From positions 1,984,001-2,048,000 of the forward strand of contig NZ_CP044065.1 of the NCBI RefSeq assembly GCF_008693385.1: a stretch of DNA of 64,000 bases, read 5' to 3'. This DNA comes from Cupriavidus pauculus. Lineage in GTDB: Bacteria > Pseudomonadota > Gammaproteobacteria > Burkholderiales > Burkholderiaceae. The notes under the pieces were generated by a model. It searched no databases and was not told the DNA's origin. It saw only the letters and a program-made list of their open reading frames with translations. How positions within the stretch are numbered: the stretch's first letter is position 1; the number at the start of each line of letters is the position of its first letter. The position numbers were made by a program, and so were the translations under genes. This document shows positions 1 to 64,000 of the stretch, one piece after another.

Positions 1-279
1 ATGTTAATCATGCGATGCCTGTTAAGCCTTGCCACGCCAAGGGATGCCCCGCGCAGAGCGTGACCTGTGGCCGTGCTACTAGCTCCGGGACTGGTGCCCC
101 GGTCATGCTAGAGGGTTGTTGCGCGTGGGATGCGCGGGGGCGTACGGGGGAGCGCGCGAGTCATTTGATTTCACAACTGCGCGCGGATTAGCAAAACGGA
201 TTTTTTGCCCGAACCAAAATGCAGATTATTCAAAGTGTGATAGGATTTTCACACCACGCCAATTCTCTAAGAAAGGGAA
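1..279. other. Non-coding left edge of the integrated element
   Basis: No convincing gene is visible here. The stretch contains an imperfect inverted repeat at 79-111 (outer arms CTAGC/GCTAG, inner arms CCGGG/CCCGG). From about 160 it becomes clearly AT-richer than the chromosome to the right. It ends with a ribosome-binding-like AGAAAGGGA just before the start codon at 280. It is probably the upstream region of the DUF4145 gene inside the island. Confidence 0.4.
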
Positions 280-1095
280 ATGATGTCTGATTCGTATTCT
301 TGGCAATGTCCTTTCTGCGGTCACCACGCAACCATTACCATAAACAATCGGTCTGTTGATCATCATGTTTTCGACAAGGGCAATAAGGATGGCAACTCGG
401 TCCTAGTTACTACCGTCATCACTTGCCCCAACCCGGCGTGCCGAGAGTATGAACTAAAGGCTGCTCTCTACAGGTATGCGACCCCGCCTGGAGGTGGCTC
501 GTATGCCCCTAGGGGCGCGGCCAGGCAGACTTGGACTCTGCGCCCAGCTTCCGCTGCCAAGCCAATGCCAGACTATGTTCCTCATCCGATCGTTGAGGAC
601 TACAACGAAGCCTGCCTGATTCAGAGCCTCAGCCCGAAAGCGTCGGCAACCCTATCAAGGCGATGCCTGCAAGGAATTATTCGCGATTTCTTTGGAATAA
701 GTAAGGGGACTCTCGCTGAGGAGATTAAGGCAATCGAAGATAAAGTCGATGCCGAGACGTGGAAGTCGATCGATGCCGTGCGCAGCATTGGCAATATCGG
801 CGCACATATGGAAAAGGATATCAACGTTATCGTCGAGGTTGACGCAGACGAGGCGGCACACCTTGTTTGGCTAATTGAACTCCTAGTAGAGGACTGGTAC
901 GTTGCCCGCCACGAAAGACAGCTAAAGCACCAAAGCATCCGTGCCATTCGGGACAAGATGAACGCGGCCAAGAAGGCAAAGCCGTCAAACGTTGACAGCG
1001 AAAGCGCGGGAAATGCTAGCCAAGACGACATAGCAGGTATCGCCTCCTTAGCAGCACAGAAAGGAATTCGATTCGTTGAAGACGATAAATTCTAG
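280..1095 (+). CDS. Zinc-ribbon DUF4145 domain protein
   Basis: A 271-residue protein with two parts. The N-terminus has paired cysteines (C10-x2-C13 and C49-x4-C54) that look like a zinc ribbon. The region from about residue 115 to 215 resembles DUF4145, with an SRRCLQ helix and an IGNIGAH motif followed by a DADEA helix. DUF4145 proteins are often found in mobile elements and near restriction or defence genes, and the fold is thought to be HEPN-like; their function is unproven. The start is preceded by AGAAAGGGA; ATG occurs twice in tandem (280 and 283). Base composition is lower in GC than the core genes and codon use is different, which suggests transfer. The stop codon is one base from the stop of the convergent integrase, so both belong to the same island end. 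Confidence 0.75.
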   Translation: MMSDSYSWQCPFCGHHATITINNRSVDHHVFDKGNKDGNSVLVTTVITCPNPACREYELKAALYRYATPPGGGSYAPRGAARQTWTLRPASAAKPMPDYVPHPIVEDYNEACLIQSLSPKASATLSRRCLQGIIRDFFGISKGTLAEEIKAIEDKVDAETWKSIDAVRSIGNIGAHMEKDINVIVEVDADEAAHLVWLIELLVEDWYVARHERQLKHQSIRAIRDKMNAAKKAKPSNVDSESAGNASQDDIAGIASLAAQKGIRFVEDDKF

Positions 1096-1096
1096 T

Positions 1097-2498
1097 CTAC
1101 CGACTGATTTGATTTATCGCTTCGAGTAACCGTGTGGCAGGCATTCCATCGCCTGCCCCATAGGCGGCAGATACTCCCTGTTCAGCGTGCCCCATCAGGG
1201 CCATTCGCACGTCCGGCGTAACACCAGCGGTCCGACACATGTCGGCGAACCCATGCCGCCAAGAATGGAAGGTGATGCGCTTGTCCGTGATCTTGAGGGT
1301 ATTGCGCAGCAATCGCCCGTACCGCTTCGAAAAGGCGGCGGATACGATGCCGTGCATATCCGCCTTGGCGGGGAATAGCGGACCATCCTGCCGAGCCTGC
1401 GCCCATTCCACGAAGTCTCGCACTGGCTCGGCCAGTGGCACCCATCGGCGGCTACCTTGATTCTTGAGGCGCATTGCCGCACCCTCGTCGTGCTCACCCT
1501 CATCGGCAATCATGAGGCCAGGCATTTCCCTCGCGGGTCTGCAAATCCTCGCGGCGTAGCTGGTGCAATTCGTTCAGCCGGGCACCTGTCCAGCGGGCCA
1601 GTCGTGGTAGCCAGTACATAGCCGGGTCCGATTCGCGCATGCCCTTGGTGGCATCCATGACGGCCTCCGCCTGCTCGGGGCTGTAGGGCAGACGTAGCTC
1701 GACCGCGCGCTTAGGCGGCGGCAGTTCTGCACCCTCTGCGTGGTTCGCTTCGATCAAGCCGCGAGACTTGGCGACACCCAGCAGCAGACGGATAAATCCA
1801 ATTGTCTTGTTCGTCGTGGCGACACTGTTGCCCGCCTCAATCCAGCGATAACGCATGGCGATGATGGCCGCTCGCGTAATGGTGTGGATATCGGGGTCTC
1901 TCGCCTCTCGCACGGCGCGCGTCACTGCGTCCACAGTCTTGGCCGTGGGCTGTCTGTCGCGCTGCCAGAGCGGGATGATTTGCTCAAGCGTGAGGCCCGA
2001 TGTCTTGGTCTTGGCTTGCTGGGCCGTGGGCGCATTTTGCGTGGAAACAGCTTGGCGAATGGCGGGTGGAATCGGGGCATGCCCTGCCTCGGACCTACGC
2101 CGCTCTACGATGGCCCAAACCCGCTCCAGCCGGTCCGCCTCGGCCTCGTCCTTTTCCTGCTGCTCGTCCTCGGCATCCCAATGCGCCGCTGTTTCCTCGG
2201 CCTGCTCATGGCTCGCTGCCTCGTCCCAATAGGCCGGGTCGATGCTGTCTGCTGGCATCGGCTGCGGACGCTGCGTCATGGTCTGCTCTGCCGTCGCAAA
2301 CTCGTTATCCAATTCCACAGATATGGCTCGGGACAAGCGCAATGCTTCGGCCCGGTCCTTGGTGCGGAGGCTTCTAACGATTTCGGCTTTGCCCGGATAG
2401 AGGGGCGTGAGGTGCTTGGGGATAGGGCGGCGAATGTAGTACGTACTGCCGCGTTTGATGAGGTGTGCCATGTCTTCTCGCTGGTCCGTGTGTAACAC
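1097..2498 (-). pseudogene. Tyrosine recombinase (integrase), frameshifted
   Basis: A site-specific integrase split into two reading frames. The upstream part (2498 down to 1500) has an N-terminal DUF6538-like segment (YYIRRPIPKHL), an SAM-like core-binding region and the first catalytic box with Arg in TGARLNEL. The downstream part (from about 1525 to 1097) supplies the Lys region (KNQGSRRWVPL), the HSWRHGF box (HxxR) and a C-terminal GHAEQ...AAYG segment with the nucleophilic Tyr. Removing one base in the run at 1525-1530 (TTTCCC on the plus strand) joins the frames into one full-length integrase. The likely true start is the ATG at 2471 (MAHLIKRG); the earlier one at 2498 is possible. It sits next to the 3' end of tRNA-Ser, the usual position of an integrase. 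A sequencing error in the homopolymer cannot be excluded. Confidence 0.85.
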
Positions 2499-2532
2499 CC
2501 GCGTGGCAGTGTATGTACCGGAAACCCGCGCC

Positions 2533-2570
2533 AGAAAAACAAAACCCCGGAAGACCGCGATCTTCCGGGG
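2533..2570 (-). terminator. Rho-independent terminator of tRNA-Ser
   Basis: A perfect 10-bp stem (2545-2554 with 2561-2570, CCCCGGAAGA paired with TCTTCCGGGG) encloses a 6-nt loop. On the minus strand it is followed by a T-rich tract (2544 down to 2533). It lies 14 nt past the CCA end of the tRNA. Because the integrase begins just beyond it, the island junction is probably in or next to this interval. Confidence 0.85.
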
Positions 2571-2584
2571 TTCGCCGCCATTAC

Positions 2585-2678
2585 TGGCGGAGACGGAGGG
2601 ATTCGAACCCTCGATCCAGGTTTTGGCCCGGATGCTCCCTTAGCAGGGGAGTGCCTTCGACCTCTCGGCCACGTCTCC
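2585..2678 (-). tRNA. tRNA-Ser (anticodon GCU)
   Basis: Reading the minus strand, the acceptor arms GGAGACG (2678-2672) and CGTCTCC (2595-2589) pair. A long variable arm typical of class II serine tRNAs is present, the T loop has GGTTCGAATCC, and the CCA tail is encoded (2587-2585). The anticodon GCT is at 2644-2642, flanked by CT and AA in a 7-nt loop, and reads AGC/AGU serine codons. The gene has its own promoter and terminator and appears to be the integration site of the element on its 3' side. Confidence 0.95.
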
Positions 2679-2720
2679 CAAACTTGCGTTGTGCGAGGGA
2701 GTCCACACAACGAAGCGCGT

Positions 2721-2749
2721 ATTCTAGCGAGTGACTTTCAATTGGTCAA
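2721..2749 (-). promoter_or_regulatory. Sigma-70-type promoter of tRNA-Ser
   Basis: On the minus strand, TTGACC (2749-2744) is followed after exactly 17 bp by TAGAAT (2726-2721). Initiation would be expected near 2714, giving a leader of about 36 nt before the mature 5' end at 2678. This is one of the best -35/-10 pairs in the window. Confidence 0.75.
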
Positions 2750-2773
2750 CGCCAAATCGATGACATTGACCAC

Positions 2774-2806
2774 AATTTCGCTCGCCAGAAAATTCCTGGC
2801 GAAATT
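2774..2806 (-). terminator. Hairpin downstream of lysC, possible terminator
   Basis: Outer arms AATTTCGC and GCGAAATT (2774-2781 and 2799-2806) and inner arms CGCCAG/CTGGCG form a strong bulged hairpin a few bases after the lysC stop. There is no clear U tract, so termination is an inference from position. Confidence 0.35.
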
Positions 2807-2809
2807 CGA

Positions 2810-4060
2810 TCACGCCTGATCGAGTTCGAACACCTTGTGCAGCGCGCGGACGGCGAGCTCCATGTACTTCTCGTCGATCAGCACCGAGATCTTGATCTCC
2901 GACGTCGAGATCATCTGGATGTTGATGCCCTCTTCCGACAGCGTGCGGAACATCTTGCTGGCGATGCCGACGTGCGAGCGCATGCCCACGCCAACCACGG
3001 AGACCTTCGACACCTTCGGGTCGCCCGTCACGCTGCCGGCGCCGATATGCGCCTTCACGCCATCGTTGAGGATCGTCAGCGCGCGCTGGTAGTCGCCGCG
3101 CGGCACGGTGAACGTGAAATCGGTCTTGCCGTCCACGGACTGGTTCTGGATGATCATGTCGACGTCGATGTTCGCGTCGGCGATCGGGCCCAGGATCTGG
3201 TAGGCGATGCCCGGCTTGTCCGGCACGCCCAGGACAGTGATCTTGGCCTCGTCACGGGCAAATGCGATGCCGGAGATGACGGCTGCTTCCATGTCAGACT
3301 CTTCCTCAAAAGTAATCAGCGTGCCCGAATGCATTTCCTGCTCGAGCGGCATCAGGGGGTCGGTCAGCGACGACAGCACGCGCGTCTTCACGCGGTACTT
3401 GCCGGCGAACTCCACCGAGCGGATCTGCAGCACCTTGGAACCGAGGCTGGCCATTTCCAGCATTTCCTCGAAGGTGATCTGGTCCAGCCGGCGGGCGTCC
3501 TCGACCACGCGCGGATCGGTCGTGTACACGCCATCCACGTCGGTATAGATCAGGCATTCGTCGGCCTTGATCGCGGCCGCGATGGCCACGGCGGACGTAT
3601 CCGAGCCGCCACGACCCAGCGTCGTGATATTGCCCTCTTCGTCGATGCCCTGGAACCCGGTGATCACGACCACCTTGCCAGCGTCCACGTCGCCGCGGAT
3701 GCGTTCGTCGTCGATCGACTGGATGCGCGCCTTGGTGTAGGCCGAATCCGTCTTCACGGGAACCTGCCAGCCCGTGTAGCTCACGGCGTCGATGCCCTCG
3801 CCATGCAGCGCGATCGCGAGCAGGGCCACGCTGGCCTGCTCGCCGGTCGAGGCCAGCATGTCCAGTTCACGCGGGTCAGGCTGCGCGGAGAGTTCCTTGG
3901 CAAGGCCCAGCAGGCGATTGGTCTCGCCCGACATGGCCGAAGGCACCACGACTACGCGGTGACCTGCGCGGTGCCACTTGGCCACGCGCTTGGCGACATT
4001 CTTGATGCGTTCCGTGGAACCCATCGAAGTGCCGCCGTATTTGTGAACGATGAGAGCCAT
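2810..4060 (-). CDS. lysC: Aspartate kinase
   Basis: Phosphorylates L-aspartate, the first step towards lysine, methionine and threonine. The product is 416 residues. It starts [15 protein letters not shown], with the KYGGTS nucleotide-binding motif at residues 6-11. [12 protein letters not shown] segment and the [13 protein letters not shown] loop lie in the amino acid kinase domain. Two ACT domains follow (starting near [11 protein letters not shown] and [13 protein letters not shown]), so feedback regulation by lysine/threonine is expected. I place the start at the ATG at 4060 because the family begins with this sequence; an upstream in-frame start would add 15 residues with no family similarity. 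It runs in the same direction as tilS and accA upstream. Confidence 0.96.
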
Positions 4061-4147
4061 CTTCTTGTCGACGCCAGCGATTGTGCAAAGCCCTTGAAAA
4101 TACACGAACGGCGCCGCTCCGGCAAGGCCAGGCTTGCATCGGCGTGA

Positions 4148-5569
4148 TCAGGGCGTGGCGCCGGGGCGATTTTCCAGCCGATCCGGCACCCACTCCACCC
4201 GCCACCGTGGCGCCGGCGCGGCGTCCGGCCAGCGACGATGCTGTCCGAGCCCGGCCGCCAGCACCAGCGCCTCCCCCGCCCACAGCAGCGGCAGGCACTC
4301 GCGGCGCCACGCGGGCACGCCGGCTTCCTGATAGGCCTGCTTGAGCGCGCGCGCCGGGCCGCCCGGCCGCAGCACGATCCGCTCGCCGCCGGCGCGCGGC
4401 GTCACGCGCATCGGCGCCCGCAGCACGGCCTCGGGCACGCCGAACGTGTCGTCGCGCGTAAAACGCAAGACACCGCGCCAGTCCGGCACGGCAACCTCGG
4501 CCGCTTCCTGCCACGCAAACGCGAACACATCCGGCACCGCGGCAAGCGGCGGCCGGCAGGCCAGCACGCGGTCACGAAAACGATGGAGCACGAGCCCGTC
4601 GTGCGCGATGGCCGGCTCGCCACCGTCATGGTCGATCAGTTGCCTGCGCATATCCGCGAGCCGCGCCGTCGAAGGCGGCTGCGCGCCCAGGTCGCGCAGC
4701 CAGGTCCGCAGCACCGCGTCCGCCCGCGCGGGCGGCAACGCGCGCAATCCTGGCAGATCGAGTTCGCCGTAGGTATCGCCATCGCGCCCCGCCCGCACCA
4801 GCGGCGCGAGGTCGTGCTGCGTCATGGCGTCGAGCATGTCCGCGGCCTGCGCGATATGCGCGGCGGCCTGCACCACGTTCTCCTGCAATCCGGAAAACGC
4901 CGCCACGAGGGCAGGCAGATGGGCGCGCAGCGCATTGCGCGCATACCGCGTGTCGGTGTTGGAAGGATCCTCGATCCAGCGCAGCGCATGGCGCGCGCAA
5001 TATGCATCGATCTCCGCGCGCGGCATGTCGATCCACGGGCGCAGCAGCTGCACGTCGCCGGCGGCATCGAGCGCGCGCATTGCCGGCATCCCGGCGAGAC
5101 CCGCAACGCCGGCACCGCGGAACAGGCGCAGGAGCACCGTTTCCACCTGATCGTCGCGATGATGCGCGAACATCAGCACGCGGGCACCGGCCGCGCGGCA
5201 CATGCGGCCCAGCGCGTCGTAGCGCGCGCGTCGCGCGGCCGCCTCGATGCCCTCCCCGCCTAGCGCGGAGACCTGTACGCGTTCGGTATGGAACGGCACG
5301 CCCCACTCGCCGCACAGCGTCGCGCAGAACGCGTCCCATGCATCGGCTTCCGCCTGCAGGCCATGATGCACGTGCAATGCGACGACGGTCGCGCCGAGCC
5401 GCGCGGCGGCATCGCGCGCGGCGTGGAGCAACGCCACGGAGTCCCGGCCGCCGGACAGGGCCACGGCAATCGGCAAAGCGATGGGCGCAACATCGCTGGG
5501 AGCCGAAACAACAAAGGCCGCACTGGCTTGCACAGCCCGTGCGACCTTGTCGATCAGGTCCGGTGACAT
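4148..5569 (-). CDS. tilS: tRNA(Ile)-lysidine synthase
   Basis: Modifies C34 of the CAU-anticodon isoleucine tRNA to lysidine, using ATP and lysine; essential for decoding AUA. The protein is 473 residues. The PP-loop SGGRDS is at about residues 39-44, HVHHGLQ follows, and RYDALGRMCRAAGARVLMFAHHRDDQ covers the second conserved region. The C-terminus has the TilS substrate-binding domains (LRPGGPARALKQAYQEAGVPAWRRECLP region). I use the ATG at 5569 because more upstream starts would run into accA, whose stop is at 5598. The order accA-tilS-lysC is common in Burkholderiaceae. Confidence 0.94.
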   Translation of the reverse strand: MSPDLIDKVARAVQASAAFVVSAPSDVAPIALPIAVALSGGRDSVALLHAARDAAARLGATVVALHVHHGLQAEADAWDAFCATLCGEWGVPFHTERVQVSALGGEGIEAAARRARYDALGRMCRAAGARVLMFAHHRDDQVETVLLRLFRGAGVAGLAGMPAMRALDAAGDVQLLRPWIDMPRAEIDAYCARHALRWIEDPSNTDTRYARNALRAHLPALVAAFSGLQENVVQAAAHIAQAADMLDAMTQHDLAPLVRAGRDGDTYGELDLPGLRALPPARADAVLRTWLRDLGAQPPSTARLADMRRQLIDHDGGEPAIAHDGLVLHRFRDRVLACRPPLAAVPDVFAFAWQEAAEVAVPDWRGVLRFTRDDTFGVPEAVLRAPMRVTPRAGGERIVLRPGGPARALKQAYQEAGVPAWRRECLPLLWAGEALVLAAGLGQHRRWPDAAPAPRWRVEWVPDRLENRPGATP

Positions 5570-5597
5570 CGTGGATGTCACCGCGTTGGCGCCACCG

Positions 5598-6569
5598 TCA
5601 TTCGGTCGCGCCGGTTTCCTTGAACTTGCCATACGCGAGCAGACGCTCATGACGGCGCGCCTGCAGTTCCTTCACGCTCATGCCCTGGAACTGGCGCAGC
5701 GATTCGGCCAGCGAGCGCTTGAGCATCGTCGCCATGTTCTTCGGGTCGCGATGCGCGCCACCGAGCGGCTCGTTGATGATCTTGTCGATCAGGCCCAGCG
5801 CCTTCAGTCGATGCGCGGTCAGGCCCAGCGCCTCGGCGGCTTCCGGCGCCTTCGCGGCGGTCTTCCAGAGAATGGACGCGCAGCCTTCCGGCGAGATCAC
5901 CGCATACGTCGCGAACTGGAGCATCTGCACCACATCGCCGACGGCAATCGCGAGCGCGCCGCCCGAACCGCCTTCGCCGATGATCGTCGCGATCAGGGGC
6001 ACCTTCAGGCCGGCCATCACGTAGAGGTTATGGCCGATCGCTTCCGACTGGCCACGCTCTTCCGCGTCGATGCCGGGGAACGCGCCCGGCGTGTCCACGA
6101 ACGTGAAGATCGGCAGGCCGAACTTGTCGGCCAGCTCCATCAGGCGCTTGGCCTTGCGATAGCCCTCGGGCTTCGACATGCCGAAGTTGCGCAGCGCGCG
6201 TTCCTTCGTGTCGCGGCCCTTCTGGTGACCGATGACCATGCAGGCCTGGCCGTTGAAGCGCGCCAGACCGCCCACGATCGACAGATCGTCGGCAAACGCA
6301 CGGTCGCCGTGCAGTTCATGGAAGTCGGTAAAGATCTCCCGCACATAGTCCAGCGTATAGGGACGCTGGGGGTGACGGGCGATTTGCGCAACCTGCCACG
6401 GGGTCAGGTTGGCGTAGATATCCTTGGTGAGCTGCTGGCTCTTGCCAGCCAGCCGCGAGATCTCTTCGGAAATATCGACGGCCGAATCGTCCTGAACAAA
6501 ACGCAGTTCTTCGATCTTTGCCTCGAGCTCGGCAATCGGCTGTTCGAAATCCAGGAAGGTGGTTTTCAT
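5598..6569 (-). CDS. accA: Acetyl-CoA carboxylase carboxyltransferase subunit alpha
   Basis: Forms, with AccD, the carboxyltransferase that moves the carboxyl group from biotin to acetyl-CoA, giving malonyl-CoA for fatty acid synthesis. The 323-residue product has the normal family length. It has the N-terminal helical segment ([19 protein letters not shown]), then the crotonase-like fold with [30 protein letters not shown] and the oxyanion region [19 protein letters not shown] -10-like hexamer lies at 6605-6600 on the minus strand, about 30 nt before the ATG, but I see no good -35. Confidence 0.97.
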
Positions 6570-6693
6570 AGAAACGCGGACCTGTCTGTGAAGGGGCGCA
6601 TTCTACCGGAAAAAGAACCCGGTCCGACCGCCCTGAAAGTTGAACTTCCTACACTTCCCGGCAAATTTTCCCTGCCGGCCCTGCCAGACACTC

Positions 6694-7602
6694 CTAATAC
6701 GTCACTGGAACCGGGTCCAGACTGCGCCACATATACCACGTCGCTACCGTGCGCCACGGCTCCCAATTGGCGGCCACTTCACGTGCCTCGCTCCGGGTCA
6801 CGGGCTCGCCACTGAAGTAATTGGCCGAGATTGCATTGATCAGGCCAACGTCGTCGAGCGGCAGCACGTTCGGGCGCATCAGGTTGAACATCAGGAACAT
6901 TTCCGCCGTCCAGCGCCCGATACCGCGAATCTGGGTGAGCTCGGCGATGACGGCCTCGTCCTCCATCGCGGCCCACTCATTGACATGGACGCGTCCGGCC
7001 TTGAAATGTTCGGAAAGATCGATGATGTATTCCGCCTTGCGCCGCGACAATCCGCAACTGGCGAGCTGGTCGTTGCCGGCCTTGAGGAACTGCGCGGGCG
7101 TCAGCCGCGGGCACATCGTCACGAGCCTGTCCCACACGGCCTGCGCGGCCTTGACGGAGATCTGCTGGCCAACGACAGAGCGCGCGAGCGTGACGAACGG
7201 ATCGCCGCGCGAGATCAGATGCGCGGGGCCGTATGTCGGGATCATCTTGCGCAGGATGCGGTCCCGCTTCATCAGGTCCGCGCACGCTTCATCCCAGTAG
7301 GCGGGACGCACCGCATCGACGACCGTCTCCACCGGTAAGGGCATGCCCTCGGCTTCCGGCAACGCCGGCCTGGCGGCGCGGGCGCCCTTCGCGGCGGCGC
7401 CGCTCTTGCCGGTCGCCTTGTCGGTACGCTTCGCGGCCGCGGTCTTGGCGGCCTCTTTCCCGGTCACGGTCGCGGCAACCTTGGCGAGCACCTTCGCGGG
7501 CGCCTTGCCCTGCGCGCTGCCCGCCCCCTTGCCGGATGCCTTCGAGGCCGGCCTGCTCGCGGACTTGCCAGCTACCGTGGGCTTGCGCGCGGCAGCGTTC
7601 AA
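6694..7602 (-). CDS. alkA: DNA-3-methyladenine glycosylase (HhH-GPD) with Lys/Ala-rich tail
   Basis: Base-excision repair glycosylase for alkylated purines. The catalytic part has the [12 protein letters not shown] helix, the helix-hairpin-helix [11 protein letters not shown] and the following LPLDDVG with the catalytic Asp at about residue 250-251. The first 85 residues are a Lys/Ala/Gly/Thr-rich, histone H1-like tail with no fold of its own. I choose a TTG start at 7602: it has GGAGG five bases upstream and overlaps the cysS stop (TTGA). A GTG at 7614 is the alternative. The coupling to cysS suggests cotranscription. The family assignment is firm; the exact substrate range is not visible. 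Confidence 0.88.
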
Positions 7603-8987
7603 GCACGCCTCCACTCGGTCGCGCCGCCCGGCTTGTCTTCCAGCACCACCCCCGCTTCGAGCAGTTCCGCGCGAATGCGGTCGGCCTCGGCGAAGTTGCG
7701 CTCGACCTTGGCCGTCTTGCGCGCCGCAATGCGCGACTCGATCTCGTCGGGCGTCAGGCCATCGGTCACGTGGCCGCCCTGCAGGAACGTGTGCGGATCG
7801 CGCTCGAGCAGACCCAGCGTGCCGGCCAGCCCCTTGAGCTGGCGCGCGGCCACCGTCGAGCCCGTGCGATTGACCTCGCTCGCGAGGTCGAACAGCACCG
7901 ACATGGCGATGGGCGTATTGAAGTCGTCGTTCATCGCGTCCGCAAAGCGCTTCGCGTGCGGCTCTTCCCAGTCCACCGCGCAACCGCCCGGCTGCGTCTC
8001 CTTGAGCGCCGTGTACAGGCGCGTCAGCGCGCCGCGCGCGTCGTCGAGGTGGGCATCGCTATAGTTCAGCGGGCTGCGATAGTGCGCGCGCAGGATAAAG
8101 AAGCGCACGACCTCGGCGTCGTACTGCTTGAGCACTTCGCGAATGGTGAAGAAGTTGCCGAGCGACTTCGACATCTTCTCGTCGTTCACGCGCACGAAAC
8201 CGTTGTGCATCCAGAGGTTGACGAACGGCTTGCCGCTCGCGCCCTCGGACTGCGCAATCTCGTTCTCGTGGTGCGGGAACTGCAGGTCGGCGCCGCCGCC
8301 GTGGATATCGAAATGCTCGCCCAGCAGCGTGCAGCTCATGGCCGAGCATTCGATATGCCAGCCCGGACGGCCCGAGCCCCACTTCGACGCCCACTTGGTC
8401 TCGGGCGGCTCCGATTCCTTCGCGGACTTCCACAGCACGAAATCGAGCGGGTCCTGCTTGGCGTCGTTGGCCGACACGCGCTCGCCGGCACGCAGATCCT
8501 CGAGCGACTTGCCCGAGAGCTTGCCGTAGCCGGGAAACTTGCGGACCGAATAATTGACGTCGCCGTCGCTGGCCTGATACGCGAGGCCGTTGGCCTCGAG
8601 CTTCTCGATCAGGTTCAGCATCTGCGGCACGTAGTCGGTCGCGCGTGGCTCGTAGTCGGGACGGATGATGCCCAGCGCCGCGGCATCCTCGTGCATGTAC
8701 TGGATGAAACGCGTCGTCAGCTGGCCGATGGTCTCGCCATTCTCGGCCGCGCGGCGGATGATCTTGTCGTCGATGTCCGTGATGTTCTGCACGTACGTGA
8801 CGTCATAGCCCGCGGCGCGCAGCCAGCGATGCACCATGTCGAACACCACCATCACGCGCGCGTGGCCGACGTGACAGTAATCGTAAACGGTCATGCCGCA
8901 GACATACATGCGGACCTTGCCCGGTTCGATTGGCACGAAAGGCTGCTTCTCACGCGCGAGCGTGTTGTAGATGTTCAGTTGCTGCAT
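7599..8987 (-). CDS. cysS: Cysteinyl-tRNA synthetase
   Basis: Charges tRNA-Cys. The product is 462 residues, normal for this class I enzyme. The HIGH signature is HVGH at residues 39-42, a zinc-binding Cys is at 30, and the KMSKSLGN loop lies in the C-terminal half of the Rossmann domain. GWHIECSAM and the [15 protein letters not shown] zinc-binding region are present. The stop overlaps the start of the downstream glycosylase gene. The upstream neighbour is divergent. Confidence 0.97.
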
Positions 8988-9075
8988 GAAGGAAGTTCAG
9001 TGGTGAAACCGCGGGACCTGCGTCGAGGCGCCTATCTTACCGGAACGGCCTTGTGCGGGGGGACGGCCGCCCTTT

Positions 9076-9083
9076 GCTAGAAT
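9076..9083 (+). promoter_or_regulatory. Extended -10-like element upstream of the TPR gene
   Basis: The plus strand reads TGCTAGAAT at 9075-9083, a good match to an extended -10 (TGnTAnAAT). Transcription would start near 9090, which supports the downstream ATG at 9112 over the ATG at 9082 as the TPR gene start. No good -35 is visible at the right spacing. Confidence 0.45.
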
Positions 9084-9111
9084 GCCGCGGAGTATAACGG
9101 ACCGCACTTAC

Positions 9112-9858
9112 ATGAGCTTGCCTCTGCCTACCTCGACCGCCGGTCGACCCTCAGCCGCTGGCGGTCGATATTCCGCCGCGCCGTTCGCGCGCGTGGCCGC
9201 GACGCTCGCCATGCTGGCGGCCTTCGCCGCGCAGCCCGCCGCCGCGCAGAATGGCCCGCTCTCGCTGCAGCCGCCGCCGGCGCCGGCCACCGGCCCGGTG
9301 TCGAAGGACCCCGGCATGGTGCCCGCCGAGAAGGCGCTGCGCGAAAAGCGCTACAGCGACGCGGTGGCGGCGTTCGACCGTGTGCTCGCGACCAATCCGC
9401 GCAATGCGCAGGCCCGCTTCGAGCGCGCCTGGGCGCTGGCGCAGTCCGGCCGCGAGGACGAGGCGATGCGCGCGTTTGCCGAAATGGCGCAGGACTTCCC
9501 CGAACTGCCCGAGCCGCACAACAACCTCGCCCTGCTGTACGCCAAGCGCGGCGACCTCAAGCGCGCCGAGTCCGAACTGCTGCTCGCGATCGAGGCGCGT
9601 CCGGACTTCGGCGTCGCCTATACGAACCTGGGCGACGTCTACCGCCGCATGGCCGAGCAGGCCTACAACAACGCGCTTCGCCGCAACCCCGGCGACGCGC
9701 GCGCGGCCGAGTCCCTGCGTCACGTGCGCGAGAGCGCCCCGGCAGGCGGTTCGGATAGCAGCGCCGACGCCGCGCCGGCCTCGGCACCGGCCGCCACGCC
9801 CGCGCCGAAATCTTCGTCGAAGGCGCCCCGCAAGCCTGCCAAATCGGATAATCGTTAA
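9112..9858 (+). CDS. Exported tetratricopeptide-repeat protein
   Basis: A 248-residue protein. A long N-terminal signal region with a hydrophobic stretch (VAATLAMLAAFAAQPAAAQ) predicts export. It is followed by a proline-rich linker and about four TPR helices pairs (from KALREKRYSDAVAAFDRVL to GVAYTNLGDVYRRMAEQAY). The C-terminus is a low-complexity Ala/Pro/Lys tail. TPR proteins serve as protein-protein scaffolds; its partner is unknown. The two cyclophilin genes follow at once (15 nt to the first), so it may be cotranscribed with periplasmic folding factors. An upstream ATG at 9082 lies inside the putative -10 and is not preferred. Confidence 0.8.
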   Translation: MSLPLPTSTAGRPSAAGGRYSAAPFARVAATLAMLAAFAAQPAAAQNGPLSLQPPPAPATGPVSKDPGMVPAEKALREKRYSDAVAAFDRVLATNPRNAQARFERAWALAQSGREDEAMRAFAEMAQDFPELPEPHNNLALLYAKRGDLKRAESELLLAIEARPDFGVAYTNLGDVYRRMAEQAYNNALRRNPGDARAAESLRHVRESAPAGGSDSSADAAPASAPAATPAPKSSSKAPRKPAKSDNR

Positions 9859-9873
9859 ACCGGAGTTACGTTC

Positions 9874-10479
9874 ATGACCGTTTCCCGCCGCATCGTGCTC
9901 GCCGGCCTCGCGGCCGCCACCGTTGCCCTGTCCCCGTTTGCCGCGCTCGCGCAAGGCGCGTCGGCTGCTGCGACGCAAAAGACCGAACGCGTGCAATTTG
10001 TCACCAACAAGGGCAATTTCACGGTGGAGGTGTACCCCGACGCCGCACCGAAGACCGTCGCGAACTTCCTCGAGTACGTGCGCAGCGGCTTCTACGCCGG
10101 CACCACGTTCCATCGCGTGATCAACGGCTTCATGGTGCAGGGCGGCGGCTTCGACCGCGACATGAAGGAAAAGCCCACGCGCGCGCCCATTCCGCTCGAG
10201 TCGCAGAATGGCCTGAAGAACACTGCCGGCACCGTGGCGATGGCCCGGACGTCGAATCCGAATTCGGCCACGGCGCAGTTCTTCGTCAATGTGGTGGATA
10301 ATCCGAACCTCGACTACCCGCAGCCCGATGGCAACGGGTACGCCGTCTTCGGCAAGGTGGTGGACGGCATGGACACGATCGACAAGATCAAGACCGTACC
10401 GACCACGGCCTACGGTTCGATGCGCAACGTGCCGGCCGCGCCGGTCGTCATCGAATCGGCCACCATCGTCACCAAGTAA
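9874..10479 (+). CDS. ppiA: Periplasmic cyclophilin-type peptidyl-prolyl isomerase
   Basis: Catalyses cis-trans isomerisation of Xaa-Pro bonds in exported proteins. Of 201 residues, the first 27 or so are a signal peptide ([11 protein letters not shown] ... ALAQ). The cyclophilin core includes [29 protein letters not shown] and the [13 protein letters not shown] segment. A close paralogue without signal peptide is encoded 34 nt downstream, so a tandem duplication gave a periplasmic and a cytoplasmic version. Confidence 0.94.
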
Positions 10480-10513
10480 TGCCGGCCTCGCCGGCTACGA
10501 ACAGAGGAATACC

Positions 10514-11014
10514 ATGAGCAAAGTCCAGCTGCAGACCAACCAGGGCAATATCGTCATCGAACTCGACGAAGCCAAGGCGCCCAAGACCGTGGAAAACTTC
10601 CTCGCGTACGTGCGCAAGGGTCACTACGACAACACGATCTTCCATCGCGTCATCAAGAACTTCATGATCCAGGGCGGCGGTTTCGAGCCCGGCATGAAGC
10701 AGAAGGACACCGACGCGCCGATCGAGAACGAAGCCGGCAACGGCCTGAAGAACGAGCGCTACTCGGTGGCGATGGCCCGTACCAACGCGCCCCACTCGGC
10801 CACGGCCCAGTTCTTCATCAACGTGGTGGATAACGACTTCCTGAACTTCACCGCGCCCACGCCGCAAGGCTTCGGCTATGCCGTGTTCGGCAAGGTGAGC
10901 GAAGGCACCGAGATCGTCGACGCGATCAAGGGCGTGCGCACGGGCAGCTCGGGCTTCCATCAGGACGTGCCGCTCGAGGACGTCGTGATCCAGAAGGCCG
11001 TGGTCCTCGAGTAA
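10514..11014 (+). CDS. ppiB: Cytoplasmic cyclophilin-type peptidyl-prolyl isomerase
   Basis: A 166-residue cyclophilin with no signal peptide. It has [32 protein letters not shown] and [11 protein letters not shown]. The start is set by AGAGGA located 7-12 bases before the ATG at 10514; an upstream open frame continues into the end of ppiA but has no such site. It is followed by lpxH after 33 nt. Confidence 0.96.
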
Positions 11015-11047
11015 TCGCGACCCGCCTTGCAAGTATCGACATCAGAG

Positions 11048-11815
11048 ATGCTTGATTTCACGCCGGTGGCCGCACCGATCGAGGTGCCGGCGCCGGCGTG
11101 GTTCGTTTCGGACCTTCATCTGACCGAAGGCATGCCGCGCACGCGCGCCGCGTTCGAGCGCCTGCTCGACCGTGCGGCCGCCAATGCGCGCGCGCTGTTC
11201 ATCCTCGGCGATTTCTTCGAATTCTGGGTCGGCGACGACGCCCTGAACACGCCGTTCGCGCGCGATATCGCGCAGCTGCTGCGTCGCCTGACCACCTGCG
11301 GCGTGCCCGTGTACCTGATGCACGGTAACCGCGACTTCCTGCTCGGCAGGCGCTTTGCCGCCGCGGCCGGGGCCACGCTGCTGCCCGATCCCGCCGTCGT
11401 CGTCTGCGGCGGCCGGCGCGTGGCGCTGAGCCATGGCGACATGCTGTGCCTCGACGACGAACGCTACAACCGCTTTCGCCTCTGGACGCGCAAGCGCTGG
11501 GTGCAACGGCTGTTCCTGGCCATGCCGCTGTCGATGCGGCTGGGCGTGGCGCGCCGGCTGCGCGCGGACAGCGAGGCGAGCCGTACGCATCAGGTCATGT
11601 ATGGCGATGCCACGCCGGCGGCGGTGGATGCCCTGCTTGCGGCCACCGGCACGCATACCGTCGTGCATGGCCACACGCATCGTCCCGCGCATCACCAGCA
11701 TGGCGAGAACGATCGCTGGGTGCTGACCGACTGGGACCTCGATACCCGCAACCCGCGCGCGGCCGTGCTTCAGCTGGACGCGAACGGGTTCACCGAGCTC
11801 AGTCAGGCCGACTAG
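11048..11815 (+). CDS. lpxH: UDP-2,3-diacylglucosamine diphosphatase
   Basis: Hydrolyses UDP-2,3-diacylglucosamine to lipid X in lipid A synthesis at the inner membrane. The 255-residue protein is a calcineurin-like phosphoesterase: FVSDLHL (DxH), LGDFFEFWVGDD (GDxxE), HGNRDFLLG (GNHD-type), SHGDMLC and the terminal HGHTHRP. The length is close to the family norm. I chose ATG at 11048; a TTG at 11027 is an alternative. It may be transcribed with the two ppi genes. Confidence 0.94.
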   Translation: MLDFTPVAAPIEVPAPAWFVSDLHLTEGMPRTRAAFERLLDRAAANARALFILGDFFEFWVGDDALNTPFARDIAQLLRRLTTCGVPVYLMHGNRDFLLGRRFAAAAGATLLPDPAVVVCGGRRVALSHGDMLCLDDERYNRFRLWTRKRWVQRLFLAMPLSMRLGVARRLRADSEASRTHQVMYGDATPAAVDALLAATGTHTVVHGHTHRPAHHQHGENDRWVLTDWDLDTRNPRAAVLQLDANGFTELSQAD

Positions 11816-11818
11816 GCC

Positions 11819-12562
11819 TTATTTCATCAGGCTGCGCAGCTCGCTCGCATCGAAGCGATCGTTGGGCGTGTTCTCGAGGTGCTCGCCCAGCCGGTCGAGC
11901 GCGGCCAGCACGGACTTGATGCGTTCGTCCTGCTGCGCGGCATTGTCGATCAGGCTCTTGAGCGCGAGCGATACCGGATCGTCCGCATTGGGCGTGATGC
12001 CGTATGCCGAGAACTCCTGCCTGGCCCCCTGCTGCTGCGTCGGCGCATCGGGCAGGATGATCCGCGCCGGGATACCGACGGCGGTCGCGCCCGGCGGTAC
12101 CGGCTTGAGCACCACTGCGTTCGATCCCACGCGCGCCCCCGCGCCCACTTCAAAGCCCCCGAGCACCTTGGCGCCCGCGCTGACCACGACGCCGGGTCCG
12201 AGCGTCGGATGCCGCTTCTGGCCCTTGTAGAGCGACGTACCGCCGAGCGTCACGCCCTGGTAGATCGTGCAGTCGTCGCCGATCTCGGCGGTCTCGCCAA
12301 TGACGACGCCCATGCCGTGATCGATGAACACGCGGCGGCCCATGCGGACGGCCGGATGGATCTCGATGCCGGTGAGAAAGCGCGACCAGTGCGAAATCCA
12401 GCGGCCAAGCCAGTGAAGGCCCGCGCGCCAGCAGGCATGCGCCACGCGATGAAACAGGACGGCGTGAAGGCCGGGGTAGCAGGTGAGGACCTCGAGGCGG
12501 CTGCGCGCGGCAGGGTCGCGCAGCATGATCGAGTCGATATCTTCCTTCAGGCGTGTGAACAT
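11819..12562 (-). CDS. cysE: Serine O-acetyltransferase
   Basis: Acetylates L-serine to O-acetylserine, the committed step to cysteine. The 247-residue product shows the N-terminal helical part ([20 protein letters not shown]) and the left-handed beta-helix of hexapeptide repeats, including [23 protein letters not shown] and [19 protein letters not shown]. The C-terminus is shorter in conserved character than the E. coli form. Its stop lies three bases from the convergent lpxH stop. Confidence 0.95.
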
Positions 12563-12782
12563 CTTTGTCTTGTCGTGATGCCGTGCCGTGCGCCGCGCGG
12601 CATGCGGCGTCCATCGGAACGAAGGTCCGAGGCACCGCTGCGGGCGATCGCCGGCATGGTCGTTGGCCGGTCTGAGTGGGGGTGAATCAGCGGCCAGGGT
12701 CAGCGCAGGATCAGGGAGTGTAAGAGATTTGCCCGCCCGACGCCGAGCCCTGACGCTGTCAGGGACATTCGCGCATGCGCGC

Positions 12783-13355
12783 TCAACATCGCTCCGGCAC
12801 GTGCACGATGCCCGTCATCAGGCGCCGCGCACTGTGATGCACGACCTCGGGCGGGTCCTGGTAGGCGAGCACGATCTCCGCGCAGGGAAACGGCACGCCG
12901 TCCTCGCTGAACTCGCCCGACTCCACCGGATGGCCATTGCGGCAGGGCACATGGGAATGGATGGTCTGGCCGACATTGGCGTGCCAGATGCGCACGGTGG
13001 CGCCGCCATCGCGCGCGGGCACAAAGCCGCGCCAGATCGCGAACGGACCGGCCGCGGCGAGCAGATCGCCGCAGTTCGCGGTCCAGTCGATATGCGCGGC
13101 ATCGACCGACACCGCGCCAAACACGAATTCGATATCGCAGTCTTCGCGACGCGAGGCTCGCACGAGCGCGACCTTGCTCGTGCTGGCGGTGGCGCCGCCC
13201 ATGCCGTCGGCATGGCGCGCATACGGGTCGGGCGAACCGATCACGCGAAGCAGCAGTGCATCGCGGGCTTCGGCATCCTTCGGCAGATCGTCCGCCAGAA
13301 AGAACATGCCCTTGCTCGTGCCGCCTCGCATGTAGTACGCCGGAATCTCCGCCAC
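12783..13355 (-). pseudogene. PrpF-family isomerase remnant with internal deletion
   Basis: A 190-residue open frame starting with GTG after AAGGAG. The first 170 residues match the N-terminal half of PrpF-like proteins (YMRGGTSKG, IGSPDPYARHADGMGGATASTSK, DWTANCGDL, FPCAEI). Full-length PrpF is about 390 residues. The last 25 residues ([18 protein letters not shown]) look like the extreme C-terminus of the same family (typically SARxLMxGxVxVP). So an in-frame internal deletion of about 200 residues seems to have joined the two ends. PrpF isomerises 2-methylaconitate in propionate breakdown; this form probably lacks half of the two-lobed fold and is likely inactive. It lies 13 nt downstream of trmJ. 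Confidence 0.7.
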
Positions 13356-13368
13356 GCTTCTCGCTCCT

Positions 13369-14265
13369 TTACAGATCCTGCTCGTCGCCCGCCTTGTTGT
13401 CCCCTGCCTTGCGATCGCCGACGCGCAGCATATGCCGCGCGACGCCTCGCAGGATATTCACTTCCTCGCGTTCCAGCCCGCTGCGGGCCAGTAACCGCCT
13501 CAGCCGCGGCATCAGCTTGCGCGGGTTGTCCGGATCGAGAAACCCGATCGCGACCAGGCCCGTCTGCAGATGATCGAACATCGACTCGATCTGCTCCGCC
13601 GTGGCGGGCTCACCAGCATAGCCGATATTGAGCGCACCGTGCGCCACCGCCGCGGGCGCCTGACCCGCCTCCAGCAAGGCGAGGCGCATCTCGTAGGCGA
13701 TCAGCTGCACGGCCTGCGCGAGATTCAGCGAGGCATAGGCCGGGTTGGCCGGGATATGCGTGACCGCCGAGCAACGCTCGACCACGTCGTTCGGCAGGCC
13801 GTAGCGCTCGTTGCCGAACACGAAGGCCACGCCGGCTGTGGTCGCGCCAAACGGGGCGGCGCCCGCGAGCAGCGCTCGGGCCTGCGCGGCCGCGTCGCGC
13901 GGCAGCAGCCGCGGCGGGCCGAACTCGCGCTGGCGCGCGGTCATCGCCACGGTCAGGCTGGCGCCGGTCAGCGCGGGCTCGATACTGTCCACGATATGGG
14001 CGCGCGCAAGCACGTCGTCGGCCCCGCTCGCCATGGCAACCGCGTCCGGATGGGTCAGCACATCCGGCTCGCGCGGCGACACCAGCACCAGGCTCCCCGG
14101 CGTGTCGCCAAACCCCATTGTCTTGATGGCGCGCGCGACCGAGCCGACGTTGCCGGGGTGGCTCGTCTCCACGAGCACGAAGCGCACGCGCCCGAAAATG
14201 TCGGATGCGGCACTCCCGGCGGGGTCGGTCATGGCAGCGGAGGAAGATTGGCTTTCTGAATTCAT
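13369..14265 (-). CDS. trmJ: RNA 2'-O-methyltransferase, TrmJ type
   Basis: A SPOUT-class methyltransferase expected to methylate the ribose at position 32 of tRNA. The 298-residue protein has [19 protein letters not shown] near the start, [17 protein letters not shown] and the knot motif [19 protein letters not shown]. The C-terminal third is the TrmJ extension ending in a Lys/Asp-rich tail. I chose ATG at 14265; Met12 at 14232 is also possible and neither has a clear ribosome binding site. It is divergent from suhB. Confidence 0.9.
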
Positions 14266-14431
14266 GTGGGCAAGAACCGGGGCGCAACGGCCCCGTGTGT
14301 CATCGGCTGGCGTCCTGTACAATGCAGCCTTCATTGCCGACGCGGCCACATGGCCACGTCGTTCGTTCTTCGACAATTCGTTGTGTTGCCGCCGCGCTGC
14401 GATCGCGATCCGCACCGGCCTGGAGAGATTC

Positions 14432-15262
14432 ATGCATCCGATGCTCAATATCGCCGTCAAGGCGGCCCGCAAGGCGGGTTCCATCATCAACCGCGCTTCG
14501 ATCGACGTCGATCTGGTGCGTGTTTCCCGCAAGCAACACAACGACTTCGTGACCGAAGTAGACCGCGCCGCCGAGGCCGCGATCATCGAGATCATCCGCA
14601 CCGCCTACCCGGAGCACGCCATTCTAGCGGAAGAGTCGGGCCAGTCCTGGACCGAAGGCGAGCTGACCGACCACGAATACACCTGGGTCATCGACCCGCT
14701 CGACGGCACCACCAACTTCATCCACGGCTTTCCGCAATATGCGGTGTCCATCGGCCAGCTGCACAAGGGTCAGCCCGTGCAGGCCGTGGTCTACGACCCG
14801 ACGCGCGACGAACTCTTCACCGCGACCAAGGGCGCCGGCGCCTTCCTGAACAACCGCCGCATCCGCGTCACGCGCCGCGACAAGCTGGCCGACTGCCTGA
14901 TCGGCACGGGCTTCCCGTTCCGTGACCTCGAAGGCATGGACGAATACCTCGAGATGTTCGCGCTGATGACGCGCAGCTGCGCGGGCCTGCGCCGCCCCGG
15001 CGCCGCCGCGCTGGACCTCGCCTACGTGGCCTGCGGCCGTCTGGACGGCTTCTTCGAGCGCGGCCTCAAGCCGTGGGACATGGCCGCCGGCATGCTGCTC
15101 ATCACCGAAGCGGGCGGCCTGGTCGGCAACTATACCGGCGAAGCGCGCCAGATCGAACAGGGCGAGATCCTCGCCGGCAACCCGAAGGCCTTTGCCCAGA
15201 TGGTCCGCCTGCTGACGCCGTTCTCGCTCGACAACGCCAAGCCCTCCACGCCCGCTATCTGA
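14432..15262 (+). CDS. suhB: Inositol-1-monophosphatase family protein
   Basis: A 276-residue Mg-dependent phosphatase; in E. coli SuhB also acts as a Nus-factor-like component in rRNA transcription. Signature residues are seen: EES (Glu of the metal site), [15 protein letters not shown] (DPxDGT) and the C-terminal [17 protein letters not shown]. The ATG at 14432 is preceded by GGAGAG. A TACAAT hexamer at 14318-14323 may be a -10. The gene is followed 7 nt later by a small gene. Confidence 0.95.
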
Positions 15263-15269
15263 TACCCGT

Positions 15270-15518
15270 ATGGAAAACAACGCCACGCCCTACATGGCGA
15301 TCATCCAGGCCCACCGCGAGATGCTCTCGCTCGCGTTTGCGCTGATCGCCCGCGACAGCAAACGGGACCTCGACGGCCTGCTCACGGCGCTCGCCGAGGC
15401 GGGCCGCAACGCCCTGACCTCCCCCAACATCCCCGAAGACGTGCCGGAGGTGTTCAGCGCGGAAGTGCTGGCGGTGCTGGCCAGCGCAAAAAAGCTGACG
15501 GCGCCCCGCGCCGAATAA
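15270..15518 (+). CDS. Small conserved-looking protein of unknown function
   Basis: An 82-residue frame directly after suhB (7-nt gap) and ending 135 nt before mutS. The product is mostly helical in appearance (YMAIIQAHREMLSLAFALIARDSKRDL) and has no motif I recognise. No strong ribosome binding site is seen, so it may be translated by coupling to suhB. Its codon use is like that of the neighbours, which supports coding. Confidence 0.6.
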   Translation: MENNATPYMAIIQAHREMLSLAFALIARDSKRDLDGLLTALAEAGRNALTSPNIPEDVPEVFSAEVLAVLASAKKLTAPRAE

Positions 15519-15653
15519 GCGTTCCGCGTACCTGTCTCTCGTAAAAGTCGCGCACAGGATCAAGGCATTCGACGCCGCAGGCAGTAAAATGCGCGTTTTA
15601 TCCTGACTGACAGGCGGCCCGCCCCATGGCGCGTGGCCGCCCGAGAGGAATGC

Positions 15654-18383
15654 ATGTCTGCTGAAGCCCTATCCCAACGCAACGAAGAAGAAGACCTCGG
15701 CGACGCCGAGGTTGCCGCGAACGATGCCAAGCGGGTAGCGTCCGCCAAGGACAAGCAGCACACGCCGATGATGCAGCAGTACCTGCGTCTCAAGGCCGAC
15801 CACCCGGACACGCTGCTGTTCTACCGGATGGGCGATTTCTACGAGCTGTTTCATGACGACGCCGAGAAGGCCGCGCGTCTGCTCGATATCACGCTGACCT
15901 CGCGCGGGCAGTCCGGCGGTGTGCCGATCCGCATGGCCGGCATTCCGTTTCATTCCGTAGACCAATACCTTGCCAAGCTCGTGAAGCTCGGCGAATCCGT
16001 GGCGATCTGCGAGCAGATTGGCGATCCGGCCACGAGCAAGGGCCCGGTCGAGCGCAAGGTCGTGCGCATCGTCACGCCCGGCACGCTGACCGACGCCGCG
16101 CTGCTGCCGGACAAGGTCGATACGTTCCTGATGGCCGTGCACCAGCAGACCACGCGCCGCGGCGTCAGCAAGACGGGCCTCGCCTGGCTCAATCTCGCGA
16201 GCGGCGAACTGCGCCTGATGGAATGCGAGGCCGCGCAGCTCGCGCGCGAGCTCGAACGCATCCGCCCCGCCGAACTCCTGCATGCCGACGGCATCGACCT
16301 GCCGCAACTCGCCTGCGCGCGCACCCGCCTGCCGGAATGGCACTTCGATCAGGACGCGGGCACGCGCCGCCTGCGCGAGCAGATCGGTGTGGCCAGCCTC
16401 GAACCGTTCGGCTGCGCGGGCCTCGGTGCCGCGCTCGGCGCCGCGGGCGCCCTGCTCAACTATGCCGCCACCACGCAAGGCCAGTCGCTGCGCCACGTGC
16501 AGGGCGTACTGGTGGAGCGCGAATCGGAGTTCATCGGCCTCGACACCGCCACGCGCCGCAACCTCGAACTGACGGAGACGCTGCGCGGCGGCGAATCGCC
16601 CACGCTGTTCTCGCTGCTCGACACCTGCGCCACGACGATGGGCAGCCGCGCGCTGCGCCACTGGCTCCATCATCCGCTGCGCGACACCGCGATTCCGCAA
16701 GCGCGCCAACAGGCCATCGGCGCGCTGATCTCGCAGGGCCCGGACCGCGTGCGCGGCGTGCTGCGCCGGCTGGCCGACGTCGAACGCATCACGTCGCGGC
16801 TCGCGCTGCTGTCGGCGCGGCCGCGCGACCTGTCTTCGCTGCGCGACACGCTGCGTGCATTGCCGGAAGTCCAGGCCAGCGTCACGCTCGACGACGACGC
16901 CCCGCTGCTCGTGCAGACCGTCGGCGACCTTGCCGTGCCGCAGGACTGCCTGGACCTGCTCGTGCGTGCCGTGGCCGAGGAACCTTCGACCGTCGTGCGC
17001 GACGGCGGCGTGATTGCGCGCGGCTACGATGCAGACCTCGACGAACTGCGCGATATCTCGGAAAACTGCGGCCAGTTCCTGATCGACCTGGAAACGCGCG
17101 AACGCGCGCGCACGGGCATCGCGAACCTGCGCGTCGAATACAACCGCGTGCATGGCTTCTATATCGAGGTCACCAACGGGCAGGCCGACAAGGTGCCCGA
17201 CGACTATCGCCGCCGCCAGACGCTCAAGAATGCCGAGCGCTATATCACGCCGGAACTGAAATCGTTCGAGGACAAGGCACTGTCCGCGCAGGACCGCGCG
17301 CTGGCGCGCGAGAAGCTGCTGTACGACGCGCTGCTGCAGCAACTGCTGCCGCATATCGGCGGCCTGCAGCGCGTGGCCGGCGCCCTTGCCCGGCTCGACG
17401 TGATCGCCGCGCTGGCCGAGCGCGCGCAGACGCTCGACTGGACGCAGCCCGAACGCGTCGGCGAGAACGTGATCGACATCGTGCAGGGCCGCCACCCCGT
17501 GGTGGAGGGCCAGTTGGCCGCGGAATCGGTGGCGTTTATCGCCAACGACGCGCAGCTGAACGAAGCGCGCAAGCTGCTGCTGATCACGGGCCCGAACATG
17601 GGCGGTAAGTCGACGTTCATGCGCCAGACCGCGCTGATCGTGCTGCTCGCGTGCGTCGGCGCATGGGTGCCCGCGCGCCGCGCGGTCATCGGCCCGATCG
17701 ACCGCATCTTCACGCGTATCGGCGCGGCCGACGATCTGGCGGGTGGCCGCTCGACGTTCATGGTCGAGATGACCGAAGCCGCCGGCATTCTCCATCACGC
17801 CACACCGGCAAGCCTCGTGCTGATGGACGAGATCGGCCGCGGCACCTCGACGTTCGATGGCCTTGCGCTGGCATGGGCCATCGCGCGCCATCTGCTGACG
17901 CACAACCGCAGCCATACGCTGTTCGCCACGCACTACTTCGAGCTCACGCAACTGCCGCAGGAATTCCCGCAGGCCGCCAACGTGCACCTGTCTGCCGTCG
18001 AACACGGCGATGGCATCGTGTTCCTGCACGCGGTACAGGATGGCCCCGCGAGCCAGAGTTACGGCCTGCAGGTCGCGCAGCTGGCCGGCGTGCCGCAACC
18101 GGTCATCCGCGCCGCGCGCAAGCATCTGGCATGGCTCGAGCAGCAATCGGCCGACGCCACGCCCACGCCGCAGATGGACCTGTTCGCGGCACCGGCCACG
18201 CCGCCCGAGGACGACGATGCGGGCGACGGCCACGATCACGCGTACGGCAATACCGATACCGTGTCGCCCGCGCAGGCCGCGGCGCTCGATGCGCTGCTCG
18301 ATATCGATCCGGACCGCCTGACGCCGCGCGATGCGCTCGACGCGCTGTACCGGCTCAAGGCGTTGTCCGAGGGCAACGGCTGA
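15654..18383 (+). CDS. mutS: DNA mismatch repair protein MutS
   Basis: Recognises base mismatches and small loops and recruits MutL. The product is 909 residues. The mismatch-binding domain has the Phe-x-Glu motif in [13 protein letters not shown]. Connector, lever and clamp domains follow. The ATPase domain has [14 protein letters not shown] (Walker A), [12 protein letters not shown] (Walker B) and [10 protein letters not shown]. The C-terminal region (PQMDLFA) and the final helical segment are intact. The start at 15654 follows GAGAGGA; an in-frame GTG at 15633 has no such site. There is an unusual acidic N-terminal extension of roughly 40 residues before the conserved HTPMMQQYL. Confidence 0.97.
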
Positions 18384-18385
18384 TC

Positions 18386-19468
18386 ATGTTCGCATCACGG
18401 CGGCCGGGACTCATGTCGCGCCTCATGCCGCAGGCGCGACGCGCGGCATGCGCGTCGCTGCTGACGCTCGCGATGACAGGGCCAGTGCTCACCCCCCTCC
18501 CCGCGCTCGCCGCCAGCACGTCCAGGGTCGCACCGCCCCCCGCCCCCACCGTCAAGCCACTGCGCATCGCGCTACTCGCCGACGTCCCGCAGTGGCCCGC
18601 GGCCGAAGCGGAAACCGCCACACTGCTCAATCAGCTCGGCAACCGCCAGGTCGATCTGGTCATCCACGCGGGCGGCATCAAGGGCGATACGGAATCTTGC
18701 GGCGACGCCCTGCTGTCCTCGCGCGAACGCCTGCTCGACGACTCGCCGGTACCCCTGCTCTACGTGCCGGGAGAGACCGACTGGGCCGAATGCCAGCACC
18801 CGATCAACGGCCAGTTCGATTCGGTCGAACGGCTCAATCGCCTGCGGGAGCTGTTCTTCCCCGCCGATGCCACGCTGGGACGCCGCACGCTGCCCGTCGT
18901 GCGGCAATCGGATCAGGCACTGTTCCGCAGCTTTCGCGAGAACGCGCGCCTGGTCACGGGCAACGTGCTTGTGGTCGGTCTCAACGTGCCTGGCGACAAC
19001 AACCACTACCGCACCGAAGGCGGCCGCAACAGCGAGTTCGAAGATCGTCGCGAAGCAAACCGCCAATGGCTGTCGCGCGCATTCACGATCGCCGAACAGC
19101 GCGACCTCGCGGGCGTGGTCGTCGTCATCCACGGCGATCCGCAGTTCGGCAACGGCTGGGAAAAACGCGGCAAGCCTTCGATTCTCGACGGCTTTCTGCG
19201 GCACGGCTCGCGCGACGGCTACCTCGAGTTCAAGAAGCAGCTACGCGAGTTGAGCGCGCACTTCGACGGCCAGGTCCTGCTCGTGCATGCGAGCCTCGGC
19301 GGCTTCAGCGTCGACAAGCCGCTGCGCGACAATGCGGGCAAGATCGTCGCCAACTTCACGCGTGTGTCGCTGCCGGTGGGCACGCCCACGCAGTGGACCG
19401 AGCTGATGGTGACGCCGGGCACGAAGTCGGTATTCCAGGTGCGGCTGCAGGACGGCCCGAAGGACTAG
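18386..19468 (+). CDS. Exported metallophosphoesterase-like protein
   Basis: A 360-residue protein starting two bases after the mutS stop. A signal peptide is expected (Arg-rich start, hydrophobic core, ALAAS). The body resembles calcineurin-like phosphoesterases in layout (LRIALLADVPQWPAAEAE, LVIHAGGIKGD, LLYVPGETDWAEC, VVIHGDPQFGN, LLVHASLGG). However, several classical metal ligands are replaced: the first motif lacks DxH, and GD is GG. It may be a degenerate family member. Function unknown; location probably periplasmic. Followed by a strong terminator. Confidence 0.7.
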   Translation: MFASRRPGLMSRLMPQARRAACASLLTLAMTGPVLTPLPALAASTSRVAPPPAPTVKPLRIALLADVPQWPAAEAETATLLNQLGNRQVDLVIHAGGIKGDTESCGDALLSSRERLLDDSPVPLLYVPGETDWAECQHPINGQFDSVERLNRLRELFFPADATLGRRTLPVVRQSDQALFRSFRENARLVTGNVLVVGLNVPGDNNHYRTEGGRNSEFEDRREANRQWLSRAFTIAEQRDLAGVVVVIHGDPQFGNGWEKRGKPSILDGFLRHGSRDGYLEFKKQLRELSAHFDGQVLLVHASLGGFSVDKPLRDNAGKIVANFTRVSLPVGTPTQWTELMVTPGTKSVFQVRLQDGPKD

Positions 19469-19481
19469 GCAACAAGGCAAC

Positions 19482-19510
19482 AAAAAAGCCGGCGCTAGGC
19501 CGGCTTTTTT
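19482..19510. terminator. Bidirectional rho-independent terminator
   Basis: A6, then GCCGGC (19488-19493), a 5-nt loop, GCCGGC (19499-19504) and T6. It works for both strands and separates the convergent phosphoesterase-like gene and slyD. Confidence 0.9.
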
Positions 19511-19540
19511 GCAGGTACTGCTTCCGCTCAGTGCATGGGC

Positions 19541-20074
19541 TCAATGAAGCGTGTGACGGCCGCTGTCGCCATCGTCCTCGTCGTCATCGACGACTTCGAC
19601 GCCCGACGCGCCGTGCGCGTGACCGTGCTCGACTTCGTCGGCGGTGGCTTCGCGCACGTCGGCAACCTTCAGGTAGAAACGCAGCGCCATGCCGGCCAGC
19701 GGATGATTGCCGTCGAGCACGACCTTGTCTTCGGCCACGTCCGTCACCGTGTAGACGATGGAATCATCCTCGTCGCCATCCTCGGGCACGCCTTCGAACT
19801 GCATGCCCACTTCGAGCGGCTCGGGGAAACGATCGCGCGGCTCCACCTTGACGAGCTCGGCATCGTAATCGCCGAACGCATCTTCGGGCTCGAGCTGCAG
19901 CTGCGTCTCGAAACCTGCGTCGTGGCCGTCGAGCGCTTCCTCGATCTTGGGGAACGTGCCATCATAGCCGCCGTGCAAATAGACCATCGGGTCGTCCGAT
20001 TCCTCGATCAGATTGCCCTGCGCGTCCGAGAGCTTGTACACCACGGACACCACCGTGTTCTTAGCGATTTTCAA
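19541..20074 (-). CDS. slyD: FKBP-type peptidyl-prolyl isomerase SlyD
   Basis: A 177-residue folding helper. FKBP strands are seen at TVVSVVYKLSDAQGNLIEES, the insert-in-flap chaperone domain spans about residues 70-120 (DAFGDYDAELVKVEPRDRFPE), and the last residues are His/Asp-rich (GHAHG ... DDDEDDGDSG). A metal-binding role like that of E. coli SlyD is plausible, though the tail is shorter. The family sequence begins at KIAKNTV, so I take TTG at 20074 as start; GGAGT lies 7 bases upstream. That site overlaps the start codon of the divergent roxA gene, leaving only 11 bases between the two starts. Confidence 0.92.
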   Translation of the reverse strand: MKIAKNTVVSVVYKLSDAQGNLIEESDDPMVYLHGGYDGTFPKIEEALDGHDAGFETQLQLEPEDAFGDYDAELVKVEPRDRFPEPLEVGMQFEGVPEDGDEDDSIVYTVTDVAEDKVVLDGNHPLAGMALRFYLKVADVREATADEVEHGHAHGASGVEVVDDDEDDGDSGRHTLH

Positions 20075-20085
20075 TTCTTGACTCC

Positions 20086-21294
20086 ATGAGCGATTCCGCA
20101 TTATACGCGCAGGCCTTGCCTGCGGGCCCCATTGATCCCGATGCGCCGCTCCCACTTCTCGGCGGCTTGACGCCCGCGGCATTCATGCGCGACGTCTGGC
20201 ACCGCAAACCGCTACTGATTCGACAGGCTGTGCCGGGAATCGTGCCACCGGTGTCGCGCGAAGCGCTTTTTTCGCTGGCCGATCGCGATGACGTCGAGTC
20301 ACGCATGGTGTCGCACTTTCGCAACCGCTGGAAGCTCGACCACGGCCCGTTCGCCGAAGAGAACCTGCCTTCGCGCAAGACGCGCCAATGGTCGCTGCTG
20401 GTTCAGGGCGTGAATCTGCACAGCCTGGCCGCCGCGGAACTCATGAGCCAGTTCCGCTTCATTCCCGACGCGCGGCTCGACGACGTGATGATCAGTTACG
20501 CCACCGATGGCGGCGGCGTCGGTCCGCACTTCGATTCGTACGACGTATTCCTGCTGCAAGTCTCGGGCCGGCGCCGCTGGCGTATCTCGTCGCAGACGAA
20601 GCTCGATCTCGTGCCCAATCTGCCGCTCAAGATTCTTTCCGACTTCACCGCGGAAGAAGAGTTCGTGCTCGAGCCCGGCGACATGCTCTATCTGCCGCCG
20701 CAATATGCGCACGACGGCGTGGCCGAGGGCGAATGCATGACCGCGTCCATCGGCTTCCGCGCGCCCGCGTTCCGCGAACTCGCGGGTCACTTCCTGGCGT
20801 GGCTGTCGGAAACCGTGGAAGACAACGAGGACCTCTCCGGCCGCTATACGGACGCGGGTGAAGCCGCCACCGTGCATCCCGCGCAACTGCCCGCCAATCT
20901 CACGCGCGCCGTGGCCGAGCGTCTTGCGGCCATGCGCTGGACCCCCGGCATGGTGTCCGAATTCCTCGGCACGCATCTGTCGGAACCCAAGCCAGGTGTC
21001 GAGTTCGCGGAGGTCGCCGAACTCACCGCGCGCAAGTACGCCAGGCTCGCGCAGTCACATGGCGTAGTCCTTGCTCCTGCTTCGATAGCGCTCTACGACA
21101 AGACACATTTCTTCCTCAACGGGGAAGCGTACGAGCCGCCCGCGGCGTTGGCCAAATGGCTGCGTCGGCTTGCCGACAAGCGTTGCCTGACGCCTGAAGA
21201 GGTGACGGCGTGCGCGCCGCTGCCCGACCTTCTCGACACGTTCCATGACTGGACGATGGAGGGCTGGTTGCAACTATTGCCAGCACGGGTGTAA
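20086..21294 (+). CDS. roxA: JmjC/cupin oxygenase, RoxA (YcfD) type
   Basis: A 402-residue Fe(II)/2-oxoglutarate dioxygenase. The metal motif is PHFDSYDVFLLQ (HxD), with the distal His in LPPQYAHDGVAEG. The C-terminal half has the winged-helix-like domain of the bacterial ribosomal oxygenases. E. coli YcfD hydroxylates an arginine of ribosomal protein L16; the same role is inferred here. The start ATG at 20086 has no visible ribosome binding site and faces slyD at 11 bases, so the mRNA may be nearly leaderless or the real start may be internal. Confidence 0.9.
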   Translation: MSDSALYAQALPAGPIDPDAPLPLLGGLTPAAFMRDVWHRKPLLIRQAVPGIVPPVSREALFSLADRDDVESRMVSHFRNRWKLDHGPFAEENLPSRKTRQWSLLVQGVNLHSLAAAELMSQFRFIPDARLDDVMISYATDGGGVGPHFDSYDVFLLQVSGRRRWRISSQTKLDLVPNLPLKILSDFTAEEEFVLEPGDMLYLPPQYAHDGVAEGECMTASIGFRAPAFRELAGHFLAWLSETVEDNEDLSGRYTDAGEAATVHPAQLPANLTRAVAERLAAMRWTPGMVSEFLGTHLSEPKPGVEFAEVAELTARKYARLAQSHGVVLAPASIALYDKTHFFLNGEAYEPPAALAKWLRRLADKRCLTPEEVTACAPLPDLLDTFHDWTMEGWLQLLPARV

Positions 21295-21471
21295 TAAGTC
21301 GTAACAAAGCGAACCGTATAATTTCGCCTGTACACAAGCCGGGAAAACGCGGATATAATCGCCCGCTGGCTGGTACTGTGTACCGCTGCATATCTGCAGA
21401 TAGGCAGTTTGAGAACAGCCTCAGCTTTTGCTTCTGGCAGCTGCGGAAGAAGATTTTGCAGTTGAAGAGCG

Positions 21472-21489
21472 ATAATTACCGGTAATTAT
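21472..21489. promoter_or_regulatory. Perfect 18-bp palindrome, operator-like
   Basis: ATAATTACC (21472-21480) followed directly by GGTAATTAT (21481-21489). It lies about 42 bases before the ATG of the Ala-rich lipoprotein gene. A TTGAAG at 21462 and an AT-rich hexamer at 21485 could be a weak promoter with the palindrome in its spacer. Two TATAAT hexamers further up (21317 and 21354) have no clear -35. The rest of 21295-21530 holds nothing else that I recognise. Confidence 0.5.
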
Positions 21490-21530
21490 TCATCGCCTGT
21501 TTTGGTTTTATAAAAGTTAAAGGACGAACA

Positions 21531-21776
21531 ATGAAGAAGTCTCTCCTGATCGCTTCCCTGCTGGCCGCTGTTGCTCTCGCCGCTTGCGGCAAGAAGGAAG
21601 AAGCTGCCGCTCCGGCCGCTGACACCGCAGCTCCGGCTGCTGCTGCTCCTGCCGCTGACGCATCGGCTCCCGCCGCTGCTCCGGCTGCTGACGCTTCGGC
21701 TCCCGCTGCTGAAGCCCCGGCTGCTGACGCATCGGCTCCGGCCGCTGACGCTTCGGCTCCCGCAGCCAAGCAGTAA
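21531..21776 (+). CDS. Small Ala/Pro-rich lipoprotein
   Basis: An 81-residue product: a short signal peptide ending in a lipobox (VALAAC, Cys19), a charged GKKEEA linker and about 55 residues made only of Ala, Pro, Asp, Ser with a few Glu and Thr. The tail is an imperfect repeat of APAADAS. Such sequences are extended and unfolded and may span part of the periplasm from the outer membrane. A clear AAAGGACG precedes the ATG, and a strong terminator follows, so this is a single-gene unit. Function unknown. Confidence 0.85.
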   Translation: MKKSLLIASLLAAVALAACGKKEEAAAPAADTAAPAAAAPAADASAPAAAPAADASAPAAEAPAADASAPAADASAPAAKQ

Positions 21777-21792
21777 TCGGTTCGTTCCGAAC

Positions 21793-21821
21793 AAAAAAGC
21801 CGGCTTTAAGCCGGCTTTTTT
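21793..21821. terminator. Bidirectional rho-independent terminator
   Basis: A6, GCCGGC (21799-21804), loop TTTAA, GCCGGC (21810-21815), T6. Nearly the same stem as the terminator at 19482-19510. It ends the lipoprotein gene and could also serve the minus-strand gene beginning at 22717. Confidence 0.9.
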
Positions 21822-21931
21822 GTTTCCTGCCTCGCCTCGCTCGACGCTCGCATTCGACACTCGCATTCGCCCCGCATACTGCCGTTTGATTAACCTTTCA
21901 ACCGGCTTTCATTTTGCGCGCGATGCGGTTC

Positions 21932-22717
21932 TCAATCCCGCACCGGCTGCCATCCGAGCCCCAGCTCCTGATCGGCAATCAGAATATCTTCAAGCGCGGC
22001 ACCCAACACCTCGGCAAGCGCACCCGCGGCAAGCTCGGGGGTATTGTTCTGCTTGCTCAGATGCGCGGCAACCACGCGGCGCAGTCCGCCATGTTGCACT
22101 TGCTGCAGGATACTCGCGGCAATCTCGTTGGCCAGATGGCCGAAATCTCCGCCGATGCGCCGCTTGAGCGAGTACGGATACGCCGAGTTGCGCAGCATCT
22201 CGCGGTCGTGATTGCACTCGAGCACGAGCGAATCCACGCCCGCGAGCTTCGCGATCACATATGGCGTTTCCATGCCCGCGTCGGTCAGCACACCGAGCCG
22301 CGCGTCGCCATCGGTCAGCACGAACTGCAGCGGCTCGCGCGCATCGTGCGGCACCGTGTAGGGCTGCACGTGCAACCCCTCGATGTCGAACCCGCGATCG
22401 GCGCAGCACACGCGCACGTCGGCCACATCGGCGCCACGCAGATGCGACGTGGCCATCCAGGTACCGTGACTCGTGTAGACCGGCAAGCGATGCTTGGCGG
22501 CGAAGGAATAGGCAGACCCGATGTGGTCGCCGTGCTCGTGCGTCACGAGCAGGCCATCGAGCTGATCGGGCGTCACGCCGAGGCGTTCGAGCCGCCGGGC
22601 GGTCTCGCGGATACCGAAGCCGCAGTCGAGCAGCACGCGCGTCGTGCGCGTGCCGTCGAACGACTCGATCAGCAGCGAGTTGCCCTCGCTGCCGCTACCC
22701 AAAAAAGCAAAGCGCAT
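21932..22717 (-). CDS. Metallo-beta-lactamase fold hydrolase, YycJ/WalJ type
   Basis: A 261-residue member of the beta-lactamase-like hydrolases. The start MRFAFLGSGSEGNS is typical of the YycJ group. THEHGDHIGS is the HxHxDH metal motif, TDAGMETP supplies the bridging Asp region and AAHLSKQNNTPE the late His. YycJ relatives act as 5' exonucleases or are linked to cell wall signalling in Gram-positives; the role here is unknown. I place the start at the ATG at 22717. It lies 28 nt downstream of bamC and is likely cotranscribed with dapA-bamC. Confidence 0.85.
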   Translation of the reverse strand: MRFAFLGSGSEGNSLLIESFDGTRTTRVLLDCGFGIRETARRLERLGVTPDQLDGLLVTHEHGDHIGSAYSFAAKHRLPVYTSHGTWMATSHLRGADVADVRVCCADRGFDIEGLHVQPYTVPHDAREPLQFVLTDGDARLGVLTDAGMETPYVIAKLAGVDSLVLECNHDREMLRNSAYPYSLKRRIGGDFGHLANEIAASILQQVQHGGLRRVVAAHLSKQNNTPELAAGALAEVLGAALEDILIADQELGLGWQPVRD

Positions 22718-22745
22718 TATCGATGCGCTCGCACGACAGTCGCCA

Positions 22746-23999
22746 TCAGTGCAGCTGCTCGTCCAGCAGGGACAGGATGCGCTTGCCGATCTCGGTGTTC
22801 TCCGGCTGGCCCGCATCGTTCTGCACGGTCACCGTGGTGCCCGTGCCGTTGCCCTTCAGCGCGACGCGATACTTCTTCGCGGTCTTGCCGTCGTTGGCCT
22901 TCGAGAAGATGCGCGAGAAGAAACCACGGCTATCCACTTCGGAGCGCGGATCGACGTAGCGCACGTAGTACAGGCCCTGCGCGCGATCGCGATCTTCCAC
23001 CGTGAAGTTCACGCGGTCCAGCGACAGGCCGACCGAACGCCAGGCGCGATCGAACGGCTCGGGGATCTGCAGCGCGGGCGAGCCGTTGACCTGCGACAGG
23101 AACGACTTTTCGCCATCGGCGCTGGCCGCACCGGTTGCCGCGACGGCACCAATGCCGGTCGCCGCGGGCGACACGGCCGGGGTGGCCTGCGCGGCGGCGC
23201 TGTTGCCCACCGGCGTCGGGTTCTTGGCCATCAGGTCGGCCTTTTCCTTCTGCACGCCCAGACGCTGCGCGAGACGCGAGAGGAATTCGGCTTCCAGATC
23301 CGGATCGGCCGGACGCGGGGTCCACACCGTCTGGGTCTTCTCCACGCCGGTCAGCTGCTCCTGCGCGCCACGGTGGCTGATGAACACTTCGAGCTGGCCG
23401 TTCTGCGAACGCTCGACGCGCGTACGGAACTTGTCGCGTTCCGACGTCGAGTACAGGCCGTCGAACACCTTGCCGATCGTGTTGCGGATGAAATCCTGCG
23501 GGATCTTCGCGCGGTTCTCGGCCCAGTCCGTTTCCATGATGCCGGTCTCGGGCGAGTCCTGCACCAGCAGGAAACCGTTCTCCTGCCAGAAGCCGCGCAG
23601 CGACTGCCACAGCTGGTCGGCGCGCATGCCGTTGCTGATCACGAGCCAGCGCTGGTTGCCGTCGCGTTCCATGCGGATACCGCTCGCGCTCGGCAGCACG
23701 TTCTCGGTACCGGTCTGTTCGCGGGCGACCTTGTTGGCCTGGTTGTACGTCGACAGCGTGGACGTACCGGCCGCGTCGGGCACCGTGTAGCGGCGATCGC
23801 CGTCGAGCTTGGTCAGATCGGGCGGCACGTCGAGCGACGCGGTCTTCTTGCCTTGCGACTTGTAGTCGATCTTGTCCGGCTGCATCGCTTCGTTGATGCT
23901 GCTGCAGCCGGCAATCAGGGTCATGGCCAGCACAGGCGCGACCACTGCGGCGCGGCGACCGACTTGCGTCGCGCCACGGCGGTTAAGCTTCAGTTTCAT
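22746..23999 (-). CDS. bamC: Outer membrane assembly lipoprotein BamC
   Basis: Lipoprotein of the BAM complex that inserts beta-barrel proteins. 417 residues, with a signal peptide and lipobox (LAMTLIAGC). The unstructured stretch that contacts BamD follows (IDYKSQGKKTASLDVPPDLTKL), then two helix-grip domains, separated by an Ala-rich linker (VGNSAAAQATPAVSPAATG region). In many proteobacteria bamC lies just after dapA, as here (64 nt apart). ATG at 23999 is preferred over GTG at 24005. Confidence 0.9.
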   Translation of the reverse strand: MKLKLNRRGATQVGRRAAVVAPVLAMTLIAGCSSINEAMQPDKIDYKSQGKKTASLDVPPDLTKLDGDRRYTVPDAAGTSTLSTYNQANKVAREQTGTENVLPSASGIRMERDGNQRWLVISNGMRADQLWQSLRGFWQENGFLLVQDSPETGIMETDWAENRAKIPQDFIRNTIGKVFDGLYSTSERDKFRTRVERSQNGQLEVFISHRGAQEQLTGVEKTQTVWTPRPADPDLEAEFLSRLAQRLGVQKEKADLMAKNPTPVGNSAAAQATPAVSPAATGIGAVAATGAASADGEKSFLSQVNGSPALQIPEPFDRAWRSVGLSLDRVNFTVEDRDRAQGLYYVRYVDPRSEVDSRGFFSRIFSKANDGKTAKKYRVALKGNGTGTTVTVQNDAGQPENTEIGKRILSLLDEQLH

Positions 24000-24063
24000 T
24001 GACACACAATCCTATTCAACGGGATATCGGCAGGTCGGGCCAGGGCCGGACGGTTTGGATACT

Positions 24064-24948
24064 TCAACCGAGCAGGCCGGCGGCAGCCAGCGCGCGGCGC
24101 ACGTACTCGTGCTGGTTCTCGGAGAGCGGCGTCAGCGGCAGGCGGATACCACTCTTCATGCGGCCCATCTGCTGCAGGGCCCACTTCACGGGAATCGGAT
24201 TCGCCTCGACGAACATCGCCTTGTTGAGGTCGATCAGTTCCATGTGCAGACGGCGCGCGGTCACGACATCGCCCTTCAGCGCCGCCGCGCACATCTCGTG
24301 CATCTTGCGCGGCGCCACGTTGGCCGTCACCGAGATATTGCCCTTGCCACCGAGCAGGATCAGCGCGACCGCCGTGGGATCGTCACCGCTGTACACGGCG
24401 AAGTGCGCGGGCGCGTCCTTGATCAGCTGCGCGGCACGGTCGATATTGCCGGTCGCTTCCTTCACGCCGACGATGCCGGGCACCTGCGCGGCACGCAGGA
24501 TGGTCTCGTTGGTCATGTCCGCGACCGTGCGGCCGGGCACGTTGTACAGCAGCACCGGCAGATCCACCGCTTCCGCGATCGTGCGGAAATGGCGGTAGAT
24601 ACCTTCCTGCGTCGGCTTGTTGTAGTAAGGCACCACCTGCAGCGAGGCGTCGGCGCCCACCTTCTTGGCGAAGGCCGTCAGTTCGATGGCTTCCTTCGTG
24701 GAGTTGCCACCGGTACCGGCGATGATCGGGATGCGTTTGTTGGCCTGCTCGACGGCGACGCGGATCAGCTCGCAGTGCTCGTCGACATTGACGGTCGGCG
24801 ACTCGCCGGTCGTGCCGACGATCACGATGCCGTCGGTGCCTTCGGCCACGTGCCAGTCCACCAGGGCGCGCAGGGCCGGGTAGTCCAGGCTGCCATCCTC
24901 GTGCATCGGGGTCACGATGGCCACGATGCTGCCGGTAATCTGAGTCAT
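24064..24948 (-). CDS. dapA: 4-hydroxy-tetrahydrodipicolinate synthase
   Basis: Condenses pyruvate with aspartate semialdehyde in lysine and diaminopimelate synthesis. The 294-residue TIM barrel has GTTGESPTV (pyruvate binding), [11 protein letters not shown] (catalytic Tyr), [11 protein letters not shown] (Schiff-base Lys) and YSGDD. The ATG at 24948 gives the family length. With lysC in the window, the first two pathway steps are about 20 kb apart and not in one operon. Confidence 0.97.
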
Positions 24949-24981
24949 AAGTTCGGGAAATCCGGGATACGAATAACCGGG

Positions 24982-25008
24982 ATTGTACCGGAACCGTTCG
25001 CGGTTCCG
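24982..25008 (-). promoter_or_regulatory. Candidate dapA promoter with adjoining inverted repeat
   Basis: On the minus strand, TACAAT (24987-24982) sits about 34 bases before the dapA ATG. A perfect 8-bp inverted repeat, CGGAACCG and CGGTTCCG around TTCG (24989-25008), lies immediately upstream of it, in what would be the -35/-10 spacer. No good -35 is seen. The repeat could be an operator, or the end hairpin of the upstream methyltransferase mRNA. Confidence 0.4.
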
Positions 25009-25034
25009 ACCACCCCCGGGATGAGGGAAAACGT

Positions 25035-25607
25035 CTAAAAGGCGACCGGGGGCAGGACGTGACGCGGAGGAGGTGCATCGCCAGCCACCGGAACCTCCCG
25101 CACCGCACAAATTCGCTGCACGAACGCGGGCGAGGCGCCGGCGCCGCGCGCCTCGAGCACCCCGTCCTCGTAGCCGATCACGCGCAATTGACCGCGAACC
25201 ACCTCCAGCAGTTCACCGGGGCGGAGCAGGAAATCGGGCCGGGACGGTTTGCCGACCGTCTCGTTGCCCGCCGCGAAGGTCTCGTAGACGAACACCCCGC
25301 CCGGCGCCACGGCGGCCAGCAGGTGCGGCCAGAGCGGCCGATGGAGGTAGTTGGTGACGACGATGCCATCGAGCGGCGCCACGTCGCCGAGCGGCCAGGC
25401 GCCCTGCTCCAGGTCCGCCACACGCCCGGTGACGGTCGCCGGTAGCGCGTCCACCGCGGCCGCGTCGCGGTCCACGGCCAGCACGTCGAAGCCGCGCGCA
25501 GCCAGCCATGCCGCATGGCGGCCGCTGCCGCAGGCCAGATCGAGCACGCGGCCGCCGGCCGGAAACAGATGGGCCCAGCGCGTGACCCACGTCGAGGGCG
25601 CGCTCAT
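25035..25607 (-). CDS. SAM-dependent methyltransferase
   Basis: A 190-residue class I methyltransferase. Motif I is [15 protein letters not shown], an acidic residue at LAVDRD ends strand 2, and [18 protein letters not shown] and GGVFVYETF mark later strands. It resembles the TehB-like small methyltransferases. Substrate unknown. Start at 25607 overlaps the stop of the upstream M50 gene by four bases (ATGA), so translation is coupled. Confidence 0.82.
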
Positions 25608-26269
25608 TGCAACAGCAGCGTAAATGGCTGGAGCATCAGCTCGACGAGCGAGGCCAGCAGCTTGATCACCGGCCACATCCAGATCTGCGTGATCACGCCG
25701 GCCGCGACCAGCGCCATCACGACGAAAATGCCGTACGGCTCGATGCGCCCGACCGCCATCGCGATGCGCTGCGGCAGCAGCGCCGTCAGCACGCGCCCGC
25801 CGTCCAGCGGCGGAATCGGAAACAGGTTGAACGCCGCCATGACCAGATTGACCAGCACGCCCGCGCGCGCCATGTCCGCGAAGAACGGCTCCTGCACGCG
25901 CGCCCAGACCAGCCCGATCGTGACGAGCGCCCACGCAAAGGCCTGGATGAGGTTGCTGCCTGGCCCCGCCAGCGCCACCCACATGCCGTGCCAGCGCGGA
26001 TTGCGCAGGCGGCTGAACACCACCGGCACGGGCTTGGCGTAGCCGAACACGAACTGGCCCTTGGTCAGGAAATACAGGAGCAGCGGGACCGCGATGGTGC
26101 CGATCGGATCGATATGCCGCACGGGGTTCAGGCTCACGCGGCCGAGCACATAGGCGGTGTTGTCGCCGAAATGCTTCGACACGTAGCCATGCGCGGCCTC
26201 GTGCAGCGTGATGGCGAAGAGGACGGGTAGCGCGTAGACCGCGAAGGTCTGGATGAGAGAGGAATCCAT
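25604..26269 (-). CDS. Site-2 protease family membrane protein (M50)
   Basis: A 221-residue integral membrane zinc protease homologue. The active-site HEAAH is near residue 23 and NLFPIPPLDGGRVL gives the third metal ligand, Asp. About five hydrophobic segments are seen. It belongs to the short, PDZ-less group found in many bacteria; its substrate is not known. It is the second gene of a minus-strand cluster with YciO and PHP genes upstream and the methyltransferase downstream. Confidence 0.88.
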   Translation of the reverse strand: MDSSLIQTFAVYALPVLFAITLHEAAHGYVSKHFGDNTAYVLGRVSLNPVRHIDPIGTIAVPLLLYFLTKGQFVFGYAKPVPVVFSRLRNPRWHGMWVALAGPGSNLIQAFAWALVTIGLVWARVQEPFFADMARAGVLVNLVMAAFNLFPIPPLDGGRVLTALLPQRIAMAVGRIEPYGIFVVMALVAAGVITQIWMWPVIKLLASLVELMLQPFTLLLQ

Positions 26270-26321
26270 GACGGCTATTGTACCCAGCGCGCCGACGCCC
26301 GCGCGTCCGGACCGTGCGCCG

Positions 26322-26957
26322 TCAGACCGACGCCGTCAGCCCGAAATAAGCGAGATCGCCGCGACCCGCGCGCACCAGCTCCGGCTCGCCGCTGGTCAGG
26401 TCGATCACGGTGGTCGGCTGCGCGGGCGCGGGCCCGCCGCAGATGACGAGGTCGAGCTGTTTTTCCAGCCGCGCACGGATTTCGGCCGGGTCGTTCATCG
26501 GCACGTCGTCGCCGGGCATCTGGAGTGTCGCGGAGATCAGCGGCTGCCCCAGGTCCGCCAGCAGCGCCAGCGGAATCGGATGGTCGGGCACGCGCACGCC
26601 GATCGTCTTGCGCGCCGGGTGCGAGAGCCGGCGCGGCACTTCCTTGGTCGCCTCGAGAATGAACACGTAGGGCCCCGGGGTGGCGCCCTTGAGCCAGCGG
26701 TACTGCCGGTTGTCCACGCGCGCGAAGTTGCCGAGCTCGGACAGGTCGCTGCACATCAGCGTGAGGTGATGCTTGTCGTCGATGCCGCGCAGCCGGCGGA
26801 GCCGCTCCACCGCGGCCTTGTCGTCGAGCTGGCAGGCCAGCGCGTAGCTGGAGTCCGTGGGCAGCGCGATAAGCCCGCCCTGCCGGACGATCTGCACCGC
26901 CTGCTTGACGAGCCGCGACTGCGGATTCTGCGGATGGATATCGAAGTACTGAGACAT
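26322..26957 (-). CDS. Sua5/YciO/YrdC family protein, YciO type
   Basis: A 211-residue protein with the YrdC fold: LPTDSSYAL and LRRLRGIDDKHHLTL are the conserved nucleotide/threonine-binding segments, and ATPGPYVFIL and RKTIGVRVPDH follow. TsaC/Sua5 proteins make threonylcarbamoyl-AMP for tRNA t6A. YciO-type relatives are slightly different and their role is not settled, so a direct t6A role is not assumed. Seven bases separate it from the PHP gene. Confidence 0.85.
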   Translation of the reverse strand: MSQYFDIHPQNPQSRLVKQAVQIVRQGGLIALPTDSSYALACQLDDKAAVERLRRLRGIDDKHHLTLMCSDLSELGNFARVDNRQYRWLKGATPGPYVFILEATKEVPRRLSHPARKTIGVRVPDHPIPLALLADLGQPLISATLQMPGDDVPMNDPAEIRARLEKQLDLVICGGPAPAQPTTVIDLTSGEPELVRAGRGDLAYFGLTASV

Positions 26958-26964
26958 CGACCGG

Positions 26965-27810
26965 TCACCAGTTGTGCCAGATCGGCGTGACCGTGGAAGG
27001 CAGCGGCGGCAGCGTGCCGATTTCCACGCGCCCTTCGCCCGGGCCGTGGAAGTCCGAGCCGCGCGATGCCAGCAGGCCGTAATGGCGCGCCACGTCGGCG
27101 TAGCGCTGGAACTGATCCGGCGTATGGCTGCCGGTTACCACCTCGACGGCGCGGCCGCCGAGTTGCGTGAATTCGTCGAACAGTGCGTCGTGCTGGAGGT
27201 CCGTGTAGTGATACCGGCCCGGGTGCGCCATCACGGCAATGCCGCCGGCCTTGAGGATCCAGCCCACCGCGTCGGACAGCGTGGCCCAGCGATGGCCGAC
27301 ATAGCCGGGACGCCCTTCGGACAGGTACTTGTCGAAGACTTCGCTGATGGACTCGCAATAGCCTTCATCGACGAGCCAGCGCGCGAAGTGCGTGCGGGAG
27401 ATCAGGTCGGGATTGCCCACGTGGCGCAGCGCGCCCGCATAGGCGCCCTCGATGCCGATGCGCGCGAGCGCGTCGCTGATGTCGGCGGCACGGCGCGCGC
27501 GGCCGTCGCGCGTGCGCGCCAGGCCATCGATGAGGTCCGGATGGGTCGCGTCGATCTGCAGGCCCACGATATGGACGGTCTGGCCCGCCCAGGTCACCGA
27601 GATCTCCACGCCGGGCACATAGCGCATGCCATGCGCTTCCGCCGCGGCGCGCGCTTCGGCCTGGCCGCCCAGTTCATCGTGATCGGTCAGCGCCCAGAAT
27701 GCCACGCCACCGGCACTGGCACGCGCCGCCACCGCGGCGGGGGCGAGCGTACCGTCGGAAACGGTGGAATGGCAGTGCAGGTCGGCGTTGATCGCGTGGG
27801 CGTTTTGCAT
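26965..27810 (-). CDS. PHP-domain phosphoesterase (YciV/RNase AM type)
   Basis: A 281-residue metal-dependent phosphoesterase. The four PHP motifs are visible: DLHCHSTVSDG, LTDHDELGG, GVEIS with a Glu, and AHPGR, with SDFHGPGE near the end. E. coli YciV (RNase AM) acts on 3',5'-nucleoside bisphosphates and RNA 5' ends; the same is inferred here. YciO and YciV genes are also neighbours in enterobacteria, which supports the identification. Divergent from the reductase gene at 28025. Confidence 0.87.
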   Translation of the reverse strand: MQNAHAINADLHCHSTVSDGTLAPAAVAARASAGGVAFWALTDHDELGGQAEARAAAEAHGMRYVPGVEISVTWAGQTVHIVGLQIDATHPDLIDGLARTRDGRARRAADISDALARIGIEGAYAGALRHVGNPDLISRTHFARWLVDEGYCESISEVFDKYLSEGRPGYVGHRWATLSDAVGWILKAGGIAVMAHPGRYHYTDLQHDALFDEFTQLGGRAVEVVTGSHTPDQFQRYADVARHYGLLASRGSDFHGPGEGRVEIGTLPPLPSTVTPIWHNW

Positions 27811-28024
27811 GCCGTCATTCTACTCCTGACGGTGCACTTTCCGCGCGACCGATCCCCGGCCTGACGCGGATAGCCCTGCCGCCATTGCTGGCACGGGCGG
27901 CCGGGGGTGCGCCGCACGGTATAGTGACGGCATCGCGGCGGCACGAAGCCCGCCATGGGCGCCGCCCCGCGGGCGCTTTGCGCAGTTTCCCGCCATTCTC
28001 TTTCTGCCCTTTCCGCCATCCACC

Positions 28025-29077
28025 ATGTCCACCTCCCCCGCTCCTGAAACCGTTCGTACCGACGTGCTGATCGTGGGCGCCGGCCCCGTCGGCCTGTTCG
28101 CCGCGTTCCAGGCCGGCGTGCTGGGCCTCACCTGCGAGATCGTCGATGTGCTAGACCGCGCGGGCGGCCAGTGCACGGAGCTCTATCCCGAAAAGCCCAT
28201 CTACGACATCCCGGCGATTCCGGGCTGCAATGCGCAGGAACTCGTCGATCGCCTGCTCGAGCAATGCGCGCCGTTCGCGCCGCCGATGCACTTTGGCCAG
28301 CGCGCCGACAGCGTGACCGAGATCACAGGTGAAGACGGCCATCCACGCCTGCTCGTCACGACCGATGCCGGCAAGCGCTTCGACGCGGCGGCCGTGCTGG
28401 TGTGCGCGGGCGCGGGCGCGTTCGCGCCGCAACGCGTGTCGGTGCCCGAAGCGGCCGCGCTGGAAGGCAGGCATATCCACTACGCGGTGCGCGAACTGTC
28501 GCGCTTCGCGGGCAAGCGCGTGATCGTCGCGGGCGGCGGCGATTCCGCGCTGGACTGGGCGCTCGCCCTGCGCAACGTCGCGGCGCGCGTCACGCTGCTG
28601 CATCGCCGCGAGGGCTTCCGCGCGGCCGATCACACGGTGGCGTCGATGCGCGCGGCCGTCGAGGCCGGCGAGATGGATTTCGTGATGGGCATGCTCGGCG
28701 GGCTGTCCACCACCGACGGCGCGCTGACCTCGGTGGTCGTCAAGACGCGCGACGGCGACCGCGACATCCCCGCCGACGACGTCATCGCGCTATACGGCCT
28801 GGTGTCGGAGCCCGGTCCGATCGCGCAATGGGACATGGACATGCACGCGGGCCGCGTGCTCGTCGACACCACGACGTACGAAAGCTCGCGGCGCGGCGTG
28901 TTCGCGGCCGGCGACATCGCCTACTACACGCACAAGCAGAAGCTCATCCTGTCCGGCTTCCATGAAGCCGCGCTCGCGCTGCGCAAGGCCTATCACTACG
29001 CGTTCCCGGACAAGGCGCTGGTCCACATGCACACGAGCAACAACCCCGCGCTGAAGGCGAAGCTCACGACCGCGTGA
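28025..29077 (+). CDS. Ferredoxin/flavodoxin-NADP reductase, thioredoxin reductase-like
   Basis: A 350-residue flavoprotein. An FAD motif (DVLIVGAGPVGLFAAFQAG) near the start, GGQCTELYPEKPIYDIP, a second dinucleotide motif (VIVAGGGDSALDWAL) for NADP and the C-terminal GVFAAGDIAYY are present. There is no CxxC redox pair in the middle, which separates it from real thioredoxin reductases and puts it in the FNR group of Bacillus YumC and rhizobial type. It passes electrons between NADPH and ferredoxin. The upstream gap (27811-28024) has a TATAGT at 27920 with no -35. Confidence 0.88.
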   Translation: MSTSPAPETVRTDVLIVGAGPVGLFAAFQAGVLGLTCEIVDVLDRAGGQCTELYPEKPIYDIPAIPGCNAQELVDRLLEQCAPFAPPMHFGQRADSVTEITGEDGHPRLLVTTDAGKRFDAAAVLVCAGAGAFAPQRVSVPEAAALEGRHIHYAVRELSRFAGKRVIVAGGGDSALDWALALRNVAARVTLLHRREGFRAADHTVASMRAAVEAGEMDFVMGMLGGLSTTDGALTSVVVKTRDGDRDIPADDVIALYGLVSEPGPIAQWDMDMHAGRVLVDTTTYESSRRGVFAAGDIAYYTHKQKLILSGFHEAALALRKAYHYAFPDKALVHMHTSNNPALKAKLTTA

Positions 29078-29087
29078 GCATGCCTCG

Positions 29088-29984
29088 CTAACCCAGCAGG
29101 AAGGCCTCGGTGAGGCGCGCCACGGCTTCCGGCTGATCGTGATGGATCATATGGCCCGCGTCATCGACCGTGGCCTCGCGGAAGTCGCGGAACGCGCGGA
29201 AGCGCTCGCGGAATTCGGGAATCGGCTCCTTGTGCGCGAGCCGCGCCAGCGTGGGGGAATCGCGCCCCTCCACATGCAGGACCGGCGCCGTGACCTGCTC
29301 CCAGATCGCCATGATTTCGTCGATCCGGTACAGCTGCGGATTCACCATCTTGTGCGCGGGATCGGCCAGTAACGCCCATTGCCCGTCGGCATTCCGGCGC
29401 GACCAGTGCGCCGCGAGGAACGCCGCGCGATCGTCGCGCAGGCGCGGGTTGGTTTTCTGCAGACGTTCGGCCACCTCGCGCTCGCTCGCATAGGTACGCA
29501 ACTGCGGCCGCTCGCGAAGTTCGTCGAGCCATTTGGCCAGCCGGCCCGGGGCCTGCGCGGGATGCGTGCGCGTCATGCCGAAGCCTTCCAGATCCACCAC
29601 GCGGCGCACGCGCTGCGGCCGCACGCCCGCGTAGATGCAGACGAGATTCGCGCCCATGCTATGGCCCAGCAGATCAACCTGTCCCTCGGGCTGATAGTGG
29701 TCGACCAGGGCCTCGAGATCGGCCACGTAGTCGCCGAACCAGTACGACTCGGTGCCCGGAAAGCGGCTCGGCCAGTCGGTTTCGCCAAAACCGCGCCAGT
29801 CCATCGCGATGACGTGCCAGTCGTGCGCGAGCGCATCGACGAGAAACTGGAACGACGCGGCGACGTCCATCCAGCCATGGAGCATGAACAGCTTGCGGGC
29901 GCCGTCCTGCCCCCAGTGCCGGACATGAGTGCGCAGACCGCGCAGCGTGATAAATTCCGAACGCGATGTTTCCGTGATGGTCAT
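29088..29984 (-). CDS. Alpha/beta hydrolase
   Basis: A 298-residue hydrolase with HGWMDVAASFQ (oxyanion region), the nucleophile elbow LLGHSMGAN (Ser), and the terminal His in DAGHMIHHDQPE. The Asp member is likely in the VEGRDSPTL segment. Substrate unknown. A strong GAGGAG ribosome binding site precedes the ATG at 29984. It is divergent from an acyl-CoA synthetase with a shared palindromic regulatory region, which hints at a role with acyl or ester compounds. Confidence 0.85.
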   Translation of the reverse strand: MTITETSRSEFITLRGLRTHVRHWGQDGARKLFMLHGWMDVAASFQFLVDALAHDWHVIAMDWRGFGETDWPSRFPGTESYWFGDYVADLEALVDHYQPEGQVDLLGHSMGANLVCIYAGVRPQRVRRVVDLEGFGMTRTHPAQAPGRLAKWLDELRERPQLRTYASEREVAERLQKTNPRLRDDRAAFLAAHWSRRNADGQWALLADPAHKMVNPQLYRIDEIMAIWEQVTAPVLHVEGRDSPTLARLAHKEPIPEFRERFRAFRDFREATVDDAGHMIHHDQPEAVARLTEAFLLG

Positions 29985-30031
29985 GGTGCTCCTCGTACCG
30001 CGGCCCGGCGCGGGGCGTCGGGACAAGAATA

Positions 30032-30072
30032 GAACGATCGTTCGTTTTACCCGGCGATTATGCGGTAAAACG
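30032..30072. promoter_or_regulatory. Two inverted repeats in a divergent promoter region
   Basis: A perfect 12-bp palindrome GAACGATCGTTC (30032-30043) is followed by a second inverted repeat with 9-bp arms, CGTTTTACC (30043-30051) and GGTAAAACG (30064-30072). They lie between the divergent starts at 29984 and 30101. The first resembles operators of TetR-family repressors that control acyl-CoA metabolism, but no regulator gene is adjacent. Confidence 0.5.
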
Positions 30073-30100
30073 GACGCGAACGACAACCGGAGACACCCGC

Positions 30101-31822
30101 ATGACCGCCCTGCCCGCGGACCGCCGCGACGACTATCGCGCGCTGCACGACACATTCCGCTGGAACGTGCCCGATGAATTCAACCTTGCCGAGGTATGTT
30201 GCGGCCGCTGGGCGCGCGACCGCAACACGATGCTGCGCGTGGCGGTCTATACCGAGCACGAGGACGGCCGGCGCGGCGCGCACACCTACGCCTATATCCA
30301 GGCCGAGGCCAACCGCCTGTCGCGCGCGCTGCGCAACCTCGGCGTGCGGCGCGGGGATCGCGTCGCCATCGTCATGCCCCAGCGCATCGAGACCGTCATC
30401 GCGGGCATGGCCGTCTATCAGCTTGGCGCGGTGGCCATGCCGCTCTCGATGCTGTTCGGCCCGGAGGCGCTCTCGTATCGCATCGATCACAGCGAGACAC
30501 GCGTGGCCATCGTCGACGAGACCTCGATCGACAATCTGCTCGCCGCGCGCCACGAGTGCCCGACGCTCGCGACCGTGATCGCCGTCGGCGATGCGCAAGG
30601 CCGCGGCGATCGGGACTGGGACACGCTGCTCGCGGCACAGTTGCCGACGTTCACGGCCGAGGTCACGAAAGCGGACGAGGCCGCGGTGCTCATCTACACG
30701 AGCGGCACCACGGGACCGCCCAAGGGCGCGCTGCTGCCGCACCGCGCGCTCATCGGCAACCTGACCGGCTTCGTTTGCTCGCAGAACTGGTATCCGCAGG
30801 ACCACGACGTGTTCTGGAGCCCGGCCGACTGGGCATGGACGGGCGGACTGTGGGACGCGCTGATGCCCGCGCTCTATTTCGGCAAGCCGATCGTCGGCTA
30901 TCAGGGCCGCTTCACGCCGGAGCGCGCGTTCGAGATCCTGCAACGCTATCGCGTCACCAACACGTTCCTGTTCCCGACCGCGCTCAAGCAGATGATGAAG
31001 GCGTGCCCCGAGCCGGCGAAGCGTTACGACCTGCGCCTGCGCGCGATCATGAGCGCGGGCGAAGCCGTCGGCGAGACCGTGTTCAGCTGGTGCCGCGACG
31101 CGCTCGGCATCGTGGTCAACGAGATGTTCGGGCAGACCGAGATGAACTACATCGTCGGGAATTGCACGGCGCAGCACGACGAGGGACGCCTTGGCTGGCC
31201 CGCGCGGCCGGGGTCGATGGGTCGGCCCTACCCGGGGCACCGCGTGGCGATCATCGACGAGGATGGCGCGCCCGTGGCCGCCGGCGAGGACGGCGAGGTG
31301 GCGGTCTGCGCGACCGATATTCACGGCCATCCGGATCCGGTGTTCTTCCTCGGCTACTGGAAGAACGAGGCGGCCACGCAGAACAAGTATGTGGAACGCG
31401 ACGGGCTGCGCTGGTGCCGCACGGGGGACCTTGCGCGCATGGATGCCGATGGCTACCTCTGGTATCAGGGCCGCGCGGACGACGTGTTCAAGTCCTCGGG
31501 CTATCGCATCGGGCCGAGCGAGATCGAGAACTGCCTGCTCAAGCATCCGGCGGTGTCCAATTGCGCGGTGGTGCCGTCGCCCGATCCCGAACGGGGCGCG
31601 ATCGTCAAGGCGTTCATCGTGCTGACGCCGTCGGTCCAGCGCTCGGCGGAACGCGACGCGGCGCTGATCGTCGAACTGCAGCAGCACGTGCGCGGCCAAC
31701 TCGCGCCGTACGAGTACCCGAAGGCAATCGAATTCATCGACCAGTTGCCGATGACGACCACGGGCAAGATCCAGCGGCGCGTGCTGCGGCTGCTGGAGGA
31801 AGAGCGCGCGGGCAAACGATAA
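30101..31822 (+). CDS. AMP-forming acyl-CoA synthetase, medium-chain type
   Basis: A 573-residue ANL-superfamily ligase that activates a carboxylic acid to its CoA ester through an acyl-AMP. The P-loop motif is IYTSGTTGPPKGAL, A5 is EMFGQTEMNY, the hinge region is TGDLARMDADGYLWYQGRADDVFKSSGYRIGP and the catalytic Lys is in MTTTGKIQRRVL (A10). It is closest in style to the AcsM/butyryl-CoA synthetase group. CCGGAGAC precedes the ATG. The likely substrate class is medium-chain or aromatic acids; this is not readable from the sequence. Confidence 0.9.
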   Translation: MTALPADRRDDYRALHDTFRWNVPDEFNLAEVCCGRWARDRNTMLRVAVYTEHEDGRRGAHTYAYIQAEANRLSRALRNLGVRRGDRVAIVMPQRIETVIAGMAVYQLGAVAMPLSMLFGPEALSYRIDHSETRVAIVDETSIDNLLAARHECPTLATVIAVGDAQGRGDRDWDTLLAAQLPTFTAEVTKADEAAVLIYTSGTTGPPKGALLPHRALIGNLTGFVCSQNWYPQDHDVFWSPADWAWTGGLWDALMPALYFGKPIVGYQGRFTPERAFEILQRYRVTNTFLFPTALKQMMKACPEPAKRYDLRLRAIMSAGEAVGETVFSWCRDALGIVVNEMFGQTEMNYIVGNCTAQHDEGRLGWPARPGSMGRPYPGHRVAIIDEDGAPVAAGEDGEVAVCATDIHGHPDPVFFLGYWKNEAATQNKYVERDGLRWCRTGDLARMDADGYLWYQGRADDVFKSSGYRIGPSEIENCLLKHPAVSNCAVVPSPDPERGAIVKAFIVLTPSVQRSAERDAALIVELQQHVRGQLAPYEYPKAIEFIDQLPMTTTGKIQRRVLRLLEEERAGKR

Positions 31823-31833
31823 GAGATGGCGGT

Positions 31834-32706
31834 CTAGCCGGCCGCCCCCTCGAGCCAGGCCAGTTCATCGTCATCGAACCCGGCCGCGCGCCGCGCCTCG
31901 ACGTTGAACGGTCCCCGCGGCTTCGGCGCGCCGTATTGCCGCGAAAGCAATGGGTAGGTCGCCACCGGATCGAGCCCGCGCCGCGCGCACAGATACCGGT
32001 ACCAGCGATTGCCGATCGCCACGTGCCCGACCTCGTCGCGCAGGATGATGTCGATGATCGCGGCGGCCGCGTCATCCCCCGCCTCGGCCAGCTTGGCCCG
32101 CACGGGCGGCGATGCATCGAGCCCGCGCGCCTCGAGCGTGCGCGGCACCAGCGCCATGCGCGCCAGCACGTCGCCGGCGGTCTTGTCGCACATCTCCCAG
32201 AGCGAGTTGTGCGCCGTGAAATCGCCGTACCGCGCGCCCAGCGTCTCGAGATGGTCCGCCAGCAGTGTGAAGTGGTAGGCCTCCTCGTCCGCCACGCGCA
32301 TCCAGTCGGTATAGAACGCCGCCGGCATTCCCGAAAACCGCCATACCGCGTCGAGCGCGAGGTTGATCGCGTTGAATTCGATATGGCACAGCGCATGGAT
32401 CAGATTGGCGCGCCCGGCCGTCGTGTGGATCGACCGCCGCCGCTCCACATGCTGCGGCGGCACGAGTTCGGGCCGCTCGGGCCGCCCCGGCAGCGCGCGG
32501 GCAGGATCTGCAACGATGCATGCATCGGTGTCGATCGAACCTGCACCGGCCGCGCCCTCCCCGCTACCCTCCAGCGCCGCGTACAGCGCCCGCGTGGCCG
32601 CCGCCTTGGCCCGGGCATCGTTCATGCATAGCAGCTCGAGCGCCTGCGCGCGCACGGGACGCGGCAGCGGTGGATGTGACGGCAAGGCGGGTGGGATCAC
32701 TGGCAT
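31834..32706 (-). CDS. DUF455 ferritin-like protein
   Basis: A protein of about 290 residues with the DUF455 signature. Helices carry Glu and His at ALCHIEFNAINLALDA, ADEEAYHFTLL and ILRDEVGHVAIGNRWY, which could hold a di-iron centre as in ferritin-like and MiaE-type enzymes. Function unknown. The start is uncertain: ATG at 32706 is used, while ATG at 32733 would add nine residues; neither has a good ribosome binding site. It is convergent with the acyl-CoA synthetase. Confidence 0.8.
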   Translation of the reverse strand: MPVIPPALPSHPPLPRPVRAQALELLCMNDARAKAAATRALYAALEGSGEGAAGAGSIDTDACIVADPARALPGRPERPELVPPQHVERRRSIHTTAGRANLIHALCHIEFNAINLALDAVWRFSGMPAAFYTDWMRVADEEAYHFTLLADHLETLGARYGDFTAHNSLWEMCDKTAGDVLARMALVPRTLEARGLDASPPVRAKLAEAGDDAAAAIIDIILRDEVGHVAIGNRWYRYLCARRGLDPVATYPLLSRQYGAPKPRGPFNVEARRAAGFDDDELAWLEGAAG

Positions 32707-32838
32707 CGGCGTAAAATCTCGTATGGCCGCCATTTTAACGGCGGCGGCGATGCGAGCCGGCAGTTCCCGCATCGGCCGGAAATTTGAAATCCGCGCGGCC
32801 ACCCCCACTTATCACGAATGCCTCAGGCAGGAGACTCC

Positions 32839-33363
32839 ATGGCGCTTTACCAGCTCGGCGACCTCACCCCCATCATCGACGACGATGCCTACGTGGCGAA
32901 GGAAGCGACGATCATCGGCAACGTGACGCTCAAGGCGCGTGCAAGTGCATGGCCCGGCGTGGTGATTCGCGGCGACAACGAGCCGATCGTGGTGGGCGAG
33001 GACACGAACCTGCAGGAAGGCGCGGTATTGCACACCGACCCGGGCCGTCCGATGACGCTCGGCAACAAGGTGTCGGTCGGCCATCAGGCCATGCTGCATG
33101 GCTGCACGGTCGGCGACGGCTCGCTGATCGGCATCCAGGCCGTGGTGCTGAACGGCGCCGTGATCGGGAAGGAATGCCTCGTCGGCGCCGGCGCGCTGGT
33201 GACCGAAGGCAAGGTGTTCCCGGATCGCTCGCTGATCATCGGCACGCCCGCCAAGGTCGTGCGCCAGCTGACGGACGAGGACGTGGCCAACCTGTACCGC
33301 AATGCAGAAACCTATGCCAAGCGCCAGGCGACCTACAAGGTCGCGCTGAAGCGCATCGACTGA
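32839..33363 (+). CDS. Gamma-carbonic anhydrase family protein
   Basis: A 174-residue left-handed beta-helix protein of the YrdA/PaaY group. Hexapeptide repeats run from KEATIIGNVTL through GCTVGDGSLIGIQAVVLNGAVIG. His residues at LHTDPG, VGHQAM and LHGCTV form the metal site seen in gamma-class carbonic anhydrases. AGGAG at 32827 fixes the start at 32839, not the upstream ATG at 32818. Activity as a carbonic anhydrase is not proven for many relatives. It is followed by hslO 31 nt later. Confidence 0.88.
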   Translation: MALYQLGDLTPIIDDDAYVAKEATIIGNVTLKARASAWPGVVIRGDNEPIVVGEDTNLQEGAVLHTDPGRPMTLGNKVSVGHQAMLHGCTVGDGSLIGIQAVVLNGAVIGKECLVGAGALVTEGKVFPDRSLIIGTPAKVVRQLTDEDVANLYRNAETYAKRQATYKVALKRID

Positions 33364-33394
33364 ATTGATTGAAGCAAACCAGAAGGACCGCTTA

Positions 33395-34417
33395 GTGACC
33401 GCCTCCACCAACCCCGACATTCTCCAGAAATTCCTGTTCGACGCCGCCCCCGTGCGTGGCGAACTCGTACGCATGGAAGCCACCTGGCAGGAAGTGCTGA
33501 ACCGCCACGCCTATCCGCTGGCGGTCCGGCACGTACTGGGCGAGATGATGGCGGCCGCGGCGCTGCTGTCCGCCAACCTCAAGTTCAACGGCGCGCTGGT
33601 CATGCAGGTCCACGGCGACGGCCCCGTGCGCATGCTCGTGGTCGAATGCCTGTCCGACCTGTCGATGCGCGCCACGGCCAAGCTGGCCGAGGGCGCCGAG
33701 ATCCCCGACGACGCCACGCTGCGCCAGATGGTCAACGTCAAGGGACAAGGCCGCTTCGCGATCACGCTCGACCCGCAGGACAAGCTGCCGGGCCAACAGG
33801 CGTACCAGGGCATCGTGCCGCTGTCCGACGCGCATGGTCCGCTGAACTCGGTCAGCGAAGTGCTCGAGCACTATATGCAGGCGTCCGAGCAGCTCGACAC
33901 ACGCCTGTGGCTCGCGGCCAACGACCAGGTGGCGGCCGGCATGCTGCTGCAGAAGCTGCCGTCGTATGGCGGCACGCTCGAAGCCTACGGCAACGCGCCC
34001 GCGCAGGTCGGCGAGACCGGCGAGCCGCTGAGCGACGATGCCCGCGCGCAGGACCTCGACACGTGGGATCGCGCGTGCCAGCTCGGCGCCACGCTGAAGC
34101 AGGAAGAACTGCTCGGGGAAACGCCCGAGACGCTGCTGCGCAAGCTGTTCTGGGAAGACATCGAGGCCACGGGCCTGCGCGTGTTCGAGCCGATGCAGCC
34201 GCATTTCCAGTGCTCGTGCTCGCGCGAGAAAGTCGCTGGCATGCTGCAATCGCTGGGCCGCGAGGAGATCGAAGGCATCATCGCGGAGCGCGGCCACGTC
34301 GAGATCCATTGCGATTTCTGCGGCCAGCGCTACGAGTTCGACCCCGTCGATAGCGCGCAGCTGTTCACGGCACCGGTCGCGACCGGCGCGGGCGACGGCG
34401 CACATCAACACCACTGA
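33395..34417 (+). CDS. hslO: Redox-regulated chaperone Hsp33
   Basis: Chaperone that turns on when its zinc-bound cysteines are oxidised. 340 residues with the conserved N-terminal domain (LQKFLFDAAPVRGELV, HPLG-type DP-QDKLPG region) and the C-terminal zinc switch: CSCS at FQCSCSREKV and CDFC at IHCDFCGQRYEF. The start is GTG at 33395 with AGAAGGAC nine bases upstream. The order gamma-carbonic anhydrase then hslO is found in many Burkholderiaceae. Confidence 0.95.
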   Translation: MTASTNPDILQKFLFDAAPVRGELVRMEATWQEVLNRHAYPLAVRHVLGEMMAAAALLSANLKFNGALVMQVHGDGPVRMLVVECLSDLSMRATAKLAEGAEIPDDATLRQMVNVKGQGRFAITLDPQDKLPGQQAYQGIVPLSDAHGPLNSVSEVLEHYMQASEQLDTRLWLAANDQVAAGMLLQKLPSYGGTLEAYGNAPAQVGETGEPLSDDARAQDLDTWDRACQLGATLKQEELLGETPETLLRKLFWEDIEATGLRVFEPMQPHFQCSCSREKVAGMLQSLGREEIEGIIAERGHVEIHCDFCGQRYEFDPVDSAQLFTAPVATGAGDGAHQHH

Positions 34418-34457
34418 GGCACCGCCCGAGCGCGGCCATTGTTTGGAGGAGGCTGAG

Positions 34458-34892
34458 ATGAAGACCTTGCCAGACCGGAAGATCGTTTCCCGCGCGTTGG
34501 CCGCGCTGCTAATGGGTGGGTCGATGGCCGGCCTGCTTGGCGGCTTGCTGGGCGGCTGCGCGGCGGACCTGCCGCGTGACATCAATGGCGCACCCTTCAC
34601 CTCGCGGCTCGCGCCCAACGCGGTGCCGCCCCCGCCCGTCACCGCCGAGCAGAAGCAGCAGCTGACCGCCCTCAACGCGCAGATCCTGCGCGACCAGGAG
34701 TCGGTCATCGCGCGCCAGCAGGAGGCGCAGGCGTGGGCCTACGCGGCGTATCCCTACACGAACTGGAACATGTACTACGGGGGCTGGGGTGGCGGCTGGG
34801 GTGGCGGCAGCCGCTGGGGCTACGGCGTCAGCGTCGGCTCGCCCGGATACTGGGGCGGCGGCTGGGGGGGTTACCCGTACGGCTGGTGGTGA
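34458..34892 (+). CDS. Small lipoprotein with Gly/Tyr/Trp-rich tail
   Basis: A 144-residue product. The signal peptide ends in a lipobox (LLGGC). A middle segment is helical and Gln-rich (EQKQQLTALNAQILRDQESVIARQQEAQAW). The last 45 residues are a run of GGWGG, GGG and GYPYGWW-type repeats. A strong GGAGGAGG ribosome binding site precedes the ATG. Such Gly/aromatic tails occur in many uncharacterised betaproteobacterial surface lipoproteins. Function unknown. Confidence 0.8.
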   Translation: MKTLPDRKIVSRALAALLMGGSMAGLLGGLLGGCAADLPRDINGAPFTSRLAPNAVPPPPVTAEQKQQLTALNAQILRDQESVIARQQEAQAWAYAAYPYTNWNMYYGGWGGGWGGGSRWGYGVSVGSPGYWGGGWGGYPYGWW

Positions 34893-34949
34893 CCGGGGGC
34901 AACCGGGGTGACTGGGGGGTGACCGGCAGCGAACGGCGGGAGATGCGGT

Positions 34950-35294
34950 TCAGTGATGCCCGCCCATGCCGGCGACCGAGTTCGGCGGCGGCGGCAGCGG
35001 CGGCGTGGCGCTGACCTTCGGGGCCGGCGCGACGAACTGCACGAACACTTCGCCTTCCTTGACCATGCCGAGCTCGTAGCGCGCGCGTTCCTCGATCGCG
35101 CCCGTGCCATCCTGCAAATCCTTCACTTCCCCTTCAAGCTTGGCGTTGCGCAGCTTCAGCGACTGGTTGCGGCTGGCCTGCTCTTCCACCTGATGGTTCA
35201 GATCCCAGACGCGCAGCCATCCGCCCTTGCCCAGCCAGAGCGGGTACTGGATAGCCAGCAGCAGGATAAACAGCAACAGCGAGATCAGGCGCAT
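34950..35294 (-). CDS. ftsB: Cell division protein FtsB
   Basis: Divisome membrane protein that works with FtsL and FtsQ. 114 residues: a short cytoplasmic start, one transmembrane helix ([20 protein letters not shown]), and a periplasmic coiled coil ([27 protein letters not shown]). [24 protein letters not shown] is the FtsB family motif. The Pro-rich tail is variable. The gene lies downstream of eno, as in most proteobacteria. Confidence 0.93.
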
Positions 35295-35434
35295 CTGAGA
35301 CAGGAAGGGGCGCTAGTCAAGGGGCGCTAGTCAAATTCGGAGCGATATGAGCCGGCACAATCATGGCGCATGCCGCACGAGAATGCAAAGCAAAAGCGCA
35401 GGAACGCCTGTAAAAGGTGTTCCAACATGCAACG

Positions 35435-35471
35435 AAAAACGGCGCCGCCCTCATCTCGAGGACAGCGCCGT
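35435..35471 (-). terminator. Terminator downstream of eno
   Basis: On the minus strand, ACGGCGC and GCGCCGT (35471-35465 and 35445-35439) form a stem whose inner part also pairs around GAGAT, followed by a TTTTT tract (35439-35435). It is 26 nt past the eno stop, so ftsB is probably expressed by read-through or from its own promoter. Confidence 0.7.
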
Positions 35472-35497
35472 CTTATCGGCAGGCAACCGCCAAAGGT

Positions 35498-36799
<1,302 letters not shown>

Positions 36800-36974
36800 C
36801 TACTGTTGATTCTTGATGCTGCTCGATTGGGAAACCGGGAAAGCATAGGCCAAGTTGCGCGCGGCGGCCATGCAGTATCTGCGAATTCTGTACGAAGTTT
36901 CAGTACTGACTGCCGATACCCGACACCGAAACGACATCGCCCGCGGCAGGCGCGGGCGATGGGAGCGTCATGGC

Positions 36975-37847
36975 TTACGCGCAGGCGGCGGGCCAGCCGA
37001 AGTTGTCCTCGAGGAAGCCCGCGCGCTTGACCAGCGCATCGAGGTCCCGGAGAACGGCCAGCAGTTCCTTCATGCGCGACAGCGGCACCGCGTTGGGGCC
37101 GTCGGACATCGCCTTGCTCGGATCCGGATGGGTCTCCATGAAGAGACCCGCCACACCGGTTGCCACCGCGGCGCGGGCCAGCACCGGCACGAACTCGCGC
37201 TGACCGCCCGAGCTCGTACCCTGTCCGCCCGGCAGCTGCACCGAGTGCGTGGCGTCGAATACCACGGGCGCACCCGTCTCGCGCATGATCGCGAGCGCGC
37301 GCATATCGGAAACGAGGTTGTTGTAGCCAAAGGAGACACCACGCTCGCAGGCCATGAACACGTCGTCCGGCAGACCCGCGTCGCGCGCGGCGTCACGGGC
37401 CTTGTCGATGACGTTCTTCATGTCGTGCGGCGCGAGAAACTGGCCCTTCTTGATATTCACGGGCTTGCCGCTCTGCGCGCAGGCACGGATGAAATCGGTC
37501 TGGCGGCACAGGAACGCGGGCGTCTGCAGCACGTCCACCACGGCGGCGACGGGCTTGACCTCGTCCACCTCGTGGATGTCCGTAAGCACCGGCACGCCGA
37601 TCTCGCGCTTCACCGTCGCCAGGATCTCGAGGCCGCGCTCCATGCCCGGACCGCGGAACGTCTTGCCCGAGGAACGGTTGGCCTTGTCGAACGACGACTT
37701 GTAGATGAACGGAATGCCGAGCGCCTTCGTGATCTCGCGCAGCTCGCCTGCCGTGTCGAGCGCCATCTGCTCGGACTCGATCACGCACGGACCGGCGATC
37801 AGGAAGAACGGATGGTTCAGGCCGACGTCGAATCCACACAGTTTCAT
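36975..37847 (-). CDS. kdsA: 3-deoxy-8-phosphooctulonate synthase
   Basis: Makes KDO-8-phosphate from arabinose 5-phosphate and phosphoenolpyruvate, for the lipopolysaccharide inner core. 290 residues, with [26 protein letters not shown], the DIHE region, FLCRQTDF and [14 protein letters not shown]. Ends near [16 protein letters not shown] precedes the ATG at 37847; pyrG ends 25 nt upstream. Confidence 0.98.
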
Positions 37848-37872
37848 GATGTCTCCTCAGTGGGGCCCGGGC

Positions 37873-39552
<1,680 letters not shown>

Positions 39553-39571
39553 TTATACATGAGCGAGCCCT

Positions 39572-40378
39572 TCATGCGCGTTCGCGCTTGGCTCGTACGG
39601 GCTGTCCCCAGCGGTCGGCGTCGTCACGCGCGAGCGGGAATTCCGCGGGCTTGCCGGCATCCCATTCAGGGTTGCAGATCTCGCCGAACACCTGGCGCAG
39701 ACGCTGCCCCCACGTGTCGCGGATCATACGGAAGTACGAATTCTTCTCGTCGATGGTGACGAAGCGCGTCACGCGCAGCGAGTCGGCCTCGTACACGAGC
39801 AGGTCCAGCGGCAGGCCCACCGAGATATTCGACTTCAGCGTCGAATCCATCGAGATCAGCGCGCACTTGGCACCCTCCCCGAGCGGCAGCGACGGATGCA
39901 CGACGCGATCGATGATCGGCTTGCCGTACTTCGCCTCGCCAATCTGGAAGTAGCAGTTCTCGGGCGTCGCCTCGACGAAGTTTCCGGCCGCGTAGATATG
40001 GAACAGCCGCGTGCGTTCGCCACGAATCTGGCCGCCGAACACGAGACTCACATTGAATTCGATGCCGGCGTCGCGCAGCGCGTGCGCATCGCGCTTGTGC
40101 ACGGCGCGCACCGCGTCGCCGACGATCGTCGCGGCTTCGTACATGTCCCGCGCGGTCCAGAGGGAGCGCTTCTCGTCGCGGCCTTCGGCCAGCAACTGGC
40201 GCACGGACTGGCTGATGGCAAGGTTGCCGGCCGTCATGAGCACCATCACGCGGTCGCCGGGTTCCTCGAACACCGTCATCTTGCGTGCAGTGGAGATCGC
40301 ATCCACACCGGCATTGGTGCGGGAATCGGAAAGGAATACCAGGCCGGCATCCAGCCGCATGGCTACGCAGTACGTCAT
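39572..40378 (-). CDS. Anbu-type proteasome homologue (BPH/COG3484)
   Basis: A 268-residue N-terminal nucleophile hydrolase like the proteasome beta subunit. After Met removal, Thr2 would be the N-terminal catalytic residue (TYCVAMRL); the beginning LVFLSDSRTNAGVDAIST is characteristic of Anbu. Its role is unknown. It is the last gene in a cluster with a transglutaminase-like protein, an alpha-E protein and a permuted ATP-grasp enzyme, a known association in proteobacteria that suggests peptide or protein-tag synthesis and breakdown. The longer frame to 40435 is not used because it would hide the Thr. Confidence 0.88.
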   Translation of the reverse strand: MTYCVAMRLDAGLVFLSDSRTNAGVDAISTARKMTVFEEPGDRVMVLMTAGNLAISQSVRQLLAEGRDEKRSLWTARDMYEAATIVGDAVRAVHKRDAHALRDAGIEFNVSLVFGGQIRGERTRLFHIYAAGNFVEATPENCYFQIGEAKYGKPIIDRVVHPSLPLGEGAKCALISMDSTLKSNISVGLPLDLLVYEADSLRVTRFVTIDEKNSYFRMIRDTWGQRLRQVFGEICNPEWDAGKPAEFPLARDDADRWGQPVRAKRERA

Positions 40379-40486
40379 GGCTATGATTTTGGGGGCGCCC
40401 GCCCGCGCGATGGCGCGTGCGGCATAAACCTGCATTCTAGCGCCCCGGGGAAAGCTCGCGCCCGTTTGAGGGATGGCGCAGCCGGG

Positions 40487-41305
40487 TCAGGCCACCTCGG
40501 AGATGTCGATCGTCACGGTCATGGTCTCGCCGGTACCGCCCTCGAGAATGCCCCGGATTGGTGCGGCGGACGCATAGTCGCGCCCCACGGCAAGGCGCAC
40601 GTGGCGGCCGTCCGTCACGCAGCGGTGCGTCACGTCGATGCTGCACCAGAGCCCGCTTTCGGGGTCGAGGCAGATATCGGCCCAGGCGTGGCTGGCCATC
40701 TCGGTAGCGGCGGGATCGTAGAAGTAACCGCTGACATACCGCGCCGGAATACCGAACGCGCGGCACGCGCCGACCATCACCTGCGCCTGGTCCTGGCACA
40801 CGCCGCTGCCGAGGTGGAAGGCCTCCGCCGCGGACGTGCCGACATCGGTCGTATTGGCCTTGTAGCGCACCCGGCCGGCAATGCCGTCGGCCAGTGCGAG
40901 CAGCGCGGGCAGTTCGTGCCCGGCTGCGAGGAACGGCGCGGCAAATGCGCGGATTTCCGCGGGCGCGGCCGTCATCGGCGTGGGTGCGACGAAGTACAGC
41001 GGCGAGACACGTGCCTCGCCCTCCTCGGGCAGGTCGTGGAAGCCCGTGGCGCCTGCCGTCGCGATCACCTCGACCTCGCCCGCGGCGACGATCTCGATGC
41101 GGCTGGCGGGGCCGGCCAGCGTGAAGTTGTGGATGATGTTGCCGAATCCGTCACGGGCTGCCGACAGATTGCCCGGGGCCGAGACTTGCCACGCGTGCAC
41201 CAACTGCAGCGGGCCCGTCCGCGGCTCCAGCCGCAGTTCGTGCACGCTGCGGCGCACGGGCTCCGCGTAGCGGTAGACGGTCTTGTGATGAATCTTGTAT
41301 TTCAC
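40487..41305 (-). CDS. Transglutaminase-like family protein
   Basis: A 272-residue cytoplasmic protein with the papain-like triad: Cys in LGSGVCQDQAQVMVGACRA, His in MASHAWADICL, and Asp in CSIDVTHRC. The N-terminal part is the beta-rich domain found before such cores (MKYKIHHKTVYRYAEPVRRSVHELRL). Members may act as peptidases or amidases more than as true crosslinking enzymes. Second from the end of the ATP-grasp/alpha-E/transglutaminase/Anbu cluster. Confidence 0.9.
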   Translation of the reverse strand: MKYKIHHKTVYRYAEPVRRSVHELRLEPRTGPLQLVHAWQVSAPGNLSAARDGFGNIIHNFTLAGPASRIEIVAAGEVEVIATAGATGFHDLPEEGEARVSPLYFVAPTPMTAAPAEIRAFAAPFLAAGHELPALLALADGIAGRVRYKANTTDVGTSAAEAFHLGSGVCQDQAQVMVGACRAFGIPARYVSGYFYDPAATEMASHAWADICLDPESGLWCSIDVTHRCVTDGRHVRLAVGRDYASAAPIRGILEGGTGETMTVTIDISEVA

Positions 41306-41380
41306 GGTAGATGCGAGCGCGCAGACCCGCGTGTGGGCAAGTCTGCGCGCGCCGCGCGCTCGGGGGGCATCGTATGTGCC

Positions 41381-42331
41381 TCAGGCAGCGAGCGGCACCA
41401 GGAAATCCCGGCTGATACCGTTGCCGAGGTCGCCGATGCGCTCCAGGAAGCTCGTCAGGTAGGCATGCAGACCACACGCGAAGATATCGTCGATCCGCGC
41501 ATATTTCAGGTCAGCGTGGAGTTTACCAGCCTGACGCTCGGTCTCCGACGACTGCTGGTTGGCCACGAGCGCGAGAATCGACACCACCTCGTCCATGCTG
41601 GACACCAGCGAACGCGGCATGTCGGGCCGCAGGATCAGCAGTTCCGCCACGCGCTGCGGCGTGATCACGGCACGATAGATCTTGCGGTAGACCTCGAAGC
41701 CCGACACCGAGCGCAGCACCGCGGCCCAGTGATAGAAGTCGTTCTGCTCGCGATTCGGATCGGTGTCGTCGCTGCCCGATGCCTGGAACTTCACGTCGAG
41801 AATCCGCGCGGTGTTGTCCGCGCGCTCCAGGAACGTGCCCAGGCGCATGAAGTGGAACGCGTCGTCCTTGAGCATGGTGCCGAACTGCACGCCGCGCGCG
41901 AGGTGCGAGCGGAACTTGACCCACTCGAAGAAGCGCGAGGGGTCGTTGTGCAGCTCGCCGTCGGCGATCTGGCGCTGGACGTCGAGCCACGTGGTGTTCA
42001 GCGTTTCCCAGACCTCGGTCGTCAGCGAGCCGCGCACCGCGCGCGCGTTCTCGCGCGCCGCGCGCAGGCAGCTCATGATCGACGACGGATTGGTCATGTC
42101 GCGCACCATGAAGTCGATGACGTCATCGCGCGTAAGCAGGCCGTACTTGTTGTCGAACGCGTTGGTGAGCTCGGAAATATCGAGCATCGCCCACCAGCCC
42201 TGCTCCGCCACTTCGGCGGACTGGGGTAGCAGCGAGGTCTGATAGTTGACGTCGAGCATGCGCGCGGTGTTCTCCGCGCGCTCGGTATAGCGGGCCATCC
42301 AGAACAGGTGGTCGGCGGTGCGGCTCAGCAT
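41381..42331 (-). CDS. Alpha-E domain protein (DUF403)
   Basis: A 316-residue all-helical protein beginning LSRTADHLFWMARYTERAENTARMLDV, the standard start of alpha-E proteins, with repeated RMLD/RILDV segments (about residues 23 and 175). Helices carry many Glu residues, hence the name. The biochemical function is unknown; it is usually encoded beside a permuted ATP-grasp protein, and both may act together in a peptide-forming enzyme. The next gene upstream is that protein, 24 nt away. Confidence 0.9.
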   Translation of the reverse strand: MLSRTADHLFWMARYTERAENTARMLDVNYQTSLLPQSAEVAEQGWWAMLDISELTNAFDNKYGLLTRDDVIDFMVRDMTNPSSIMSCLRAARENARAVRGSLTTEVWETLNTTWLDVQRQIADGELHNDPSRFFEWVKFRSHLARGVQFGTMLKDDAFHFMRLGTFLERADNTARILDVKFQASGSDDTDPNREQNDFYHWAAVLRSVSGFEVYRKIYRAVITPQRVAELLILRPDMPRSLVSSMDEVVSILALVANQQSSETERQAGKLHADLKYARIDDIFACGLHAYLTSFLERIGDLGNGISRDFLVPLAA

Positions 42332-42355
42332 GATGTTCTCCCGGCGAATGACCTG

Positions 42356-43831
42356 TTAGCGTTCCAAGACCCACGTATCCTTGGTGCCGCCCCCTTGCGA
42401 GGAGTTCACCACCAGCGAGCCTTCGCGCAATGCCACGCGCGTCAGGCCGCCCGGCACCATGCGCACCTCCTTGCCCGACAGCACGAACGGCCGCAGGTCG
42501 ATATGGCGCGGCGCGATGCCGGACTCCACGTACGTCGGGCACGTGGACAGCGCCAGCGTCGGCTGCGCGATGTACTGCTCCGGCCGCGCGCGCACGACTT
42601 CGCGAAACTGATCGATCTCCGCGCGCGTGGCGGCGGGACCCACGAGCATGCCGTAGCCGCCCGCGCCGTGCGTTTCCTTGACCACGAGTTCGCCCATATG
42701 GTCGAGCACGTATTGCAGGTCGTCGGGGCGGCGGCACATGTACGTCGGCACGTTCGAGAGGATGGCCTCCTCGCCGAGGTAGAACCGGATCATGTCGGGC
42801 ACATACGGGTAGATCGACTTGTCGTCGGCCACGCCGGTGCCAATCGCGTTGGAGATCGTGACGTTGCCCGCGCGGTAGACCGACAGCAGCCCCGCCGCGC
42901 CGAGCGCGGAGTCCGGCCGGAACGCGAGCGGGTCGAGAAAGTCGTCGTCGACGCGGCGATAGATCACGTCGATGCGCTGCGGCCCCTGCGTCGTGCGCAT
43001 GTACAGGTGCTCGTCCTCGACGAACAGGTCACTGCCCTCGACAAGCTCCACGCCCATTTGCTGTGCGAGGAACGCATGCTCGAAGTAGGCCGAGTTGTAC
43101 ATCCCCGGCGTGAGCACGACCACGGTCGGATCGGCGATGTTCTGCGGCGAGACGCCGCGCAGCATGTCGAGCAGCAGGTCGGGATAGTGCGCGACGGGCG
43201 CCACGCGGTTGCGCGCGAACAGCTCCGGGAACAACCGCATCATCATCTTGCGGTTCTCGAGCATGTACGAGACACCCGACGGCACGCGCAGGTTGTCCTC
43301 GAGCACGTAGAACTCGCCCTCGCCCGCGCGCACCACGTCGATGCCCGCCACATGGGCATAGATATCGCGCGGCACGTCGATGCCGAGCATCTCGGGCCGG
43401 TACTGGGCGTTGTTGTAGATCTGGTCCGCGGGAATCACGCCCGCGCGGATGATGTCCTGGCCGTGATAGATGTCGTGGATAAAGCGGTTCAGCGCGGCCA
43501 CGCGCTGCCGCAGCCCACGCTCGAGCGTGGCCCACTCGCTGGCGGGGAAGATACGCGGGATCACGTCGAACGGTATGGTCCGCTCGGTGCCGCTGTTGGA
43601 CTCGTCCTTGTCGCCGTAGACCGCGAACGTGATGCCCACGCGGCGGAAGATCAGGTCCGCTTCCGCGCGCTTGTTGTCCATGACCGCGCCAGGCTGGCGT
43701 CCGAGCCAGTCGGCAAAGCTCCGGTAGTGCGCGCGCACGGCACTGGCCGGCAATGTCTCCCCTGCCTGCACGACGCTCATCCCACCGTCGTCCCTGGCTT
43801 CAAGCATCTCGTCGAAAAAACGCGCCGCCAT
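42356..43831 (-). CDS. Circularly permuted ATP-grasp protein (DUF404/DUF407 type)
   Basis: A 491-residue protein of the permuted ATP-grasp group. VFYGDKDESNSGTERTIPFD-like sequence (YGDKDE at about residue 75), YHGQDIIRAGVIPADQIY, RVPSGVSYMLENRK and KETHGAGGYGML are typical. It likely forms amide bonds, or a related peptide-like product. It is the first gene of the four-gene cluster. AGGAG lies just before the ATG at 43831. The 150 nt upstream hold no gene. Confidence 0.9.
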   Translation of the reverse strand: MAARFFDEMLEARDDGGMSVVQAGETLPASAVRAHYRSFADWLGRQPGAVMDNKRAEADLIFRRVGITFAVYGDKDESNSGTERTIPFDVIPRIFPASEWATLERGLRQRVAALNRFIHDIYHGQDIIRAGVIPADQIYNNAQYRPEMLGIDVPRDIYAHVAGIDVVRAGEGEFYVLEDNLRVPSGVSYMLENRKMMMRLFPELFARNRVAPVAHYPDLLLDMLRGVSPQNIADPTVVVLTPGMYNSAYFEHAFLAQQMGVELVEGSDLFVEDEHLYMRTTQGPQRIDVIYRRVDDDFLDPLAFRPDSALGAAGLLSVYRAGNVTISNAIGTGVADDKSIYPYVPDMIRFYLGEEAILSNVPTYMCRRPDDLQYVLDHMGELVVKETHGAGGYGMLVGPAATRAEIDQFREVVRARPEQYIAQPTLALSTCPTYVESGIAPRHIDLRPFVLSGKEVRMVPGGLTRVALREGSLVVNSSQGGGTKDTWVLER

Positions 43832-43981
43832 GATGGCCGCTCCTCTCGTTGGAAGGGTTATCGATGCTTTTTTGATGCCTCTCGATCAGCATATCCGCAT
43901 CAGGAAATCCCGCAAGATGGGGCCCTCCCGATGCATGGCGACAATCTAGCAAGATGCTTGCCAACCTGGCAATGGCGCGCG

Positions 43982-44473
43982 TCAGCAGGTGGGCGGGCAG
44001 CGGTCGAGGATGTCCTGCACCAGTTCATCGGGAGACCGGCGGATATCGAGCACCAGCGCGTCGCGCGGCTCCTCGAGCGTCTGGAACTGGCTCTGCAGCA
44101 GCGCCGGGTTGAAGAAATGGTCCGTGCGCACGGACAGGCGGCCGCCGATGGTCTCGGCGTCGCCCTTCATGTAGACGAACGTCACGCCGCCATCGGGCGG
44201 CGTCAGGCGGTCGCGATAGACCTGCCGCAGTGCGGAACAGGTAAACACGTGCGGACGGCGTTCCGCGATGGCCGCATCGATGGCCGCGCGCATGGCGGCC
44301 AGCCACGGCCAGCGGTCCTCGTCGGTCAGCGGAATGCCCGCGTGCATCTTGTCCTTGTTGGCGGCGCTATGGAATTCGTCGGCGTCGTGGAAGCCGCAGT
44401 GCAGGCGGCTGGCCAGCAGCTGGCCGACCGTGGTCTTGCCGCTGCCGGAAACGCCCATCAGGATATAGATCAT
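43982..44473 (-). CDS. gntK: Gluconokinase
   Basis: Phosphorylates gluconate to 6-phosphogluconate with ATP. 163 residues: the P-loop GVSGSGKTT is near the start, DADEFHSAANKDKMHAGIPLTDEDR follows and CSALRQVYRD is conserved. The ATG at 44473 has CGGAG eight bases upstream. It follows edd by 127 nt on the same strand, so the product feeds straight into the Entner-Doudoroff dehydratase encoded upstream. Confidence 0.94.
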   Translation of the reverse strand: MIYILMGVSGSGKTTVGQLLASRLHCGFHDADEFHSAANKDKMHAGIPLTDEDRWPWLAAMRAAIDAAIAERRPHVFTCSALRQVYRDRLTPPDGGVTFVYMKGDAETIGGRLSVRTDHFFNPALLQSQFQTLEEPRDALVLDIRRSPDELVQDILDRCPPTC

Positions 44474-44558
44474 GTCTGCTCCGTCGATCATGGTCGGATG
44501 GTCGTGCCATCCTTGTCGGTAGCCCTCGCGCGGCGTTCGGATGCCGGGCACGGGGGTG

Positions 44559-44580
44559 CCCGCCGGCACGCGCCGGCGGG
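44559..44580. repeat. Perfect GC hairpin between edd and gntK
   Basis: CCCGCCGGC (44559-44567), a 4-nt loop, and GCCGGCGGG (44572-44580): a 9-bp GC-only stem. There is no U tract, so it is not a typical terminator; it may block 3' degradation of edd mRNA or set the expression ratio of the two genes. Confidence 0.55.
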
Positions 44581-44600
44581 AATGCATAAAACGGGCGTCC

Positions 44601-46493
44601 CTATTGTGCGACGACCGGTGCCGTTTGGACAGCGTCCGCTTCGGAGAGGTCCATCGCGCTGCCGCCCTCTTCCGCGGTGCGCGCATGGCGGCGGAACAGG
44701 CCGAAGAGTCCCCGGCCCAGGCTGAAGCGCGCGAAGTCGTCGGCCGGTGCGGTCGCGGGCGTGCGCGCCGCGAACTCGGCCTGCGCCTCGGCGCTGCCGA
44801 CCAGTTCCAGCGTGCCGGCCACCGCATCCACGCGGATCAGGTCGCCGTCGCGCACGCGCGCCAGCGGACCGCCGGCCAGGGCCTCGGGGCCGACGTGGAT
44901 CACGGCGGGCACCTTGCCCGATGCGCCCGACATGCGGCCGTCGGTCACCAGCGCGACGCGGTGCCCGGCATCCTGCAGCGCGCCGAGCGCGGGGGTGAGC
45001 CGGTGCAGTTCGGGCATGCCGTTGGCGTTCGGCCCCTGGAAGCGCACCACGGCCACGACGTCGCGATCGAGTTCGTCGGCTTCGAATGCGGCCTGCAGCG
45101 CTTCCTGCGATTCGAACACGCGTGCCGGGGCCTCGATCACGCGATGTTCCTCCGCGACCGCGGACACCTTGATCACGCCGCGGCCGAGGTTACCCGCCAT
45201 CAGGCGCAGGCCGCCTTCGTGCGAGAACGGGGCCGACGCCGGGGCGAGGACGGTGGCGTCCCCGCTCGTGGCCGGACCGTCGCGCCATTGCAGCGTGCCG
45301 TCGGTCATCACGGGCTCCTGCGCATAGCGGGCGAGGCCGCGGCCGGCCACGGTCTCCACGTCTTCGTGCAGCAGGCGCGCATCCAGCAGCTGGGCGATGA
45401 CGTAGGCCACGCCGCCGGCCGCGTGGAAGTGGTTCACGTCGGCCGAGCCGTTCGGATAGACGCGCGCGAGCAGCGGCGTCACGCGCGACAGGCGATCGAA
45501 GTCGTTCCAGTCGATGACGATACCGGCGGAGCGCGCCATCGCGACGAGGTGGATCGTGTGGTTGGTGGAGCCGCCGGTGGCCAGCAGGCCGATCATCGCG
45601 TTGACCACCGCGCGTTCATCGACGATGCGCGAGATGGGCGTGTATTCGTTTCCGCGCGCGGTAAGGGCCAGCGCGCGCTGCGCGGCCGCCACGGTCAGCG
45701 CGTCGCGCATACCGGCGTCCGGATGGATAAACGCCGCGCCCGGCATATGGAGACCCATGATCTCCATCAGGAACTGGTTGCTGTTGGCGGTGCCATAGAA
45801 CGTGCAGGTGCCCGCGCCATGATAGGCCGCGCATTCGGCTTCCAGCAGCGCGTCGCGACCGACCTGCCCCGTTGCGTAGAGCTGGCGCACGCGCGCCTTT
45901 TCCTTGTTGGGCAGGCCGCTCGCCATCGGGCCCGCGGGCACGAACACCACGGGCAGATGGCCGAACTGCAGCGCGCCCATCAGCAGGCCGGGCACGATCT
46001 TGTCGCAGACGCCGAGCATCACGGCCGCATCGAACGTATTGTGCGAGAGCGCGACCGCGGTGCCCATGGCGATGGCATCGCGCGAGAACAGCGACAGTTC
46101 CATGCCCGCATTGCCCTGCGTGATGCCATCGCACATGGCCGGCACGCCGCCGGCCACCTGCGCGACCCCGCCCACCGCGCGCGCGGCTTCGCGGATGACG
46201 GCCGGATAGCGCTCATAGGGCTGGTGCGCGGACAGCATGTCGTTGTACGCGGTGACGATGCCGAGGTTCGGCGCATGGTCGACGCGCAGGCGCAGCTTGT
46301 CGTTGGCCGGCAGTGCCGCGTAGCCATGCGCGAGGTTCGCGCACGACATGCCGCGCAGCGGGCCGAGTTCCTGCTGGGTCCGCTCGCAGCGGGCCAGATA
46401 GGCGGCGCGGCTCGCGCGGCTGCGCGCGATCACGCGTTCGGTGACGGCGGCGACTTCGGCAACCACATTGGCATCTTGGGAATCGTGGGGCAT
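44601..46493 (-). CDS. edd: 6-phosphogluconate dehydratase
   Basis: Dehydrates 6-phosphogluconate to 2-keto-3-deoxy-6-phosphogluconate in the Entner-Doudoroff pathway. 630 residues of the IlvD/Edd family. Fe-S cysteines are likely in [10 protein letters not shown] and [13 protein letters not shown], with [15 protein letters not shown] and [16 protein letters not shown] as conserved blocks. The length (longer than the usual 608) is due to a C-terminal tail. No eda gene is next to it. Expression is likely controlled by HexR (operators at 46508 and 46660). Confidence 0.95.
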
Positions 46494-46507
46494 GGACGTT
46501 CCGTATC

Positions 46508-46527
46508 TGTAGATTTTCTACATTATA
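46508..46527 (-). promoter_or_regulatory. edd promoter -10 with overlapping HexR-like operator
   Basis: A 15-bp palindrome TGTAGATTTTCTACA (46508-46522) adjoins the hexamer TATAAT read on the minus strand (46527-46522), 28-34 bases before the edd ATG. RNA would start inside the palindrome. HexR-type regulators bind TGTA-n-TACA palindromes at such places and let go when 2-keto-3-deoxy-6-phosphogluconate is present. No strong -35 is visible. Confidence 0.7.
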
Positions 46528-46659
46528 TCCATGGGCGCTAGGGCCACGGAAGCCGTCATGCGCGGCGAATCTGCTTTTTCCTGCGCATATCCGGCATGAA
46601 CTGGGGAAAGCCCTAGGTGCAGTCCCGTGTCTGCTGGCCGAGAATCGCGCCACCTCGCG

Positions 46660-46674
46660 TGTAGAATCTCTACA
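46660..46674 (+). promoter_or_regulatory. HexR-like operator at the hexR promoter
   Basis: A second 15-bp palindrome TGTAGAATCTCTACA lies 17 bases before the hexR start and contains a TAGAAT -10-like hexamer (46662-46667). Same half-site as the one at edd (TGTAGA/TCTACA), so autoregulation is likely. Confidence 0.7.
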
Positions 46675-46691
46675 CAAATACGACACCGATC

Positions 46692-47657
46692 ATGCGCGAC
46701 CGAATTCTTGCCGTCTACGACACGCTCCGTCCCTCCGAGCGCCGCCTGGCCGACTACATTGCCCGCCACGGCGCGAGCGTGATTCGCCTTTCCATGCCCG
46801 AACTGGCCGAACGCGCCGGCGTTTCGCAGCCGACCATCGCGCGGTTCTGCGCGGCACTTGGCTATGACGGGTTTCGCGAGTTCAAGCTGCAGTTTGCGCA
46901 GAACGTGGGGGGCGGCACGCCGTTCGTCCATCAGGATGTGGAGGCCAGCGACCGGCCGGCCGATATCGCGGGCAAGGTGTTCGATCGCACGATTGCGACG
47001 CTGATGACCGTGCGGAATGCGCTGTCGGCGGATCAGATCGAGCATGCGATCGCGCTGCTTGCCAATGCGCGGCGCATCGAGTTCTATGGGTGCGGCAATT
47101 CCGGGATTGTGGCGCTCGATATCCAGCACAAGTTCTTCCGGCTTGGAATTCCGACGACGGCCTATTCCGATTCGCATGTGTTCAGCATGTCGGCGGCGTT
47201 GTTGCGGCCTGGCGATGTGGCGGTGCTGGTGTCCAATAGCGGGCGCACGTGGGATATGCTGACCGCGGCGACACTGGCGCGCGCGAGCGGGGCCAGCGTG
47301 CTGGCGCTCACGCACAGCGGGTCGCCGCTGGCGGGGCTCGCGGATATTTGCGTGTTCTCCGATGTGGAGGAGGACAGCGATATCTATACGCCGATGACGT
47401 CGCGCATTTCTCACCTCGTGCTGGGCGATGTGCTGGCGGCGGGGGTGGCGCTGCAGCGCGCGGACACGGTTGCGCAGGGGTTGCAGCGCGCGAAGGCGCA
47501 TTTGCGGGAGCGGCGGATTGCTGGGGCGGAGCCGGCGGTTTATGGGGAGGCGGCGCCGGGCGTTGCGGCGGCGGGTGCCGCGAAGCCGGCGCGTGCCAGG
47601 CTTGCGAAGCCCACCGCGCGCGGCACACGCACGGTGCCGCCCCGTCGGCGCGCCTGA
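46692..47657 (+). CDS. hexR: MurR/RpiR-family regulator HexR
   Basis: A 321-residue regulator of central sugar metabolism. The N-terminal HTH_6 domain starts DRILAVYDTLRPSERRLADYI and has SMPELAERAGVSQPTIARFCAALG as the helix-turn-helix. The SIS domain follows, with GCGNSGIVALDIQHKF and VSNSGRTWDML binding a phosphosugar. The C-terminal 50 residues are an Ala/Arg/Pro-rich tail not found in most HexR proteins, with heavy low-complexity codons. Divergent from edd with two matching operators between them. It represses edd and probably other Entner-Doudoroff genes. Confidence 0.92.
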   Translation: MRDRILAVYDTLRPSERRLADYIARHGASVIRLSMPELAERAGVSQPTIARFCAALGYDGFREFKLQFAQNVGGGTPFVHQDVEASDRPADIAGKVFDRTIATLMTVRNALSADQIEHAIALLANARRIEFYGCGNSGIVALDIQHKFFRLGIPTTAYSDSHVFSMSAALLRPGDVAVLVSNSGRTWDMLTAATLARASGASVLALTHSGSPLAGLADICVFSDVEEDSDIYTPMTSRISHLVLGDVLAAGVALQRADTVAQGLQRAKAHLRERRIAGAEPAVYGEAAPGVAAAGAAKPARARLAKPTARGTRTVPPRRRA

Positions 47658-47735
47658 CTCCCCTGACCCACCTGGCTCACCTGACGCAAGGGGGGGGCCA
47701 TCGGTCAATCCCGCGCTGGCAAGCGCCGTCACGCG

Positions 47736-50700
47736 CTACCGCGGCGCGGGTGGCGCGTCGCGCCAGTAACGCCTGACGTGCTGGCGGTAAGGAGTGACGT
47801 CATACGCGTCGCCCCGCGTGACGATGGTGATCGCACCGGTCTCGTCGGTGCGGTAGCGCTTGATATCCCGAGCCTCGTAACGCGCCCATACATCGGCCCG
47901 CGGATGGCCATAGCGGTTGCGATATCCCAGCTGAAACACCGCGATCTCGGGCGCGACCGCACGCAGTAGCGCCGCGCCCGACGATGTGCCGCTGCCATGA
48001 TGCGGCACCACGAGGATGTCCGCGCGCAGGGGCGCCCCTTCCTCCTCCGCGCGCCGCACCATGGCCCGCTCCTCGGCCACGCCGATATCACCGGTCAGCA
48101 GCACGCTGCGCCGCGCGGTGGCCACGCGCAGCACGCAGCTGCGCGCATTGCTCGCGACGCGGGGGTTGCCGGATTGCGTTGCCGGTGGGTGCAGGAACTC
48201 GAAATGCACGCCGTCCCATACCCACGCCATTCCCGCCTCGCATGGCGCCCATGACCGCGTCATCCACGCCTGCCCCGGCGGCGCGCCGGTCAGCCGCGCG
48301 GTCTCGACGTCCCGCACACCGCCCGTGTGGTCAGCGCCCTTGTCGCGGAGGGGCACTTGCCCCAGCGCCGAACCGGTCAGCCGCGCGGTCTCGACGTCCC
48401 GCACACCGCCCGTGTGATCGGCGCCCTTGTCGCGGAGGAACACTTGCCCCGGCGCCGAACCGGTCAGCCGCGCGGTCTCGACGTCTCGCACACCGCCCGT
48501 GTGATCGGCGCCCTTGTCGCGCAGGGACACTTGCCCCAGCGCCGAACCGGTCAGCCGCGCGGTCTCGACGTCCCGCACACCGCCCGCGTGGTCAGCGCCC
48601 TTGTCGCGGAGGGACACTTGCCCCAGCGCCGAACCGGTCAGCCGCGCGGTTTCGACGTCCCGCACACCGCCCGTGTGGTCAGCGCCCTTGTCGCGGAGGG
48701 ACACTTGCCCCAGTGACGAACCGGTCAGCCGCGCGGTCTCGACGTCCCGCACACCGCCCGCGTGGTCAGCGCCCTTGTCGCGGAGGTGCACTTGCCCCAG
48801 CGCCGAACCGGTCAGCCGCGCGGTCTCGACGTCTCGCACACCGCCCGTGTGATCGGCGCCCTTGTCGCGGAGGGACACTTGCCCCGCCGCTGAACCGGTC
48901 AGCCGCGCGGTCTCGACGTCCCGCACACCGCGCGTGTGATCGGCGCCCTTGTCGCGCAGGGACACTTGCCCCGGCGCTGAACCCGTCAGCCGCGCGGTCT
49001 CGGCACCGCGTGCATCGCCCGCCGGCATCGCATCGTCATCCCGCCTGCCGATTGGCACCACGGCCTCGATGTCCCGCACACCGCCCGCATGGTCGGCATC
49101 TTCGTGGCTGACGATCAGCCGGTCGAGCCGCCGCACGCCCGTGGCGCGCAGATACGGCACCACGACCTGCGCGCCCGCGCTGGTGCCCGACAGATAGCCC
49201 GGCCCGGTGTCGTACAGCAACGCGTGCGCTTGCGTTTCCACAAGCACCGCCGTGCCCTGCCCGATATCGAGCGCGGTCACGCGCATCTCGCCCTGCGCCA
49301 CGGGCGTGCCGCTGGCCAGGATCATCGGCGCCATCAGCAGTGCGCCATAGGCGCGCATGGCGCGGTCGCCATCGGGCAGTAGCAGCAGGAACACGCCGAT
49401 CGATGCGAGCCCCATGGCAAGCGGGCCTGCCTGCGCGGCTTCCCACACGGCCCACGCGGGCGCGGCCAGCCAGGCGAGCGCATCGGCTAGCCACGCCATG
49501 GCCTGATGCGCGACCGTCAGCGCGAGATGCGCCACCGGCGGCGGCGCCACGGCGCCGAGCAGCGACAGCGGCGTGACGACGATACTGACGATCGGGATCG
49601 CCACGGCGTTGGCGATGGCCGAGACCACCGATACCTGCCCGAACAGCAGCAGCGAAAACGGCACGAGCCCGATGGTCACGGCCCACTGTACGCGCGCTGC
49701 GCTCACGAGGGCTGCGCGCCAACGCAACAGCCGCCGCTGCAGTGCCGACGGCTCCTCCGCCAGGTCGTCCGCCGCAACAGCCTCCGCCTCGCTCCCGACA
49801 CCCCTGGCCGCGCGGGCCGCCGCGCCATGGGGCTTGCGATTCGCCGCGCCGCCGGCGCCCAGCAAGCCGCCGAACAGGCGCGCCACTGCATGGGCGCCGG
49901 CACGCTTCGGCCCGCCGGACATGCTGGCGGTCGCATGAGCGTGGCTACGTTTCGGCCCGTCGTTCGACGTGCCACCCACCGCGGAGTCCGGCGCGCGCGG
50001 CGCGGCACGCGCCACGTCATGCGATGCGCGACTTGCCGAGCCGTGCTGGCCCGGCAAGCCGCCGGACATGCTGGGCATCGCATGCGCGCCGGTACGCTTC
50101 GGCGCGGCTTCGGGGGTCGCTTCGGGCGACAGGCGGCGGCGCCGCGTTGCCGGCCTCGCTGTGGCGGCCGGCTCGGGTCGCGCTGCGGCGAGGAAGATCA
50201 CGGCCACGGCGCCGAACGAGAGCCAGAACCCCGGGGCCATGACCGCCCATGGGTCGATGACGACGGCAACGGCGGCGGCCCATGTCAGCACCAGCGTGGC
50301 CGGCGGCGCGCGGCCGCTCCAGAGTGCCACGGCCGCGACGGTCAGCATCGCCACCGTGCGCATGGCGGGAATCTGCATGCCCGCGATCAGGCCATATGCA
50401 AGCGCGGTCGCCACGGCGGCGACCAGTGCCGCCTGCCGCGCGGGCCAGCACAATGGCAACGGGCGCCGCAACCTGCGGCCAAGGCCGAACGAATGGCGCC
50501 AAAGCCAGTGCACGATCCCGCCGACCGCGCCCGACAGCATCGTGATATGCAGGCCCGAGATGCTCACCAGATGCGAGATGCCGGTGCGCCGGAATATCTC
50601 CCAGTCCGCCTGGGCGATGCCCCGCTGGTCGCCGATGGCCAACGCCACGAGCACGCTGCCGAGCCGCGCGTCGGCGGGCATGGCCGCGTGCATGCGGTCG

Positions 50701-51398
50701 CGCAGTGCGGCACGCCAGCGGGCGATGCGGGCGCCATCGCCGGGCATCGGGCCCGCGCGCGCGGCACGCACGTGGCCGGTGGCGCCGATGCCTTCGCTCA
50801 GGAGCCAGTATGCGTAGTCGAAACCATGCGGATTGGCGAGCCCGCGTGGGCGCTTGAGGCGGACGGTCAGTTGCCAGCGTTGGCCGGGGACGAGGGGGAT
50901 TGGGGGATTGCGCCAGGTGAGCAGCACGCGGGGCGGGACCCGCCCTTCGGGCAAGAGCGCACCGAGCGCACCGGGCGCCGCTGGCGTGGCAAGCGCGTCG
51001 TATGCGCCGTGCGTGGCGGGCGCGGTATCCGGAGCGAAGAGGAAGCGCGTGCCGTGCGCGGCCACATCCGGCAGCCCCGCGACTTCGCCCGTGATGACGA
51101 GGTTCTGGCCGGCCAGTGACTCCGGCAGCCAATCCGCCATGCGCACCGCCGCGCGCCAGTTGGCCCATGCCGCGCCCAGCACGAGGGCCAGCACGGTGGC
51201 CATCGCGAGCGGGCATAGCGACCGCCTCGGCCCGCGCGCCTGCACGGACTGCGCCATCACGCGCCCCTTGAAGCGCCACCCTAGCGCCCACACCAACACC
51301 CCCGCCATCGCCCCCACATACCCGTGCCACGACGCCAGCGCCCCCTGCTGCTGCAGCCACCAGCACCCAGCCACGAATGCCAGCAGGCAAGCACGCAT
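47736..51398 (-). CDS. comEC: DNA uptake protein ComEC/Rec2 with repeat insertion
   Basis: The inner-membrane channel that takes up single-stranded DNA during natural transformation. 1220 residues, far above the usual 750-850. Order: N-terminal membrane and DUF4131 part, the Competence domain (ISGLHITMLSG near residue 280), and a metallo-beta-lactamase domain with SHEDADHAGG (near 770), TGDIG and VPHHGSGTSSG. The extra length comes from two insertions: a Pro/Ala/His-rich segment at about 408-546 and a tandem repeat of 29 residues at about 796-1038. The frame is unbroken. The ATG at 51398 has AAGGAGAGG just upstream; an in-frame extension to 51509 does not. Activity is likely but not certain because the repeats sit between the first and later metal motifs. 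Confidence 0.9.
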   Translation of the reverse strand: MRACLLAFVAGCWWLQQQGALASWHGYVGAMAGVLVWALGWRFKGRVMAQSVQARGPRRSLCPLAMATVLALVLGAAWANWRAAVRMADWLPESLAGQNLVITGEVAGLPDVAAHGTRFLFAPDTAPATHGAYDALATPAAPGALGALLPEGRVPPRVLLTWRNPPIPLVPGQRWQLTVRLKRPRGLANPHGFDYAYWLLSEGIGATGHVRAARAGPMPGDGARIARWRAALRDRMHAAMPADARLGSVLVALAIGDQRGIAQADWEIFRRTGISHLVSISGLHITMLSGAVGGIVHWLWRHSFGLGRRLRRPLPLCWPARQAALVAAVATALAYGLIAGMQIPAMRTVAMLTVAAVALWSGRAPPATLVLTWAAAVAVVIDPWAVMAPGFWLSFGAVAVIFLAAARPEPAATARPATRRRRLSPEATPEAAPKRTGAHAMPSMSGGLPGQHGSASRASHDVARAAPRAPDSAVGGTSNDGPKRSHAHATASMSGGPKRAGAHAVARLFGGLLGAGGAANRKPHGAAARAARGVGSEAEAVAADDLAEEPSALQRRLLRWRAALVSAARVQWAVTIGLVPFSLLLFGQVSVVSAIANAVAIPIVSIVVTPLSLLGAVAPPPVAHLALTVAHQAMAWLADALAWLAAPAWAVWEAAQAGPLAMGLASIGVFLLLLPDGDRAMRAYGALLMAPMILASGTPVAQGEMRVTALDIGQGTAVLVETQAHALLYDTGPGYLSGTSAGAQVVVPYLRATGVRRLDRLIVSHEDADHAGGVRDIEAVVPIGRRDDDAMPAGDARGAETARLTGSAPGQVSLRDKGADHTRGVRDVETARLTGSAAGQVSLRDKGADHTGGVRDVETARLTGSALGQVHLRDKGADHAGGVRDVETARLTGSSLGQVSLRDKGADHTGGVRDVETARLTGSALGQVSLRDKGADHAGGVRDVETARLTGSALGQVSLRDKGADHTGGVRDVETARLTGSAPGQVFLRDKGADHTGGVRDVETARLTGSALGQVPLRDKGADHTGGVRDVETARLTGAPPGQAWMTRSWAPCEAGMAWVWDGVHFEFLHPPATQSGNPRVASNARSCVLRVATARRSVLLTGDIGVAEERAMVRRAEEEGAPLRADILVVPHHGSGTSSGAALLRAVAPEIAVFQLGYRNRYGHPRADVWARYEARDIKRYRTDETGAITIVTRGDAYDVTPYRQHVRRYWRDAPPAPR
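48283..49020. repeat. 87-bp coding minisatellite in comEC
   Basis: A tandem array with exact period 87 bp (29 codons). Starts of the same short motif (ACGTC/ACGTT then CGCACACCG) occur at 48307, 48394, 48481, 48568, 48655, 48742, 48829 and 48916, with a degenerate copy at 49003. Copies differ by only a few bases. Each encodes VETARLTGS ... LRDKGADH plus GGVRD. The native metal-binding stretch of the enzyme at 49069-49108 shares about 35 nearly identical bases with the unit, so the array probably came from it. Because the unit is a multiple of three, changes in copy number keep the frame. Confidence 0.97.
49870..50108. repeat. Imperfect 45-bp repeats in the first comEC insertion
   Basis: Three related segments at about 49870-49918, 49914-49960 and 50063-50108, encoding KR-AGAHAVARLFGG, KRSHAHATASMSGG and KRTGAHAMPSMSGG types. 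They lie in a Pro/Ala-rich region between transmembrane parts of ComEC and add about 130 residues. They are less regular than the 87-bp array and separated by unrelated bases. Confidence 0.7.
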
Positions 51399-51606
51399 CG
51401 GCCTCTCCTTCGTCGAACGGAAAAGCCGCGTTGTAACGCGAAAACGCCGAAGAAAACGTGTCCAGGCGTTGCGCGAACGTGGCGAATTGATTCCGCCGCG
51501 TTTACACACGCAGCCGAAGAATTGCCAGGGCCTTTACGCGCGAAACGATATCGTCTCCGTCCCAATGTCGCGGCCATGCACCCGCGCATTTCCGTGGAGA
51601 TATTCA

Positions 51607-51999
51607 ATGTTTGAGATCGGCAAGGACTACACGCGCGAACAGATTCATACCGTCTGCGGCGGCAGCAAGCAGGCGTTCCTGCCCACCAGGAACGGCAAGG
51701 TGGTAGCGGTCTGCCTCCGCCCGGACCTGAACCCCGCCGCCCCCGACGCCATCGTCTGCAGCAGCAGCGCCGCGGCCCGCGCGGCCGGCAGGACGCTGGC
51801 CACGCAAACGGAGCCCGTGCCCGTGTTCATCAAGGGCGCAACGGACAAGTATCGCTATGCCGGCCATTTCACGGCCGCAGGCTCGCTGACCACGCCGCCC
51901 GAATGCGCGCCGTATGTCGTCAACAGCGGCTTCACGCTCGGTCAGGTATCGCGCGTGGTCAAGCTCAGGCGCGCGAACGGCACAACCGGCGCCAGCTGA
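51607..51999 (+). CDS. Small protein of unknown function, possible SRA/PUA-like fold
   Basis: A 130-residue protein starting MFEIGKDYTREQI after GTGGAGAT. The sequence GGSKQAFLPTRNGKVVAV, then PVPVFIKGATDKYRYAGHF and LGQVSRVVKLRR, recalls small domains found in SRA/DUF6697-like proteins that bind modified DNA, but the match is loose and I do not claim it. It is divergent from comEC and convergent with tatD (9-base gap), so it is a single-gene unit at a boundary. It could be a horizontally spread gene; codon use is not strikingly different. Confidence 0.7.
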   Translation: MFEIGKDYTREQIHTVCGGSKQAFLPTRNGKVVAVCLRPDLNPAAPDAIVCSSSAAARAAGRTLATQTEPVPVFIKGATDKYRYAGHFTAAGSLTTPPECAPYVVNSGFTLGQVSRVVKLRRANGTTGAS

Positions 52000-52008
52000 A
52001 ACAGACGC

Positions 52009-52836
52009 TCACCGCGGCGCCATCGTCGCCGCAAACGCGGCCAGCCGCGGCATCGCGGCGACCGAATTGGCCCACATCGCGTGGGCCAGCGACTCGAGCG
52101 GCAGACCGCGCAACTCGCCCAGCACGCGCGCCACGCCGACGACCTCGCCCGGCGTATTGCGCGCCTTGTGCTGTTCGCCGAAATGCCCATCGGACAGCCA
52201 CGCGGGCGCGATATCGGGCGCATCGGTCTCCAGCACGATGGCCTCGAGCGGCAGCTCCACCGCCAGCCTGCGAATCTGCTTCGCGCGCGCGTAGGTCATA
52301 TTGCCGCCAAACCCGAGCTTCATGCCGTGCTCGACATAGCGCCGCGCCTGCTCGTTGCTGCCATTGAAAGCATGCGCAATGCCCTGCCGCACCCCGACGC
52401 GCCGCAGGCCCGCATAGACCTGATCCTGCGACCGCCGCACATGCAGCAGCACGGGCAGATCGAACTCGCGCGCGATCTTCAGTTGCTCGGTATAAAGCCA
52501 GGTCTGATGCGCGGCATCGAGCCCCGGCACAAAGAAATCGAGCCCGATCTCGCCGATGGCCACGAAGCGCGGATCGCCGATCGACGCCTCCACCTCCATC
52601 CGCAGCGTATCGAGATCCGCCTGCCCCGCGCCAGGCGTATAGAGCGGATGAATCCCCAGCGCATACACGCATCGCGCATCGCCATGCGCCAGCGCGCGCA
52701 CCGCGCCGAAATTCGACACGGCCACCGCCGGCAGCACGATGCCCGAGACGCCGGCCGCACCGGCGGCATCGGTGACCGCACCGCGGTCACCGTCGAACTC
52801 GCCCGCGTCCAGATGACAATGCGTGTCGATCCACAT
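52009..52836 (-). CDS. TatD-family metal-dependent hydrolase
   Basis: A 275-residue TIM-barrel nuclease-like hydrolase. The start MWIDTHCHLDAGEF has the HxH metal pair, IGEIGLDFF supplies Glu, VLLHVRRS and AHAFNGS give His residues, and LETDAPDIAP gives the final Asp. TatD proteins are 3'-5' exonucleases or deoxyribonucleases. Stop at 52009. It lies 12 nt after lolD on the same strand, in a lolC-lolD-tatD order found in this family. Confidence 0.9.
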   Translation of the reverse strand: MWIDTHCHLDAGEFDGDRGAVTDAAGAAGVSGIVLPAVAVSNFGAVRALAHGDARCVYALGIHPLYTPGAGQADLDTLRMEVEASIGDPRFVAIGEIGLDFFVPGLDAAHQTWLYTEQLKIAREFDLPVLLHVRRSQDQVYAGLRRVGVRQGIAHAFNGSNEQARRYVEHGMKLGFGGNMTYARAKQIRRLAVELPLEAIVLETDAPDIAPAWLSDGHFGEQHKARNTPGEVVGVARVLGELRGLPLESLAHAMWANSVAAMPRLAAFAATMAPR

Positions 52837-52848
52837 GGCCGGATGCGA

Positions 52849-53598
52849 TCAGCGCTCGCGATGCAGATGCCCGTCGCGCAGCCGCAGCACGCGATCGCAA
52901 CGGCCCGCGAGGTCCGTATCGTGCGTCACGATGACGAAGCTCGTGCCCAGCGTGCGCGACAGCTCGAGCATCAGGTCGTACACCCCGCCCGCCGTATGGT
53001 CGTCGAGATTGCCCGTCGGCTCGTCGGCCAGCACGCAGGCCGGCTGCCCCACGAGCGCGCGCGCGATGGCCACGCGCTGCCGCTCGCCGCCGGACAGCTC
53101 GCCCGGCCGGTGCTTCGCGCGACCGCCCAGCCCCACGCGATCGAGCATCGCCTGCGCGGCCTCGCGCGCCGCATGCTCGGTCAGCCCGCGAATGCGCATC
53201 GGCATGCCGACGTTATCCAGCGCCGTGAACTCGGGCAGCAGATGGTGGAACTGGTAGACGAAGCCCAGCGAGCGATTGCGCACCGTGTTGCGCTCCTTCT
53301 CGCGCAGCGCCGTGAACGGCTTGCCGAGCAGCGCCACGCGCCCCGAATCGGGATTGTCGAGCCCGCCGAGCACATGCAGCAGCGTGCTTTTGCCCGACCC
53401 CGACGCGCCGACGATGGCGACCTTCTCGCCCGCGTCCACGCGCACATCGACGCCGCGCAGCACGTCCACGTCGAGCCCGCCCTGACGGAACCGCTTGGTC
53501 AGGCCCTCGGCCACGAGCACGGGCGCACCCTGTTGCACGGCGAGACCCGGCACCGCCGGCACGGCCGACGGATCCTGCAGCAACGTGGTTTCACTCAT
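52849..53598 (-). CDS. lolD: Lipoprotein-releasing ATPase LolD
   Basis: ATP-binding subunit of the LolCDE transporter that releases lipoproteins from the inner membrane to LolA. 249 residues. Walker [11 protein letters not shown]-loop [13 protein letters not shown] signature [14 protein letters not shown], Walker [13 protein letters not shown] and the H-loop THD are all intact. The start overlaps the end of lolC by eight bases (ATGAGTGA), so the two are translated together. Confidence 0.95.
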
Positions 53599-54841
53599 AG
53601 CGCAGGGCCTCCGCCGGGTTCACGCGGGCGGCACGCCAGCTTGGGTAGATGGTGGCCAGCGTCGCCAGCACGAAGGAAATGACGCCGATCGTGGCAATGT
53701 CGTTCACGCGCGGATCCGAAGGCAGTTCGCTGATGAAATAGATATCGCGCGGCAGGAACTGCACGTGCAGCAGCCGCTCGATAAAGGGCACGATCACATC
53801 GATATTGGTCGCGATCAGCGTGCCGCCGGCCACGCCGAGCAGCGTGCCGATAAAGCCGATGGCCACGCCCTGCACGATAAAGATCTTCATGATCGAGCGC
53901 GGCTGCGCGCCCATCGTGCGCAGGATCGCGATATCGGGCTGCTTGTCGGTCACGGTCATGACCAGCGTGGACACGAGGTTGAACGCGGCCACGGCGATGA
54001 TCAGCGTCAGGATGATGAACATCATCCGTTTCTCGGTCTGCACGGCCGCGAACCAGTTGCGGTTCTGCTGCGACCAGTCGCGCAGGTACAGGTTGCCCGT
54101 CATCGTGGTCGCCAGCTGCCGCGCCACTTCCGGCGCGCGTTGCATATCGACGAGCTTGAGCCGCACGCCGGTCGGGCCGGCCTGGCGGAACAGCGTCTCC
54201 GCGTCCTGGATATTGATCAGCGCGAGCGCGCTGTCGAATTCGTAGTGGCCGGACGAGAACACGCCCACCACCGTGAACTGCTTGAGGCGCGGCAGCACGC
54301 CGGCCGGGGTGATCGTGCCCTGCGGGGCCACCAGCGTGACCTTGTCGCCCACGCGCACGCCCATGGCCGCGGCCAGTTCGCTACCGAGCGCGATATCGAA
54401 GCCGCCCGGCACCAGCGCGTTCATATTGCCCGCGGTGAACTGGGCGCCGACATCGGAAACCTTGGGCTCCTCGGCCGGATCGACCCCGCGCAGCAGCACG
54501 CCGCGTACGGCATCCTCGCGCGTGAGCATCGCCTGCGCCGCCACATAGGGCGCGGCGCCGATCACCTCCTTGTTCTGCATCGCCTCGGCGGCGGTTTTCT
54601 GCCAGTCGCTCAGCGGCTGCTCGCCGACCACTTCGATATGCGCCAGCACCGACAGCATGCGGTCGCGCACTTCCTTCTGGAAGCCGTTCATCACCGACAG
54701 CACCACGATCAGCGCGGCCACGCCAAGCGCGATACCGAGCATCGAGATCATCGAGATGAACGAGATGAATGTATTGCGGCTGGCGCGCTTGCTTGCGCGC
54801 GTGTATCGCCAGCCGATCTGCCACTCGTAGGGAAAGTTCAA
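53591..54841 (-). CDS. lolC: Lipoprotein-releasing permease LolC/LolE
   Basis: A 416-residue FtsX-type permease with a periplasmic domain between the first and second of four transmembrane segments. It starts [18 protein letters not shown] and has the hydrophobic [35 protein letters not shown], then a long MacB-like core. The C-terminus ends [18 protein letters not shown]. One permease gene is seen, as in bacteria with a single LolF-like or LolC. Start is TTG at 54841 with AGGA nine bases before; a far upstream extension is excluded since it would overlap rpfE. Confidence 0.93.
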
Positions 54842-54895
54842 GAGAGGTCCTGTTGATTCGCGGAAATAGGAGCACAGTTTACAATCACGGCCACT

Positions 54896-56023
54896 ATGAT
54901 GACGCACCTGACTCTGATTGTCCCCTTTTCCGTCCCGCCCGGTCCCGGTGGCGACGGTGCCGACGGCATCGACGAGCGCGTGTCCGACGCCCTGCTCCGG
55001 CAGTTGGAGCTGCCCGCGCTCGGAAAGTTGCTGACCCGGGCCACGCCGGGGCCACGCGAGCGTCACGACGACCCGTTTCTCCGCAGCCTGCCTCAGGAGC
55101 GCTGGCTGGCCGCCCGGGCCGGCCTGCCGACCGATCGCGTGCCCACCGCGCCCTACATGCGGATGGCCGACCTGCGGCAATCGGACACAGCACCGGGTGC
55201 GTCAGCCCCCACGGAGGGCGCATGGGCCTGCCTGCAACCGGTCCATATCCACGCGGCGCGCGACCATCTGGTGCTCGTGCATCCCGGGCAGCTCGACCTC
55301 CGCGCGGACGACGCCACGGCGCTGCGCGCGGCGATCGACGACCTGCTGACCGAAGCCGGCATTCCGCTGGAGGCGCCCGTCCCGGACCGCTGGTACCTGC
55401 CCGAAGCCACGTTCGGCGAACTCGAGGCCACCACGCCGCTGCGCGCGGCCGGGCGCAATATCGATATCTGGCTGCAGGCTGGCGCCCGCGCGCGCGACTG
55501 GCGGCGCCTGCAGAACGAGATCCAGATGACGTGGCACGACCATCCGGTCAACGACGCGCGGCAGGCCGCGGGCCGGCTGCCCGTCAATTCGGTCTGGCTC
55601 CACGGCGGCGGTACGATGCGCCCGGTGCCGAAACTGGCCGACACGGTCCTGAGCGACGACGCCTTCCTGACCGGCCTCGCGCTGGCCGGCGGCAGCCGTG
55701 CCGCCGCGCTGCCCGCCCGTTTTGCCGATATCCATACCGAGGGCAGCGTGCTGGCCCTCGTCGAACGCGCGAGCGAACCGTATCTGGCGTCGGACTGGCA
55801 CGAATGGCTGCTCCGCATGCACGCGCTCGACGCGGACTGGTTCGCGCCCGCGCTGCAAGCGCTCGCCGCCGGACAGATCCAGACCCTGACGCTCGTGCTC
55901 GCCGGCGAGAACCATTTTGCCGAGTTCACGGTGCGCCGCGCGGATCTGCGCAAGTTCTGGCGCGGCGTGGGCGCACGCGGCAACTGGCGCGCGCTGCTGT
56001 CCGACCTGGCCATGGCGGCCTGA
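54896..56023 (+). CDS. RpfE-type regulatory protein (phosphoglycerate mutase-like)
   Basis: A 375-residue protein matching those annotated as RpfE type in Ralstonia and Xanthomonas, where the gene also lies next to recJ. Conserved segments are WRRLQNEIQMTWHDHPVNDARQ, LPVNSVWLHGGG and RKFWRGVGA near the end. Some relatives have weak likeness to cofactor-independent phosphoglycerate mutases; catalytic residues are not evident. Role unknown. Followed by recJ after 22 nt. Confidence 0.8.
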   Translation: MMTHLTLIVPFSVPPGPGGDGADGIDERVSDALLRQLELPALGKLLTRATPGPRERHDDPFLRSLPQERWLAARAGLPTDRVPTAPYMRMADLRQSDTAPGASAPTEGAWACLQPVHIHAARDHLVLVHPGQLDLRADDATALRAAIDDLLTEAGIPLEAPVPDRWYLPEATFGELEATTPLRAAGRNIDIWLQAGARARDWRRLQNEIQMTWHDHPVNDARQAAGRLPVNSVWLHGGGTMRPVPKLADTVLSDDAFLTGLALAGGSRAAALPARFADIHTEGSVLALVERASEPYLASDWHEWLLRMHALDADWFAPALQALAAGQIQTLTLVLAGENHFAEFTVRRADLRKFWRGVGARGNWRALLSDLAMAA

Positions 56024-56045
56024 CCCGACTCTTTCCCCTCTGCCC

Positions 56046-57749
56046 ATGACCCGGATCGCCATTCGCCAATACTCCGCCCCCAACGCCGACACGCTGGCCG
56101 CGTCGGGCCTGCATCCGACACTGGCGCGCATTCTGGCCGCGCGCGGCGTGCTCCACCCGGACGAACTCGCGACCGAGCTCGCCGTGCTGACGCCGCCCAC
56201 CGCGATGAAGGGCATCGCCCACGCGGCCGAATACCTCGCCGATGCGATCGCCGCGCAAAAATCGCTGCTGATCGTCGCCGACTACGACTGCGATGGCGCC
56301 ACCGCCTGCGCGGTGGGCGTGCGCGGGCTGCGCATGCTCGGCGCGCGAGTCGATTTCATCGTGCCCAACCGGTTCGAGTACGGCTATGGCCTGACGCCCG
56401 AGATCGTCGAACTCGCCGCGCAGCGCAACCCCGACGTGATCGTGACCGTGGACAACGGCATTGCGAGCGTCGATGGCGTGGCCGCCGCCAATGCGCGCGG
56501 CATCGACGTCGTCGTGACCGACCACCATCTGCCCGGCGCGGTGCTGCCCGAGGCGGCGGTCATCGTGAATCCGAACCAGCCGGGCTGCGAATTCCCGAGC
56601 AAGAACCTCGCGGGCGTGGGCGTGATGTTCTACGTGCTGCTGGCCGTGCGGGCCGAACTGCGCCGCCGCGGCGCGTACGAGACCGCCAAGGCGCCCAATC
56701 TGCAGACGCTCCTGGACCTCGTGGCGCTCGGCACCGTGGCCGACGTGGTCAAGCTCGACGCGAACAACCGCATCCTCGTCGCGCAGGGGCTGCGCCAGAT
56801 GCGCGCGGGCCGCATGCACGCGGGCGTGGCCGCGCTGTTCCGCGCCGCCGCGCGCGATGCCACGCGCGCCAACACGTTCGACCTCGGCTTCGGCCTCGGC
56901 CCGCGGCTCAACGCGGCCGGGCGGCTCGCCGACATGTCGCTCGGCATCGAATGCCTGCTCACCGACGATCACGAGCGCGCTTGGAACATCGCGCAGGAAC
57001 TCGACGGCATGAACCGCGAGCGCCGCGATATCGAGGCCGGCATGCAGCAGGAAGCGCTCAAGATCCTCGAGGCGCCGCTCGATGGCATCGATCCCGCGTC
57101 GCGCTTCACGGTCAGCGTGTTCAACGACACGTGGCACCAGGGCGTGATCGGCATCGTCGCGTCGCGGCTCAAGGAGAAATTCCACCGCCCGACCATCACG
57201 TTCGCGCCCGGCGACGATCTGCATATCAAGGGCTCGGGCCGCTCGATTCCGGGTTTCCACCTCCGCGACGCGCTGGACCTCGTGTCCAAACGCCATCCGG
57301 GGCTGCTGGTGAAGTTCGGCGGCCACGCGATGGCGGCGGGCCTGACGCTACGCGCCGATCAGTTCGACACGTTCATGGCCGCATTCGAGGCCGTGGGCCG
57401 CGAATGGCTGACCGACGACCAGCTCGCGCGCGTGGTGGAGACGGACGGCGACATCGACACCGATTGCTTCGATCCGGCCTTCGTGACGCTGCTCGAGGAG
57501 CAGGTCTGGGGCCAGGGCTTCCCGCCGCCGACGTTCAGCGGCGAGTTCGACGTGCTGCGCGAAACCATCCTCAAGGGCAAGCACCTGAAGCTCCAGCTGG
57601 GCCGCGGCGGCCAGCGCTACGACGCCATCTGGTTCAATCACGCCGAGGCGCTCGGCAGCGCGAGCGCCACCATCGCCTACCGGCTCGACAACAACACGTT
57701 CAACGGCGTCACGCGCGTGCAGCTCGTGATCGAGCACGCGCAGGCATAG
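56046..57749 (+). CDS. recJ: Single-stranded-DNA exonuclease RecJ
   Basis: 5'-3' single-strand DNA exonuclease used in repair and RecF-pathway recombination. 567 residues. The DHH motifs are VADYDCDGATA (Asp cluster), TVDNGI, VVTDHHLPG and the DHHA1 region LVKFGGHAMAAG. The OB-like C-terminal domain is present. ATG at 56046 gives the usual length. Cotranscribed with the rpfE-type gene. Confidence 0.96.
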   Translation: MTRIAIRQYSAPNADTLAASGLHPTLARILAARGVLHPDELATELAVLTPPTAMKGIAHAAEYLADAIAAQKSLLIVADYDCDGATACAVGVRGLRMLGARVDFIVPNRFEYGYGLTPEIVELAAQRNPDVIVTVDNGIASVDGVAAANARGIDVVVTDHHLPGAVLPEAAVIVNPNQPGCEFPSKNLAGVGVMFYVLLAVRAELRRRGAYETAKAPNLQTLLDLVALGTVADVVKLDANNRILVAQGLRQMRAGRMHAGVAALFRAAARDATRANTFDLGFGLGPRLNAAGRLADMSLGIECLLTDDHERAWNIAQELDGMNRERRDIEAGMQQEALKILEAPLDGIDPASRFTVSVFNDTWHQGVIGIVASRLKEKFHRPTITFAPGDDLHIKGSGRSIPGFHLRDALDLVSKRHPGLLVKFGGHAMAAGLTLRADQFDTFMAAFEAVGREWLTDDQLARVVETDGDIDTDCFDPAFVTLLEEQVWGQGFPPPTFSGEFDVLRETILKGKHLKLQLGRGGQRYDAIWFNHAEALGSASATIAYRLDNNTFNGVTRVQLVIEHAQA

Positions 57750-57774
57750 CGCCCCGCGCCGTCGTGCAGCGCCC

Positions 57775-58506
57775 TCAGCGCGCGGGCAGGTAGCGCAGCG
57801 GGTCCACCGGCTGCGTGCCGCCGCGCACCTCGAAGTGCAGTTCGGCGTCGGTCCCCATGACGCCGATATCCTGCCCGGCCGAGACCTGCGCCCCTTCCTT
57901 GATCAGCGGTTTGTCGAGGTTGCCGTACACGGTCAGCCAGTCGTCGTTGTGCTTGACGATCACGAGCATGCCGTAGCCGCGCATCTCGCCGACGTGAATG
58001 GCCCAGCCCGACGCGGCCGCGCGCACCTTGCCGCCGGTGGGCACCGCGATGCGGATGCCCTTTTCGCCCGGCGGCGCAAAGCGACCGGTGATGCGGCCGT
58101 CGGCCGGCCATTGCAGGCGGATGGTGGTGGTGGGCACCTTGCCCTGCGGTGCCGGCTCGGATCGGGCCGGCGCCGGGTTGTAGGCGGGTCCCGGGGAGGA
58201 TGCGGCAGCCGCCGCGCCGGCGGGCGGCCGCACGCGGATCAACTGGTCCACCTCGATCTGGTCCGCGCTCGCGAGATTGTTCCAGCGCGTCAGTTCGGCC
58301 ACCGAGCGCTTGTGGCGGCGCGCGATCGAATACAGCGTATCGCCGCGCTCGACGCGATAGAAGCCGTCCGGCGCGGGGCCGCCGGTGGTGCCGCAGGCCG
58401 CCAGCAGCGCGGAAGCGGCCCCGGTGCCAAGCACCAGAAGCGCGCGCCGGCGGGACAATGTGGCAGATTCGGGGGAAGCCAATCGGGGTGATGCAATAAC
58501 CGTCAT
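57775..58506 (-). CDS. LysM and M23-peptidase lipoprotein (NlpD/EnvC-like)
   Basis: A 243-residue lipoprotein; lipobox ALLAAC is at about residue 38 after a twin-Arg-like SRRR start. LysM follows (YRVERGDTLYSIARRHKRSVAELTRWNN), then a Pro/Ala linker, then an M23 domain in which the usual catalytic residues are partly missing (WAIHVGEMRGYGMLVIVKHNDDWLTVYGN). Loss of the first His/Asp zinc ligands suggests an amidase activator like NlpD, not an active protease. Divergent from prfB. Confidence 0.87.
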   Translation of the reverse strand: MTVIASPRLASPESATLSRRRALLVLGTGAASALLAACGTTGGPAPDGFYRVERGDTLYSIARRHKRSVAELTRWNNLASADQIEVDQLIRVRPPAGAAAAASSPGPAYNPAPARSEPAPQGKVPTTTIRLQWPADGRITGRFAPPGEKGIRIAVPTGGKVRAAASGWAIHVGEMRGYGMLVIVKHNDDWLTVYGNLDKPLIKEGAQVSAGQDIGVMGTDAELHFEVRGGTQPVDPLRYLPAR

Positions 58507-58615
58507 GCGTCTGGGTTTCCATACGGGGGTGAGCCCCTATTTTCCCTCAAGTGACGTTCGCAGCGGTCGCCCCGCTATCCGCTATAATTCCCGGTTTTGG
58601 AAGCGCAGGAACATC

Positions 58616-59720
58616 ATGGAAGCAGAACGCCTCAACGCCATCTCCGGTGCCATCTCCGATCTCCGTTCGCGAACGGAAGATCTACGGGGGTATCTTTGAC
58701 TACGATGTCAAGGTAGGACGCCTCGACGAAGTCAATGGTTTGCTGGAAGATCCCGACGTCTGGAACAACCCCAAGAAGGCCCAGGACCTCGGGAAAGAGA
58801 AGAAAATGCTCGAGGGCGTCGTTGGCGTGCTCAGCAAGCTCACGGACGACCTGAGCGGCGCGGACGAACTGTTCGAACTCGCGCGCGAGGAAGCTGACGA
58901 CGAAACGCTCGAGTCGATCGAGACCGACGTCAAGGGCTTCGAAGCGATCGTCGCCGACATGGAATTCCGCCGCATGTTCGCGGGCGAGATGGACCAGGCC
59001 AACGCGTTCATCGACATCCAGGCCGGCGCCGGCGGTACCGAAGCGTGCGACTGGGCCTCGATGCTGCTGCGCCAGTACCTCAAGTACTGCGAGCGCAAGG
59101 GCTTCAAGGCCGAGGTGCTCGAGGAATCCGAGGGCGACGTGGCCGGCATCAAGAGCGCCACGATCAAGGTCGAAGGCGAATACGCGTTCGGCTACCTGCG
59201 GACCGAGACCGGCGTGCACCGCCTGGTGCGCAAGTCGCCGTTCGACTCGTCGGGCGGCCGTCATACGTCGTTCTCGTCGGTGTTCGTGTATCCCGAGGTC
59301 GATGATTCGTTCGAGGTCGAGGTGAATCCGGCCGACCTGCGCGTGGACACGTACCGGGCTTCGGGCGCGGGCGGCCAGCACATCAACAAGACCGATTCGG
59401 CCGTGCGGATCACGCACATCCCGACCGGCATCGTCGTGCAGTGCCAGAACGACCGTTCGCAGCACCGCAACCGCGCCGAAGCCATGTCGATGCTGAAGTC
59501 GCGCCTGTACGAGCATGAAATGCGCAAGCGCCAGGCCGAAGCCGACAAGCTGGAAGCGGGCAAGACCGATGTGGGCTGGGGCCACCAGATCCGTTCCTAC
59601 GTGCTGGACCAGAGCCGCATCAAGGATCTGCGCACGAACGTCGAAATGTCGAACACGCAGAAGGTACTCGACGGCGACCTCGATCCGTTTATCGAGGCCA
59701 GCCTGAAGCAGGGTCTGTAA
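58616..59720 (+). CDS. prfB: Peptide chain release factor 2 (programmed frameshift)
   Basis: Terminates translation at UGA and UAA. Made from two frames: 58616-58696 (27 codons, ending GYL) and 58698-59720, with a +1 shift at CTT TGA C that skips T58697. The total is 367 residues. Recognition tripeptide SPF is in [15 protein letters not shown] and the catalytic loop is [15 protein letters not shown]. Two in-frame open segments taken alone look like separate proteins, but they are one gene. The gene is followed by an SDR gene and lysS (a usual order: prfB then lysS). Confidence 0.96.
58684..58700 (+). promoter_or_regulatory. prfB +1 frameshift signal
   Basis: ACGGGGGTATCTTTGAC: a G-rich internal Shine-Dalgarno-like element three bases before CTT TGA C. 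When RF2 is scarce, the ribosome slips past the UGA and makes full-length RF2. The same signal is used in E. coli, where AGGGGG stands for the CGGGGG seen here. Confidence 0.93.
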
Positions 59721-59820
59721 GCAGCATCCGCATGACCGCCGCGCGCCATCGACGCGCGCGCGGCGGCTCCACAAAAGCAAGACTTACCAACACCGATCGA
59801 CGAGAAATCCGGGGATTGTC

Positions 59821-60579
59821 ATGAGCGCAGCCAAACACCTTTATATCGTGACCGGCGCCTCGCGCGGGCTGGGCGCGGCCCTCACGCGCGCGCTGCTCGT
59901 GCCGGGCAACCGCGTGGTCTGCGTGGCCCGCAGCCGCAACCCGGAGCTCGAGGCCGAGGCCTCGGCCAGCGGCGTGCCGGTGGCCTGGCATCTGCAGGAC
60001 CTGGCCCAGCCCGGCCCCGCCGCAGGCTGGCTCGGCAGCGTGCTGGACGCGGTGGACGACACCCCGGCGAGCATCACGCTGATCCTCAACGCCGGCGTGG
60101 TGGAGCCGATCGGCCCGATCACGAAGCTGCACGAGAACTCGCTGATCCCGCATCTGCTGACCAACCTGGCCGCGCCGATGACGATGACCGCCGCGTTCAT
60201 CGAACACACCGCGCGCTTCGACTGCCCGCGCAAGATCCTCGCGATCTCGTCGGGCGCCGCGCGCAATCCGGTGCAGGGCTGGAGCGCCTACTGCGCCGGC
60301 AAGGCCGCGCTCGACATGTTTATCCGCTCGGTCAACGCCGAGTACCGCGACGTGCCCGCGCCGCGCACCATCCGCGCGGTGGCGCTGGCGCCCGGCGTGG
60401 TCGACACCGACATGCAGGCGACCATCCGCGACGCGGAGTTCGCCGACGTGCAGCGCTTCCGCGACCTCAAGGCCAACGACAAGCTGTCGTCGCCCGACGA
60501 GACCGCAAAGCGCATCGCGGCCTATCTGTCCCGCCCCGATTTCGGCACGACCGAACTCGACGATATTCGCAATTACTGA
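59821..60579 (+). CDS. Short-chain dehydrogenase/reductase
   Basis: A 252-residue SDR. It has an N-terminal nucleotide motif (YIVTGASRGLGAAL), a catalytic Ser region (KILAISSGAARNPVQGW) and SAYCAGKAALDMF with the Tyr-x3-Lys pair. The C-terminus resembles sepiapterin reductase-like YueD proteins. Substrate unknown. It is 6 nt before lysS and 100 nt after prfB, so it is inserted in the usual prfB-lysS pair. Confidence 0.85.
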   Translation: MSAAKHLYIVTGASRGLGAALTRALLVPGNRVVCVARSRNPELEAEASASGVPVAWHLQDLAQPGPAAGWLGSVLDAVDDTPASITLILNAGVVEPIGPITKLHENSLIPHLLTNLAAPMTMTAAFIEHTARFDCPRKILAISSGAARNPVQGWSAYCAGKAALDMFIRSVNAEYRDVPAPRTIRAVALAPGVVDTDMQATIRDAEFADVQRFRDLKANDKLSSPDETAKRIAAYLSRPDFGTTELDDIRNY

Positions 60580-60585
60580 ACCATC

Positions 60586-62136
60586 ATGACCGAACCCACG
60601 CGCGCCAATCCCGCCGCCCCCGCCAACGCCTCCGACACGCCCGCCGTCGACGAGAACAAGATCATCGCGGAGCGGCGCGAGAAACTGCAGGCACTGCGCC
60701 AGCAGGGCGTGGCCTTCCCGAACGATTTCCGCCCCACGCACCAGGCCGCCGCGCTGCACGCGCAGTTCGGCGAGACCGATCAGGCCGCGCTCGAAGCCAC
60801 GCCGGTCGAAGTGGCGATTGCCGGCCGCATGATGCTCAAGCGCGTGATGGGCAAGGCCAGCTTTGCCACCGTGCAGGACGGCAGCGGCCAGATCCAGTTC
60901 TACATCACGCGCGACAAGGTCGGCGAGGACGTCTACGCGGCGTTCAAGCACTGGGACCTCGGTGACATCATCAGCGCGCGCGGCGAACTGTTCCGCACCA
61001 ACAAGGGCGAGCTGTCGGTGCAGGTGCGCGAGCTGCGCCTGCTGTCGAAGGCGCTGCGTCCGCTGCCGGACAAGTTCCACGGCCTGGCCGACCAGGAAAC
61101 GAAATACCGCCAGCGCTACGTGGACCTGATCGTCTCCCCCGAGACGCGCAACACGTTCCGCGCGCGCACCAACGCCATCTCCTCGCTGCGCCGCCATATG
61201 GCCGACGCGGGCTTCATGGAAGTGGAAACGCCGATGCTGCACCCGATTCCGGGCGGCGCCGCGGCCAAGCCGTTCATCACGCACCACAACGCGCTGGACA
61301 TGCAGATGTTCATGCGCATCGCGCCCGAGCTCTACCTCAAGCGCCTGGTCGTCGGTGGCTTCGAGCGCGTGTTCGAGATCAACCGCAACTTCCGTAACGA
61401 AGGGGTGAGCCCGCGCCACAACCCCGAGTTCACGATGATGGAGTTCTACGCGGCCTATACGGATTACCGCTGGCTGATGGACTTCACCGAGAACCTGATC
61501 CGCCAGGCCGCGATCGATGCGCGCGGCAGCGCGACGGTGATGTATCAGGGCCGCGAACTCGACCTCGCCAAGCCGTTCCACCGCCTGACCATCACGCAGG
61601 CGATCCAGAAATACGCGCCGCAGTACACCGACGCGCAACTGGCCGACGTGGAGTTCCTGCGCGCCGAGCTCAAGAAGTTCGGCGTCAACACCAGCGCGCC
61701 GCAGTTCCTGAACGCCAAGGTGGGCACGCTGCAGCTGGTGCTGTTCGAGGAAACGGCCGAAAGCCAGCTGTGGGAGCCGACGTTCATCATCGACTACCCG
61801 GTCGAGGTGTCGCCGCTCGCGCGCGCGTCAGATACGGTGCCGGGCATTACCGAGCGTTTCGAGCTGTTCATCACGGGCCGCGAAATCGCCAACGGCTTCT
61901 CGGAGCTGAACGACGCCGAGGACCAGGCCGAGCGCTTCCGCGCGCAGGTCGAGCAGAAGGACGCCGGCGACGAGGAAGCGATGTACTTCGACGCCGACTA
62001 TATCCGCGCGCTCGAGTACGGCATGCCCCCGACGGGCGGCTGCGGCATCGGCATCGACCGCCTGGTCATGCTGCTGACGGACAGCCCCAATATCCGCGAC
62101 GTCATTCTCTTCCCGCATCTGCGCCGCGAAGAGTAA
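60586..62136 (+). CDS. lysS: Lysyl-tRNA synthetase (class II)
   Basis: Charges tRNA-Lys. 516 residues: an N-terminal OB-fold anticodon domain ([18 protein letters not shown]) and the class II core with motif 1 around [21 protein letters not shown], motif 2 [20 protein letters not shown] and motif 3 [13 protein letters not shown]. The Pro/Ala-rich first 25 residues are longer than in E. coli. The end is followed by an A/T-poor gap of 221 nt. Confidence 0.97.
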
Positions 62137-62357
62137 CCCGGCGCTGACCGCGGTGTTTCGGCCCCTCTCCGCCCGGAGAGGGGGTCGGCCCCTGTTACAA
62201 CCGATCGTCGGACACGCACCGACAACGGAGCCAAGCCCTTGATTTGACGGCGCTTTTCGGCTCACAACTCCTTACAAAATCCAACGGCATTCCGGCTTGC
62301 GTTGCGCCAAACTATGTTCATCCATCCGGCATTCCGGATCGCTTTGGAGAACAAGAG

Positions 62358-63032
62358 ATGCAAAGCCCTGTGCCCTCCCCCCGCCGTATCCACCCGCTGA
62401 TCGCCGCCGCCGCCGTGGCCGTTGTCATTGCGAGCCTGACGGCCGTCGCGGCCGTGACCGGCGTGCTGCCGATCAGCAAGGCCAACCAGGGCCAGGGTGC
62501 CGACTCCGACCCCGTCGCCACCGCGCCCGCACCTGCCTCGGCATACACCTCGCAGACGACCGCGCAGACGCCGCCGCCGGGCTCGACGACACGCCCGCCC
62601 GCCTACGGTCCGGCCACTTCCACCCAGGCCGCCAACAACGTTCCGCCGCCGCAGCAAGCCGCGCAGCCGGTCGAACAGCAGGCGCCCGCCGCCAAGCCCA
62701 GCCATACCGCGGGCCGCGTGGTGGCCGTGACGCCGATCCAGACCGAGAAGCCCACGAGCGGCCTCGGCGCCGTCGGCGGCGCGGTGGTCGGTGGCCTGCT
62801 CGGCAACCAGATCGGCCGCGGTAACGGCCGGATTCTCGGCACCGTGGCCGGCGCGGCCGCCGGCGGCTACGCGGGTAACGTCGTCGAGAAGCACGTGAAC
62901 AAGGACACGCAGTACCGCGTCAGCGTGAAGATGGACGACGGCACGCATCGCACGTTCACCTACGAGCGGGAGCCGGGCGTGCAGGTTGGCCAGCGCGTGC
63001 ATATGGAGCGCGGCGTACTGGTGACCGGCTGA
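62358..63032 (+). CDS. Glycine-zipper 2TM-domain protein
   Basis: A 224-residue membrane-associated protein. A single N-terminal transmembrane segment (LIAAAAVAVVIASLTAVAAV) is followed by a long disordered Ala/Pro/Gln/Thr linker (about residues 45-125) and a glycine-zipper domain (GLGAVGGAVVGGLLGNQIGRG and GTVAGAAAGGYAGNVVEKHV). It ends with a small beta domain (RVSVKMDDGTHRTFTYE). Such domains often occur in outer-membrane or periplasmic proteins of the SlyB/Rcp type. GGAGA at 62346 fixes the start at 62358. Function unknown. Confidence 0.85.
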   Translation: MQSPVPSPRRIHPLIAAAAVAVVIASLTAVAAVTGVLPISKANQGQGADSDPVATAPAPASAYTSQTTAQTPPPGSTTRPPAYGPATSTQAANNVPPPQQAAQPVEQQAPAAKPSHTAGRVVAVTPIQTEKPTSGLGAVGGAVVGGLLGNQIGRGNGRILGTVAGAAAGGYAGNVVEKHVNKDTQYRVSVKMDDGTHRTFTYEREPGVQVGQRVHMERGVLVTG

Positions 63033-63055
63033 CCGGTTGAACCGGCTCCGCCACG

Positions 63056-63088
63056 AAAAAAGGCGCGTCGATCGACGCGCCTTTTTTT
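63056..63088. terminator. Bidirectional rho-independent terminator
   Basis: A6, then a perfect 20-bp palindrome GGCGCGTCGA/TCGACGCGCC (63062-63081), then T7. Ends the glycine-zipper gene and, on the other strand, the isc transcript after iscX. Confidence 0.92.
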
Positions 63089-63104
63089 GGTCCTGCGAGG
63101 GAGC

Positions 63105-63299
63105 TTACTCGGCTTCCTCGATCCACGCCTGCTGGATCGCCTCGAGAATCTTCTCGCCCGAGCGGTCGGGCAGATCGTCGAAGCCATCGAGCTCCATCAC
63201 CCACTTGTGCAGGTCCGTGAAGCGGATCGTGGCCGGATCGACGTCCGGGAACTTGTCGTACAGCGCCGCGGCGACGTCGTAGGTATCAGTCCATTTCAT
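63105..63299 (-). CDS. iscX: Fe-S cluster assembly protein IscX
   Basis: A 64-residue acidic protein that binds IscS and slows cluster assembly, last gene of the isc operon. It contains MKWTDTYDVAAALYDKFPD, DPATIRFTDLHKWVMEL and GEKILEAIQQAWIEE, all typical of the family. Fifteen bases follow the fdx stop. Confidence 0.95.
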   Translation of the reverse strand: MKWTDTYDVAAALYDKFPDVDPATIRFTDLHKWVMELDGFDDLPDRSGEKILEAIQQAWIEEAE

Positions 63300-63314
63300 G
63301 AGCGTGCTCCGGCC

Positions 63315-63653
63315 TCAGTGGCCTTCCTTGGCATGGTTGATCGTGTATTTCGGAATCTCGACGGTCAGGTCCTCGTCCGCGACGATCGCCTGGCACGAGA
63401 GCCGCGAATTGGGTTCGAGGCCCCATGCCTTGTCGAGCAGGTCCTCTTCCTTCTCCTCGGCCTCGTTCAGCGAATCGAAACCTTCCCGCACGATGACGTG
63501 GCAGGTCGTGCAGGCGCAGGACTTCTCGCACGCGTGCTCGATCTCGATACCGTTGGCCAGCAGCGCGTCGCACACGCTGACGCCCGTCCTGGCTTCGATC
63601 ACGGTCCCCTCGGGACAGTATTCGACGTGGGGCAAAACAATGATCTGTGGCAT
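63315..63653 (-). CDS. fdx: ISC system [2Fe-2S] ferredoxin
   Basis: A 112-residue ferredoxin that gives electrons for Fe-S cluster assembly. The cluster cysteines are in EHACEKSCACTTCHVIV (C-x5-C-x2-C) and in RLSCQAIV near residue 87. It lies between hscA and iscX as in E. coli. The end (KYTINHAKEGH) is standard for the family. Confidence 0.96.
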   Translation of the reverse strand: MPQIIVLPHVEYCPEGTVIEARTGVSVCDALLANGIEIEHACEKSCACTTCHVIVREGFDSLNEAEEKEEDLLDKAWGLEPNSRLSCQAIVADEDLTVEIPKYTINHAKEGH

Positions 63654-63688
63654 GGTCTTCCTGGGTATTTCTGTGTCTGGGGCGCCGG

Positions 63689-64000
63689 TTAGCCGATTTC
63701 CTGGACCTTGCGGCCCGCGAGCGCGCTCTTGATCGACCGGTCCATGCGCCGCGCGGCAAACTCGTCGGTGCCATGCGACAGCGCATCGACGGCCGCCTTG
63801 ATCGCGCGATGGTCGTCGCCCTTCGCGGTCTCGCGCACGGTGACGATCAGCGCATCGATAGCCGCGCGTTCGGCGTCGTCGAGCAGCGTACCGTCGGACT
63901 CCAGCGCGCGCGTGGTCGCTTCCACGAGCCGCTCGGCTTCCACGCGCTCTTCGGCGAGCGCGCGGCTCTTCATGTCATGCTCGGCCTCGCGGAAGCTTTC
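63689..64000 (-). CDS. hscA: Hsp70-type chaperone HscA, C-terminal fragment
   Basis: Only the last 103 codons are in the window; the gene continues past 64000. The helical lid of HscA is seen ([32 protein letters not shown], then [29 protein letters not shown]). HscA works with HscB to release Fe-S clusters from IscU. The next gene, fdx, begins 35 nt downstream. Confidence 0.93.

Follow-up and report, generated by a model that had tools for sequence, protein, structure and literature searches.

A young in-frame minisatellite, probably grown from the gene's own segment, in the nuclease domain of Cupriavidus pauculus ComEC

The comEC gene of Cupriavidus pauculus contains a real, young in-frame coding minisatellite at an unusual site, within the part of the gene that encodes the nuclease domain. 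The gene lies in the window, i.e., the whole stretch of 64,000 nucleotides that was analysed. The explanation that we consider probable as a whole is that a segment of comEC itself was duplicated in tandem, that the array grew by misaligned recombination, and that the encoded insert is tolerated by the protein. The array makes a striking example of a process that is itself ordinary, and most likely the protein tolerates the insert without making use of it.

ComEC is the channel required by competent bacteria (PMC12455585). The Pfam matches over the cut-off in the window's ComEC were Competence, DUF4131 (OB) and Lactamase_B, with 171.4, 101.2 and 45.9 bits, respectively. The HxDxDH, LLTGD and PHHGS motifs and the NR[YF]xxP loop of the ComEC/Rec2 family are all present at the aligned columns. 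The longest open reading frame over comEC begins at 51509, and the length of 1220 aa is counted from the start common to relatives. The likely roles of the motifs were assigned by analogy, with H598/D600/D602/H603 of Moorella glycerini ComEC as the analogue for the motif II ligands and R688, F689 and F691 as the loop 2 residues of Legionella ComEC (PMC12455585). The features are as follows.

47736..51398, minus strand: comEC coding sequence, 1220 aa, with Pfam Competence, DUF4131 and Lactamase_B; start MRACLLAFVAGCWW, placed according to relatives
49674..50228, minus strand: second expanded loop, FWLSF to QWAVT, anchors and interior; low complexity, no clean tandem array
49089..49106, minus strand: native motif II HEDADH, nuclease metal ligands by analogy (PMC12455585)
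49065..49100, minus strand: native DADHAGGVRDIE, from which the unit's first part derives by sequence comparison
48948..49034, minus strand: copy -1, 29 codons in register, the first 12 decayed and the last 17 unit-like
48339..48947, minus strand: copies 0 to 6, seven 87-bp units
48252..48338, minus strand: copy 7, the first 18 codons unit-like, then native downstream APPGQAWMTRS
48081..48101, minus strand: LLTGDIG, with the likely metal-binding Asp of motif IV; intact, after the array (analogy, PMC12455585)
47979..48005, minus strand: PHHGSGTSS, with the likely active-site His and Ser; intact (analogy, PMC12455585)
47901..47918, minus strand: NRYGHP, likely loop 2 counterpart, matched from PMC12455585; intact

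Tandem Repeats Finder located the array at 48271-49002, with a period of 87, 8.4 copies, 93% matches, no indels and a score of 1233. In codon register the array spans 48252-49034 (minus strand) and comprises eight 87-bp units and a ninth, half-decayed one. Its frame is that of comEC, and the eight units, which run from 48947 down to 48252, are spaced by exactly 29 codons and share the 29-residue consensus GADHTGGVRDVETARLTGSALGQVSLRDK. Copies 0-6 show 2-5 differences each from the consensus, with a mean pairwise identity of 93.6%, and the last unit, copy 7, continues into the native downstream sequence APPGQAWMTRSW. The array thus belongs to the in-frame coding minisatellites, as it consists of head-to-tail 87-bp units within a coding sequence and its period is a multiple of three. 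Both the program output and the per-copy table bear out the sequence-only reading, which had described eight units plus a degenerate one at exact 87-base spacing with the comEC frame kept.

This was the strongest tandem array in the 1.26 Mb scanned of its own genome, where the best other array scored 449 (sixty 20-kb stretches, 1.2 Mb sampled). A search of the 7.06-Mb, three-contig assembly for the unit, in which 40 of 70 first-look candidates were scored, gave ten matches, and all ten lie within this comEC. The array is therefore not due to chance, given the score of the next-best sampled array and the location of every unit match. A mobile repeat family was ruled out by the same ten matches together with a protein search with the array region, which returned this protein alone (7991 candidates scored). 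Tandem repeats are a known source of misassembly (PMC6868369), but the copies carry distinct substitutions, the edge copy is decayed and the assembly has three contigs, which makes an assembly artefact, in the array or in its copy number, extremely improbable.

We compared the distance from motif II to the W.WDG block, which was 36-53 residues in 159 other sequences and 285 here; both anchors were found in 161 of 180 sequences, two of them the window's own and near-duplicates included. The comEC frames were obtained from 60 of the 68 loci L009-L076. A second strain of this species did not turn up in the genome sets searched, which held one genome per species and in one case may omit near records. 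The array is missing from the relatives measured. The insertion itself, put earlier at about 240 residues, stands with a corrected size: the stretch is 249 residues longer than in the nearest species (285 versus 36), which equals about 8.6 units.

The unit can be traced to the gene's own sequence. Of its 29 codons, 23 align to a segment of comEC made up of the end of motif II, the helix behind it and the strand after that, with five codons left out; this last strand corresponds to ARLTG..GQ in the unit. The ancestral loop in C. plantarum (L055) reads DADHAGGVRDIEAAVPVALRLTSAPPGQPWMSAAWDLCEAG, and the last repeat copy together with the sequence that follows it aligns with this whole loop with a single five-codon gap. 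No source was traced for the last six unit codons (VSLRDK), where the native tail has AWMTRS. We suggest that this own segment, less five codons, was duplicated in tandem. A native stretch nearly identical to part of the unit had been noticed before and is confirmed, with its coordinates moved from 49069-49108 to 49065-49100; the proposed origin of the unit in the active-site stretch was correct but incomplete, as it left out the helix after motif II and the strand that comes next.

The duplication of the motif II stretch had been thought to involve the loss of 22 codons. The duplication is upheld, and the supposedly lost codons in part hold the decayed ninth copy. Over its decayed half, copy -1 agrees with the native DADHAGGVRDIE DNA in 22 of 36 bases, which is the best among 1,246 in-frame comEC windows besides itself. 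Because values of 20-21 also occur in five unrelated in-frame windows, and 23 in one out-of-frame window, the assignment of copy -1 as a ninth copy leans also on its exact 29-codon register. No foreign origin emerged for the 63 bases surrounding the decayed copy, the other eight genome matches being short with E values of 0.1 or worse. The units are unlikely to form a second catalytic site or extra metal sites since, judged from their sequence, they retain ADH and not the preceding HxD.

The copies are young by comparison with the gene. The mean pairwise synonymous difference among copies 0-6 is 0.10, about six to eight times below that of comEC between the nearest species (dS 0.63-0.89 versus C. 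plantarum and C. pampae, the nearest named ones). This six- to eightfold deficit indicates that the species split came before the array arose or before it was last homogenised, in agreement with the recent expansion or homogenisation proposed from the likeness of the copies. Two linked variants (GCC GAT / GCT GAC) split copies 0, 1, 5 and 6 from copies 2, 3, 4 and 7, and the per-copy table places the greatest divergence at the array edges. Multi-unit duplication with homogenisation in the middle of the array would leave such a pattern. We infer that misaligned recombination brought the array to about nine in-frame copies, with homogenisation probably strongest in the array middle, and the copy number may still be unstable. 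Single-strand folding of three units was no stronger than that of shuffles (z +0.93), and hairpin-driven slippage therefore has no support. Among the variants within copies, 7 are synonymous and 8 nonsynonymous (ratio 0.48, p 0.16), which is as compatible with constraint on the sequence of the units as with its absence.

The predicted model keeps the nuclease fold and places the array after the motif II helix, outside the metal-binding loop; the alignment underlying it (A1) includes one row, L063, that is out of frame at its end. Modelling of the domain had been suggested as a way to locate the units, and they emerge after the helix that follows motif II. The array had also been regarded as a lengthened metal-binding loop, which the alignment and the model both contradict. 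Judged from the fold topology, rather than from coordinates, the array should lie on the side of the fold that points away from the active site. Fold searches with the whole model returned metallo-beta-lactamase folds, judged by title, for nearly all of the best 50 of 518 rows in one search and of the 50 entries listed in the other. No solenoid entry was among the fold matches listed, which is uninformative because one domain can fill the list.

In the AlphaFold2 model, each of copies 0-5 has two strands, RDVETARLT and GQVSLRD, with ten-residue pLDDT means of 65-79. These values raise the question of whether the 29-residue units fold as a beta-solenoid, an ordered arm rich in beta strands that would extend from the nuclease domain and be selected for binding DNA or a partner. 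Other metallo-beta-lactamase nucleases hold inserted substrate-binding domains (PMC12455585), and a control fold of 147 aa from an unused frame on the other strand, with five 29-residue repeats, gave helices, a pLDDT of 42 and no solenoid, so that repetition of this DNA alone does not yield one. However, the control is not equal to the test, as it was single-sequence, shorter and without the folded domain. The pLDDT falls to 39-58 over the last two copies, where a single strand is left in copy 6 and none in copy 7, and the two rows of a Pfam repeat family search for the array were both below the cut-offs. Given random perfect repeats, AlphaFold2 is also known to build beta-solenoids that are confident but unrealistic and in which charges are often stacked (PMC11795689), and charges would stack on either face of the strand RDVETARLT here. 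The solenoid prediction therefore leans towards an artefact, and we regard a selected solenoid arm as unlikely, although the regular two-strand model and the control without a solenoid leave room for a folded, selected arm.

In the preferred explanation, the insert of about 250 residues would sit in the periplasmic nuclease domain, at a length-tolerant helix end away from the catalytic loops. It most likely represents tolerated, near-neutral bulk, because the remainder of the protein keeps its fold in the model and is subject to selection. The omega of comEC is 0.16-0.20 across species-level divergence, which points to purifying selection on the gene. The array could instead mark a decaying comEC that no longer serves uptake, and a sampling of the competence gene set by two families found dprA above its family cut-off and the ComEA family only below it (43 and 31 bits versus 53.1). 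Against such decay, the nuclease motifs have been kept, the frame is open over 1220 codons and omega is low, although omega, being an average over time, would miss a very recent loss; a decaying gene is highly unlikely on this evidence.

We then considered the relatives, in which other ComEC loops are lengthened. In a tree built from 30 chosen rows, the window's ComEC groups with that of C. plantarum (96/96), then with C. pampae (100/99) and then with P0003 and P0004 (100/100), the latter labelled unclassified Cupriavidus. Four of these five are enlarged in some ComEC loop, not always the same one, and P0003 showed no lengthening in the three loops measured. The FWLSF-QW loop, whose median length is 35 residues, has 212 in C. 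plantarum, 175 between the FWLSF and QWAVT anchors in the window's ComEC and 86 in C. pampae; for the LLTGDI-PHHGS loop the median is 24, and C. plantarum and P0004 reach 110 and 102, respectively. The loop 1 pattern misfired on Ralstonia rows, and the loop 1 figures were not used. In another species of the genus (L038), a GSAS/GSDR repeat follows YDTGPAYG in the apparent loop 1 counterpart of ComEC.

The sister sequence from C. plantarum (L055; 96/96) likewise has in-frame arrays in comEC loops, with units of 12 bp (AQDV, 14.4 copies, 6661-6833), 147 bp (1.9 copies, 5404-5679) and 24 bp (5.7 copies, 5162-5298). They lie in other loops, and its motif II loop has an ordinary length of 36 aa. 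Three more arrays were found in the 4-kb flanks of this gene. The ComEC of C. pampae has an SA-rich stretch, and the C. pampae sequence (L039) differs from the near-identical P0002 by two SA dipeptides in the N-terminal repeat and by nine substitutions. This short SA repeat is the only place where a copy-number difference was seen in comEC.

These differences, together with the enlargement of different loops in C. plantarum, P0004 and the window, would fit a contingency locus in which the copy number of the loop arrays tunes DNA uptake between cells. Over 16 loci and the window, arrays scoring at least 100 numbered five in 44.6 kb of comEC and three in 130.5 kb of flanks (p 0.03). However, three of the five comEC arrays and all three flank arrays come from C. 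plantarum, arrays are common genome-wide (16.7 per Mb in the sampled stretches of the window's own genome, 27.5 in C. plantarum and 10 in G003), and no phenotype is known. In addition, copy-number changes give no on/off switch since the units keep the frame. A contingency locus is therefore quite unlikely. A wider proposal, in which the ComEC proteins of the clade of C. plantarum, C. pampae and the window undergo diversifying length evolution in several loops and the array from the nuclease active-site segment forms an ordered arm whose length would alter DNA handling at the channel, so that reversible copy-number change tunes uptake, is very unlikely. The idea of comEC as a repeat hot spot was set aside as weakly supported (p 0.03), with a tendency that is partly genome-wide.

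The window's ComEC shares its three Pfam domains, motifs and nuclease fold with the solved ComEC/Rec2 chains 9vcb, 9vcf, 9vc9, 9vc6 and 30bt and the nuclease domain 9ic4, and differs from known ComEC/Rec2 in carrying some 250 additional residues after the motif II helix, ahead of the strand that follows. Its 1220 aa compare with 417-872 aa for the ComEC of 51 competent strains (PMC6299819), a paper whose main text contains neither "repeat" nor "insertion". Among the matches listed, judged by titles and the beginnings of abstracts, the comEC and competence literature had none on arrays in comEC. The in-frame VNTRs of mycobacterial pe/ppe genes, as described in PMC12817950, are likewise tandem repeats in coding sequence that keep the frame, whereas the comEC array lies within the conserved core fold of a transport nuclease and is built from that fold's own segment.

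A young array that derives from a conserved nuclease fold and is inserted into the same fold amounts to a natural insertion experiment, marking where the nuclease domain accepts 250 extra residues. Its sequence-tagged copies provide material for studying the growth of coding minisatellites. Should uptake depend on length, the array would offer a new way to vary transformability; otherwise the site would be insertion-tolerant and could serve to attach tags to a protein that is difficult to work with.

On the plus strand, an open frame of 415 codons crosses the array, and the other four frames contain stops. This open frame is a weak sign of an overlapping gene because, with a period of 87, every frame that lacks stops within the unit stays open. 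Elsewhere in the window, a GC-rich tandem repeat of 21-69 bp occupies 21603-21760, and the start-to-stop open reading frames of at least 120 aa over it are two short, unconvincing ones. In another part of the same genome (L115 18921-19183; C1:1438921-1439183), a 17-bp array has 15.5 copies and a period that is not a multiple of three, and it is nonetheless crossed by a stop-to-stop frame of 395 codons. Arrays with units of 93, 99 and 111 bp are found at L165 6247-7846 in G027, all three in one stop-to-stop frame of 1512 codons.
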